Source: Caenispirillum bisanense
GTDB taxonomy: Bacteria > Pseudomonadota > Alphaproteobacteria > Rhodospirillales > UBA2165
Length of the DNA: 41,141 nt
Direction of reading: 5' to 3'
NCBI GenBank assembly: GCA_945877815.1
Contig: CAMDWJ010000036.1
Location: 1-41,141, forward strand
A program made the position numbers and the translations under genes. This document shows positions 1 to 41,141 of this stretch, piece after piece. How positions within the stretch are numbered: position 1 is the first letter of the stretch; each line of letters starts with the position of its first letter. The notes under the pieces were generated by a model. It did no database searches, was not told the DNA's origin, and saw only the letters and a program-made list of their open reading frames with translations.

Positions 1-114
1 TGGCTGGCCGACGTCCTCGCACGCATCGCCGAGCACCCGGTCCGCGCGCTCGATGAACTCCTGCCGTGGAACTGGCGCCCGAAAACGGACCTTCCGATGA
101 GCGCCGCCGCCTGA
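1..114 (+). CDS. IS66-family transposase (TnpC), C-terminal end
   Basis: The reading frame is open from the first base of the window to a TGA at 112-114, giving 37 residues that start WLADVLARIAEHP and contain LDELLPWNW. This is the characteristic C-terminus of the IS66-family DDE transposase (the IS66 C-terminal domain, in which the protein usually ends within a few residues of the PWNW motif). Only the tail is visible because the window begins inside the gene, so whether the transposase is complete cannot be judged. The IS lies next to a truncated glycosyltransferase-like frame and a tRNA fragment, which marks this edge as a plastic chromosomal site. Confidence 0.85.
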   Translation, partial: WLADVLARIAEHPVRALDELLPWNWRPKTDLPMSAAA

Positions 115-149
115 TCACGATCGGCCTGCGGCCTTCGCCGGATGGATAC
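1..149 (+). mobile_element. Right end of an IS66-family insertion sequence
   Basis: Downstream of the transposase stop there are about 35 bases before the sequence changes character to AT-richer DNA that carries a separate reading frame on the other strand. The stretch CCGGATGGATAC at 138-149 resembles the CCGGATGCTTAC-type right terminus I associate with IS66 elements, with two mismatches. A second match to the GTAAGCG-type terminus (ACGCTTAC at 318-325) exists but lies further from the transposase than is usual. The exact end is therefore uncertain, and the left end is outside the window. Confidence 0.5.
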
Positions 150-151
150 GG

Positions 152-316
152 ATATGTATCAGGTATATTCTTATCAATCTTAAATTCATGGAGACCAGTT
201 GAGCTTTCAACGAGGACAATCTCAATGGCTGGGAACCTAGGCTCCAGTCTGATTTGTGCGGACGCGAATTGGTCGATCTCTAGGATCGCAGGAAAGATGA
301 TGCTGACGTTTGGCAT
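152..316 (-). pseudogene. Glycosyltransferase family 2-like N-terminal fragment, apparently cut by the IS66 element
   Basis: On the minus strand an ATG at 314-316, preceded by a possible TAGGTAAG ribosome-binding site, opens a frame of 55 codons that begins MPNVSIIFPA and later reads IEIVLVESST. The pattern VSIIxPA followed about 20 residues later by xEIVxVxxxS is the first beta-strand/loop and nucleotide-binding strand of GT2 (GT-A fold) glycosyltransferases. The similarity stops close to the likely IS66 right end near 149, after which the frame only reads IS sequence. The fragment is visibly more AT-rich than the catabolic genes to its right. I infer that insertion of the IS separated it from the rest of its gene. 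The assignment rests on a short segment and could be a chance resemblance. Confidence 0.4.
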
Positions 317-500
317 GACGCTTACCTACCGATCCGATGCGAGCGAGGGAGTATCCGACGTTCCATCCCAACGTTTCTTCATCCACCCGAAGACACTAGG
401 TCATTGCCGCCAAGGTTGGACCTCCTCTTTGTACCACTAGAGGAGACGGAACCCCAACAAACCTGCGTTTCTTAGACTAACCGCGCCTCTCAGAGGAAGC
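317..500. other. Non-coding stretch between IS-edge fragment and tRNA fragment
   Basis: No convincing gene is seen on either strand here. A plus-strand frame crossing 66-440 has no recognisable domain and overlaps the IS end and the better-supported minus-strand fragment. The sequence holds an ACGCTTAC motif at 318-325 and a short CCTCT/AGAGG inverted repeat near 485-495, neither of which I can assign. Confidence 0.4.
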
Positions 501-562
501 TGGTGGCCCCGGCCGGACTCGAACCGGCACACCCGTTACCAGATAGCAGATTTTAAGTTTGC
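501..562 (-). other. 3' portion of a tRNA-Leu(TAA) gene; candidate att site
   Basis: Read on the minus strand, this segment gives an anticodon loop CTTAAAA (551-557, anticodon TAA), a long class-II variable arm, a perfect T arm (GCCGG, loop TTCGAGT, CCGGC), the 3' acceptor strand and an encoded CCA at 501-503. The 5' half is missing: upstream sequence gives neither the D arm nor a 7-base strand able to pair with the 3' acceptor strand, and the anticodon stem already has one mismatch on its 5' side. A tRNA fragment running from the anticodon loop to CCA is the classic duplicated attachment site of tyrosine-recombinase integrative elements. By the usual geometry the element would lie to the right of this fragment. 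Confidence 0.75.
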
Positions 563-632
563 TGGCCTAAAGGCAGGGGCTGATCGACGCGTTGAGGAAA
601 GCCTTTGCTATCGAATATTAGAATTAAATTCC

Positions 633-662
633 TTGACTCCAATCCTCCGATTCCGATATGTT
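633..662 (+). promoter_or_regulatory. Possible sigma70-type promoter for the terminase-like gene
   Basis: TTGACT at 633-638 is followed, after 18 bases, by TATGTT at 657-662. The segment is the most AT-rich part of the intergenic space and lies 52 bases upstream of the ATG at 715. This is a motif match only. Confidence 0.35.
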
Positions 663-714
663 CTTATTTTGTTCTATTTCAGCAACCCCAGGAACCAACC
701 AGCGGAGTCGCCCC

Positions 715-1203
715 ATGAGCGCGCTCAAACCGGCCTATGAAACCTTCTGCCAGTCCTATGTGATCTATCCCAATGCCACGGAGGCGGCGCGCGAGGCGGG
801 CTACGCCTTCGAACATGCGAGCCAGCAGGGCTATCGCCTGCTGCGTAAGGCCGCGATCGCGCGACGCATCGCGGAAGTGCGCGCCGAACTGGCCGAGCGC
901 GAGTGCCTGTCGCCCGACGCGCTGCTCACCAAGCTCGAAGCGGCCTTCCGATCCGCGTTGAAAGGCGGCCAAGCGGTCGCGGCGGCGCGCATCGTCGAAA
1001 TCCAGGCGAAACTCGCCGGCCTGCTCGCCAAGCCGGGCGGGGAAACCGCCGCGCGCGCCGCCCAGGATGCCCAGGCCCATTCCGCCACCCGTGCGGCGAT
1101 GGCCGTCATGGCCAAGCATCTCGGCTTGGCCGCTCCGCAATTCGAGCCCGCGCCGTCCGCGAAATCCCAGGCTGGCCGTGCGTCCGGCCGCGCGGCGGCG
1201 TGA
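715..1203 (+). CDS. Terminase small subunit-like DNA-binding protein
   Basis: A 162-residue protein starting at ATG 715, chosen because GGAG at 703-706 provides a ribosome-binding site and because similarity begins here; an upstream in-frame ATG at 658 would add a tail without recognisable features. The N-terminal 60 residues (YETFCQSYVIYPNATEAARE, then an AGY motif and a stretch LLRKAAIARRIAEVRAE) match the helix-turn-helix domain of phage terminase small subunits (Terminase_2 type), which recognise packaging sites on phage DNA. The remainder is alanine-rich and low in complexity. No large terminase subunit, portal or other phage gene is next to it, so it is an orphan, either a prophage remnant or cargo of the putative element whose boundary is the tRNA fragment at 501-562. 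Confidence 0.7.
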   Translation: MSALKPAYETFCQSYVIYPNATEAAREAGYAFEHASQQGYRLLRKAAIARRIAEVRAELAERECLSPDALLTKLEAAFRSALKGGQAVAAARIVEIQAKLAGLLAKPGGETAARAAQDAQAHSATRAAMAVMAKHLGLAAPQFEPAPSAKSQAGRASGRAAA

Positions 1204-1209
1204 ATTGAT

Positions 1210-1341
1210 GTCGAAGTCCGGTCGATCCGCCGTCGATAGTCTGTCGATGTTCGGACTATCCAATGTCGATGCGATGTCGATGCAATGTCGATCCCGTGTC
1301 GATCCCCGGTCGATCCAATGTCGACGGAGTGTCGATCGCGA
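1210..1341. repeat. Array of 12 GTCGAT units with exact 11-bp period
   Basis: The hexamer GTCGAT (or one-base variants) begins at 1210, 1221, 1232, 1243, 1265, 1276, 1287, 1298, 1309, 1320 and 1331, and the missing unit at 1254 is present in degenerate form as GACTAT. Each unit is GTCGAT plus five variable bases, with CCAAT or GCAAT recurring in the variable part. Eleven is not a multiple of three, so the periodicity is not a protein repeat. The array fills the space between the terminase-like gene and the 3' end of the MFS gene, followed by a 6-bp hairpin (CGCGCA/TGCGCG, 1347-1361). Confidence 0.9.
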
Positions 1342-1369
1342 ACCGGCGCGCAAGCTGCGCGAAAGCGCT

Positions 1370-2617
1370 CTATTCCGCCGGTTTCGGCGCGGGATTGATG
1401 TTGGGCAGCTTGACGAAGCGAGTCGAGGTCACGGTGGCGATGGCCACCAGATTGAAGATCGCGATCAGCCAATAGACGGCGTGTGGGCTGTCGAGATCGA
1501 TCAGCAGTCCGAACAAGATGGGGGCGATGGCGCCGCCGAGCGACATGCCGGTCGAGGCGAAGGCGAAGGCGGGGCCCGTGGTGCCCTTGGGCGACAAGGC
1601 CCGCACCATCATGTCGCGCGCCGGGCGTACGAAACCTTGCGCGAGCCCGGCCAGGATGAAGAGGCCGATGAGTGCCGCCTCGGAAAAGGTCATGAAGGCG
1701 AGCAGGGCGAAGATGATCGCCGAGCCGATGAAGGCGATCGCCGCCTGCCAATCGTGGCGCGTGGTTTTGTCGGCCGCCACACCGCCGATCAGGATGCCGG
1801 CGGTGACCGCGAACAGAAACGCGCTCAGGGCGGTGCCCGCGGTCTCGAGGCTGATGAACTGGATCTTGACGTTGACGACCTGGCTGAAGGCGGCGATGCC
1901 GCCGGACGCCAACGAGGCCACCATGAAGAAGGCGAACAGCATCACCATCGGGGCGGAGGTCATGAAGGCGACATTCTCGCGCCAGCCGAAAGCGGCGCTC
2001 GCGGCTTTCTTCGCGGCCGCGTCGCCCGCGTCGTGCTCGTCCTTCAAGATGCCGCCTTGCAACATCAGGAATGCGGCGACGATGAAGCCGAGCACGCCGA
2101 TCGCCATGACGGCGAATTGCCAATCGCGCATGGCGATGAGGAACACGAGCGTGGCCGGCGCGATGGCGCCGCCGAGATTGCCGGCGAAGGTATGCAGGCT
2201 GAAGGCCTTGCCCATGCGGCTCGGATCGATGGAGGACGATAGGATCGCGTAATCGGCAGGATGGAATACCGCGTTGCCGATTCCGGCGAGTGCCGCGAGG
2301 GCGAACAGCATGGGGATGGAGGTGGCGAGGCCCATGGCGGCGAAGGCGAACCCCGACAGGACGAGGCCTGCGACCAGAACGGCGCGGGCACCAATGCGGT
2401 CGACCAGCATGCCGGCCGGCACCTGGACGATCCCTGTCGCCAGCGTAAAGCAGGTGAGGATCGCGCCGAGCGTGGCGAAGCTCGCGCCGAAGGCGGTGTG
2501 CCAGACCAGGATCAGCGGCGCGAAACAGAGCTGATAGAAGTGGGAGAGGAAATGGCCAAGGCCGATAAGGCCCAGCACGCGGCCGTCGCGGGCGAGCGTG
2601 GGTGCCGCGGCGGTCAT
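1370..2617 (-). CDS. MFS transporter
   Basis: A 415-residue integral membrane protein with about twelve hydrophobic segments, consistent with the major facilitator superfamily. The signature between TM2 and TM3 is visible as GMLVDRIGARAVLVAG (G-x-x-x-D-R-x-G-x-R), and a related loop (ADKTTRHDW) follows the middle of the protein. ATG 2615-2617 is the likely start; a TTG two codons upstream (2621-2623) is an alternative. It is the last gene of the minus-strand run Bug receptor, bicupin, EutA-family protein, MFS, beginning 12 bases after the EutA-family stop, so it is probably co-transcribed. It could import the substrate of module A or export a product. The substrate cannot be read from sequence. 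Confidence 0.85.
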   Translation of the reverse strand: MTAAAPTLARDGRVLGLIGLGHFLSHFYQLCFAPLILVWHTAFGASFATLGAILTCFTLATGIVQVPAGMLVDRIGARAVLVAGLVLSGFAFAAMGLATSIPMLFALAALAGIGNAVFHPADYAILSSSIDPSRMGKAFSLHTFAGNLGGAIAPATLVFLIAMRDWQFAVMAIGVLGFIVAAFLMLQGGILKDEHDAGDAAAKKAASAAFGWRENVAFMTSAPMVMLFAFFMVASLASGGIAAFSQVVNVKIQFISLETAGTALSAFLFAVTAGILIGGVAADKTTRHDWQAAIAFIGSAIIFALLAFMTFSEAALIGLFILAGLAQGFVRPARDMMVRALSPKGTTGPAFAFASTGMSLGGAIAPILFGLLIDLDSPHAVYWLIAIFNLVAIATVTSTRFVKLPNINPAPKPAE

Positions 2618-2629
2618 GCGCAAGACGGT

Positions 2630-4243
2630 TCAATCGTGGCGATGGTGCCCGTGCCCATGATCGTGCCCGTGATCGTGCCCATGCTCATGCGTGTGCGAAC
2701 CGCCGTGATGATGCTGTCTTTCGGTCGTAGTGCCGTCCGAGGTGAAAAGCAACGACTTGATCACCAGGGGAACGACGTTGGCGGGCTGCACCGGTTCGCC
2801 GATATCGACGTAATCGAATTCGCGGAGCTGCAGGCCGTCGAGCGAGACGATCTCGCCCTGCACATCCAATTCCTCGCGCAGCAGGCGGCCGAGGGTTTTG
2901 GCGATATCGCCCTCCATGACCAGGATGAGGGGGCGGGCACTTTTCACGGTCTGCGGCAGGCCACGCGCGATCCCCTCGGCCAGCGCATGCAGGCGAGCAT
3001 GCGAAGGTTCGCCCTCCCACGCAAAGGCGAGCGCCATCGTGGTCTCGCCCTCGTCGATATCGAAGCGGGTGAGCGCCTTGGCGATCCCATCCTCGATCAC
3101 CGCGGGGTCGATCGGTCCAACGAGCCGGCCGGTCAGGCGGACCACCGGAATATTGCGGATCGGCAGGGACGCGGGGTTGGAGACATGCACCGTATTGCCC
3201 GACACCTGCACCGTGAATTGCGAGGCCCCCACGACCGTGGCACGGATGCCCTGGCCGGGATCGGACACGGGATAAGCGATGCGCTTGTCGGCGAGAGCCT
3301 TCGTTATTCCGGCGGCCAACTCGCGACCGAGATCGCCGTGATCGGTCGTCTCGCGGCCATAGACATATTCCGACACGCCGCCGGAAAAGGTGACGCCGTC
3401 GATACGCTCGTTTGCGGGCAAGGGGTCGGTCACCAGCAGCGCCTTGGTCAATGCATCGGGCCGCTCGCGCCGGATCGCCTTGACAAGCATATCGATCATG
3501 CGGCCGACCAGTTTTTCGCGCGCGTCCGGGGCAAGTCTCTCGCCGAGCGTCAGGACAATGCCGACATCCTTCGCGATGGTCCGCGCCGGCTCCTCGATGC
3601 GGATCATCGTGCCCTTGCCATCGAAGGCGACGAGGCGCCCGCCGACCGCGATGGCAGCCGAGTCCATCAGCTGCCCGCCATGCACGAGCGCGAATTTGGT
3701 GGTGCCGCCGCCGATATCGACATTGAGGAAGGTCTTGTGCTGGACGCGGGACAATTCCACCGCGCCCGAACCGTGCGCCGCCATCAGCGCTTCGAGATGG
3801 TGCCCGGCCGAAGCGCAGACGAACTTGCCCGATTGATCGGCGAACAGATCGGCGATGGCACGCGCGTTGGTGCGCTTGAGCGCTTCGCCAGTCAGGATCA
3901 CGGCGCCCGAATCGATGTCGCCGCGCGTAAGGTTGGCGTCGCGATAGGCTGCCTCGACGAAGGCGCGCAACGCCTCGGAGTCTATCGTGAAGTCGGAGCG
4001 GTAAGGAGTGAGCAGGATCGGCGAGCACCACAGGATTTCGCGTCCGACCACGATGAAACGGCTCGAGAGCGCGTCGGCCAGGCGCTGCAGATGGACGCGC
4101 GCGAACATGAGATGCGAGGTGGACGAGCCAACATCGACGCCGACGGTGGTGAAGATCACGTTGTCGACGCCCCAGATGGCGTCGCTCAGGATTTCGCGTT
4201 CTTCCGGGGTCGTGTGGAAATGATCGAAATCGAGATCGTGCAT
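2630..4243 (-). CDS. EutA-family reactivating ATPase with His-rich C-terminal tail (module A)
   Basis: A 537-residue protein of the EutA family (ASKHA/Hsp70-like fold), known as the reactivase that frees ethanolamine ammonia-lyase from damaged cobalamin. Phosphate-binding loops are seen as GVDVGSSTSH (residues 35-44) and NVDIGGGTTK (174-183), the adenosine-side motif as FSGGVSEY (286-293), and the family's C-terminal block as FDYVDIG...VVPLVIKSL. Genuine EutA is about 470 residues; the excess here is an N-terminal extension and a C-terminal tail in which 14 of the last 27 residues are histidine, likely a metal-binding or metal-storage segment. The ATG directly abuts the TAG stop of the upstream bicupin, indicating translational coupling. 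No EutB/EutC ammonia-lyase or cobalamin enzyme is visible in the window, so the client protein is unknown. A second copy lies at 25026-26510. Confidence 0.85.
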   Translation of the reverse strand: MHDLDFDHFHTTPEEREILSDAIWGVDNVIFTTVGVDVGSSTSHLMFARVHLQRLADALSSRFIVVGREILWCSPILLTPYRSDFTIDSEALRAFVEAAYRDANLTRGDIDSGAVILTGEALKRTNARAIADLFADQSGKFVCASAGHHLEALMAAHGSGAVELSRVQHKTFLNVDIGGGTTKFALVHGGQLMDSAAIAVGGRLVAFDGKGTMIRIEEPARTIAKDVGIVLTLGERLAPDAREKLVGRMIDMLVKAIRRERPDALTKALLVTDPLPANERIDGVTFSGGVSEYVYGRETTDHGDLGRELAAGITKALADKRIAYPVSDPGQGIRATVVGASQFTVQVSGNTVHVSNPASLPIRNIPVVRLTGRLVGPIDPAVIEDGIAKALTRFDIDEGETTMALAFAWEGEPSHARLHALAEGIARGLPQTVKSARPLILVMEGDIAKTLGRLLREELDVQGEIVSLDGLQLREFDYVDIGEPVQPANVVPLVIKSLLFTSDGTTTERQHHHGGSHTHEHGHDHGHDHGHGHHRHD

Positions 4244-5356
4244 CTAAGCGCTTTTACGCCCGCGGTAGGCGGTTTCGTCGATCATGTCGCCCATGCGCGA
4301 CTCGACCTTGTTCTTATCGAGCTCGCTCAGGAAAATGCCATGAATACGCGGGTCCTGATCCTTGTATTCGATCTGTCGCCCGCCGTCCTTGACGCTGACA
4401 TCGACGGCGCCGAACTGGACCTTCTTCTCCGTCGTGAGCGGATAACGAATGCTGCCGAGGGCCACGGCAAGATAGCGCGACGGATGGTCCGCGGTATTGA
4501 AGTGCTGGTGGAACATTCCGTCGGGCGGCGCGAACACGCTGCCGTGGCGCCAGTCCACGCGGATGAAATCGTCCTTCGGGTCGTACCACAACAGAGAATA
4601 GCCGCTGCCGGTTACGGTATAGACGTGGAAGTCGGGTCCATGACGATGGCCCTTCTTATAGGTGCCGACCGGCATCTCGGACGAATGCGCGTGCATGGTG
4701 CCGTCGGCCAGAATGAACTTCATATTGGACGATCCGCCGCCGCGCTTGTCCCAGGTCTTAAGCTCGAACTTCGACAGGTCGGGCACGAAGTTGGTTTCCC
4801 ACATGTGGCGTCCCGGCGTCTTCGGAATGAAATCGCCTTCGCCCGAAAAGAAGCCGGCCTTGCCTTCGCGTTCCGGAAACTTCGCATCGTTTGCGAAGAT
4901 GAAGGATTCGTTGCGATAGAGATTGAGCACGAGGCACAGATTGTTGGTCGACGACAGCAGCGCGCGTTCGCGGCCCGAGCCGTTGAAATGCTGGTAGCGG
5001 GCGTTGAGCGGCAGCGCGAACAGGCTATTCGGTCCCCATTCGAAGGAATGAGTGCGTCCGTCGGTGGTTTCGACCTTGGTCGAGCCATGGCCTTCGACCA
5101 CGAAATAGACTTCCTCGAAGATGTGACGCTGCGGCGTGGTATTGCCGCCGGGCGGGATATCGATGGCGAAGATCGAGACGAAATCGCCGCGTCCCTTCAT
5201 ATGGACGATTGCGCCGCGCGCCCCGATGCGTGCCCAGGGTTTCGTCTCGACATCGTGGATATTGACCACGAAATCCTCGGTGACGGGGATGCCTTCGTTT
5301 TCTGCCCAGGCGAGGTATGGATCGTGCAGGAAAAGTGGCTCGGTGTTTGCGGTCAT
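4244..5356 (-). CDS. Bicupin protein (module A)
   Basis: A 370-residue two-domain cupin. The N-terminal cupin contains QRHIFEEVYFVVEGHG (around residues 76-91): the first histidine of the usual HxH is a glutamine, leaving His78 and the acidic pair, with a second-motif histidine in YQHFN (His123). The C-terminal cupin is complete: GHRHGPDFHVYTVTGSG (His237, His239, His244) and FHQHFN (His283/His285), as expected for a metal-dependent site. Overall architecture recalls gentisate dioxygenase-type bicupins, but I cannot assign a substrate. ATG 5354-5356 is preferred over a TTG one codon upstream. The TAG stop touches the ATG of the EutA-family gene, tying the two products together. A divergent paralogue (26583-27800) is likewise paired with an EutA-family gene. 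Confidence 0.85.
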   Translation of the reverse strand: MTANTEPLFLHDPYLAWAENEGIPVTEDFVVNIHDVETKPWARIGARGAIVHMKGRGDFVSIFAIDIPPGGNTTPQRHIFEEVYFVVEGHGSTKVETTDGRTHSFEWGPNSLFALPLNARYQHFNGSGRERALLSSTNNLCLVLNLYRNESFIFANDAKFPEREGKAGFFSGEGDFIPKTPGRHMWETNFVPDLSKFELKTWDKRGGGSSNMKFILADGTMHAHSSEMPVGTYKKGHRHGPDFHVYTVTGSGYSLLWYDPKDDFIRVDWRHGSVFAPPDGMFHQHFNTADHPSRYLAVALGSIRYPLTTEKKVQFGAVDVSVKDGGRQIEYKDQDPRIHGIFLSELDKNKVESRMGDMIDETAYRGRKSA

Positions 5357-5381
5357 CAATTTCTCACACGTTGGTTTCGCC

Positions 5382-5445
5382 GACGGGCTTGTCGTGCCCG
5401 TCCGGTTGGACGAGCCGTGGATACGGCGAACGCATCCACGGCTCG
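5382..5445 (-). terminator. Two tandem hairpins between receptor and bicupin genes
   Basis: Two perfect inverted repeats occupy the 102-base gap: 12-bp arms at 5411-5422 and 5434-5445 (CGAGCCGTGGAT and its complement) with an 11-base loop, and 7-bp arms at 5382-5388 and 5396-5402 with a 7-base loop. Neither is followed by a T tract on the minus strand. They look more like mRNA-stabilising or partial-termination structures that would keep the receptor transcript in excess over the downstream enzyme genes than a full terminator. Confidence 0.55.
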
Positions 5446-5458
5446 GTCCGCAACCAGA

Positions 5459-6547
5459 CTATTTCTTCTCGCCCTTCTTCGGCGCTTCGATCGTCTTGAT
5501 CTCGGTCTTGTCTTCGCGTTCGAGGGCATCCTTCGCCATGGCGATGACCTCCTTCGGCGCGTTGGCCGAATCCGCGATCAGTTTCGCGATCTCGGGGCCG
5601 GACACCGGATTGATTTCGAGATCGCCTTGCTTGTTCGCGTCCTCAATGAACTTCGGATCCTTGAACATCGCCATGAAGCCATCCTGCAGAGCCTTGGCGC
5701 GATCGGCCGGAACACCCGGGGGGGCGACGTATGGGCGGCCCCACGCCTGACGCGAGAAGATGAAGTTCAGGGCATCCTTGGTCTTCTGGTCCTTGGCGAG
5801 ATCGGTGATCAACGGGATCTCGGGAATGTCGGCATGCTTGGCGGTCGACATCTGCGCCAGCACGATCATTTTCTTTTCCTTCAGCCAATCGGCCTTGGCG
5901 ACGGTGGCGCTCGACCAGGAATAGCCGCACCGCCCGTTCACCTCGCCGCGCTCCATGGCGAGCAGCACGTCGTTGCCGCCGGGATAGCCGGTGATCAGGC
6001 GCAGCTTGGTGCCGAGCAGATTGTTCATGACCTTGGGGAAGGCATCGGTATCGGCGTCCGGTCCGGTGCCGCCGACGATCAAGCCCTTGGTGAAGAGATC
6101 TTCGACCTTGGTGACGCCCGAGGTATGCCAGGCGACGCAGATGCTGACTTCGTTATTGGCGCTGCCGATCCAGGTGAACTTGGCCGGATCGAATTTGGCT
6201 TGGTCGTTGCCGAGCAGGCCCGCCTGTGGGATGCCGCGCCCGACGGTGGCGATGGCCAAGCCATCCTTCGGCAAAGTGTTGTAAACCTCGTTCATCAGCA
6301 AGAGGCTGCCAGCACCCGGGCGGTTCTTCACCACCATGTCGGGGTTGCCGGGAATATGGCGTCCCATGTGGCGTGCGATCGTGCGGGCATAGATGTCGTA
6401 GCCGCCGCCCGGCGAATAGCCGACCCAAAGGTCGATGGTTTTGCCTTTGTAGAATTCGGCGACCGATTGCGCCGAGACGGGGGCCGAACCGACCAGCGTT
6501 GCGAGAGCCGCAACGCCCATCAGCAGGGATTTGAAACCGATCCGCAT
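5459..6547 (-). CDS. Bug/TctC-family tripartite tricarboxylate transporter solute-binding protein
   Basis: A 362-residue exported protein with an n-region (MRIGFK), hydrophobic core and signal-peptidase site near VSAQS, followed by the Bug-family start of the mature protein (FYKGKTIDLWVGYSPGGGYD), where the GYSPGGGYD loop forms part of the ligand pocket. Bug receptors capture carboxylates in the periplasm for TctAB-type permeases. No TctA or TctB gene is in the window, so the receptor is an orphan here or works with a distant permease. The ATG is preceded at the right distance by TAGGAGA (6556-6562). The C-terminus is a lysine/glutamate-rich tail (EAPKKGEKK). It leads the minus-strand module A operon, suggesting that a carboxylated compound is the substrate. 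Confidence 0.9.
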   Translation of the reverse strand: MRIGFKSLLMGVAALATLVGSAPVSAQSVAEFYKGKTIDLWVGYSPGGGYDIYARTIARHMGRHIPGNPDMVVKNRPGAGSLLLMNEVYNTLPKDGLAIATVGRGIPQAGLLGNDQAKFDPAKFTWIGSANNEVSICVAWHTSGVTKVEDLFTKGLIVGGTGPDADTDAFPKVMNNLLGTKLRLITGYPGGNDVLLAMERGEVNGRCGYSWSSATVAKADWLKEKKMIVLAQMSTAKHADIPEIPLITDLAKDQKTKDALNFIFSRQAWGRPYVAPPGVPADRAKALQDGFMAMFKDPKFIEDANKQGDLEINPVSGPEIAKLIADSANAPKEVIAMAKDALEREDKTEIKTIEAPKKGEKK

Positions 6548-6600
6548 GACTGAAGTCTCCTATTTTCGTGACGTAAGCTATTGTTTTTCGAGGATCGGAG

Positions 6601-6688
6601 TATGGCATAGCGGCTACCGTCGTGCCATAGGCGACCGGCTCCGTCTGGCGCGTAGCGCCTTGTCTAAAAAGAAGAATTGCCAGATATT
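6601..6688 (+). promoter_or_regulatory. Divergent control region: inverted repeat and candidate promoter for the GMC gene
   Basis: The 189-base gap between the divergent Bug receptor and GMC oxidoreductase genes holds an inverted repeat TATGGCA (6601-6607) / TGCCATA (6623-6629) with a 15-base spacer, a GGCGC/GCGCC repeat at 6647-6659, and a candidate promoter TTGTCT (6660-6665), 17 bases, GATATT (6683-6688) reading toward the GMC gene. The inverted repeat lies between the two start sites and could be a shared operator. All are motif-level calls. Confidence 0.4.
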
Positions 6689-6736
6689 CGGATATTCGTT
6701 GAATTAAGCAATAAATCGGAAACGGGAGTTTGGGGG

Positions 6737-8362
6737 ATGGCTCAGAGCTACGATTACATCGTCGTCGGCGCGGGGTCGGCCGGCAGCGTGGTGGCGGCGC
6801 GTCTGAGCGAGGATTCGCACGTGAAGGTTCTCGTTCTCGAGGCCGGTGGCGGCGACAGTAATCCGATGCTGCGCATGCCGATCGCCTGGTCGATCATCTC
6901 CCGCCACCCAAGCGTGAACTGGGGCTATGAGACCGAACCCGAGCCGCAGCTTGGCGGTCGCAAAATCGAGCTGCCGCGCGGCAAGGTGTTGGGCGGCTCG
7001 TCCGCGATCAACGGCATGGGCTACAAACGCGGCCATCCGCGCGACTTCGACCAATGGCGCCAGATGGGGCTGGAGGGATGGGGCTACGCCGACGTATTGC
7101 CCTACTTCAAACGCTCGGAAAGCAGCTGGCGCGGCGACAGCGACTTTCACAACAGCGCCGGGCCGCTCAGTGTGCGCAAAGGCGGCGCACCGCAGCTTCT
7201 CTATCCGCCGTTTGCCGAGGCAGCCCAGAAGGCCGGCTATAAGATCACCGATGACATCAGCGGGCCGGATCCGGAAGGTATCTTCATCACCGAGCTGACA
7301 GTGGACAAACGAGGACGGCGCCATTCGACCGCGCGGGCGTTTCTCTATCCCGCCATGCGACGTGGGAACCTGACGGTCGTAACGCGCGCGACCACCAAGC
7401 GGGTTGTGATCGAGAACGGGCGCGCCGTCGGCGTCGAATACATCAAGGACGGTCAAAGCGTCATCGCGCGCGCGGAGCGCGAGGTCGTACTGTCGGCCGG
7501 CACCTACAATTCACCGCAACTTTTGTTGCTCTCGGGCATTGGGCCGGCGGACGAACTGCGCGAACTCGGCATCCCTGTCGTCGCCGATGTGCCGGGCGTG
7601 GGGCGCAACCTGATGGAACACGCTTCCGTTCCGGTCAGCATGGCGGCGGTCGGTCCAATCACGTTCTTGTCGCAATTGCGTTACGACCGCGCGGCGTTAT
7701 GGGCGCTGCGGTGGTTTGCGTTCGGCGATGGGCCGTTTGCAACCAACGGGAACACGGCCGGCATTTTCGTGCGCTCCAACCCGAGTGTAGACCGGCCGGA
7801 TCTTCAGCTCACCTTCAACACGGTCAATCGTAACGACCGCGCGTGGTGGCCGGGGCAGGAGAAAAGCCGGAAATATGCCTTCAGTTGCATCGTCTGCGTG
7901 CTCCATCCGCAAAGCCGGGGCAAGGTAACCCTGCGTTCGGTCAATCCGGCGGATAAGCCTAAGATCAATCTTGGCATCTTCACCGAACAGGCCGATATCG
8001 ACTTGGCGATTGAAGGCATCCGGCGCACGCGCGCGGTTTATGCGCAGGAGCCGCAGGCAAGCCTCATCCGTTCGGAAAACCTACCGGGCGAGACGATGCA
8101 ATCCGACGAAGAGCTGACCAAACATATCAAGGCCTTCGCCGCGACGATGCAGCATCCGGCCGGCACGTGTTCGATGGGCACCGGCACCAACGCGGTTGTC
8201 GATGCCGAACTCAAGGTGCGGGGCGTCGATGGTCTTCGTGTCGCCGACGCGTCGGTCTTCCCGACGCTACCCGGCGGCAACATCAATGCGCCCGTCATCA
8301 TGGTCGGCGAGAAATGCGCTGATTTTTTGCGGGGACGCCAATTGCCTCGCGCCGAGGTTTAA
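6737..8362 (+). CDS. GMC-family FAD-dependent oxidoreductase (choline/alcohol dehydrogenase type)
   Basis: A 541-residue flavoprotein. The N-terminal dinucleotide-binding motif YIVVGAGSAGSVVAARLSE (GxGxxG) and the GMC signature GKVLGGSSAINGM are present, as is the C-terminal active-site region QHPAGTCSMG with the catalytic histidine and the later GGNINAP segment carrying the second active-site position (Asn). GMC enzymes of this type oxidise alcohols to aldehydes and pass electrons to quinone or oxygen. ATG 6737 is chosen because it follows a GGGGG-rich ribosome-binding stretch and starts directly before the FAD motif; 20 further in-frame residues upstream add nothing recognisable. There is no signal peptide, so it should be cytoplasmic. 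It is divergent from the Bug receptor gene and converges with the spermidine-synthase-like gene. Confidence 0.9.
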   Translation: MAQSYDYIVVGAGSAGSVVAARLSEDSHVKVLVLEAGGGDSNPMLRMPIAWSIISRHPSVNWGYETEPEPQLGGRKIELPRGKVLGGSSAINGMGYKRGHPRDFDQWRQMGLEGWGYADVLPYFKRSESSWRGDSDFHNSAGPLSVRKGGAPQLLYPPFAEAAQKAGYKITDDISGPDPEGIFITELTVDKRGRRHSTARAFLYPAMRRGNLTVVTRATTKRVVIENGRAVGVEYIKDGQSVIARAEREVVLSAGTYNSPQLLLLSGIGPADELRELGIPVVADVPGVGRNLMEHASVPVSMAAVGPITFLSQLRYDRAALWALRWFAFGDGPFATNGNTAGIFVRSNPSVDRPDLQLTFNTVNRNDRAWWPGQEKSRKYAFSCIVCVLHPQSRGKVTLRSVNPADKPKINLGIFTEQADIDLAIEGIRRTRAVYAQEPQASLIRSENLPGETMQSDEELTKHIKAFAATMQHPAGTCSMGTGTNAVVDAELKVRGVDGLRVADASVFPTLPGGNINAPVIMVGEKCADFLRGRQLPRAEV

Positions 8363-8371
8363 CGCGCACTG

Positions 8372-9265
8372 TCAGCGGTTGTTCAGCAGATTCGACGGCG
8401 AATACTGATCCGTCAGCAGCCGCGCGTCGCGCTTCCAATCGGGCTTGGTCGAAAACAACGGCAGCAGGAAATCCATGCCGGTGCCGAGCGTGCGGAAGGC
8501 GTCTTCGTAATTGGCGGCGTTGCGCGCGATCTCCGCTTCCGACAGCAGTCCGTCCAGCTTGGCGATGATGACGCGGTTGTTCGTGCGTAAATTGAAGAAC
8601 GAACCGAAGACCGCTTCGTAGGTCACCGATTCATGATCGTAGAGGTTTGAATTGGTGAAAGTGTTTGCGGCAAGCACGCCGCCCGGTTTCATCACCCGGC
8701 GTACCTCGCTGAGGAACTCGCGTGTGAGCATATGTTCGGGGATGTAATCCTCGTCGTAGGCATCGAGCACGACGAGATCGTAACTGCGTTTGCCGAGCGC
8801 GCGTTTGACGAAGGCGCGCCCATCGGATTCGTGGATGTGCACCCGTTCGTTGTTGCGCACGCCAAAGAATTTGTCGGCGACATTTATGACGGCTTTGTCG
8901 ACCTCGACCGCGTCGATCTCGGCATCGGGCAGGAGTTTCGCGAACGCGGAAGTCAGGGTGCCGCCGCCTAGGCCGATGACGAGAATATCCTTCGGGGCCG
9001 GCGTAACGTACAGAGCGGCCGCGATCATTTTCGTGAAGTTGAAGACCAGATTGTCCGGATCGCCGATCTTCTGGCAGGTCTGGCGGATATTGGTACGAAA
9101 GCGCTTATTGAAGACCATGCAGCGCAATCCCTCGTCTTCGTAGACGACGATGTTGCGGTAGAGCGAGCGTTCGTCGTGGATATCCTTGCGCGCATTCGCG
9201 CTGCCGATTGCGCCCAGCGAGAGCGCGATGGCAACTGCGACGAGGATAGCCCGTCGGACTCTCAT
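8372..9265 (-). CDS. Spermidine synthase-like methyltransferase-fold protein with N-terminal membrane anchor
   Basis: A 297-residue protein whose first 25 residues form a hydrophobic signal or anchor (RRAILVAVAIALSLGAIGSA). The rest follows the polyamine-synthase Rossmann fold: ILVIGLGGGTLTSAF (cofactor loop), AVEVDKAV (acidic residue binding the cofactor ribose) and LVVLDAYDED, in place of the usual catalytic D[AS]SDP segment. The substrate is therefore uncertain. ATG 9263-9265 overlaps the TGA of the upstream membrane gene by four bases (ATGA), so the two are translationally coupled. Together they equal the widespread fused MFS-like/spermidine-synthase proteins, here split into two genes. 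It is the last gene of a five-gene operon with two cupins. Confidence 0.8.
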   Translation of the reverse strand: MRVRRAILVAVAIALSLGAIGSANARKDIHDERSLYRNIVVYEDEGLRCMVFNKRFRTNIRQTCQKIGDPDNLVFNFTKMIAAALYVTPAPKDILVIGLGGGTLTSAFAKLLPDAEIDAVEVDKAVINVADKFFGVRNNERVHIHESDGRAFVKRALGKRSYDLVVLDAYDEDYIPEHMLTREFLSEVRRVMKPGGVLAANTFTNSNLYDHESVTYEAVFGSFFNLRTNNRVIIAKLDGLLSEAEIARNAANYEDAFRTLGTGMDFLLPLFSTKPDWKRDARLLTDQYSPSNLLNNR

Positions 9266-9852
9266 GCTGCGCGCCGTATCGGTATGATCGCGAGCGCACC
9301 GATCACGACCGAGATTGCAATGAGACCGTAGAGAATTTGATTCACCTCGAACCACAGGACCAGATAGAAGGATGTGAAGATCGTGCCGGCGGCACTGCCG
9401 AATGTCGAGATGAAGAAGAGCTTGCCGGCATATTGCCCGCTTTTGTGTAGATCTGTGACGAGCAGGCGTACGGCATAGGGCGACACCATGCCCGAGATGA
9501 GTGTAGGCACGAAGAAGAGCAGGCTAGCCGCCGCGAGCGCGCCGTAGCGCACATCGACGATATGGGCAAAAATCCAATCGAGCACGGGTTCTGAGATCAG
9601 AACCGACGCAAAAGTCGTTACGGATTGCGCGAGCAGGATCGCGCCGAGAATCGCGGGCTGCGCCCGCCAAGCCGATATATATCCGCCGAGCAGATATCCT
9701 ATCGCCAACGCGGTCATGAAAACCGCGATCAACGCGCCCCAAACGGAAACGCTGCTGCCGAAGTCGGACGCCAGAACACGCCCGCCGAGCAATTCATAGG
9801 ACATGACGAAGAAACCGGACCAGCCCGCCAGGATGTAGACGACGGGCGCCAC
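9262..9852 (-). CDS. Membrane partner of the spermidine synthase-like protein
   Basis: A 196-residue protein that is hydrophobic throughout, with about six membrane helices, beginning VYILAGWSGFFVMSYELLGGRVLASDFGSS. The sequence SYELLGGRxLAxxFGSS is typical of the first segment of the membrane half of fused MFS/spermidine-synthase proteins. The start is GTG 9850-9852, two bases after the TAA of the upstream cupin gene. Its stop overlaps the start of the soluble half, so the pair probably forms one membrane-bound complex. No transport function can be claimed. Confidence 0.75.
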   Translation of the reverse strand: MAPVVYILAGWSGFFVMSYELLGGRVLASDFGSSVSVWGALIAVFMTALAIGYLLGGYISAWRAQPAILGAILLAQSVTTFASVLISEPVLDWIFAHIVDVRYGALAAASLLFFVPTLISGMVSPYAVRLLVTDLHKSGQYAGKLFFISTFGSAAGTIFTSFYLVLWFEVNQILYGLIAISVVIGALAIIPIRRAA

Positions 9853-9853
9853 G

Positions 9854-10411
9854 TTACTTGGTGTAGCCTTCGGCCGTTTCCAACTGGTCGAACCAATCGA
9901 AGCCCATCGCCTTGACGATGCGGCTGGTGATGCACAGGAACCGGGCTTCGCTGCCGTCGTTGGCGAAGTGCTGATGTGCGCAATAGGGCGGGATATAGAC
10001 GAAGTCGCCGGTCTTCCAGTCGAAGCGCTTGGGTTCGGTCTCCCAATCCCATTCGAAGGTGTCGAAACATTCGAACTTAACGTCCCAGTGCAGATCGTAA
10101 CCGGATCCTTCGAGAACGAAGACGACCTCCTCGGTCAGATGCCGGTGCTTGCCAGATTTGCCGCCGGGCTTGAGGAACTGCATATAGGCGTCGACACAAC
10201 ATTCGACCGTATCCATGCGCTCGTTGATCACGTGTTTGATCAGCCCGTCTGGCGAATTTTCGTAGGGCATCGCCTCGGACGGCACGAGCTTCATTCGGGT
10301 CGCATAATCGGCGCGGAATTGTTGCGAGGCTTTTAGGGCTTCGGCGTAGAAATCCACTTCGCCCGCGCCAAGGCGCGCGCGTACGGGATCGTCGATATGT
10401 TTCAGGACCAT
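9854..10411 (-). CDS. Single-domain cupin protein
   Basis: A 185-residue protein with one complete cupin fold: KHRHLTEEVVFVLEGSG (HxH, Glu) and PPYCAHQHFAN (second-motif His), the full set of metal ligands. The HQHFxN second motif is the same as in the C-terminal domains of the bicupins in this window, suggesting common descent. The preceding 70 residues are charged and helical. The ATG at 10409-10411 lies two bases after the TAA of the upstream cupin gene. Likely a metal-dependent dioxygenase-like or sensor protein that may pair with its neighbour as a heteromer. The substrate is not recognisable. Confidence 0.8.
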   Translation of the reverse strand: MVLKHIDDPVRARLGAGEVDFYAEALKASQQFRADYATRMKLVPSEAMPYENSPDGLIKHVINERMDTVECCVDAYMQFLKPGGKSGKHRHLTEEVVFVLEGSGYDLHWDVKFECFDTFEWDWETEPKRFDWKTGDFVYIPPYCAHQHFANDGSEARFLCITSRIVKAMGFDWFDQLETAEGYTK

Positions 10412-10413
10412 CT

Positions 10414-11043
10414 TTAAATCTCGCTCGGCGGCTGCCAGTTTTCGTGGCCCTTGGGGGCCTCCTTGGGTGGGTACTTCACCATTTTCTGGAACAGCAGGTG
10501 CATGAAAAGGAACAGTGGCTTCGCCTTGAAGACAAGGACCACCGCTTCCTCGTCGGATTCGTCGTTGCAGTGCTGATGGACGCAGGCGTTTTCGACGATC
10601 AGGGCGTCGCCCGCCTTCCAATCGTAACGCTGGCCGTCATGAATGTCGTAGCCCTTGCCCTTGAGCACGTAGAACACGGCAGAATTCATGTGGCCGTGTT
10701 TCTGGCTCGTGCCGCCCGGCGAATAGACGTCGACATGGCATTCGATGGCCTGGGTGACGGCCGTCTCCTGCGGGTTGATCATTTTCTTGCCGTAATATTG
10801 CGGCCCGCCTTCCCATTCGAGGCGTTTGGTCGAATAGACGCGAGGCTGAGTGAAGAGATCCTTGACCAGATGGCTATAGGTGCCTTCCAGCGCTCGCACG
10901 AACGTGCGCTTCTTGGACCAGCGCACGAACTTCGCTTCATGCTCGGCATCGCTGAGCGTCGAATTGTGGCCCATCAAAGATGCAACGCGATGATGGCCCG
11001 TTTCGGGGTTCCCGCCGGCTTCGTGTTCGTTATCGTTGGCCAC
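10414..11043 (-). CDS. Single-domain cupin protein
   Basis: A 209-residue protein with a central cupin: QKHGHMNSAVFYVLKGKG (HxH retained, the usual glutamate absent) and NACVHQHCN (second-motif His). The start is GTG 11041-11043, supported by AAGGA eight bases upstream; no ATG fits better. The N-terminal part (SKKRTFVRALEGTYSHLVKDL) has no domain I recognise. It starts three bases after the small membrane protein gene and ends two bases before the next cupin, so the two cupins are made in tandem and may form one enzyme equivalent to a bicupin split in two. Confidence 0.8.
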   Translation of the reverse strand: MANDNEHEAGGNPETGHHRVASLMGHNSTLSDAEHEAKFVRWSKKRTFVRALEGTYSHLVKDLFTQPRVYSTKRLEWEGGPQYYGKKMINPQETAVTQAIECHVDVYSPGGTSQKHGHMNSAVFYVLKGKGYDIHDGQRYDWKAGDALIVENACVHQHCNDESDEEAVVLVFKAKPLFLFMHLLFQKMVKYPPKEAPKGHENWQPPSEI

Positions 11044-11046
11044 TGT

Positions 11047-11253
11047 TCAATCCTTGCGGATGGGTCGTCGTTCGGCTGTGGGCCGCTTGGCGCGGAAGGC
11101 CATCCAAAACAGGACTGGCAGGGCAATCACCGCGATCAGTCCGATGACGTGATCGGCCTGACTCAGGAAATGAACGATCCCGGCGCCTTCGTGGGCGGCG
11201 GCGGGGGCGGCGAAGAACGCCACGGTCAATGCGACAGACAGGAAACGCAACAT
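11047..11253 (-). CDS. Small exported membrane protein, unrecognised
   Basis: A 68-residue protein with a signal-type N-terminus (MLRFLSVALTVAFFAAPAAAHE), a short periplasmic stretch HEGAGIVHFLSQADH, one strong transmembrane helix (VIGLIAVIALPVLFWMAF) and a basic tail. The histidine pattern HExxxxxHFLxxxDH is reminiscent of small membrane proteins related to the HupE/UreJ metal-transport group, but it is too short for a firm assignment. ATG 11251-11253 is chosen because GAGG lies at the right distance; an upstream ATG (11281-11283) would add ten residues. First gene of the cupin operon. Confidence 0.55.
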   Translation of the reverse strand: MLRFLSVALTVAFFAAPAAAHEGAGIVHFLSQADHVIGLIAVIALPVLFWMAFRAKRPTAERRPIRKD

Positions 11254-11285
11254 GCGAAAATGACCTCGATTTGAGTGTGCCATCA

Positions 11286-11330
11286 ACTCTACCCCAACGC
11301 CGGGCAAAGTCAAAAAAGTTAGAATTCTAA
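11286..11330 (-). promoter_or_regulatory. Promoter and palindromic operator for the cupin/spermidine-synthase-like operon
   Basis: On the minus strand, TTGACT (11308-11313), a 16-base spacer and TAGAGT (11286-11291) form a good sigma70-type promoter. Five bases upstream of the -35 lies the perfect 12-bp palindrome TTAGAATTCTAA (11319-11330). Its layout matches SlyA/MarR-type operators (TTAGCAAGCTAA), and a MarR gene is present at 15992-16462. Similar sites occur at 14241-14254 and 27865-27876. Confidence 0.55.
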
Positions 11331-11333
11331 GCG

Positions 11334-12323
11334 TCAGACCCGCACGCTCGACAGGACATTCTTCGGAAACAGCTCATCGATCGATAGGTGGCGATGGCAA
11401 ACGCCCTGCTCGAAGGCATAAAGCAAAAAGGCCTCCAGCGTCTTGCGGTTACCTTCGACGCCGTAGGGCCAATAATCGCCTTCGAACATATCCATGGCGC
11501 GCTGGGCATGTACGGGCGACCATAGGATCGGTATGCGCGAGGCGGTGATTTCCTTGACCCTGGCGACGCTACGGTTCTTGGCCTCCTCGAAAGCCTTGAA
11601 GAGGTTCATCAGCGCCCAGGGATACTTGTCGGCGATTTCCTGGCGCACCGCGATCGTGTGCATGATCGGCAAAATCCCGGTTTTGCGGAAATGGGCTTCT
11701 TCGAGCGGCTGGTAGTCCGCCAGCAGCCGCACGATACGCGGATCGCCCTCCTCGAACAGGTCGGGGGCGTGGGCCGACAACATGGCGTCGATCTCGCCGT
11801 CGAGCAGAAGCTCCTGGAGCGATTTGGAGGGTACTGGCGTGAGGCTCACGCCGTCCGGCAATTTCAGCTTCACCTTCTCGGCGCGTCCGGCCTGATTTAC
11901 GCCGGCCTGAAACCACTGGATCGATTTGAGAGGTATTCCAGTCTCGTGGACGAGATAGCCCCGGCTATAGACCGCCGCAGTCTGAGCCCATTCGGGCAGT
12001 CCGATCTTTTTGCCGGCGAGATCTTCCAACTTCTTCACCTTGCTGTCGGCGCGGATATAGATCGACGACAGGCGGAAGACGCGCGAGGGGAAAACCGGGA
12101 TCGACGTGATCGAGGTGTCGTTCTGCGATTTCATCGAGACGTATTTGCCGAAGGACAGTTCGGATACGTCCCAGTCGCGGAAATTTAGAAAACGGTAAAA
12201 AATTTCTTCGACACCGAATTCCAGGAAGCGGGCGTCGATTCCCTCGGCCTTGACCTTGCCGCTGGCGAAATCTCGGACATGATCGTAGTCGCTGCAGGCG
12301 ATGGTTAGGTTCAAGTCGGACAT
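11334..12323 (-). CDS. 4,5-dihydroxyphthalate decarboxylase-like / NMT1-like substrate-binding fold protein
   Basis: A 329-residue protein beginning LNLTIACSDYDHVRDFASGKVKAEGID, with FLEFGVEEIFYRFL and the segment WDVSELSFGKYVSM, the pattern shared by 4,5-dihydroxyphthalate decarboxylase (Pht5-type) and related proteins of the periplasmic-binding fold. There is no signal peptide, so it is probably cytoplasmic, favouring an enzyme over a transport receptor, although many family members are annotated as ABC binding proteins. ATG 12321-12323 has AGGGGAG upstream. It is divergent from the TPP enzyme gene, and a decarboxylase of an aromatic dicarboxylate would fit the cupin dioxygenases nearby. 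The substrate is unknown. Confidence 0.75.
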   Translation of the reverse strand: MSDLNLTIACSDYDHVRDFASGKVKAEGIDARFLEFGVEEIFYRFLNFRDWDVSELSFGKYVSMKSQNDTSITSIPVFPSRVFRLSSIYIRADSKVKKLEDLAGKKIGLPEWAQTAAVYSRGYLVHETGIPLKSIQWFQAGVNQAGRAEKVKLKLPDGVSLTPVPSKSLQELLLDGEIDAMLSAHAPDLFEEGDPRIVRLLADYQPLEEAHFRKTGILPIMHTIAVRQEIADKYPWALMNLFKAFEEAKNRSVARVKEITASRIPILWSPVHAQRAMDMFEGDYWPYGVEGNRKTLEAFLLYAFEQGVCHRHLSIDELFPKNVLSSVRV

Positions 12324-12371
12324 CTGGGCTCCCCTATCGAATTTTTTGCATTCAATCCGAGCGCATCGGGC

Positions 12372-12400
12372 TTGGCAATCGGCTATGCTGCGTTTCTAAT
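12372..12400 (+). promoter_or_regulatory. Sigma70-type promoter for the first TPP-enzyme gene
   Basis: TTGGCA (12372-12377), exactly 17 bases, TCTAAT (12395-12400). Predicted transcription start near 12407, leaving a short leader with AGGGGA (12417-12422) ahead of the TTG start at 12431. Confidence 0.6.
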
Positions 12401-12430
12401 GCACGCTGCGAGAAACAGGGGATTTAAGCG

Positions 12431-14230
12431 TTGGCCAAGAAAGCGACCGGAAAATTCACGCCGAAACGGCGGCGCAAGAAACTCATCCCCAATAGGGTTC
12501 GTTGGAACTCCGACGTCATCGTCGATCTGATGCGCCAGTTCGATTTCCCTTATGTGCCGCTTAATCCCGGAGCGAGCTTTCGGGGCTTGCACGATTCCAT
12601 GGTCAATTACGGCCAAGACGATCCGCAAATGCTGTTGTGCCCACACGAGAACATCGCGATCCAGATCGCGCATGGCTATGCAAAGGCGACGGGCGAACCG
12701 CTGGTCGTGATCCTGCACAATCTCGTCGGTCTGCTGCATTCGTGCATGGCGGTCTATTACGCCTATATCGACCGCGCGCCGATCTTCATTATGGGTGCGA
12801 CCGGCCCGATGGATGCTGCGGTGCGCCGCCCGCGCACCGACTGGATCCACACCGCCAACGTGCAGGGCAACGCCATCCGCGACTATACCAAGTGGGACGA
12901 TCAGCCGCATACGATCGACGCAGTGCCCGAATCTTTCGCGCGCGCCTATAGCGTGATGATGAGCGAGCCGCAGGGCCCGGTTTACACCTGCTACGACGCA
13001 ACGCTCCTGGAAACCAAGCAGCCGCACGAGGTCCGCTTACCTGCGATCGGAAAGCCGAAGGTGCCGACTCGCATGGCGCCCGACCCAGCCGCGCTCGCGC
13101 GCGTGGTCGATCTGTTGGTGGCGGCGAAGAAACCCATCCTCATCGCCGATTGGACTTGTCGCGCCCCCATCGGTTACGGCGATCTTGTCGCGCTCGCCGA
13201 AACGCTCTCGGCCGGCGTCATCGATGTCGGCGCGCGTCTCAATTTTCCGACGCGTCATCCCTTGAACATGACCCAATGCGCCACCGACGCGCTCAAGAAC
13301 GTCGATCTTGTGTTGTGCTTGGATACGCGTGATTCGGCGCGCATCACCCATGTGCTCGACAGCGTGACGCGCAAGACGGTCAGCAAGGTGCCGAAAGGTG
13401 CCACTTGGATTGATATCAGTTTCGCCGATCTCGAAATTTCGAGCTGGTCGACGGATTACGGCCCACGCATGGATGCCGATATCCGTATCCTCGCCGATAC
13501 CAGCCTTGCAATTCCCGAATTGACGCGCTTGGTGCGCCGTAGAACGGTTCGCAATAAGGCGCTTGCGAAACGTATCGCGACGCGCGGTCTGGCACTCGAG
13601 AAGCTCCATAATGCGACGCGGCAGCGCAATCTCAAGCGCGCGAAGGAAAATTGGGACGCAAAGCCGATGACCACCGGCCGCCTCGCGTCCGAGATTTGGG
13701 ATGTCATCAAGGACGAAGATTGGGTGCTGACGGCCGGCAATCTCAGCGGCTGGACGCATCGGCTGTGGGATTTCGACGAGCCCTATCGCTATCCTGGTGC
13801 TGCGCTCGGCACGGCGACCCAGATCGGCATCTCTCTCGGCGTGGCATTGGCCCATCGCGACAAAAAACGCCTGGTGGTGGATATCCAGCCGGATGGCGAT
13901 CTGATGTTCGATCCGGGCGCTCTTTGGGTCGCGGCAAAATACAAAATTCCCATGCTGGTGATTATGTACAACAACCGTGCCTACTATAACGATTGGGAGC
14001 ATCAGATCCGCATGGCACGCCATCGCGGCACCCCGGTCGAACGCGCCTATATCGGCATGGATATCGTCAAGCCCGAGGTCGATTTCGCGAACCTCGCGCG
14101 CTCCATGGGCTGGTATGCCGAGGATCGCATCGAGGCCGGCAAGGATGTCGGCGCGGCGTTGCGGCGCGCCATCGCGGTGGTGAAATCCGGCAAGCCGGCG
14201 CTTGTCGATACCGTCACGCAGTTCCGTTGA
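12431..14230 (+). CDS. Thiamine-diphosphate-dependent enzyme, acetolactate synthase-like (paralogue 1)
   Basis: A 599-residue protein with the three-domain layout of ThDP enzymes such as acetolactate synthase or benzoylformate decarboxylase: N-terminal PYR domain with catalytic Glu73 in CPHENIAIQIAHGYAKATG, a central domain, and a C-terminal PP domain with the ThDP/Mg motif DGDLMFDPGALW...IMYNN (about residues 487-515). The start is TTG 12431, supported by AGGGGA eight bases upstream. The first 25 residues are strongly basic (KKATGKFTPKRRRKK). The N-terminal motif NPGASFRGLHDSMVN is shared almost unchanged with the enzyme at 22291-24063, so both belong to one subfamily. The reaction (2-oxoacid decarboxylation or C-C ligation) cannot be decided. 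Confidence 0.85.
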   Translation: MAKKATGKFTPKRRRKKLIPNRVRWNSDVIVDLMRQFDFPYVPLNPGASFRGLHDSMVNYGQDDPQMLLCPHENIAIQIAHGYAKATGEPLVVILHNLVGLLHSCMAVYYAYIDRAPIFIMGATGPMDAAVRRPRTDWIHTANVQGNAIRDYTKWDDQPHTIDAVPESFARAYSVMMSEPQGPVYTCYDATLLETKQPHEVRLPAIGKPKVPTRMAPDPAALARVVDLLVAAKKPILIADWTCRAPIGYGDLVALAETLSAGVIDVGARLNFPTRHPLNMTQCATDALKNVDLVLCLDTRDSARITHVLDSVTRKTVSKVPKGATWIDISFADLEISSWSTDYGPRMDADIRILADTSLAIPELTRLVRRRTVRNKALAKRIATRGLALEKLHNATRQRNLKRAKENWDAKPMTTGRLASEIWDVIKDEDWVLTAGNLSGWTHRLWDFDEPYRYPGAALGTATQIGISLGVALAHRDKKRLVVDIQPDGDLMFDPGALWVAAKYKIPMLVIMYNNRAYYNDWEHQIRMARHRGTPVERAYIGMDIVKPEVDFANLARSMGWYAEDRIEAGKDVGAALRRAIAVVKSGKPALVDTVTQFR

Positions 14231-14240
14231 GCTTCGTTAA

Positions 14241-14286
14241 TTAGAAAAATCTAACTCTTGGTGGTCTAACGCCTTGGGTGTTACGA
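14241..14286 (+). promoter_or_regulatory. Operator-like palindrome and promoter for the ABC binding protein gene
   Basis: TTAGA, AAAA, TCTAA (14241-14254) is an inverted repeat like the one at 11319-11330 but with a four-base spacer. Three bases downstream lies TTGGTG (14258-14263), then 17 bases and TTACGA (14281-14286), a modest sigma70-type promoter. The palindrome again sits immediately upstream of the -35 element. Confidence 0.4.
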
Positions 14287-14349
14287 TTTGCGCAGTGTGA
14301 ACGGCCCTCCCCAATGGAGGGCGTTTCCTCAATAACTGGGAGGATCGAG

Positions 14350-15885
14350 ATGAATCGTTTGAGCTATGCTTTGTTGGCTGTGTGCGCCCTTGCCGTGGCG
14401 ACACCTGCGGTCGCGCAGAAATCCAAGGACACCATGCGGTTGGCGTTCTACCAGCCCGTCCGCCTGGTCGATTCTTATTACGAAGCCGGTCCCGAGGGCA
14501 CGGTGGCGAGCCGCATGGTGTTCGATACGCTCGTCAATTACGACGAGGAAAAGAAGCAGTACATTGCTGGTGCGTCGTCGTCATGGAAGCAGGTCGATGA
14601 CCTGACCATGGAATTCAAACTGACTCCCGGTATGTCCTTTTCAGATGGACAGCCCGTCACCATCGACGACATGGAATACACCTTCCAATTCATGATGGAC
14701 CCGACAGCGAAGTATCGCTTCCAGGATACGCGCATCGGCTGGTTCGATAAGTTCGAGAAGGTCGATGCAACGACCTTCCGCCTGAAATCCAAGGAGCCGA
14801 TGGCGGTCTTCCTGGGCAAGCTGACGCAGTTCCCGTCGGTCATTCCGAAGCATATTCATTCAAAACTCGATAAGCGCGAGTTCTTCGGTAACAAGCCGAC
14901 CGGCAGTGGACCTTACAAAGTGGTTAGCATCGATGACCAGGCCGGCATCTTGATGGAGCGTTTCGATGGATACAAATACGGCAACGTCGGTAAGCCGGCC
15001 GGGCAGGTCAAATTCATCAAGGTCGATCCGGTCTTCAATGCCCAGACGCAGACCGCCCGCATGTTGCGCGGCGATCAGGACATCATGTATTCGATCGATC
15101 GCGATTTGGCTGAGAATTTCTCCAAGAACCCGGCCTTCCAGGTTCATGTCGCCGATTCGGTGTCGTTCAACTTCCTGAAGCTCGACGTTAAGGCGCGCTC
15201 GGGCAACAAGATCTTCACCGACAAGCGCATGCGCCAGGCGGTGATGCACGCGATCGACCGCAACAATCTGCGTGGGCTGCTGCATCCGACGGTCGCCGGT
15301 TTGACGCCGCTCGCCACGGTCTGCTCGCCGCTGATCAAATATTGCGACTCGTCCTCGCCGTTGCCGGAATACGATCCGGCGAAAGCTAAGAAGCTGATGG
15401 CGGAAGCGGGCTATGGTAACGGCTTCGATATGCCCATTCTCACCTGGGGTGAAGGCCGCAGTGCAGCCGAAGCCGTCGCGGGCATGTGGCAAAAGGTCGG
15501 TATCAACGCCAGCGTCGAAACGGCGCCGTTCCCTGTGTTCGTCAAGAAGCGCATCGATGGCGTGCCGGCGATCATCACCTTGTGGGATAACTCGGTCGGC
15601 CAGCCTGATCTCGACAATACGGCCGAATATTATTTCCTGCCGAACGTACGCAACTACAGCGAAGACCCGGATCTTCTGAAGTGGTCGCTCGATGCGCGTA
15701 GTGAGCTTGACGAGAAGAAGCGCGCGGCGATCTACAAGGCGATGTTCAACAAGTCGAATGAGGAAGCCTACCTGATGCCGCTGAATCGCATCCCCGCCAT
15801 GGTGCTGGCGCAAAAGGACGTCGAGTTGCTGGGCGGCCACAAGCACCCTTACGGGTTCGAACTCAACCGCGTGAAGTTCAAGTAG
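14350..15885 (+). CDS. ABC transporter solute-binding protein, family 5 (peptide/opine/nickel type)
   Basis: A 511-residue exported protein with a signal peptide (NRLSYALLAVCALAVATPAVAQ) and the SBP family 5 body: the early segment VASRMVFDTLVNYDEEKK, LTPGMSFSDGQPVTIDDMEYTFQ, and the later GSGPYKV and RMRQAVMHAIDR blocks. The ATG at 14350 is supported by GGGAGGA (14338-14344). Such receptors feed Dpp/Opp-type ABC permeases. No permease or ATPase gene is adjacent, and a strong terminator follows directly, so the receptor is transcribed alone. Its position downstream of the ThDP enzyme suggests that it captures a precursor of the pathway, but the ligand is unknown. Confidence 0.9.
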   Translation: MNRLSYALLAVCALAVATPAVAQKSKDTMRLAFYQPVRLVDSYYEAGPEGTVASRMVFDTLVNYDEEKKQYIAGASSSWKQVDDLTMEFKLTPGMSFSDGQPVTIDDMEYTFQFMMDPTAKYRFQDTRIGWFDKFEKVDATTFRLKSKEPMAVFLGKLTQFPSVIPKHIHSKLDKREFFGNKPTGSGPYKVVSIDDQAGILMERFDGYKYGNVGKPAGQVKFIKVDPVFNAQTQTARMLRGDQDIMYSIDRDLAENFSKNPAFQVHVADSVSFNFLKLDVKARSGNKIFTDKRMRQAVMHAIDRNNLRGLLHPTVAGLTPLATVCSPLIKYCDSSSPLPEYDPAKAKKLMAEAGYGNGFDMPILTWGEGRSAAEAVAGMWQKVGINASVETAPFPVFVKKRIDGVPAIITLWDNSVGQPDLDNTAEYYFLPNVRNYSEDPDLLKWSLDARSELDEKKRAAIYKAMFNKSNEEAYLMPLNRIPAMVLAQKDVELLGGHKHPYGFELNRVKFK

Positions 15886-15907
15886 CATCGGTACCGGTGA
15901 AACAATG

Positions 15908-15940
15908 AACCGGCGGCCCGTGGGCCGCCGGTTTTCTTTT
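15908..15940 (+). terminator. Strong intrinsic terminator
   Basis: A perfect 12-bp GC-rich stem (AACCGGCGGCCC at 15908-15919 and its complement at 15922-15933), separated by only two bases so that the loop must open slightly, followed by TTTCTTTT. Ends the solute-binding-protein transcript. Confidence 0.9.
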
Positions 15941-15991
15941 GGCCCGTCTTCTGTGATCGTGTACTTACGCGCGCGCGGCCAGGGAATCGGA

Positions 15992-16462
15992 ATGGACACT
16001 GACAATAAGGGCGAGCCGGCATTACCGTCGTCCGAAAGCATTGGCTTTCTGATCCGCGATTCGACGCTACTGTTGCAAAAGCTGTTGCGCACCTATCTTG
16101 CGGTACACGACATCTCGACCGCGCAATGGTTTCTGCTGCGTGTTTTGTGGGAAGAAGAGGGCCTGTCGCAACGCGAATTGTCCGAGCGCGTGAATACCAC
16201 CGAACCCACCACGCAAAGCGCGCTGCTTCGCATGGAACGGCAAGGGATCATCCGGCGTGCGAAAAATCCCGACGATCGCCGCGCCAATCGCATCTATCTC
16301 ACGCCGAAGGGCCGCAAGCTCGAGGCCAAACTGATCCCCTATGCTATCGAGGTGGTGAACGTCGCCGCCCAGAGTCTGAGCGTGGATGAACTCGCGACGT
16401 TGAAGCGGCTGATCAACCGGGTCCGCAGCAATCTTCTCGAGGCGACGAAAAAGGCCGACTGA
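15992..16462 (+). CDS. MarR-family transcriptional regulator
   Basis: A 156-residue winged-helix protein: dimerisation helix near the N-terminus, then DISTAQWFLLRVLWEEEGLSQ, recognition-helix region LSERVNTTEPTTQSALLRME and the wing RAKNPDDRRANRIYLTPKG, all typical of MarR/SlyA regulators of aromatic catabolism. ATG 15992 is preferred, with AGGGA upstream; an ATG at 15905 falls inside the preceding terminator and would add sequence without family support. It sits between the ABC receptor and the cyclodeaminase/bicupin genes. The SlyA-like palindromes at 11319-11330, 14241-14254 and 27865-27876 are plausible targets (inference). The ligand is unknown. Confidence 0.9.
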   Translation: MDTDNKGEPALPSSESIGFLIRDSTLLLQKLLRTYLAVHDISTAQWFLLRVLWEEEGLSQRELSERVNTTEPTTQSALLRMERQGIIRRAKNPDDRRANRIYLTPKGRKLEAKLIPYAIEVVNVAAQSLSVDELATLKRLINRVRSNLLEATKKAD

Positions 16463-16581
16463 GGGCGGGTGCCCGTCGCGGAACTGCCGGTTCTGCGAGG
16501 CGGGCTAACCGGCCGCGCCGAGGCTGCGCTTGTCCACACATCGCCCTAACGCTAAGGTTTCTAAGTAATTTGGTGTCGCCG

Positions 16582-17592
16582 ATGACCCATGGGCCGATTT
16601 GGTTGAGTGAAGCCGACGTTACCGCCTCGATCGATCTCGGGGCGGCAATTGGCGCGCTCGCGCGCGTGCTGGCGGCCGAGGCCGATGGCAAGGCACAGAA
16701 CATGCAGAAAACCCTCACCATGGTCGGCGCCAACGACGCGCTGCAGGCGATCGGCGGATCGGTCGCGGCCGAAGGGCTGTGCGGCACCAAGACGTGGGTC
16801 AACGTCGCCGGAAAATCGCAGACGATCCTGGTGCTCTTTTCGCTCACTGACGGCTCGTTGCGCGCGGTGATCGAGGCGACCGCTTTGGGCCAAATCCGCA
16901 CCGCGGCGATGAGCGGTGTCGGCACCGATTGGATGGCGCAGGAAGGTGCGACCGAGCTGGCGATCATCGGTACCGGCAAGCAGGCCTTGCCGCAGATCGC
17001 GGCGGTGGCGGCGGTTCGCCCCCTCAAACGCGTGCGCATCTTCAGCCGGACCGAGGCCAGCCGTCTCGCCTTGGCGAACGCCGTACGATCCAAGTTTCCC
17101 GAGATTGAGGTTGTGGCGGCGACGAGCCTGCAAGGCGCGGTCGAAGGTGCGCCCATCGTCACGCTGTGCACCAACGCGACCGAGCCGTTCTTCACGAGCG
17201 CAATGGCGGGGCACGGAACTCATATCAATGCGGTCGGCGCGATCGTGCCGGCGCGCTCCGAATTCACGGGCGATATTTTTCCGCGCTGCGCGGAGATCGC
17301 CGTCGATACGCTGGACGGCGTGAAGGAACTCTCGCGCGAGTTCATCGATTATTTCGGCGGCGGCCAGGCGTCGTGGGATCGTGTGCGCCCGATCTCTCAG
17401 CTCATTCGCGCCGGTCGGCGTCGCCCGGCCAACGCGGACCTCACCCTGTTCAAGCCGATGGGAGTCGGGATCGCCGATCTTGCCGTCGCCGTCGAAGTCC
17501 TCAAGCGGAGCGAGGCCCGCGCGCTCGGCCACGCACTTCCCGAACGTATTCGCATGGATCTACCGCTGCGCACCCAAAAGGCAGCCGAGTGA
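16582..17592 (+). CDS. Ornithine cyclodeaminase / mu-crystallin family protein
   Basis: A protein of about 336 residues with the family order: N-terminal LSEADV, then QTILVLFSLTDGSLRAVIEATALGQIRTAAMSGVGTDWMA, then the NAD(P)-binding motif LAIIGTGKQALPQI (GxGxxA), and HINAVGA plus D/E-rich loops toward the end. Members include ornithine cyclodeaminase, alanine dehydrogenase and delta1-pyrroline-2-carboxylate reductase. The alternatives cannot be separated here. ATG 16582 is taken as start; TTG 16570 and GTG 16573 in frame are possible because no clear ribosome-binding site decides. It is followed 12 bases later by a bicupin gene with a strong AAGGAGAG site, so the two form an operon. Confidence 0.85.
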   Translation: MTHGPIWLSEADVTASIDLGAAIGALARVLAAEADGKAQNMQKTLTMVGANDALQAIGGSVAAEGLCGTKTWVNVAGKSQTILVLFSLTDGSLRAVIEATALGQIRTAAMSGVGTDWMAQEGATELAIIGTGKQALPQIAAVAAVRPLKRVRIFSRTEASRLALANAVRSKFPEIEVVAATSLQGAVEGAPIVTLCTNATEPFFTSAMAGHGTHINAVGAIVPARSEFTGDIFPRCAEIAVDTLDGVKELSREFIDYFGGGQASWDRVRPISQLIRAGRRRPANADLTLFKPMGVGIADLAVAVEVLKRSEARALGHALPERIRMDLPLRTQKAAE

Positions 17593-17604
17593 AGGAGAGT
17601 TAAG

Positions 17605-18708
17605 ATGAGCCAAAGCCCGTTCCTGGATCGTAGCGGCTGGACTCCCGAGCCTTTGGATTTGTGGGAACCGATCCTTATCACCAAGGAGGAAATCGACGCG
17701 GAGATCGAACGGCTCGCCTCCATTGCGCGCCCAGCTAACGGACGCCGCCAGTCGCTGATCGTGCATCCGCGCTGGAACGAGCTCGGCGTCGGTCCGGGTC
17801 TCAATCCGGGCGTGCGCGTCACATTGGAGGTGCTGAAGCCCGGCGAGGAAACCGCGCCGATCCGTCACAATTCGACCCAGATCAATTTCTGCATCAAGGG
17901 TTCGGGCTCCACCATCATCAACGGCAAGCGTATCAAATACGGACTTTACGATACCTGGAACTTTCCCTCGATGGCGACCTATCGCCACATCAACGATTCC
18001 AACGATCTGCATGTCCGCTTCTGCTATTCCAACGCGCCGCTGCTTGAAAAACTGAACGTCCATATCGTCGAGGACGCCCCGCAAGAACCGCCCTTGCATG
18101 TCGTCGAGGAAAAAGAAGAAGCGAAAGCCCAGGAGAGCATCGCCAAGATCGTGCCACTCGGCGACGAGGGCGCGTTCCTCATGCCCTATGAAGTGCTGAT
18201 CAATCCCGAACCGGTGGAATCGAAAATCCTGCATTGGCCGTGGCAGGGATTGAAGGGTGAACTCGACAAGCTGGGCGGGCTCGACAAGAATTATCGCGGG
18301 CGTCGCCTCTATATGATGTGGAACCCGGCGACCGGGCGCCACAACGGCATCACGCCGAATTTCTTCGCCACCATCACCATCCGGCCGGCGGGCATCGTCG
18401 ATCGGCCGCATCGCCATACCTCGGCGGCGATCAATTACTATTTCCAGGGCAGCGGCCATTCGGTGGTCGAAAAGAAGCGTTACGACTGGAAGGCCGGCGA
18501 CTTGATGCTCTCGGCGCCGGGCTGGGGCATCCACAATCACGCCTCGCACGACGAGCCAGTCTACGAGCTGACGGTGCAGGACCAGCCGCTGATGATCTAC
18601 ATGGAATCGCTGCTGTGGCAGGAAGATCTCAAAAAGCCGTGGCGCGTGCTCGGCACCGAGGCCGGGTTCGAGACCAACGCGGAGGCATTGAAGCGGAAAG
18701 CGTCCTAG
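17605..18708 (+). CDS. Bicupin, gentisate 1,2-dioxygenase-like
   Basis: A 367-residue two-domain cupin. N-terminal domain: PIRHNSTQINFCIKGSG and a second motif TYRHIN; C-terminal domain: RPHRHTSAAINYYFQGSG (HxH) and GWGIHNHAS. The HRHTxxAIxxxxxGxG block is close to the metal site of gentisate/1-hydroxy-2-naphthoate-type ring-cleaving dioxygenases, where three histidines bind Fe(II). In the N-terminal domain the first His of HxH is isoleucine, so only the C-terminal site looks complete. ATG 17605 follows AAGGAGAG. It is transcribed with the cyclodeaminase-family gene and converges with another cupin gene seven bases away. Confidence 0.8.
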   Translation: MSQSPFLDRSGWTPEPLDLWEPILITKEEIDAEIERLASIARPANGRRQSLIVHPRWNELGVGPGLNPGVRVTLEVLKPGEETAPIRHNSTQINFCIKGSGSTIINGKRIKYGLYDTWNFPSMATYRHINDSNDLHVRFCYSNAPLLEKLNVHIVEDAPQEPPLHVVEEKEEAKAQESIAKIVPLGDEGAFLMPYEVLINPEPVESKILHWPWQGLKGELDKLGGLDKNYRGRRLYMMWNPATGRHNGITPNFFATITIRPAGIVDRPHRHTSAAINYYFQGSGHSVVEKKRYDWKAGDLMLSAPGWGIHNHASHDEPVYELTVQDQPLMIYMESLLWQEDLKKPWRVLGTEAGFETNAEALKRKAS

Positions 18709-18715
18709 GCGCAGC

Positions 18716-19270
18716 CTATTTCTTCCAGGGTACCTCGGCGCCGACCAGGATGAAGGCGATCATGCAGGGCTGATCGCCGCGATTAGCCCAGGCATGATAG
18801 GTCCCCTGCATGACGACGACATCGCCGGTTTTCAGATGCGTTTCCGATTCGTCGTCGAGCAACATATAAACTTCGCCCGACAGAACCAGCGCGTAATCGA
18901 CGCTTTCTGTTCGGTGCATGCCGGGATGGCGTGAGGTCAGATCGTGCTGCAGGTTCGACGGTGCATGTGCCGCTTCGTTGGCGCGGGCTGCCCGAATGGC
19001 GGCCAATTGTTCCGGCGTGCGATGGGCTCCCGCCGGTATTTCGAGGATGCGCAGGATCGTGCCGTGGATTGGCGGCGTGATTCCGATCTCGCGATCGGCC
19101 AGGTCCTTGTCCGACAATTTGGCCGGCGCCGTGTCGGTGACCCATAGGAGGGTGGAGACAAGCCCGGTCCCGGGGCGCACCTTCGCGTTAGGTGCGTCGC
19201 CGTCCATCAGCACCACGGCTTTGCCGGCCTTATTGTGCCCCGTCACGACGCGTCGGATTTTTTTCGGCAT
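18716..19270 (-). CDS. Small cupin-domain protein
   Basis: A 184-residue protein with a C-terminal cupin: GMHRTESVDYALVLSGEVYMLLD, LKTGDVVVMQGTYHAWANRG. This HRTxSVDYxxVLSGE / GTxHAWxN pattern is a common, functionally uncharacterised cupin subfamily that often sits next to catabolic genes. The N-terminal 80 residues (RRVVTGHNKAGKAVVLMDGDAP) also fit this subfamily. ATG 19268-19270 with AGGAAG upstream. It is convergent with the bicupin gene and divergent from the molybdenum hydroxylase genes. Confidence 0.75.
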   Translation of the reverse strand: MPKKIRRVVTGHNKAGKAVVLMDGDAPNAKVRPGTGLVSTLLWVTDTAPAKLSDKDLADREIGITPPIHGTILRILEIPAGAHRTPEQLAAIRAARANEAAHAPSNLQHDLTSRHPGMHRTESVDYALVLSGEVYMLLDDESETHLKTGDVVVMQGTYHAWANRGDQPCMIAFILVGAEVPWKK

Positions 19271-19426
19271 TTCGGTCTTCCTGATTTAGCGGCCCTTGTT
19301 AACGCCTCGATTCGCGATCCGAGGCCTTGATTTTCCTCACGCTATTGTTCCGGGTCACGGCGGGCAACCCCATGATCCGCATCCCGCCGCAGTTTGCCGG
19401 TCGTCGTTTGGGCCCGGCGATTTTCG

Positions 19427-19534
19427 TTGAGCGGAAACTTTGACCGTGCCTATACTTTTTACAACGACAACGCGCAGAAATAATGCGCCGTAAAACGGGG
19501 AGAAATATCAGGGCAGGTATCGCCCGTTTCTCCC
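19427..19534 (+). promoter_or_regulatory. Promoter and leader hairpin upstream of the molybdenum hydroxylase genes
   Basis: TTGAGC (19427-19432), 18 bases, TATACT (19451-19456) is a good sigma70-type promoter, giving a leader of roughly 105 bases. Within it, GGGAGAAA (19498-19505) pairs with TTTCTCCC (19527-19534), and inside that GGGC (19511-19514) pairs with GCCC (19522-19525) around a 7-base loop. The stem ends about 20 bases before the ribosome-binding site (GGGAGA), which itself repeats the left-arm sequence. Confidence 0.5.
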
Positions 19535-19567
19535 TATGAGGCTTACTTCGAATTGGGAGATTCACCG

Positions 19568-20020
19568 ATGGTAGCTTTCATGATTAACGGGAAGTCGACA
19601 AATGTCGACGCACCCAATGACACGCCGTTGTTATGGGTAATCCGCGAACATCTTAAATTGACGGGCACGAAATTCGGGTGCGGTGCGGGCTTGTGCGGCG
19701 CGTGCACGGTGCATCTTGAAGGCCAAGCGGTGCGCAGCTGCCAGACCGAGCTTTCGCAGGTTGCCGGCAAAGCGGTCAACACGATCGAATCGCTCTCGGC
19801 CAAGGGCGAACACAAATTGCAAAAGGCGTGGGTAGCCGAACAGGTGCCGCAATGCGGCTACTGCCAGTCCGGCCAGATCATGCAGGCCGCTACACTGCTT
19901 GCCGCGAACCCGAAGCCGACGCGGGCGCAGATCGTCGAGCATATGAACGGCAATATCTGCCGCTGCGGCACTTACGGCCGCATCGTCAAAGCCATCCAAC
20001 GCGCATCGAAGGAGGCATAG
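19568..20020 (+). CDS. Molybdenum hydroxylase iron-sulfur subunit (isoquinoline 1-oxidoreductase alpha type)
   Basis: A 150-residue two-cluster [2Fe-2S] protein. Plant-ferredoxin-type cluster: [16 protein letters not shown] with a further Cys in VRSC; the second, four-helix-type cluster: [11 protein letters not shown] and [11 protein letters not shown]. This is the small subunit of two-component aldehyde/isoquinoline oxidoreductases, which passes electrons from the Mo site. The N-terminal [29 protein letters not shown] is also typical. ATG 19568 with GGGAGA upstream. The large subunit gene starts three bases after its stop, with GGAGG inside the end of this gene, so the pair is coupled. Confidence 0.95.
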
Positions 20021-20022
20021 AA

Positions 20023-22233
20023 ATGAACTCCTTCATCAACGACACCGACGTTTCCCGCCGTGGATTCCTGGCGGGGTCGACCGGCCTTGTCTTCTCGATC
20101 ACCGTGGGGGGATGGCTGACCGCCAAATCCGAAACGGTTCTCGCGCAGAGCGGGCGTTCCAACATCACAGCTTGGGTGAAGATCGGCAACGACGGCTCGA
20201 TCCTGATCTACGCGCCGGCGGCCGAGATGGGCCAAGGGGTGAATACCGCGCTGCCGCAAATCTTGGCAGAGGAGCTGGATGCGGATTGGTCGAAGGTCGT
20301 CGTCGAGCAATCGCCTCACGATGCCAAGACTTATGGGAATCCGGGCTTCGGTGGCGGTCTGACCACCGTCGCGTCCAGGAGCGTGAGCGGCTACCATGAC
20401 AAGATCCGCCTCGCGGGCGCGCAGGCACGTCGCGTGCTGATGGATGCGGCCGCCGTGAAGTGGGGCGTTCCGATTGCGGAACTCACGACCCAACCCAGCA
20501 TGGTCGTGCATGCGAAATCGAATCGGAAGATGAGCTACGGCGAGATCGCGAGCTTCGCCAAGATGCCTGATGCCTTGCTTGAGATCACGCCGGCCGACCT
20601 CAAGAAGCCGGCCAACTACCGGATTGTCGGGAAAAGTGTCACGCGCGTAGATATGAAGGAAAAATCGACCGGTCAGTACCAATACGGCATGGATGTCCAG
20701 GTTCCGGGCATGCTGTACGCGGCGGTCGCCCGCACGCCGGTCGAAGGCGCCACCGTCGAGTCAGTCAAGGACGAGGCGGCGAAGAAGGTGCCGGGCATCG
20801 TTGGCGTCATCACATTGAAGGACGCGGTCGGCGTCATCGGCTCCAGCGTCGAAGCGACCAAGAAGGCCAAGGCGTTGCTGGAGATCAAATGGACGGCGGG
20901 CAAGCTTACTGGTTATGACAGCGGCAAGACGATGGCCGATTACGTCAAACGCGCCACCGACCTGAACGATAAGGGCTTGGTCTATAACCAGGTCGGCGAC
21001 GCGCCGGCGGCGATGAAGGGCGCGGCCAAGGTTTATAAGGCCGACTTTACGTCGGATTATGCCTATCACGCCCAGATGGAACCCATGAACGTTACCGCGA
21101 AGGTGGATGACGACGGCATGGGCGCCGACGTGTGGGTGGGCACGCAAGCCCCCGATTTGCTGGCCGGTGTCGCGGCCGGCGTGCTCGGCACCAAGCCGCC
21201 GCAAATCCGCATCCATCAAACCGGCATGGGCGGCGGCTTCGGCCGGCGCATCTATCCCGATCACGTGGCTTACGCGCTGCTGTTATCCAAGGCATCCAAG
21301 AAGCCCGTGAAGGTGATCTGGAGCCGCGAGGACGATGTGGCTGCGGGCAAGCTGCGCCCGATGACGGCGCATCATCTCGAAGCGGGCGTGGACAAAGACG
21401 GCAAGATCGTCGCCTGGCACCATCGCCTGGTCGGTGAAGCGGTGATCGGCTACACCGGCCCGCCGCAGCGTCTCGCCGCCGCTAAGGGTCTGGACGATCT
21501 GACGATGGAGGGATCGAAGTTCGATTACGAAATCCCCAACCAGTTCGTCGAATTCGTGCGTGCCCGCGAAGGCAACGAGGCCGCACTTGCCGCCTGGCGC
21601 GCCATTGGCTCCGGTTACAACAAGTTCGTGATCGAAGCCTTCCTGGACGAAATCGCGGCCGATCAGAAGAAAGACCCGATCGCCTTCCACATGGCGCTTC
21701 TTGAAAAGGATGCGCGAGCGCGCAAGGTGATCGAGACGGTGGCCAAGATGTCCAATTGGTCGAAGAAACGCGAGGGCACCTACATCGGCTTCGCGTTCAA
21801 TCACGTCTGGAGCACGCCGGCCGCAGCCGTCCTCGAAATCTCGCTCAACAAGTCGAATGGCGAGGTCAAACTGCACAACATGTGGTCGGCGGTGAATCCC
21901 GGTCTGGTCATCAGCCCGGACGGCACCAAGGCCCAGATGGAAAGTAACCTGATCTTCGGCCTCAGCCAGGCGTTGAAGGAACGCATAACCTATACCGGTG
22001 GTGCTATCGATCAATCGAATTTCCACGATTACGAACTGATCCGTATGGCCGATGTGCCCGAAGTTTTCGTCGAGGTTATTTCTTCACCAAATGAAAAGCC
22101 GACAGCCATGGGCGAAGTTGGCCTGCCGTTGGTCGGCGGCTGCGTTGCCAATGCACTCTACAAGGCGACCGGCAAGCGCATGCGCGCGATGCCCTTCACG
22201 CCGGACCGGGTGATGGCCGCGCTCAAAGCCTAG
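20023..22233 (+). CDS. Molybdenum hydroxylase large subunit (isoquinoline 1-oxidoreductase beta type), Tat-exported
   Basis: A 736-residue molybdopterin-binding subunit. A twin-arginine signal (SRRGFLAGSTGLVFS) lies at residues 11-25, showing folded export with the small subunit carried along. Cofactor loops include EMGQGVNTALPQILAEEL, TGMGGGFGRRIYPDHV and the C-terminal GEVGLPLVGGCVANAL with the active-site glutamate. Enzymes of this kind hydroxylate N-heteroaromatics or oxidise aldehydes using water. ATG 20023 follows GGAGG of the upstream gene. No CoxD/XdhC-type maturation factor or cytochrome partner is adjacent. A bidirectional terminator ends the unit. A periplasmic hydroxylase of N-heterocycles or aldehydes would feed products to the receptors in this region (inference). 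Confidence 0.92.
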   Translation: MNSFINDTDVSRRGFLAGSTGLVFSITVGGWLTAKSETVLAQSGRSNITAWVKIGNDGSILIYAPAAEMGQGVNTALPQILAEELDADWSKVVVEQSPHDAKTYGNPGFGGGLTTVASRSVSGYHDKIRLAGAQARRVLMDAAAVKWGVPIAELTTQPSMVVHAKSNRKMSYGEIASFAKMPDALLEITPADLKKPANYRIVGKSVTRVDMKEKSTGQYQYGMDVQVPGMLYAAVARTPVEGATVESVKDEAAKKVPGIVGVITLKDAVGVIGSSVEATKKAKALLEIKWTAGKLTGYDSGKTMADYVKRATDLNDKGLVYNQVGDAPAAMKGAAKVYKADFTSDYAYHAQMEPMNVTAKVDDDGMGADVWVGTQAPDLLAGVAAGVLGTKPPQIRIHQTGMGGGFGRRIYPDHVAYALLLSKASKKPVKVIWSREDDVAAGKLRPMTAHHLEAGVDKDGKIVAWHHRLVGEAVIGYTGPPQRLAAAKGLDDLTMEGSKFDYEIPNQFVEFVRAREGNEAALAAWRAIGSGYNKFVIEAFLDEIAADQKKDPIAFHMALLEKDARARKVIETVAKMSNWSKKREGTYIGFAFNHVWSTPAAAVLEISLNKSNGEVKLHNMWSAVNPGLVISPDGTKAQMESNLIFGLSQALKERITYTGGAIDQSNFHDYELIRMADVPEVFVEVISSPNEKPTAMGEVGLPLVGGCVANALYKATGKRMRAMPFTPDRVMAALKA

Positions 22234-22251
22234 AACATCTTATCCAAAAGG

Positions 22252-22292
22252 AAGGGGCCGCGAGGGAAACCTCGCGGCCCTTTTTCTTTTTT
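22252..22292 (+). terminator. Intrinsic terminator between convergent genes
   Basis: A perfect 11-bp stem (GGGCCGCGAGG 22255-22265, GAAA loop, CCTCGCGGCCC 22270-22280) followed by T5-C-T6. It ends the molybdenum hydroxylase operon. On the other strand the stem is followed by a weaker T-containing stretch, so it may also serve the convergent ThDP enzyme gene. Confidence 0.9.
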
Positions 22293-24063
22293 AGAGCTGC
22301 ACCCGCACATCGACGACGGCGGTCTGGCCGGATTCTACGGCAGCGATCGCGCGCTTGAAGACTGCGGTAAGCGTGTTGGGATCGGTCACTGGCCCTTCGG
22401 TCCATGCGCCGTAGGATTTCGCGAGCGCGGCGAAATCGATATCGGGCTCGATCATGCGCTGGCCGATCCAGGCATTCTCCGGCGGCCGCCCGCGCGTTTT
22501 GGCGACGCTGACCTGGTGCGTTTCGTCGTTGCCCCAACTCGTGTTGTTGGTGATGACCAACAAGAAGGGTATGCGGTAATGCGCCGCCGTCCAGATTGCG
22601 GCCGAGCCGATGGTGAATTCGCCGTCGCCCATCAGTGCGATACAGAATTTTTTCTTGTCGCGTAGCGCCAGCGCGGCACCGACGGCGGCACCGGGCGCGT
22701 AGCCGACACCGCCGCCGCCGTCGCCGCCAAGATATTGTCCGGCACCCTTGAGGCGGAAGACGCCCTCGTCGAGGCCGCGATTGTTGCGCACCGTGATCAC
22801 CCAATCCTTGTCCTTGACCGCATCGTAGAGCGCATCGGTCAGGCGCGGGCGCGCGATCGGAACTTCATTGGCGCGCGCACTCCAGCCTTCGCGCTGTTTC
22901 TTGCGGAGCACGTCATGACGCTCTTTCAGCTCGGTGCGGCGCGTCGCCAGGACGGCGGGAGGGTTCTTGGCCAGGCGCTCGCGCAAGGCCGCGTTCAATT
23001 GCGCAATCCCAACCAACGCCGCACAGGGAATTTGCAGATCGACCGGCGGCAAGGGACCGCCATAGTTCGACCAATTGTTGGGGTAGAGAAAATTCAGCGA
23101 CATATCGACGATGCGTTTGCCGGCGCGCGGCTTACCGGCGGCATTTTCCGTATCGACGCAATCGATGGTCAGCACTAGATCTGCGGTCTTTTGGATTTCG
23201 TTGTCGCCCGACAGATTGTGCGGATGATCCGTGGCCATGCAGGCGACGTTGCGGTCGTCGAGATAGGCGGCGCCGGTCAGCTCGACCAATTCCGCCAAAG
23301 GTTCGGTCGTTGCCGGGTTGTAGCCGATGCGGCCCGCGATGATCAGCGGCATCTTGGCGGCCAACAGCCAATCGACCGCTTGCGTGATTGCGTTCGCATC
23401 GGCGGCCTGCGGAGCCGGCGGCGCATACATCGGGTTTTTGGGATCGGGCATGACGATGCCCAAAGGGATCTTGGCTTCCTGCACATCCTGATCGATGGAG
23501 ATATAGACCGGGCCATAGGGTGCCGTGCCCGCTACGCGATATCCGCGCATGATCGAGTCCAAGGTCGATTGCAGTGTAGGCGGCTCGGAGGTCCATTTCG
23601 TGAATTTCTTGACGAGATCGGATTGCGAACTCGCCGAATGCGTCCAATCGATGATGCGGCGCTTGTTGGGATCGAGTGGTCCCGAGCCGCCGAGAACGAG
23701 CAACGGTACCTGGTCACACCAAGCGTTGAAGACGCTCATGCAGCCGAGCATCAGACCGACGAGATCGTGGATGATGACGAGCGCCGGCTTGCCCGTGGCC
23801 TTGGCATATCCGTGGCCGGCTGAAATCGCCGCGAACTCGGTCGGGCACAGGATCATTTCGGGTTTGGTGTTGCGGGTATGGTTGACCAGCGAATCGTGCA
23901 GGCCGCGAAAGCTGGATCCCGGCAGCAGGAAAACATGCTCGAAGCCCATCGACGAAATCAGCTCGGCGATCAGGTCTGAGCCGTATTCTGCGGACGGCGC
24001 GTTGGCGGGTAGCTTGACCGGAACTTCCGGATAGCCGCGCGCGGGTTCGTATCTTTCGGCCAT
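22291..24063 (-). CDS. Thiamine-diphosphate-dependent enzyme, acetolactate synthase-like (paralogue 2)
   Basis: A 590-residue ThDP enzyme. PYR domain with catalytic Glu76 in CPTEFAAISAGHGYAKATG; PP domain with MGDGEFTIGSAAIW...ITNN (about residues 477-510), the GDG-N ThDP/Mg motif. LPGSSFRGLHDSLVN corresponds to NPGASFRGLHDSMVN in the enzyme at 12431-14230, so the two are paralogues with different C-terminal substrate loops (this one carries a glycine-rich GGDGGGGVGYAPGAAVG segment). ATG 24061-24063 follows GGGAGGA. It is the last gene of the minus-strand module B operon (bicupin, EutA-family, rhodanese, ThDP enzyme). The reaction is unknown; a 2-oxoacid decarboxylase is as likely as a carboligase. 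Confidence 0.85.
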   Translation of the reverse strand: MAERYEPARGYPEVPVKLPANAPSAEYGSDLIAELISSMGFEHVFLLPGSSFRGLHDSLVNHTRNTKPEMILCPTEFAAISAGHGYAKATGKPALVIIHDLVGLMLGCMSVFNAWCDQVPLLVLGGSGPLDPNKRRIIDWTHSASSQSDLVKKFTKWTSEPPTLQSTLDSIMRGYRVAGTAPYGPVYISIDQDVQEAKIPLGIVMPDPKNPMYAPPAPQAADANAITQAVDWLLAAKMPLIIAGRIGYNPATTEPLAELVELTGAAYLDDRNVACMATDHPHNLSGDNEIQKTADLVLTIDCVDTENAAGKPRAGKRIVDMSLNFLYPNNWSNYGGPLPPVDLQIPCAALVGIAQLNAALRERLAKNPPAVLATRRTELKERHDVLRKKQREGWSARANEVPIARPRLTDALYDAVKDKDWVITVRNNRGLDEGVFRLKGAGQYLGGDGGGGVGYAPGAAVGAALALRDKKKFCIALMGDGEFTIGSAAIWTAAHYRIPFLLVITNNTSWGNDETHQVSVAKTRGRPPENAWIGQRMIEPDIDFAALAKSYGAWTEGPVTDPNTLTAVFKRAIAAVESGQTAVVDVRVQL

Positions 24064-24099
24064 GAAATCCTCCCTATGGTTTGCTTGTTGTAAGAATGT

Positions 24100-25014
24100 T
24101 TAATTGAGGTCGATTTGGCGCGTCATTTTGTTTTTGGGATTGGCTGCCCACTCGCGAATACTGGCTTCGTAGAGCCGTACGTATTTGTTGCCAAGAATTT
24201 CGTAAGTCACGAACCATCCGAGGGCCGCACGTTCTGTCGTATTGCTGAAGGCGATATGCGGCAGCGCAAAGGGTATTCCGCGAAGTTCGTGGATTTTGCG
24301 CAAGCTCGCGGGCGATCTAATCATGCCGCCGCCGTCGACCGTCAGCCAGTCGGCCGGCATATTTTTTGCTCCAGGGATAGTGCCGTACCGCGCCACTTCC
24401 TCCACCTTGCTGATGCCGAGGTAAAAGGCCGTCGAGCGGTAATCGACGAAAACGGCATCCCTTAAGACTGCGGCCTCGACATCGCCGAGGCGGGCGATAA
24501 GCTCGCCGTTGTATTTCGATTGGTAGTCCGATGTCGGCAGATTTCGATGCAGGCTTTCGATTGGGCCATTGTCCAATAAAAATGCAACCATTCCGCCATT
24601 CATGATCGATATTTGTTCGTGACTCATCAGCTTAAAGTACCAATAGACATGTGCGGCGTCCGCCACATCCAGAGCGGTCCTGCCTGCATGTATCAGAATG
24701 ACGTGCGAATTGTTTGCAATCCCAAGTTCCGACATCCGCGCATCGAACAATTGCTGCGTCCGGCTTGGATTGACGCCCATCAGCGGGCGGACCCGCCAAG
24801 CGTCATTCTGGTATGGAAAATTAATTGAGCGAAAAACATGCCGCACTCGATAGAGCGCTTCTTCTCGGATATCGAGCAACACCAAGTCTGGCTTACCGAT
24901 ATTGTCCTTCGCCCAACCCGTCGCAACCAAGGGCTGAGCGGATGCGGTCGACGTCAGCTCGAGAAATACGATCAGTGCTGCAATTGCTCCCAGGATGTAT
25001 CGCTTGGTCTTCAT
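24100..25014 (-). CDS. Exported rhodanese-fold protein lacking cysteine
   Basis: A 304-residue protein with a signal peptide (KRYILGAIAALIVFLELTSTASAQ) and two rhodanese repeats, as in thiosulfate:cyanide sulfurtransferases: domain 1 with LVLLDIREEALYRVRHVFRSINFPY and VILIHAG, domain 2 with VFVDYRSTAFYLGISK, IPGAKNMP and the active-site loop position at residues 257-263. That loop reads SNTTERA, where active enzymes have C-x-x-G-x-T/S-A, and the entire protein contains no cysteine. It cannot form a persulfide, so it is more likely a binding or sensing domain in the periplasm. ATG 25012-25014 lies 11 bases after the EutA-family stop, so it belongs to the module B operon. Its DNA is visibly more AT-rich than its neighbours, hinting at separate acquisition. 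Confidence 0.8.
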   Translation of the reverse strand: MKTKRYILGAIAALIVFLELTSTASAQPLVATGWAKDNIGKPDLVLLDIREEALYRVRHVFRSINFPYQNDAWRVRPLMGVNPSRTQQLFDARMSELGIANNSHVILIHAGRTALDVADAAHVYWYFKLMSHEQISIMNGGMVAFLLDNGPIESLHRNLPTSDYQSKYNGELIARLGDVEAAVLRDAVFVDYRSTAFYLGISKVEEVARYGTIPGAKNMPADWLTVDGGGMIRSPASLRKIHELRGIPFALPHIAFSNTTERAALGWFVTYEILGNKYVRLYEASIREWAANPKNKMTRQIDLN

Positions 25015-25025
25015 TTCAGACTGCC

Positions 25026-26510
25026 TTAAACAGATTTTCCCACGGATGTGCTGGCCGGGAACACCAATGATTTGATGACCACCGGTACCGCGCCGGAGGA
25101 GGGGATCATCGCGCCGATATCGACATAGTCAAATTCCTTAAGATCGATGCCGTCGATGGAAATGATCGGTGTCTCGACCTTCAATTCTTCGCGGCAGTGG
25201 ATGCCGATCAGGCCGCCGACATCGCCGTCGCTGACCAAGACGAGCGGTTGACCGTGCGTCATGCCGGCGGCGAAGCCGTGGACCACACCCCGGCAGAAGG
25301 CGTCGAGCCGTTGAAAGGTCGCCGAGCCTTCCCAATGAAAGCACAAAGCGACGGGCATCTCGCCGCGGTCCAGATCGAGGCGTTTGAGTGCGGCGATGAT
25401 GGCCTTTGCGACCGTCTCCGGATCAATGGTCTCGTCCTCGATGATAAGGGCGGGTGCGATCACCGGCACATTGCGTTGCGGCAAGATGTCGGACGGCGTG
25501 ACGAAGATCGTCGCCCCGCTTACCTGGATCGTATATTGCGAGGCACCGATGACAGTGGCGCGGATGCCCTCGAACGGTTCGGCGAGATCGGGTCCCCAAG
25601 ATTCGACACGCGCACGGATTTCGGACGCGAGCAGGGGGCCAAGATCTCCATAATCTGAATATTCCTTGCCATAGATATATTCCGACACACCGCCGGAAAA
25701 TGTGACGGCGTGGATGGGCCCGTCGAATATGATCGGATCGAGCCGCAGCAGATCGCTGTTGCCGGACTGCATCGCCGCGAACAATCGGTCCGCCATATGG
25801 GCGGCGAGCGCGCGTTTGTGCTCGGGCGCCAATGGGCGGCCGAGTGCTAGCGGGATATCTAACTCGGCGGCGAAACGTTTGCCGGCTTCTTCGATCCGCG
25901 AGACGCGATTTTCGGAGTCGAAGGCGATGAGACGCGCGCCGATATCGACGGCGGTGAGATCGACGACCTTCCCTGCGACGCAGATCGCGATTTTCGAGGT
26001 GCCGCCGCCGATATCGACATTCATCACGGTGATGCCGATGGCGGACCGCGTGGCCGCACCCGAGCCGTGCGCCGCCATCGTGGTCTCCAAGCTGTCGCCG
26101 GCGCTGACCGCGACGAACTTGCCGGCTTGCCGCGCGAACAGATCGCCGATGGCGCGCGCGTTTTTACGCCGTACTGCGACGCCGGTTAGGATCAAGGCGC
26201 CCGTATCGATATCGTCGGGCACGATATTGGCGCGCTCATATTGCGCGATGATGAAGTCGCCGAGTGCCGTAGAATCGATGGTCTCGGCATCAGAATAGGG
26301 TGTCAGCAGGATTTCGGATTCATAGACGACCTCGCGGTCGATGACGACGTAGCGCGAGTCGCGCTGCTCCAGCTTCAACAAGGAAAAGACGAGGTGCGAG
26401 GTGGACGAGCCGATGTCTACGCCCACGCTTGACAATTGTATCTCGTCTTCCTCGACGAGGCTGCGCCCCGCGTTGGAAAAGAAGATGCGTCCACCTTCTT
26501 CAGATGCCAT
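25026..26510 (-). CDS. EutA-family reactivating ATPase (module B)
   Basis: A 494-residue EutA-family protein, paralogous to 2630-4243. ATPase motifs: GVDIGSSTSH (residues 30-39), NVDIGGGTSK (164-173) and FSGGVSEY, with the C-terminal FDYVDIG...VVPVVIKSL block. It has no His-rich tail, ending after SLVFPASTSVGKSV, so its length is near that of classical EutA. In Enterobacteria EutA restores ethanolamine ammonia-lyase by ATP-driven cofactor release; no such lyase is here. The gene follows a bicupin gene (27800-26583) in the same order as in module A, but here a palindromic repeat lies between them. Its ribosome-binding GAGG overlaps one arm of that structure. Client protein unknown. Confidence 0.85.
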   Translation of the reverse strand: MASEEGGRIFFSNAGRSLVEEDEIQLSSVGVDIGSSTSHLVFSLLKLEQRDSRYVVIDREVVYESEILLTPYSDAETIDSTALGDFIIAQYERANIVPDDIDTGALILTGVAVRRKNARAIGDLFARQAGKFVAVSAGDSLETTMAAHGSGAATRSAIGITVMNVDIGGGTSKIAICVAGKVVDLTAVDIGARLIAFDSENRVSRIEEAGKRFAAELDIPLALGRPLAPEHKRALAAHMADRLFAAMQSGNSDLLRLDPIIFDGPIHAVTFSGGVSEYIYGKEYSDYGDLGPLLASEIRARVESWGPDLAEPFEGIRATVIGASQYTIQVSGATIFVTPSDILPQRNVPVIAPALIIEDETIDPETVAKAIIAALKRLDLDRGEMPVALCFHWEGSATFQRLDAFCRGVVHGFAAGMTHGQPLVLVSDGDVGGLIGIHCREELKVETPIISIDGIDLKEFDYVDIGAMIPSSGAVPVVIKSLVFPASTSVGKSV

Positions 26511-26513
26511 GGA

Positions 26514-26575
26514 GAGACCTCACCCTGAGCTTGTCGAGGGGCGAGGTCTCATGCTTCGACAAGCTCAGCATGAGG
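26514..26575. repeat. REP-type palindromic element in the bicupin-EutA gap
   Basis: Arms CTGAGCTTGTCGA (26525-26537) and TCGACAAGCTCAG (26556-26568), extended by CCTCA/TGAGG at 26518-26522 and 26571-26575, form a long imperfect palindrome of the TGAGCTTGTCGA type that is scattered through many proteobacterial genomes. GAGACCTC (26514-26521) can alternatively pair with GAGGTCTC (26543-26550). On the transcript, the first of these contains the Shine-Dalgarno sequence of the EutA-family gene. Confidence 0.8.
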
Positions 26576-26582
26576 ATTGTGT

Positions 26583-27800
26583 CTATTCCGCGAAGGAATA
26601 TTTAGTGCCGGGTTCGTAGAACTTCCCTTCCATACGGTTCTCGGCGCCCTCGCGCTTTAGGGTCTCGGCATATTCCCGGCGCAGGAACGGATCTTCCATC
26701 CAATATGGAATGGCGGTGCCGCCGTCGGGCAGATCGATGGCGCCGACATCGGTGTGCTTCTCGCCGGGAACGCCGGCTTCGCGTCCGGGCGCGTGCGGGC
26801 CGAACCAGGCGGTCAGGCGGAACGGCTCCTTGGAGACGCCGAAATGCTGATGGTACCAGCGATTGCCACCGGGTGCCGCGGTCACCATGCCGCCCGGCTC
26901 GTAATCGAGGCGGCGGACCTGGTCGCCCTTGCCGTCCTTCCAAGGCGTTGGGCCCAGATGTTCCGGCCAAGTGTAGGTATAGCCCTTGCCAGTCAGGCAG
27001 ATGAGGACTGCGGCCGAGGTATACGCATACGCCTTGGAATAGCGCCCATTCTCGTGCTGGGCGATCCACAGATAGAAAGTGTTCTCCGTCATATAAGGCT
27101 CGACGCGGCGATAGCCCGGCGAGCGGCGGTTATCGAGCGGCAGTTCGCAATTGATGATGTCGGGGATCAGGTTGGTGCGGCGCATGGCGAGGCCGCGCAC
27201 GGGATCGGGTTCGATCTCGTCATTGGACTTGAAGAAATCGGCAGCACCATTGAAACGGTCGCGGAACTGATAGGCATTGTTGAACACTGCATCGACGCTG
27301 TTCAGCGCGTTGATTACATTCGGTCCCGTGGTGCCGCACAGCAATAGAGCGGGCGAGGAGGTCGCGTTCACGATGCGGTGATAGGCATTGAGCGGAATCG
27401 AGAAGAGCGAACCTTTCTGCCATTCGAAGACATGACGCTTCTTGTCGCCTTCGAGCCAGACTTCGGTCGTGCCGCGTCCCTCGACGGCGAGGCAGACTTT
27501 CTCGAACATATGTTTTTCGACATTAAGGGCGCCGGCACCCGGCACCTCGACGACATAGTTGCCCCACTTGCCCTCGGTGCCCCAGAGCTGGATGTAACTG
27601 CCCTTGCCGCCGAGGCGCCTCCACGGCTGCAGGGGCAGGTTCCGCACATTGCTGATGCCGAGATCGCGGAAGACCGGGATGCCCTCCGATTGCATGAACA
27701 TGTCATAACGCGACGCAGGGCGGCCGAACTTGCCGTAGCCGGCTTTCTGGTTGGCACCGGGTTCGTGCCAATGGGTTTGTGTGCCGATGTCATGGGGCAT
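26583..27800 (-). CDS. Bicupin protein with degenerate C-terminal metal site (module B)
   Basis: A 405-residue two-domain cupin paralogous to 4244-5356: both share the N-terminal plan PW-R-x-G and HxFE-xV...VEGxGxT...FEW...SLFxxPLNA. N-terminal domain: EKHMFEKVCLAVEG (His97, first HxH His replaced by Glu) and LNAYHRIVN (His141). C-terminal domain: where the module A protein has GHRHGPDFH, this one has AYAYTSAAV (residues 257-265), so all first-motif ligands are lost, although YHQHF (His317/His319) remains. It is therefore unlikely to bind metal normally in that domain. ATG 27798-27800 is the first codon, with GGGAGA upstream. First gene of the module B operon, divergent from the flavin monooxygenase gene. 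Confidence 0.82.
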   Translation of the reverse strand: MPHDIGTQTHWHEPGANQKAGYGKFGRPASRYDMFMQSEGIPVFRDLGISNVRNLPLQPWRRLGGKGSYIQLWGTEGKWGNYVVEVPGAGALNVEKHMFEKVCLAVEGRGTTEVWLEGDKKRHVFEWQKGSLFSIPLNAYHRIVNATSSPALLLCGTTGPNVINALNSVDAVFNNAYQFRDRFNGAADFFKSNDEIEPDPVRGLAMRRTNLIPDIINCELPLDNRRSPGYRRVEPYMTENTFYLWIAQHENGRYSKAYAYTSAAVLICLTGKGYTYTWPEHLGPTPWKDGKGDQVRRLDYEPGGMVTAAPGGNRWYHQHFGVSKEPFRLTAWFGPHAPGREAGVPGEKHTDVGAIDLPDGGTAIPYWMEDPFLRREYAETLKREGAENRMEGKFYEPGTKYSFAE

Positions 27801-27864
27801 TTCTTCTCGGTCTCCCTGTGTGCGGGCCCATGTTATCCGTCATTTTGGCCAGCGAAAAGGATGC

Positions 27865-27876
27865 TTCGAATTCTAA
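27865..27876. promoter_or_regulatory. Operator-like palindrome in the divergent bicupin/monooxygenase promoter region
   Basis: TTCGAATTCTAA differs in one base from the perfect palindrome TTAGAATTCTAA at 11319-11330. It lies in the 187-base gap between divergent genes, just upstream of a weak minus-strand promoter candidate (CCTTTT 27855-27860, 17 bases, GATAAC 27832-27837). Confidence 0.4.
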
Positions 27877-27987
27877 GTTTGTTGTGCGAGATGCCCGTTC
27901 AATCGTTGAAATCGGCGAGGAAGATCGTCACGATAAGGACGGCGCGAGAACAAGCGCAGGATAACGAACGATCAACGGAGGCAAGAC

Positions 27988-29253
27988 ATGCGGGCGCTGT
28001 GGTTCCACTTGATGCCCTATCAGGATCTGCCGGACAATTTTAAGGACGAGCATCCGTCCGTTTGGGTAAGCATCGACCGACATTTGTTTGATTCTCAGCG
28101 CGGTCACGAGCTCTACAACGAATATATGGACGAGCTCGAATTCGCCGCCGCGCAAGGCTTCGATGCTATCTGCGTCAACGAGCATCATGCCAACGCATAC
28201 GGGCTGATGCCGTCGCCCAACCTCATCGCTGCCTCGCTCGCGCGCCGCACCTCGGACGCCGCCATTTGCGTGATGGGCAATTCAGTGGCGCTTTATAATC
28301 CGCCGACCCGCGTCGCCGAGGAAATGGCGATGATCGACTGCATCTCGGGCGGCCGCCTGATTGCGGGTTTTCCGGTCGGCACCGCCATGGACACCTGTTA
28401 CGCCTATGGGCAGAATCCGGGCCTGTTGCGGCCGCGTTATTACGAAGCGATCGATCTGATCACACGCGCTTGGGAATCCGAAGAGCCATTCGCTTTCAAT
28501 GGGCGGTTCAATCAGCAACGTTATGTGAACGTTTGGCCGCGTCCGATGCAAAAGCCGCGCCCGCCTATCTGGGTGCCGGGTTCCGGGTCGATCGAGACCT
28601 GGGACATGTGCGCCGAGAAAGATTTTCTCTACGCCTATCTGTCCTATTTCGGCTGGCAAGCGTCGGCCGGCGTGATGAAGGGCTTTTGGAACCGGATGAA
28701 AGAATTGGGCAAGGAGCCGAACCCGTTCCATGCCGGCTTCCTCCAATTCGTGGGCGTCGCCGAAACGCGCAAGGAGGCCGAGAAGCTCTACGCGCGGCAT
28801 GCCGATTATTTCTATAACCGCTGCCTGCATCTCGATTCGGGTTTCTCATCGCCGCCGGGCTACACGACCGAGGAATCCATCCGTGCACGCCTCGGCTCGC
28901 AGATCGCGGCGGCGGCGGGCGCCAAGGGCGGCGGACCGCAAACCATTGCGGGCGATTATTCCAAGACGAAATTCTTCGACGAGGGCCATGTCATCATCGG
29001 CAGTCCGGACGAGGTCGCGGACAAACTACGCGAAGTGGCGACCCAATTGAATGTCGGCAATATCCTTCTTCTCATGCATTTCGGCGACATGCCGCGCGAG
29101 TTGACCGAATACAACACCTCGTTGTTCGCGAAGAAGGTGCTACCGCAGATCAAAGGGCTATTCGAGGACGAATGGGAACACAAGTGGTGGCCGAAGCCGA
29201 TCGCGCCTGGGCAGCGTCAGCAGCCCGCGCCCGTAACGGCCTTCGCATCGTGA
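27988..29253 (+). CDS. LLM-class flavin-dependent monooxygenase (luciferase-like)
   Basis: A 421-residue protein of the bacterial luciferase-like family, which uses reduced FMN or F420 supplied by a separate reductase. Seen: ELEFAAAQGFDAICVNEHHANAYG (the N-E-H-H strand-loop facing the flavin), AICVMGNSVALYNPPTRVAEEMAMIDCISGGRLIAGFPVG (the canonical flavin phosphate-binding region) and the late IIGSPDEVADKLREV block. ATG 27988 follows GGAGG. No flavin reductase gene is adjacent. It starts a plus-strand operon with an alpha/beta hydrolase ten bases downstream, which fits a Baeyer-Villiger-like or aromatic hydroxylation step followed by hydrolysis. Confidence 0.9.
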   Translation: MRALWFHLMPYQDLPDNFKDEHPSVWVSIDRHLFDSQRGHELYNEYMDELEFAAAQGFDAICVNEHHANAYGLMPSPNLIAASLARRTSDAAICVMGNSVALYNPPTRVAEEMAMIDCISGGRLIAGFPVGTAMDTCYAYGQNPGLLRPRYYEAIDLITRAWESEEPFAFNGRFNQQRYVNVWPRPMQKPRPPIWVPGSGSIETWDMCAEKDFLYAYLSYFGWQASAGVMKGFWNRMKELGKEPNPFHAGFLQFVGVAETRKEAEKLYARHADYFYNRCLHLDSGFSSPPGYTTEESIRARLGSQIAAAAGAKGGGPQTIAGDYSKTKFFDEGHVIIGSPDEVADKLREVATQLNVGNILLLMHFGDMPRELTEYNTSLFAKKVLPQIKGLFEDEWEHKWWPKPIAPGQRQQPAPVTAFAS

Positions 29254-29263
29254 CGTGGTCTTC

Positions 29264-30046
29264 ATGAGCGAACTCGTCGAACGCAGCGTCGTCACACCGA
29301 CGGGGTCTGCCCGCGTGTGGGAAAAGGGCGTGGGAAATCCCATCGGCTTTTTCGCCGGGCTCGGCGGGTTGCCCGCCTGGTTGCCGGTATTGGATCGCTT
29401 GGCGGAGCGCCATCGCGTTGTGGCGCCCTCGTTGCCCGGATTTCCGGGCGGCGCCAATTTCGAGCGGCTCGACGATATTTTCGATTGGTCGCTTGCCGCC
29501 ATCGATCTGGTGATGGAGGCAGGATTGATCGGTGCCGACCTGATCGGCCCCAGCGTCGGTGGTGCGCTGGCGGCCGAGGTCGCGGCGCTGCGGCCTGACC
29601 TGGTGCGCAAACTGGTTCTGATCGCGCCTTACGGTTTATTCGACGAGACTGCGCCGATCGCGGATGTGTTTGCTTGTAAGCCGGGCGAGCAGTCGGGCTT
29701 ACTCACGCGCGATCCTCAAGCCTACGATGCCTATCGCACGCGTCCAAATAGTGCCAACGAGATGGATTGGACGGTGATGCAGGTCCGTGCCGAGATGGCG
29801 GCAGCGCGCATTTTGTGGCCGCTTGGCGAAACCGGGTTGCGCAAGCGGCTGTCCCGCATTGCGCAACCGACACTTATTATATGGGGTGCGCAGGATCGGG
29901 TGATCCCGCCAAGCTACGCGGCGAAGTTTGCGGAGGCGGTTGCGGCCGAGACCAAAATCGTTACGATTCCGGATGCAGGACACAAAGTCGAATTCGATGC
30001 GCCCGATGCCGTCGCCGCGGCCATCGCGGAATTCCTCGCCTGTTAA
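29264..30046 (+). CDS. Alpha/beta-fold hydrolase
   Basis: A 260-residue hydrolase. Oxyanion region FFAGLGG, nucleophile elbow LIGPSVGGALAAE (Gly-x-Ser-x-Gly), acid in IIWGAQDRVIPP and catalytic histidine in AGHKVEFD, in the normal order and spacing. It resembles meta-cleavage-product hydrolases and ester or enol-lactone hydrolases; which one cannot be told. ATG 29264 is chosen (a GTG at 29255 is in frame), ten bases after the monooxygenase stop, so the two are co-transcribed. Cytoplasmic, with no signal peptide. Confidence 0.88.
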   Translation: MSELVERSVVTPTGSARVWEKGVGNPIGFFAGLGGLPAWLPVLDRLAERHRVVAPSLPGFPGGANFERLDDIFDWSLAAIDLVMEAGLIGADLIGPSVGGALAAEVAALRPDLVRKLVLIAPYGLFDETAPIADVFACKPGEQSGLLTRDPQAYDAYRTRPNSANEMDWTVMQVRAEMAAARILWPLGETGLRKRLSRIAQPTLIIWGAQDRVIPPSYAAKFAEAVAAETKIVTIPDAGHKVEFDAPDAVAAAIAEFLAC

Positions 30047-30079
30047 CCTTCTATCACCCCGAACAAGAGCGCGAGGCTG

Positions 30080-31312
30080 ATGGCGAAGATTGATCACTTG
30101 ACGACGCGCCTGCATGGTTCTCTCGCTGTTGCGGTTCTCAGTGAATTTTTTTCGAACAGCGCCCATTTCGCCTTCACGAATATTATATTCGAAGGTCTCA
30201 GCGAGGGCTTTTACGCCTATCTGCGTGAACCCGATCTCTATTCCATGTTGTTTGCGGTCACACTTCAGGCCTATCTCGTCGGCCGAGCCGAGTATCTTGG
30301 GCGTCCGATGCATTTCCTGGGAAATCTGATTGGTCCATCGGTCTATTCGGCGATAGAACTTGCGCTTGAAGGGCTCGCGTTCTTCCAGGGGCTCAATCAC
30401 ATCGCGTTTTGGATGTTTGCGGTCTCGGTCGGGCTGATCCGCAGTCGGCGCTCCCATGCTGGCCGGCTCGAAGGCGAAGCCTTGCTCGTTATCGAAAACG
30501 TGGCGCGCGCCACCATCTTCGCGATCATGTATTGGTTCTTCGAAGCGAAGATGCAGCCCGAATATGCGCCGTTGCAGGTTTTTTTGGAGGACGGGTCGCA
30601 CGTCTTCGTTATTTTGACGGTCCCGCTGCTTGGCGCGCTGCTCGGTGTCACGAGCGTTGTGGCGATGCGCCGCATGACCATGCTCGTAAATACGGCCGGG
30701 AGCTTGCGGAACCTGTCCGAATGGTCGATGGGGCGCGAACTTGTTTCGCGTATCGTTGCCGATCCGAAAGAACTCGATCTGCAGCGTCGCGAGCGGACTG
30801 TCGTCTTTATGGATATACGCGGCTTCACCCAATGGTCGGAACGACAGGTTCCGGACGCCGTCGTCGCCATGCTGAATGGCTATTTCGAGGCTTCGGAACG
30901 CGAATGGAACGTATTCGATGTGGTGATCGCCCGATTGATCGCGGACGAAGTCTTTTTGGTTGTCGCAAAACCGGACGATGCGGTCGTGTTGGCCGCGCGT
31001 TTGCGTTCGGCCGCGACACTGGCGCTTCAACCGTTCGGCCTTTCTGTCGGTATCGGCATCAATGAAGGACCGCTGATGGAAGGCATGATCGGCAGCGAGG
31101 GTATCCGGGTCTATGACGTCATCGGCGACACCGTGAATACGGGAGCGCGTTTTTGCTCGGCTGCGGCGCCTGGCGAAATTCTCGTCGCCGGCGATCTCGT
31201 GGATCGATTGGGGGCGACAGCCTCCTTCGGCCCAATTCGGTCGATCGAGGTTAAGGGCAAGAGCAATCCGGTGATGGTGCGGCCGCTCCTGACGGTGCAA
31301 AATGGCCGATAA
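30080..31312 (+). CDS. Membrane-bound class III adenylate/guanylate cyclase
   Basis: A 410-residue protein. The N-terminal half (residues 1-200) has about six hydrophobic helices; the C-terminal half is a class III nucleotide cyclase domain: VVFMDIRGFTQWSE with the first metal Asp, ARLIADEVFLVVA with the second metal Asp, and YDVIGDTVNTGARF with the transition-state Asn and Arg. The substrate-selecting lysine that normally precedes FIGD is arginine (ARLIAD), while the Asp of YDVIG, typical of adenylate cyclases, is kept. ATG 30080 follows GAGG. It sits between a hydrolase and a gentisate-dioxygenase-like gene on one strand with small gaps, an unusual place for a signalling enzyme. Confidence 0.88.
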   Translation: MAKIDHLTTRLHGSLAVAVLSEFFSNSAHFAFTNIIFEGLSEGFYAYLREPDLYSMLFAVTLQAYLVGRAEYLGRPMHFLGNLIGPSVYSAIELALEGLAFFQGLNHIAFWMFAVSVGLIRSRRSHAGRLEGEALLVIENVARATIFAIMYWFFEAKMQPEYAPLQVFLEDGSHVFVILTVPLLGALLGVTSVVAMRRMTMLVNTAGSLRNLSEWSMGRELVSRIVADPKELDLQRRERTVVFMDIRGFTQWSERQVPDAVVAMLNGYFEASEREWNVFDVVIARLIADEVFLVVAKPDDAVVLAARLRSAATLALQPFGLSVGIGINEGPLMEGMIGSEGIRVYDVIGDTVNTGARFCSAAAPGEILVAGDLVDRLGATASFGPIRSIEVKGKSNPVMVRPLLTVQNGR

Positions 31313-31341
31313 CATATGTAACGGAAAATGAGGTGGGCGCG

Positions 31342-32376
31342 ATGGACGAAGCACGTGACCTTCAGGCTGAATTCAATCGGAGTATCGCTCGGGACGATCT
31401 CGCGGCGCTGTGGGTGGCGCGCCGCGGCGTCGATCTGACCAAGCCGCGCTCCGAAGCCAAGGCCAAGGTCTGGCGGTACGCGGACGTCTATCCCCATATC
31501 GCCGAAGCGGGCACCTTGGTGACCGCCGAGGATGCGTTCCGTCGTGTGATCGTTCTGGCGAATCCCGCCTTCGGTGGGGAATTGCGCGCGACTAATACGC
31601 TCTATGCCGGCTTGCAACTCGTTTTGCCGGGCGAGATCGCGCCTTGCCATCGCCACACGCAAACGGCCATTCGTTTCGTCATAGAGGGCGAAGGCGCCTA
31701 TACCAGCGTCGATGGGGAACGCACACGTCTTCATCCTGGCGATTTCGTGGTGACACCTTCGTGGAGCTGGCACGACCACGGCAATGAAGGCGACGGGCCG
31801 GTGGTCTGGCTCGATTGTCTCGATACGCCCTTGGTCGATTTCCTCGATACCGCGTTTCGCGAAACCTATCCGGATATGACCTATCCCGTGTTGCGGCCGG
31901 AAGACGATGCCCAGGCACGTTACGGCGCGAATATGCTGCCGGTCGGATATCGGTCGAGCCGCCAAGTTTCACCCGTCATGAACTATGCCTATAAGCCCGC
32001 GCGCGCGGCGATCGAACGCCTCGCGCGAACCTCGCCGCCCGATCCGTGCGACGGAACCCGGATGCGCTATTCCGATCCTGCGTCTGGCGGCTGGCCGACG
32101 CCGACGATGGGCGCGTTCCTTCAGCATTTGCCGAAGGGATTTTCCGGCGCCGAATGCCGGGTGACCGATGGCACGATCTATGTCGCTGTTGAAGGTCGCG
32201 GTCGCACGATCATCGGCGATGAAGCCTTCGATTGGGGGCCGCGCGACGTTTTCGTCGTCCCGGGATGGCTCCCCTATCGCCATGAAACGAACGAGGATGC
32301 GATCCTCTTCAGTCTGTCGGATCGGCCCGTGCAACAACTCCTTGGACTTTGGCGACAGGACCGCATAACCGCCTGA
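31342..32376 (+). CDS. Gentisate 1,2-dioxygenase-like bicupin
   Basis: A 344-residue protein that fits gentisate 1,2-dioxygenase better than the other cupins here. The N-terminal cupin has the full metal site, CHRHTQTAIRFVIEGEGAY with HPGDFVVTPSWSWHDHGNEG, the SWHDHG segment being characteristic of the family; the C-terminal domain retains the fold (GWPTPTMGAFLQHLPKGF...VAVEGRG...VVPGWLPYRHE). Length is normal for the family. Such enzymes open gentisate or salicylate-type rings with Fe(II) and oxygen, giving maleylpyruvate. ATG 31342 follows GAGGTG; GTG 31333 is less likely. Last gene of the monooxygenase-hydrolase-cyclase operon, and its stop lies within the terminator stem. No maleylpyruvate isomerase or hydrolase is next to it. 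Confidence 0.88.
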   Translation: MDEARDLQAEFNRSIARDDLAALWVARRGVDLTKPRSEAKAKVWRYADVYPHIAEAGTLVTAEDAFRRVIVLANPAFGGELRATNTLYAGLQLVLPGEIAPCHRHTQTAIRFVIEGEGAYTSVDGERTRLHPGDFVVTPSWSWHDHGNEGDGPVVWLDCLDTPLVDFLDTAFRETYPDMTYPVLRPEDDAQARYGANMLPVGYRSSRQVSPVMNYAYKPARAAIERLARTSPPDPCDGTRMRYSDPASGGWPTPTMGAFLQHLPKGFSGAECRVTDGTIYVAVEGRGRTIIGDEAFDWGPRDVFVVPGWLPYRHETNEDAILFSLSDRPVQQLLGLWRQDRITA

Positions 32377-32400
32377 CGCTTCCGTCAGGTCGAGTTATTT
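32372..32400 (+). terminator. Hairpin terminator after the gentisate dioxygenase-like gene
   Basis: CCTGACG (32372-32378), loop CTTC, CGTCAGG (32383-32389), followed by TCGAGTTATTTT. The stop codon of the upstream gene is inside the left arm. Confidence 0.65.
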
Positions 32401-32613
32401 TCCGGGTGCAGTTTTTTTCTTGGCTTCGTCTTCGGTGCGCTTGCGTTCGGCTTCGATCGCCTTCTTGGCGGCGTCGGTATTCGTTCGCGTACTGTCGTTG
32501 ATAACGGGGGCGGTTACATTGGGACCGGCCTGGGCGAAAGCCGGGGCCGAGCCGACTAGAGCACTCGCGACGGCTGTCGCCACGGCGAAAGTTGCCACAC
32601 GCATCGTAAGCAT
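32395..32613 (-). CDS. Small secreted protein, unrecognised
   Basis: A 72-residue protein with a clear signal peptide (MRVATFAVATAVASALVGSAPAFAQA) followed by about 45 residues rich in Ala, Lys, Glu and Thr (KKAIEAERKRTEDEAKKK), likely helical. No domain is recognised. ATG 32611-32613 is supported by GAGGAGAG; an internal ATG at 32602-32604 would still keep the signal. Similar short alanine/lysine-rich exported proteins are common in alphaproteobacteria without known function. Confidence 0.6.
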   Translation of the reverse strand: MLTMRVATFAVATAVASALVGSAPAFAQAGPNVTAPVINDSTRTNTDAAKKAIEAERKRTEDEAKKKTAPGK

Positions 32614-32731
32614 TGAACGCTCTCCTCGTTGAAGCCGCATTTCGCCGACGTCATTTCATGGGCGTCTGGCGCCGAATTTGTATGTTAACTCTTCTGAGTT
32701 ATACCATCGCTGTCGGGATTCAAGGCGGGCG

Positions 32732-34741
32732 ATGCATCTTCCTTCGGCGAACGTGGAACGGATAGGGCTTTTCGCGGCGCGTGCGGCCACGCTTGCGGCG
32801 CCCTTTGCGATCTTTCTCGCATTGTCGCCGTTTTATAATGGTGTCTGGGGCCAGGTCGAAGGCGCGCTGCCGTGGTTGCACGGTTTGGGCGGGATCGGTG
32901 CCTTGGGCTGCGGCCTCATGGCGGTTTCGGGCAACAGGCTGGCGACTGCGGCGCTGCTCCATCCTATGGTCTTGTTTCCGGCTGCGATCTTCGCGGTGGC
33001 TGTCCTTTTGATGCCTGCAGCCGTGCTGCCGGCATTGTCCTTATTTGGGGCGCCCGAACATGGATTCGGGGCCTTGGTCTACTTGGATCTGGCGGCGCTC
33101 ACTGCGGCTGCCTTCGTGGTGTTCGCCGACACAACTTGGCGACGTCTCGTGCTTGCCTTTGCATTGTGCGTCGTCGCCGCAGCATTCGTCCTCGACGGAG
33201 TGTTCAGGCTGGAGCAAACGTGGGCGCCGTTTTTCTTCGGCGATTATCTGGCCGTCTACGCGGTTTTCACCTTTGCGATTCTCGGCGTTCTTGCGCGCGG
33301 CCGGCGGCTATGGCTTGCGGCTGCGGCAATTTTGTTGATCGCGTCATGTTTGTTATCGTCGAATAAGGCCGCCGTCCTGGCTCTTGGCGCAGCGTTTGCC
33401 CTTTTGCCGATCTTGACGCGGATCCGATCGAACCGCGCCGTCGCGATGGTGTGCGCTGGCTACCCGATCCTGGTCGGCATCGCGATCATCGTGATCGGGT
33501 CCGCTTGGCGGGAACCCTATCGCGAGGAACTTGGCGCGATCGGGTGGCTCGGTCCGTTGGCCAATCTGATCGCCGATTCCTGGGCCAGCCTATGGTCGCG
33601 CGCGATGCTGGTCGTCGTCGGAGCTCAGAATCTGATCGACTCTCCATGGCGGGCATTGACCGGCATCGGCTGGGGTCATTACAACGAAGCCCTGCTGGCA
33701 AATCTTCCGATCGTCGAAGGGCGGCTGCATGAACTGATCGGGCCGTCGCGCGTCTATTGGGACGCGATCCGGCGAGTCGATTTCCATAGCCATAATCAAT
33801 ATTTCGAGGCATTGCTGTCGGGCGGCATCGTCAGCGCCGGTCTCGTTCTGGCATACGGCGCGGCCATGGTCCGATATGCGGCCGCCGACAATCGCAAACT
33901 CGCATTTTTCGTTGCATTGGTTCTGGCAGTTTTACAGTCGTTTTGGTTCCAGATGCCGCATACGCTGCCGGTCATGGTCTTCGCGATCGTTATGCTGACT
34001 GACGGAATAACGGTCGATAGTTGGGCCCGCAGGCGCGAAGGCTGGGTCGCGCCGGGTTGCGCGATGGCGGCCGCTGCGATTTTGTTCCTTGGCGGGACAA
34101 TGTCGATACTGGCCTCCAAGGATGTGGCAAGCGCCCTTAAAGACATCAAGCAGGCGGGCGAATTGCCTGCCGATTTCAAAATCGAACGCCGTTTTTCGGC
34201 AGGACTCAATGAGATCTACGACGCTTCGCTCTTGCAGACTGCCTATGCGCTGGATGTCGGTGAATCAAAACGTGTCGCGAGCCTGGACGGGCGCCCCTAC
34301 GACATTTTAAGGCAAATGCTGCGTCGGACGCTTGATTCCCCGCCGGCAAGCCTGAAAGGGAGTATTTCGACGGTTAACGTCCTTTCGGGGATCATTCTCC
34401 TGGTCCCCGATGCCGAAAGCCGGTTCGGGGATCTTTCGGAGCAATACCGCGACCGAGTGGAAGCTTTGGTGCGACGGGCGCCACGGCGTTCAGACATCGC
34501 GATTCCCTATTTTAACTATCTTTTGGCGCGCAAAAGGGAAAAAGAGGCCCTTGATCTCGCGAATCGGATTCTCGCCCGGCATGAAAATAGCGCAGTCGCG
34601 CTGTGGTTTTCGGGAATCGTGATGCTCGGGAACGTCGATACTAGTCCTGCGGGTATGGTCAATCTCAAACGCAGCTTGGCCCAAGGTATTCGCAATCTGA
34701 TGCCGATAGACCGAGAAATCCTGCAAGCGATTGAAGAATAA
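32732..34741 (+). CDS. O-antigen ligase/polymerase-like membrane protein
   Basis: A 669-residue protein with about ten to twelve membrane helices in the first 480 residues and a soluble C-terminal region of about 190 residues. The signature loop with SHNQYFEALLSGGIVSAGLVLA and GIGWGHYNEALLA is that of the Wzy/RfaL (O-antigen ligase) family, which transfers undecaprenyl-linked glycans outside the inner membrane. The C-terminus has alpha-helical, tetratricopeptide-like character (IPYFNYLLARKREKEALDLA, RILARHENSAVALWFSG). ATG 32732 with AAGG upstream is favoured over an earlier TTG/ATG-like frame. Not linked to other polysaccharide genes here, although a truncated GT2-like gene lies at the left window edge. 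Confidence 0.8.
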   Translation: MHLPSANVERIGLFAARAATLAAPFAIFLALSPFYNGVWGQVEGALPWLHGLGGIGALGCGLMAVSGNRLATAALLHPMVLFPAAIFAVAVLLMPAAVLPALSLFGAPEHGFGALVYLDLAALTAAAFVVFADTTWRRLVLAFALCVVAAAFVLDGVFRLEQTWAPFFFGDYLAVYAVFTFAILGVLARGRRLWLAAAAILLIASCLLSSNKAAVLALGAAFALLPILTRIRSNRAVAMVCAGYPILVGIAIIVIGSAWREPYREELGAIGWLGPLANLIADSWASLWSRAMLVVVGAQNLIDSPWRALTGIGWGHYNEALLANLPIVEGRLHELIGPSRVYWDAIRRVDFHSHNQYFEALLSGGIVSAGLVLAYGAAMVRYAAADNRKLAFFVALVLAVLQSFWFQMPHTLPVMVFAIVMLTDGITVDSWARRREGWVAPGCAMAAAAILFLGGTMSILASKDVASALKDIKQAGELPADFKIERRFSAGLNEIYDASLLQTAYALDVGESKRVASLDGRPYDILRQMLRRTLDSPPASLKGSISTVNVLSGIILLVPDAESRFGDLSEQYRDRVEALVRRAPRRSDIAIPYFNYLLARKREKEALDLANRILARHENSAVALWFSGIVMLGNVDTSPAGMVNLKRSLAQGIRNLMPIDREILQAIEE

Positions 34742-34895
34742 CCCTTTCTAATATGTGCTAATTTTGCAACTTTAAACGCGAGAATCGTGAACTTTGCCAC
34801 TTCCCCCTTGGCGGGGCGGCCTAAATCGGAATACAAAGCGTTAAGAGTATCGAGCCGAGTTTGGGGCGGCTTTTCGACAAGATAGGGGTCTATAG

Positions 34896-35990
34896 ATGTT
34901 TTCTCTGGTTCGTATGGTCCGCGTAGGTGTGGCCGTCAGCATTGTTGCAGTCTTGGCATCAGTCGGGTTGAACAGTGAAGCGATTGCGCAGAGCTGCACG
35001 ACAACGGGATACACCTACAACGCATCCTGCCAAGGTAATGCGAATACCTCTGGTACGACCGTTACGTCGGCATCGCTTGTGGCGACCTCGGCGGCGACGA
35101 CTGTCGGTTTGGTCACCAGCCGCGTGTCGCAGTTCCGCCAAGGTAGCGGTTCGTCCGTCAAGGGAGCGCTTCCGTCGCAAAGCCTTTTCGCTGCTGGTAA
35201 CGGCACGGGCGCTTCGGCCGGCGAAAACATGGACACTCGGATGGGCGTGTGGGGCAACGTGGCCTACCTGCGCAGCGAAGGCGACAAGACCGGCGCCAAC
35301 TTCGAATCCGATCTCATGTCCGGCATGGTCGGCATGGATTACCGCGTCGGTAGCATCGACAATCCGACCTTCATCGGTATCAGCCTCGGTTATGAAACCG
35401 CCGATATCACCACATCCTTCAACCGCGGCACCATCGATACCGAGGGTATGACCATTGCGCCTTACGTGAGCTTCGGCCTCACCAAGGTGTTCAGCGTCGA
35501 TGTCGTCGCCGGCTACACGATGATGTCCTATGACACCATGCGTAAGGATGTTCTCTCCAGCGCCAATATTACGGGGGCTTTCGATGCCGATCGTTACTTC
35601 GGCGCCGCCGATCTCGTGGGCGGTTGGACCGCCGATAAGTGGACCTTCGGTGCCCGCGTCGGTGCGTCTCATGTGTCCGAGCAGCAGGATGCCTATACCG
35701 AGAGCAACGGGGCGACACATGGGGTCGATAACATCGGTGTTTCGTCCGCAAATACCGGCGTCAAGGTTGGGTACGCCTTCGACAAGGTCCAGCCGTATGT
35801 CGGCGGCACCTACAGCTACGACTTCGCCAACTCGGGCGGCGTCTATGACGAACGCAACACGGTTGGCGGCAGCGCGGGTCTGAATTTCACTGTGGCGCCG
35901 AACGTTTCGATGAATGTCGAAGGTCGCGCGAGTGCGAAGGAAGACATCACCAACTACGGCGGTTCGGCGACCCTACGCCTGAACTTCTAA
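34896..35990 (+). CDS. Autotransporter-type beta-barrel outer-membrane protein
   Basis: A 364-residue exported protein with a signal peptide (VRVGVAVSIVAVLASVGLNSEAIAQ), a short Ser/Thr/Ala-rich linker, then about 250 residues of alternating beta-strand pattern ending in ATLRLNF. The C-terminal phenylalanine is the BAM recognition signal. Segments MDTRMGVWGNVAYLRSEGD, GISLGYETADI and AYVSFGL-like strands match the autotransporter beta-domain family, but there is no passenger long enough to be a functional one, so it is a stand-alone barrel. The strand sequence YDERNTVGGSAGLNFTVAP near the end is typical. ATG 34896 is used; ribosome-binding match is weak. Followed by a terminator. Confidence 0.82.
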   Translation: MFSLVRMVRVGVAVSIVAVLASVGLNSEAIAQSCTTTGYTYNASCQGNANTSGTTVTSASLVATSAATTVGLVTSRVSQFRQGSGSSVKGALPSQSLFAAGNGTGASAGENMDTRMGVWGNVAYLRSEGDKTGANFESDLMSGMVGMDYRVGSIDNPTFIGISLGYETADITTSFNRGTIDTEGMTIAPYVSFGLTKVFSVDVVAGYTMMSYDTMRKDVLSSANITGAFDADRYFGAADLVGGWTADKWTFGARVGASHVSEQQDAYTESNGATHGVDNIGVSSANTGVKVGYAFDKVQPYVGGTYSYDFANSGGVYDERNTVGGSAGLNFTVAPNVSMNVEGRASAKEDITNYGGSATLRLNF

Positions 35991-36014
35991 AAGCTTGACG
36001 CTACGGCGTCGAAT

Positions 36015-36050
36015 AAGGGGCTAAGTCCTAGACTTGGCCCCTTTGCTTTT
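36015..36050 (+). terminator. Intrinsic terminator after the outer-membrane barrel gene
   Basis: AAGGGGC-T-AAGTC, loop CTA, GACTT-G-GCCCCTT (36015-36043), a 13-bp stem including one T-G pair, followed by TGCTTTT. The possible TTG start of the next gene falls inside its right arm. Confidence 0.75.
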
Positions 36051-36912
36051 CCGGGGGGCACGGATCGGATTGACGGTCCTTTTCTCCATACTGCTTGGTG
36101 CGTGTGCGTATTTCGACCGCGACGGGCAGCGCGAGGCTTTATTTAAAGTCGCACAATCCGGCACGTGGACCTCCGCCAGCGTCTCAGCCCTGCCTTTTAC
36201 CCTTTTTACGATGTCGAAGGGTTCCAACCCGTGGGCCGTCTTGACGGTCTATATCGAAGGAGACGGCCGGGCGTGGCTCAACCGGACAACGCCGTCCGAG
36301 GATCCGACGCCGGAACAGCCGGTTGCCTTGCGTCTGGCCGTTGCCGATGCGTCGCAGAACGTCGCCTATGTCGCGCGACCCTGCCAATATATCGACGATC
36401 GGGCGAGAACCGCGTGTAACCCCCGCTATTGGACCTCGCATCGTTTTGCGCCGGAAGTTGTCGACGCGCTCTCGACCGCCATCGATTCGCTTAAGGCCCA
36501 CGCTGGCAGTAGCCAAATCGAATTGATCGGCTATTCCGGGGGCGGTGCCGCAGCCGCCTTGATTGCCGCGCGGCGTACCGACGTCGTGCGCCTGATAACT
36601 GTCGCGGCCAATCTCGATCTGGCTGCCTGGACGCGCGCCCTCAATGTCGATCCGATGCCGGGGTCTCTCGACCCGGCGCTCGAGGCGGGTCGGATTGCAC
36701 GTATCCCCCAGTATCATCTTGCCGGTCGGGACGACGAGACCGTCCCGACGTCGATAGTGCGAGGATATGCGGCGCGCGCGTCCATGCCGGGCGTTGCGCG
36801 AATCGTCGAGGAGGTACCCGGTTACAGCCACGACTGTTGCTGGCACCGCGATTGGGCGCCGCGCATTTCGGCGATCCGCGTGCGGCTTGAGACGCGCAGG
36901 GCTGGAACTTAG
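36034..36912 (+). CDS. Alpha/beta-hydrolase lipoprotein
   Basis: Up to 292 residues. The N-terminus LTVLFSILLGAC is a lipoprotein signal with lipobox LLGAC, so the mature protein is anchored by a diacylglyceryl cysteine. The hydrolase core shows LIGYSGGGAAAALIAARR (Gly-x-Ser-x-Gly nucleophile elbow), HLAGRDDETVP (acid) and a terminal SHDCCWH histidine. The start is unclear: no ATG is available, TTG 36034 and TTG 36043 lie in the preceding terminator, and TTG 36070 would leave a very short signal. It ends in a four-base overlap with the convergent isochorismatase gene. Substrate not recognisable. Confidence 0.75.
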   Translation: MAPLLFRGARIGLTVLFSILLGACAYFDRDGQREALFKVAQSGTWTSASVSALPFTLFTMSKGSNPWAVLTVYIEGDGRAWLNRTTPSEDPTPEQPVALRLAVADASQNVAYVARPCQYIDDRARTACNPRYWTSHRFAPEVVDALSTAIDSLKAHAGSSQIELIGYSGGGAAAALIAARRTDVVRLITVAANLDLAAWTRALNVDPMPGSLDPALEAGRIARIPQYHLAGRDDETVPTSIVRGYAARASMPGVARIVEEVPGYSHDCCWHRDWAPRISAIRVRLETRRAGT

Positions 36913-37583
36913 GCGAGCAGCGTGTCGATGCAGTCGTCGACCGTCCGCACATCGCCGAAGCTCTGCCATACCGACGTCAATCCGACGATATGGTCTTCGT
37001 CGTAACGCGCGGCGCAACCGTCGGAAACCATCGCGATTCGATAATCCAACATCATGGCATCGCGCGCACTGGTCTCGCAGCAGAAATTGGTAACAGTCCC
37101 TGCGATTAGAAGATTCTCAATCTTCAGAGCTTGCAGCCGGTCGTGCAGGTCGGACGAACCTTGGATGAAGGCGCTGAAGCGGCGTTTGTGCGTCACGATG
37201 TCGCCGCGTTCCACGTTTAGAGCGGGATAGATCTTCACGCCCTCGCTGCCGGCGACGCATCCTTGTTTATGCGCGTCGCGTTTGGCCGGCGTGAAGAAAT
37301 AATCGTGGTATATCGGCCATTTGCTGGCTCCGTCGGTGGCATCGGCAAGCTCCATCTGCACCCAGGCGACCTGTCCGCCTTTGGCGCGCAACGCCGCCGC
37401 CAGGCGATTGATGTTGGGGCAGATGCTTTTCGCGGATTCCACGTCGGCGACAAAGAAATTCTGCATATCGATGACGACCAGCGCCGTCTTTTGCGGATCG
37501 AATTTGTCGAAGACGTGCAGCCGACCCCGTTTAGCCATGATACGCTCGATAACGTAGGCCGGGATTTCAACGGTGTGCGGCAT
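36909..37583 (-). CDS. Isochorismatase-family cysteine hydrolase
   Basis: A 224-residue protein with the catalytic triad of the family: Asp in ALVVIDMQNFF, Lys in VTHKRRFSAF, and the nucleophilic Cys in GTVTNFCCETSARDA. Family members are amidases (N-carbamoylsarcosine amidase, ureidoacrylate/biuret hydrolases, nicotinamidase) or isochorismatase. The conserved cis-peptide loop GTxTNxCxE favours an amidase. ATG 37581-37583 is taken, with AGGG upstream; the frame continues 40 codons further upstream through the promoter region without meaningful sequence. It is divergent from the acyl-CoA dehydrogenases with an operator-like palindrome between them. Confidence 0.88.
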   Translation of the reverse strand: MPHTVEIPAYVIERIMAKRGRLHVFDKFDPQKTALVVIDMQNFFVADVESAKSICPNINRLAAALRAKGGQVAWVQMELADATDGASKWPIYHDYFFTPAKRDAHKQGCVAGSEGVKIYPALNVERGDIVTHKRRFSAFIQGSSDLHDRLQALKIENLLIAGTVTNFCCETSARDAMMLDYRIAMVSDGCAARYDEDHIVGLTSVWQSFGDVRTVDDCIDTLLA

Positions 37584-37695
37584 AGGCGACCCTGCTCGGA
37601 AAGCTTGTCCTGATCCGGACCAGCCTGGGTTACGGGCACATGGATGGCAACCGGGATTTCGCATAAATTCATCCACAACGAACTTATGGGCGCCG

Positions 37696-37725
37696 TTGAC
37701 CATATATCAGGTACCCTGATATAGA
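37696..37725 (+). promoter_or_regulatory. Promoter with a palindromic operator in the spacer, acyl-CoA dehydrogenase operon
   Basis: TTGACC (37696-37701), 18 bases, TATAGA (37720-37725). The spacer is occupied by TATATCAGG, TAC, CCTGATATA (37703-37723), a perfect inverted repeat with 9-bp arms. A protein bound here would block RNA polymerase, so a repressor site is likely. The cognate regulator is not obvious in the window. Confidence 0.65.
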
Positions 37726-37767
37726 ATCGGTGTTTCACAAAACAAGCAATAGCCGGGGTGGCACTCG

Positions 37768-38907
37768 ATGGATCTTCAATACGATACCGAACACACGATC
37801 CTGCGCGACGGAGCAGAGAAATACCTGGCCGGCCGCTACGACTACCGCACTTATCAAAAGATCGCCGAGAGCGACGCCGGTTGGAATTCGGACGTCTGGA
37901 CCGAATTCGCCGAACTGGGCTGGCTCGGGCTTCCCTTTGCCGATGAGGACGGTGGCATCGGGGGCGGACCGGTCGAAGTTGCCGTCTTGATGGAAACGCT
38001 CGGCAAATCGCTGGTGCTCGAACCTTACGTTCCGACCGTGATCCTGGGCGGCGGGATCGTCTCGGCGCTTGGTTCGCCGTCGCAACGCCAATTGATCCTT
38101 CCCGCCGTCGCCGAGGGAAAGTTGCGGCTCGCCTTTGCGATCGAAGACCGCGGAACGCCGGTGCAAGCCAAAAAAGCATCGGGCGGATATGTGCTGTCGG
38201 GTGCCAAGAAAATGGTGCTTGGCGCGCCGATGGCCGACACAATCCTGGTTTCCGCCAAAATGGGCGGTGGGGTCGGTGTGTTCGTGGTTCCCGCAGAGAC
38301 CCGCGGCTTGGTGGTGCGACCTTATCGCATGGTCGATGGAGGCCGGGCCGCTGATATCGAAATGGTGGATGTGTCCTTGCCGAGTTCGGCGCTGCTGGGT
38401 AACAACGAATCGGCCGGTGCTACGATCGAACTGACGATCCATCGTGCTATAGGCGCGCTGTCGGCCGATGCAGTAGGTGCGATCTCGTCACTCGTTGCGG
38501 CCACTGTCGAATATACCAAGACGCGTGTTCAATTTGGCCAGCCCCTCGCAAAATTTCAGGTCCTGCAACACCGCATGGTCGATATGAAGGTAAAGGAGGA
38601 GGAAGCGCGCGCATCGTGCCTGTTCGCGACCCTCAGCCTCGACGGGCCGACGGATCGCCGCGCGCGTGCAGTGTCGGGCGCCAAGGCGAAGATCGGGCGG
38701 GCCGGGCGATCGGTTTCCCAAAGCGCGATTCAACTGCACGGCGCCATCGGAACGACCAACGAATTGTCGATCGGCGGCTATACCAAGCGCCTGATTGCCT
38801 ACGAGCTTCTGTTCGGCAGCACGCGCGAACATCTGCGCCGCTATGCTTCTATCATCTCCGATCCGGCGGTTGCCTCCGCCGGTCTCTTGTCGGCACCAGC
38901 GAACTAG
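37768..38907 (+). CDS. Acyl-CoA dehydrogenase family protein (smaller subunit of a pair)
   Basis: A 379-residue protein with the acyl-CoA dehydrogenase fold: N-terminal helices to WTEFAELGWLGLPFADEDGG, a middle beta-domain (SGAKKMVLGAPMADTILV) and a C-terminal flavin-binding helix domain (TRVQFGQPLAKFQVLQHRMVDM; QLHGAIGTTNE). The length and the closely following second gene fit the two-gene heterotetrameric acyl-CoA dehydrogenases (PimC/PimD or FadE28/29 type), where one subunit is catalytically reduced. The canonical C-terminal YEG Glu is not evident (AYELLFGSTREH instead). ATG 37768; no strong ribosome-binding site. The second subunit gene starts 13 bases after its stop. Confidence 0.88.
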   Translation: MDLQYDTEHTILRDGAEKYLAGRYDYRTYQKIAESDAGWNSDVWTEFAELGWLGLPFADEDGGIGGGPVEVAVLMETLGKSLVLEPYVPTVILGGGIVSALGSPSQRQLILPAVAEGKLRLAFAIEDRGTPVQAKKASGGYVLSGAKKMVLGAPMADTILVSAKMGGGVGVFVVPAETRGLVVRPYRMVDGGRAADIEMVDVSLPSSALLGNNESAGATIELTIHRAIGALSADAVGAISSLVAATVEYTKTRVQFGQPLAKFQVLQHRMVDMKVKEEEARASCLFATLSLDGPTDRRARAVSGAKAKIGRAGRSVSQSAIQLHGAIGTTNELSIGGYTKRLIAYELLFGSTREHLRRYASIISDPAVASAGLLSAPAN

Positions 38908-38920
38908 GAGGATTGGTCTC

Positions 38921-40105
38921 ATGGATCTGAACATCAGCCCCGAAGATATCGCCTTTCGCGATGAGGTCCGTAAATTCCTGGACTCCGCCGTCACCGACGA
39001 TATGCGCCGCGGGGTCGAATTGACGACGGCCTTCATCAACGATCCCGAAATTTCCATCGATTTCCACAAGGCGCTTCACAAGAAGGGCTGGTCCGTTCCC
39101 GCGTGGCCGAAGGAATATGGCGGCACCGGATGGTCGGCCGTGCAACGCTACATTTTCGATACCGAATGCGCGCGCTACGGAGCGCCTATGTTCAACGGCG
39201 CCGGCCGCGCCATGCTCGCACCGGTGCTCATGAAATTCGGCCGCCCCGACCAGCAGGAATTCTATCTGCCGCGGATCGCCGCCGGCGAGGACCATTGGGC
39301 GCAAGGTTATTCCGAACCGGGCGCTGGTTCGGATCTTGCCTCGCTGAAAACCAAGGCCGAGTCCGACGGCGACGATTACATCGTCAACGGCCAAAAGATC
39401 TGGACGACGCACGCCCATAAATCGAACCGTATCTTCGCACTGGTGCGGACCTCGAGCGAAGGCAAGCGTCAGGAAGGCATCACCTTCCTGCTGATCGATT
39501 TGGACAGCCCCGGCATTACCATCCGCCCGATCGTGGGGAACGGCGGGGATCACGAGTTCAACGAGGTCTTCTTCGACAATGTGCGCGTCCCCAAATCCAA
39601 CCGCGTCGGCGAGGAAAACAAGGGCTGGGATTGCGCGAAATACCTTCTTGAATTCGAGCGCGGCGGCTCTTTGCAGGCGGGGCGCGTTCGTGCCCAGTTC
39701 ACGCGGCTTGTCAAACTGATCAAGGCACACAGCCCGGACGATCCGGATATAGCGGTCCGCATGGCCGAACTCGGCACCGATCTCGATGCCATGGAGATGA
39801 TCGATATTTCGATCCTGTCTGCCGTGCAGTCCGGCGGCAATCCTGGGCCCATCTCGTCGCTGGTCAAGCTGCGCTGGAGTCAGGTTCGCCAGCAGATCGC
39901 GGAACTCGCCATGGATACGATCGGCGAAGAAGCGCTCAAATGGGTCGGCGAGCGGCCGCTCTATGAGACCTTGCAGTTGCCGCCCGACGAGGAAGAATTG
40001 CTGACGCAGACGCCGCGTTATCTGAATTACCGTGCCTATACGATCTTCGGCGGATCGACGGAAATCCAGACGACGATCCTATCCAAATCCATGCTGGGGC
40101 TATAG
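38921..40105 (+). CDS. Acyl-CoA dehydrogenase family protein (larger subunit of a pair)
   Basis: A 394-residue acyl-CoA dehydrogenase with canonical middle-domain signatures: YSEPGAGSDLASLKTKAESDGDDYIVNGQKIWTTHAH, the FAD-binding WTTHAH segment, and the C-terminal YTIFGGSTEIQTTILSK block. In the latter the residue aligning to the catalytic Glu of medium-chain enzymes is Gly, so the base may lie elsewhere, as in isovaleryl-CoA-type and heteromeric enzymes. ATG 38921 follows AGGAGG. With the preceding gene it probably forms an alpha2beta2 enzyme acting on CoA thioesters of dicarboxylates, ring acids or branched acids. Confidence 0.92.
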   Translation: MDLNISPEDIAFRDEVRKFLDSAVTDDMRRGVELTTAFINDPEISIDFHKALHKKGWSVPAWPKEYGGTGWSAVQRYIFDTECARYGAPMFNGAGRAMLAPVLMKFGRPDQQEFYLPRIAAGEDHWAQGYSEPGAGSDLASLKTKAESDGDDYIVNGQKIWTTHAHKSNRIFALVRTSSEGKRQEGITFLLIDLDSPGITIRPIVGNGGDHEFNEVFFDNVRVPKSNRVGEENKGWDCAKYLLEFERGGSLQAGRVRAQFTRLVKLIKAHSPDDPDIAVRMAELGTDLDAMEMIDISILSAVQSGGNPGPISSLVKLRWSQVRQQIAELAMDTIGEEALKWVGERPLYETLQLPPDEEELLTQTPRYLNYRAYTIFGGSTEIQTTILSKSMLGL

Positions 40106-40117
40106 GCGGCCGGCCAC

Positions 40118-41141
40118 GTGGTCGATGTTAGAAATCCGTCATCGCTCGCAATCGATACGGACGATCTTGTCGCTCTACAGCTGCGGTTGAATTTTCATCA
40201 GCGCAAGATTTTTGCGCCGCAATTTGCCGCGCGCGTAAATCAGATGGCCGCCGCGCTCGGCGTCGCGCCTTCGGATTTGGCTGGCGGCTCGGACCTAGCA
40301 GCGGCTTTGCGCGACGTCGGATATGCCCGGCTTGGCCCGATCCTGCCGGAAAATGCGGTCAAGGAAGTTATCGCACATTTTTCTGAACGGCCGTGTTTCA
40401 ATGCCCACGTCGTGGCGCAAAGCGACGGCCGGGAATCGCGGCTCGAAGACCTGGCATCGCGCGCGCATTTCGGATCCTACCGGCCTACGGACGTGATTAC
40501 GGCGCCTCACATTCTCGAACTCGCGAATGATCCACGTATTCTGGACGCTGTCGGCGATTATCTCGGATGTGTGCCTTCGCTTTATTCGATGAATGCCTGG
40601 TGGTCGTTCCCCAGGCCTGAGGTGGGCGAGGTCATCACGCAGAAATTCCATCGTGACGAGGACGATTTCGGAAACTGTGTCCTGTTTCTCTATCTCACCG
40701 ATACCGACGAAGACGGTTGCCATCAATATATCCGCTACAGCCATCGTCTCGACGAGCTCAGGCGCCGCGTCGCCGTTCAGGGCCGTGTCTCGATCGATCT
40801 GCCGGGGGGGCGGAAATTCGACGTGACGCCGGGGCTTGAAGAATTGTTCGAGGGCAACGGCCACGATCGCGATGACGTCTATACGACGCTTTTAGGCGAC
40901 CTGATCGAATCCATCGAAGGTGCCGCCGGAGACGGATTCCTGACCGACCCCGACGGATTGCATCGCGCGAAGCACCCGATCGGCAAGCGCCGCCTCATCG
41001 TCTGGCTGCGTTACGGCATGCACCGCAATTGCTCATACGTCCGCGATCTTCTTTGGCCAGTCCCGAAGGAGGCCGTCGCCGGACGGTTGCCTGACACCGC
41101 GGCGGCCCGTTTCGTGAACCGGCTCGTTGTGGTGCCGGATT
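40118..41141 (+). CDS. Fe(II)/2-oxoglutarate-type dioxygenase (phytanoyl-CoA dioxygenase-like), 3' end outside window
   Basis: From GTG 40118 the frame stays open to the window edge (341 codons). The double-stranded beta-helix metal triad is visible: KFHRDEDDFGN (His-x-Asp), then about 100 residues later HRAKHPIGKRRLIVWLRYG with the distal His and the Arg that would bind 2-oxoglutarate. The sequence FLYLTDTDEDGCHQYIRYSHR after the HxD is typical of PhyH-like hydroxylases, which act on CoA esters, lipids or small acids. It starts 12 bases after the acyl-CoA dehydrogenase stop, so it is probably in the same operon. The C-terminus is cut by the window. Confidence 0.75.
   Translation, partial: MVDVRNPSSLAIDTDDLVALQLRLNFHQRKIFAPQFAARVNQMAAALGVAPSDLAGGSDLAAALRDVGYARLGPILPENAVKEVIAHFSERPCFNAHVVAQSDGRESRLEDLASRAHFGSYRPTDVITAPHILELANDPRILDAVGDYLGCVPSLYSMNAWWSFPRPEVGEVITQKFHRDEDDFGNCVLFLYLTDTDEDGCHQYIRYSHRLDELRRRVAVQGRVSIDLPGGRKFDVTPGLEELFEGNGHDRDDVYTTLLGDLIESIEGAAGDGFLTDPDGLHRAKHPIGKRRLIVWLRYGMHRNCSYVRDLLWPVPKEAVAGRLPDTAAARFVNRLVVVPD

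Follow-up and report, generated by a model that had tools for sequence, protein, structure and literature searches.

In the window (the whole stretch of 41,141 nucleotides analysed here), we have found that a gene for a terminase-small-subunit (TerS)-like protein is directly followed by an array of short words phased at exactly 11 bp, and that arrays of this kind recur over the whole genome and behind homologous genes of relatives. The arrays, their pitch, their word families, a promoter, LexA-like boxes and the association with TerS-like genes are all seen directly in the sequences. Overall, the preliminary description of this DNA, which had dealt with the window array and its neighbouring gene, holds in essence, yet the phenomenon is genome-wide: beyond the view from the window there are about 26 arrays in the genome, a promoter common to most of them, LexA-like boxes and words specific to each genome. 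The reading that we favour, and consider fairly probable from this sequence evidence, is that the TerS-like protein, encoded on the chromosome, binds the DNA of its own phased array with one HTH per helical turn, probably wrapping the DNA. The window features concerned are as follows.

501..558, minus strand: fragment like the 3' half of a tRNA-Leu(TAA) gene, by our own reading of the sequence
616..662, plus strand: promoter-like region, TATTAGAATTAAATTCCTTGACT-N18-TATGTT, which by eye resembles the promoter common to the dispersed arrays
660..674, plus strand: LexA (SOS)-box-like site GTTCTTATTTTGTTC (GTTC-N7-GTTC), one of 15 own-genome matches to GTTCYTDWWWTGTTC
715..1203, plus strand: TerS-like protein of 162 aa, with an N-terminal HTH, a helical hairpin and a low-confidence C-terminal tail
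1210..1341, plus strand: 12-unit array with core (A)TGTCGAT and a pitch of exactly 11 bp, from sequence reading and resampling

The units of the window array start at 1210, 1221 and so forth up to 1331, 12 in number and with zero slips, between the stop of the reading frame 715–1203 and the 3' end of an MFS gene (1370–2623, minus strand). GTCGAT is matched at 68 of the 72 hexamer positions, compared with 33–38 in 20 first-order Markov resamplings of the whole window; the twelve GTCGAT-like hexamers at an exact 11-bp pitch, as claimed in the preliminary description, are thus real and far beyond chance. Nine of the 12 hexamers are exact, and the three variants are GTCGAA at 1210, GACTAT at 1254 (two changes) and GTCGAC at 1320. 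At each of the five spacer positions, the majority base occurs in 4–7 of the 12 units. In addition, the window has 9 matches to GTCGATN5GTCGAT with at most one mismatch, every one inside the array (expected 0.60; maximum of 3 over 100 shuffles). Further along the window, a EutA-family gene (2630–4243; PF06277, 4.7e-121) stands beside a cupin-domain gene; its matches to FtsA/MreB profiles are all below their cut-offs, and a reading frame near it resembles, by eye, a TctC-type binding protein.

Such arrays are dispersed over the window's own genome (G000; 3.98 Mb in 84 contigs, with C36 as the window contig). A run of three exact GTCGAT at 11-bp pitch is found 37 times, spread over 15 loci; the reversed control pattern has 0 matches. 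The pair pattern (two exact GTCGAT) adds one further array, on C57, and six isolated pairs, i.e., those of the 61 pair matches that lie outside arrays, of which the three inspected have 2 units each. With a minimum of 6 units and two adjacent exact hexamers required, the search for GTCGATN5 arrays elsewhere in the genome, which had been proposed beforehand, gives a census of 16 arrays, the window array included. Nine of them have 11 units, five have 12, one has 10 and one has 9. The pooled unit reads G (98%), T (88%), C (87%), G (87%), A (92%), T (84%), four weak positions and T (75%). Between neighbouring units the hexamer is 0.80 identical and the spacer 0.42, which agrees with the earlier claim that the hexamer is conserved above the spacer. 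The GTCGAT triple pattern is found in 3 of 60 genomes, the own one included: G000, its congener G001 (3 matches) and G044 (1 match).

About 10 further G000 arrays have other words at the same pitch, for a total of about 26, both figures by reading. These non-GTCGAT types came to light by visual reading at loci that a promoter match, a LexA box or a TerS gene had pointed to; at L071 and L077, the lag score over 88 bases is not above other lags in their loci. Three arrays directly follow TerS-like genes, on C36, C22 and C39. A TerS-like gene at every array was rejected, since the genome has only four such genes; for the fourth, on C3, no array was detected (p 0.24). Inverted units, which suit duplex DNA better than RNA, were read in the arrays behind the C22 and C39 genes as well as in L077 and L125. 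The array of L125 (G001:C2), which stands after a TerS gene, switches orientation, with TCGACA units and then TGTCGA units. Bipartite arrays, with 11-bp and 10-bp stretches of the same words about 50 bp apart, were read in L060, L056, L175 and L177. A coding origin of the arrays was rejected: ORFs of at least 100 aa overlap some arrays and, going by ORF positions, are not common to the copies, and that 11 is not a multiple of 3 also counts against it. The idea of a Rho site (regularly spaced YC) was dropped on reading because several word types lack YC.

A promoter, AATTGGAATTATTTTCTTGACT-N18-TAGACT or a variant, lies upstream of 13 of the 15 GTCGAT arrays outside the window; the C9 and C14 arrays are without it, and that of C19 (L044), among the 13, matches at 15 of 22 positions only. 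Mean pairwise identity among the 13 is 88% in the −35/UP block and 85% in the −10 block, compared with 50% in the spacer between −35 and −10, 47% in the leader and 27% further upstream, and the distance from −35 to −10 is 18 in 12 of them. A G000 search with the promoter 22-mer, allowing up to three mismatches, gives 20 matches (control: 0), all of which precede an array (one of them short) or a TerS-like gene. By position or reading, 12 stand before GTCGAT arrays, 5 before arrays of ATGCACACANN/ATGCCTAGANN/ATGCGAAGANN units (about three units at L071), 1 before an ATGTAGAGNNN array and 2 before TerS-like genes. Promoter and array are on the same strand, and the promoter blocks of the dispersed arrays look selected. 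The promoter-like region of the window at 616–662 is absent from the 20 matches, being looser and having one extra base.

The product of 715–1203 matches Pfam Terminase_2 (PF03592) over the HTH domain (4e-14, 53.9 bits; cut-off 26.1) and PHROG 51 (4.7e-19), and a PDB profile search gives the SF6 TerS 4zc3 (9.5e-11) as the nearest solved structure. Its AlphaFold2 monomer model has a mean pLDDT of 79.5, with a weak C-terminal part; the top Foldseek match of the model is also 4zc3, the DNA-binding domain of the SF6 small terminase (E 0.021, probability 1.00), and no Foldseek match is below E 0.001. The tRNA-Leu-like fragment at 501–558 is a possible integration-site remnant. A 58-base stretch of it is repeated at G000:C51:21484-21541 with 98% identity; neither copy is called by ARAGORN or Rfam, and an intact tRNA-Leu source was looked for and not found. 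No tRNA, tmRNA or Rfam family was found in the window or the scanned related loci (for Rfam, the window and 14 loci).

A passage of PMC6237742 gives GTTC-N7-GTTC as the Caulobacter SOS box. The tight pattern GTTCYTDWWWTGTTC has 15 matches in G000 and 0 for the reversed-pattern control, and 6 of these lie ahead of an array or a TerS-like gene (C36, C22, C9, C14, C1:52815 and C10:3735). The box search also added L185 and L188, with one array each of the ATGCACACANN/ATGCCTAGANN/ATGCGAAGANN type and the ATGTAGAGNNN type. A box lies within 250 bp upstream of 6 of up to 50 non-phage-type TerS genes, with 0.16 expected, and none lies within 260 bp of the 13 promoter-bearing GTCGAT arrays. Going by such boxes, the TerS-like genes and some arrays are probably SOS-induced.

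Homologues of the window protein are present in 39 of the 150 genomes searched, its own included, and in 16 public-assembly loci, which are mostly from Rhodospirillales, Rhodospirillaceae, Defluviicoccus, Alphaproteobacteria or Proteobacteria, with one metagenome assembly. With paralogues added, 69 loci had a parsed TerS reading frame; they were reduced to 50 distinct non-phage-type and 4 phage-type genes, the phage-type label being based on a short protein motif. Six loci with a short flank or short protein (L097, L117, L136, L138, L141 and L143) and nine duplicates (L111, L112, L114, L115, L119, L122, L126, L127 and L131) were skipped. Within 150 bp after the stop, a lag-10/11/12 array is found at p<0.05 for 28 of the 50 non-phage-type genes, which include close relatives and are not independent, and at p<0.01 for 21 of them; three control lag sets give 3, 2 and 0 of the same 50 at p<0.05 (500 resamplings for the array test, 200 for the control lags). 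That is, the tie of the phased array to the neighbouring TerS-like gene, proposed from the window, extends to homologues, and arrays are not absent beside them, the outcome that the preliminary description had named as speaking against the tie.

The best lag in the 28 positives is 10 (18 genes), 11 (8) or 12 (2), each near one turn of B-DNA. For L083 and L084, the lag-12 signal consists of 6-bp GCCGTT runs, and 26 of the 50 are positive without them; L098, L103 and L116 look weak on inspection, and in some cases the scored array overlaps the final codons of the TerS-like gene. Many arrays are short, with 3–4 units. For the other 22 of the 50 genes, the 150 bp behind the stop are without an array; L100, L104 and L105 among them have matching arrays further downstream, and others, C3 included, seem to have none. 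None of the 4 phage-type genes has an array. L144, where a phage-type TerS gene is followed by an apparent large terminase (by reading), is without one.

The array words differ between genomes and between paralogues. Near the stop, for example, we find GACGAC in L110 and L122, GGTCGCC in L121 and L123, TGACATNTGC in L085, L134 and L135, and GTCCAT in L099 and L132. In G000, the C36, C22 and C39 genes each have words of their own, and the dispersed arrays can be grouped to match: the C36 gene, i.e., that of the window, goes with the GTCGAT arrays; the C22 gene and six other arrays, one of them short, have GCACAC/GCCTAG/GCGAAG words; and for C39 the match is approximate (GTCGAG/GCCTAT versus GTAGAG). 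Dispersed arrays carry the word of the local TerS gene in 4 of the 5 relatives in which that word was searched for (G011, G015, G017 and G150; not G012). GTCCATN4 x3 occurs 48, 38 and 4 times in G011, G015 and G017 (33, 31 and 3 sites by our grouping), with one site in each genome within about 400 bp downstream of a TerS gene, and 0 times in G000, G002 and G012. In G012, there are TerS genes with GTCCAT-like words, yet no match to three exact hexamers anywhere in the genome. GACGACN5 x3 is found at three G150 loci, one of them after a TerS gene, and is absent in G000 and G001. Over the 28 array-bearing genes, HTH similarity correlates with array-word similarity (Mantel r 0.38, p 0.0002), a correlation confounded by common descent.

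From these observations, we infer array binding by the protein in a ring or a filament, together with the SOS induction. The window array would be the cognate multi-site target of the TerS-like protein encoded just upstream, with each 11-bp unit offering one word, (A)TGTCGAT, to be read by the HTH of one TerS subunit; the constant pitch near one turn would put all sites on one face of the helix. Since TerS rings have 8–12 subunits (PMC9611059) with outward HTHs, the likeliest complex would be one oligomer with the array DNA wrapped outside, one subunit per helical turn, and a head-to-tail filament would be the alternative geometry. The unit number of 14 of the 16 GTCGAT arrays, 11 or 12, is comparable to known TerS ring sizes; that of the short arrays (3–4 units) is too small for a complete ring. 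About two dozen further arrays, mostly promoter-bearing and without a TerS gene, would be trans targets at scattered sites, so that the protein would assemble an identical nucleoprotein structure at each of them, and these many sites would titrate it. Nucleosome-like wrapping has already been proposed for TerS rings and is discussed by Greive et al. in a passage of PMC4737164, which also describes the binding of pac DNA by the SF6 TerS DNA-binding domain in vitro as weak and little specific. This weak binding, the short arrays, the array-less TerS-like genes and the miss in G012 count against the TerS–array explanation, and the conserved promoters on gene-less arrays are unexplained by DNA binding alone.

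Plasmid centromeres of type II (ParR/parC) and type III (TubR/tubC) likewise combine a small DNA-binding protein with arrays of short iterons. The iteron pitch of R1 parC is 11 bp. A section of PMC5016525 describes a 10-bp pitch, with DNA wrapped on a ParR superhelix, one dimer per iteron and repression of the own promoter. The pitch found here (exactly 11 bp in the window, 10–12 in homologues) is that of ParR/parC-type iterons, about 10–11 bp. On the other hand, ParR is a ribbon-helix-helix protein whereas the window protein has a terminase-type HTH, and the present arrays lie downstream of the gene and scattered over the chromosome, with no motor partner known. For BldC of Streptomyces, an excerpt of PMC5859096 reports head-to-tail cooperative HTH binding to direct repeats, whose number varies, with protected tracts at intervals of one helical turn; BldC differs in being MerR-like and of an unrelated family, in regulating gene promoters and in having few repeats.

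The purpose is the least certain part of the TerS–array explanation, the candidates being the organisation or marking of the chromosome after DNA damage, interference with phage packaging, and a self-serving element. In one elaborated version, which we regard as doubtful, SOS-induced rings of TerS, an ex-phage packaging protein, would wrap the roughly two dozen phased arrays, with a private word for each genome or paralogue, and, once a phage brings in its large terminase, the wrapped sites could serve it as decoys or pac-like starting points, so that host DNA is packaged instead.

The main rival, to which we give a modest chance, is a sponge RNA: the TerS-like protein would bind the repeated words as RNA, both in the 3' UTR of its own gene and in transcripts of stand-alone arrays, and the latter would titrate it. 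Stand-alone sponge RNAs are known in CsrB/CsrC, which have many copies of a protein-binding motif in stem-loops, and CsrB titrates CsrA. The promoter-like conserved blocks before the arrays may be likened to those of a CsrB-type RNA, and the conserved promoter on thirteen dispersed arrays, unexplained above, is the strongest point for an RNA role; the co-orientation of promoter and array also suits it, as does an arginine-rich C-terminal tail in three TerS-like paralogues. The folds of the arrays alone are slightly stable (mean z −1.09; single copies to −4.7; window copy −2.6). However, the array with 60 nt has a mean z of −0.45, compared with −0.17 for the reverse complement (17 arrays; window copy −2.9), and no consistent RNA structure is seen over these 17 arrays, unlike the stem-loops of CsrB/CsrC. 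In addition, the periods are confined to 10–12, inverted units occur, and the protein, unlike the partner in CsrB/CsrC, is an HTH protein, with an HTH of DNA type.

A rather improbable second rival is that TerS and array together are a mobile, self-serving repeat, the dispersed promoter–array copies being non-autonomous derivatives kept by spread and conversion and not by use. REP/RAYT systems are similar in that dispersed short repeats are tied to one genomic gene family, and different in that REPs are palindromic and their partner is transposase-like. The dispersed copies are homologous beyond the word, with common flanks and degenerate units, and hence arose by copying, as this rival supposes. 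It may also draw on the comparison of G011 with G015, where the element leader is 86% alike and the better flank 96% (21 pairs), and where the 18 pairs scored at both flanks comprise 7 with two matching flanks, 10 with a single one and 1 unclear case. However, a partner in G015 with a matching flank exists for 22 of the 33 G011 elements, so that many are inherited; the promoter blocks look selected; and the one-sided flank matches of the GTCCAT elements (L200–L263) may be rearrangement hotspots or assembly joins, several contigs ending at elements. Many G011/G015 elements, L145, L146 and L148 among them, have a very small conserved reading frame after GGAGG, like MQFCTNYLGGTSQTGVIKCP (translated by eye), and its stop lies inside the array; this region could equally be a conserved hairpin around GGGAGGTACCTCCC.

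That the array is a phage pac site or prophage remnant, i.e., an old packaging start beside a terminase gene and without present use, seems very improbable. The protein's place in the TerS family, its profile matches to TerS families of phages and the tRNA-like fragment nearby would fit it, and so would the pac site of SPP1, which according to a passage of PMC4737164 contains direct repeats and extends across the beginning of the small terminase gene. The SF6/SPP1 G1P TerS and its pac indeed have the same family (PF03592) and HTH, a target beside the own gene and repeated sites, but the present system is chromosomal, is without a Terminase_6N partner and has many sites per genome; it also has exact helical phasing with one word per turn, whereas the SF6 domain is described in the same passage as having little sequence preference in vitro. 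The packaging locus considered in the preliminary description is not supported, as the Terminase_6N (PF03237) large subunit is absent in G000 (it is found in 6 of 14 control genomes). Moreover, tblastn with the TerS gives 0 matches in 50,697 phage and 72,556 plasmid records, there is no confirmed relative among 98 IMG/VR pattern matches, the neighbours of L113, L118 and L122 are, by eye, ordinary chromosomal genes, and many arrays with TerS-dependent words would be unexpected of remnants. The SaPI/PICI TerS (operon I) is a small terminase homologue under LexA control, as stated in a section of PMC11442139; it packages the island's own DNA, whereas the arrays here are dispersed. On the viral contig L272, four GTCGATCCACG repeats (9437–9475) lie about 300 bp from a TerS-like gene (9775–10167).

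Replication slippage of the 11-bp unit, the alternative named in the preliminary description and one that an 11-bp tandem array by definition invites, has a negligible probability and is excluded by the variable spacers, since the neighbouring-spacer identity of 0.42 in the 16 G000 arrays contrasts with 0.7–1.0 in ten GTCGATN5 x4 viral contigs, which are apparent slippage arrays, and the sixteen loci have a common word with different spacers.

In our searches of an open-access collection of published papers, we have not found a description of such a system. Its component parts are of known kinds; what is, as far as we have found, apparently undescribed is their joint occurrence, with a TerS-like gene on the chromosome, a phased array behind it and matching arrays dispersed elsewhere. 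For DNA recognition by TerS rings, competing models are presented in part of a 2022 review (PMC9611059), and the repeats of SPP1/SF6 did not explain TerS recognition, according to a passage of PMC4737164. The arrays beside the chromosomal homologues are natural candidate TerS targets, with one word per turn and often 11–12 units, and they provide matched protein–word pairs from many genomes, with several pairs in one cell; the wrapping model thereby becomes directly testable, and an HTH-to-word code could emerge. If the dispersed arrays work as proposed, they would constitute an undescribed, genome-wide and apparently SOS-linked nucleoprotein system.
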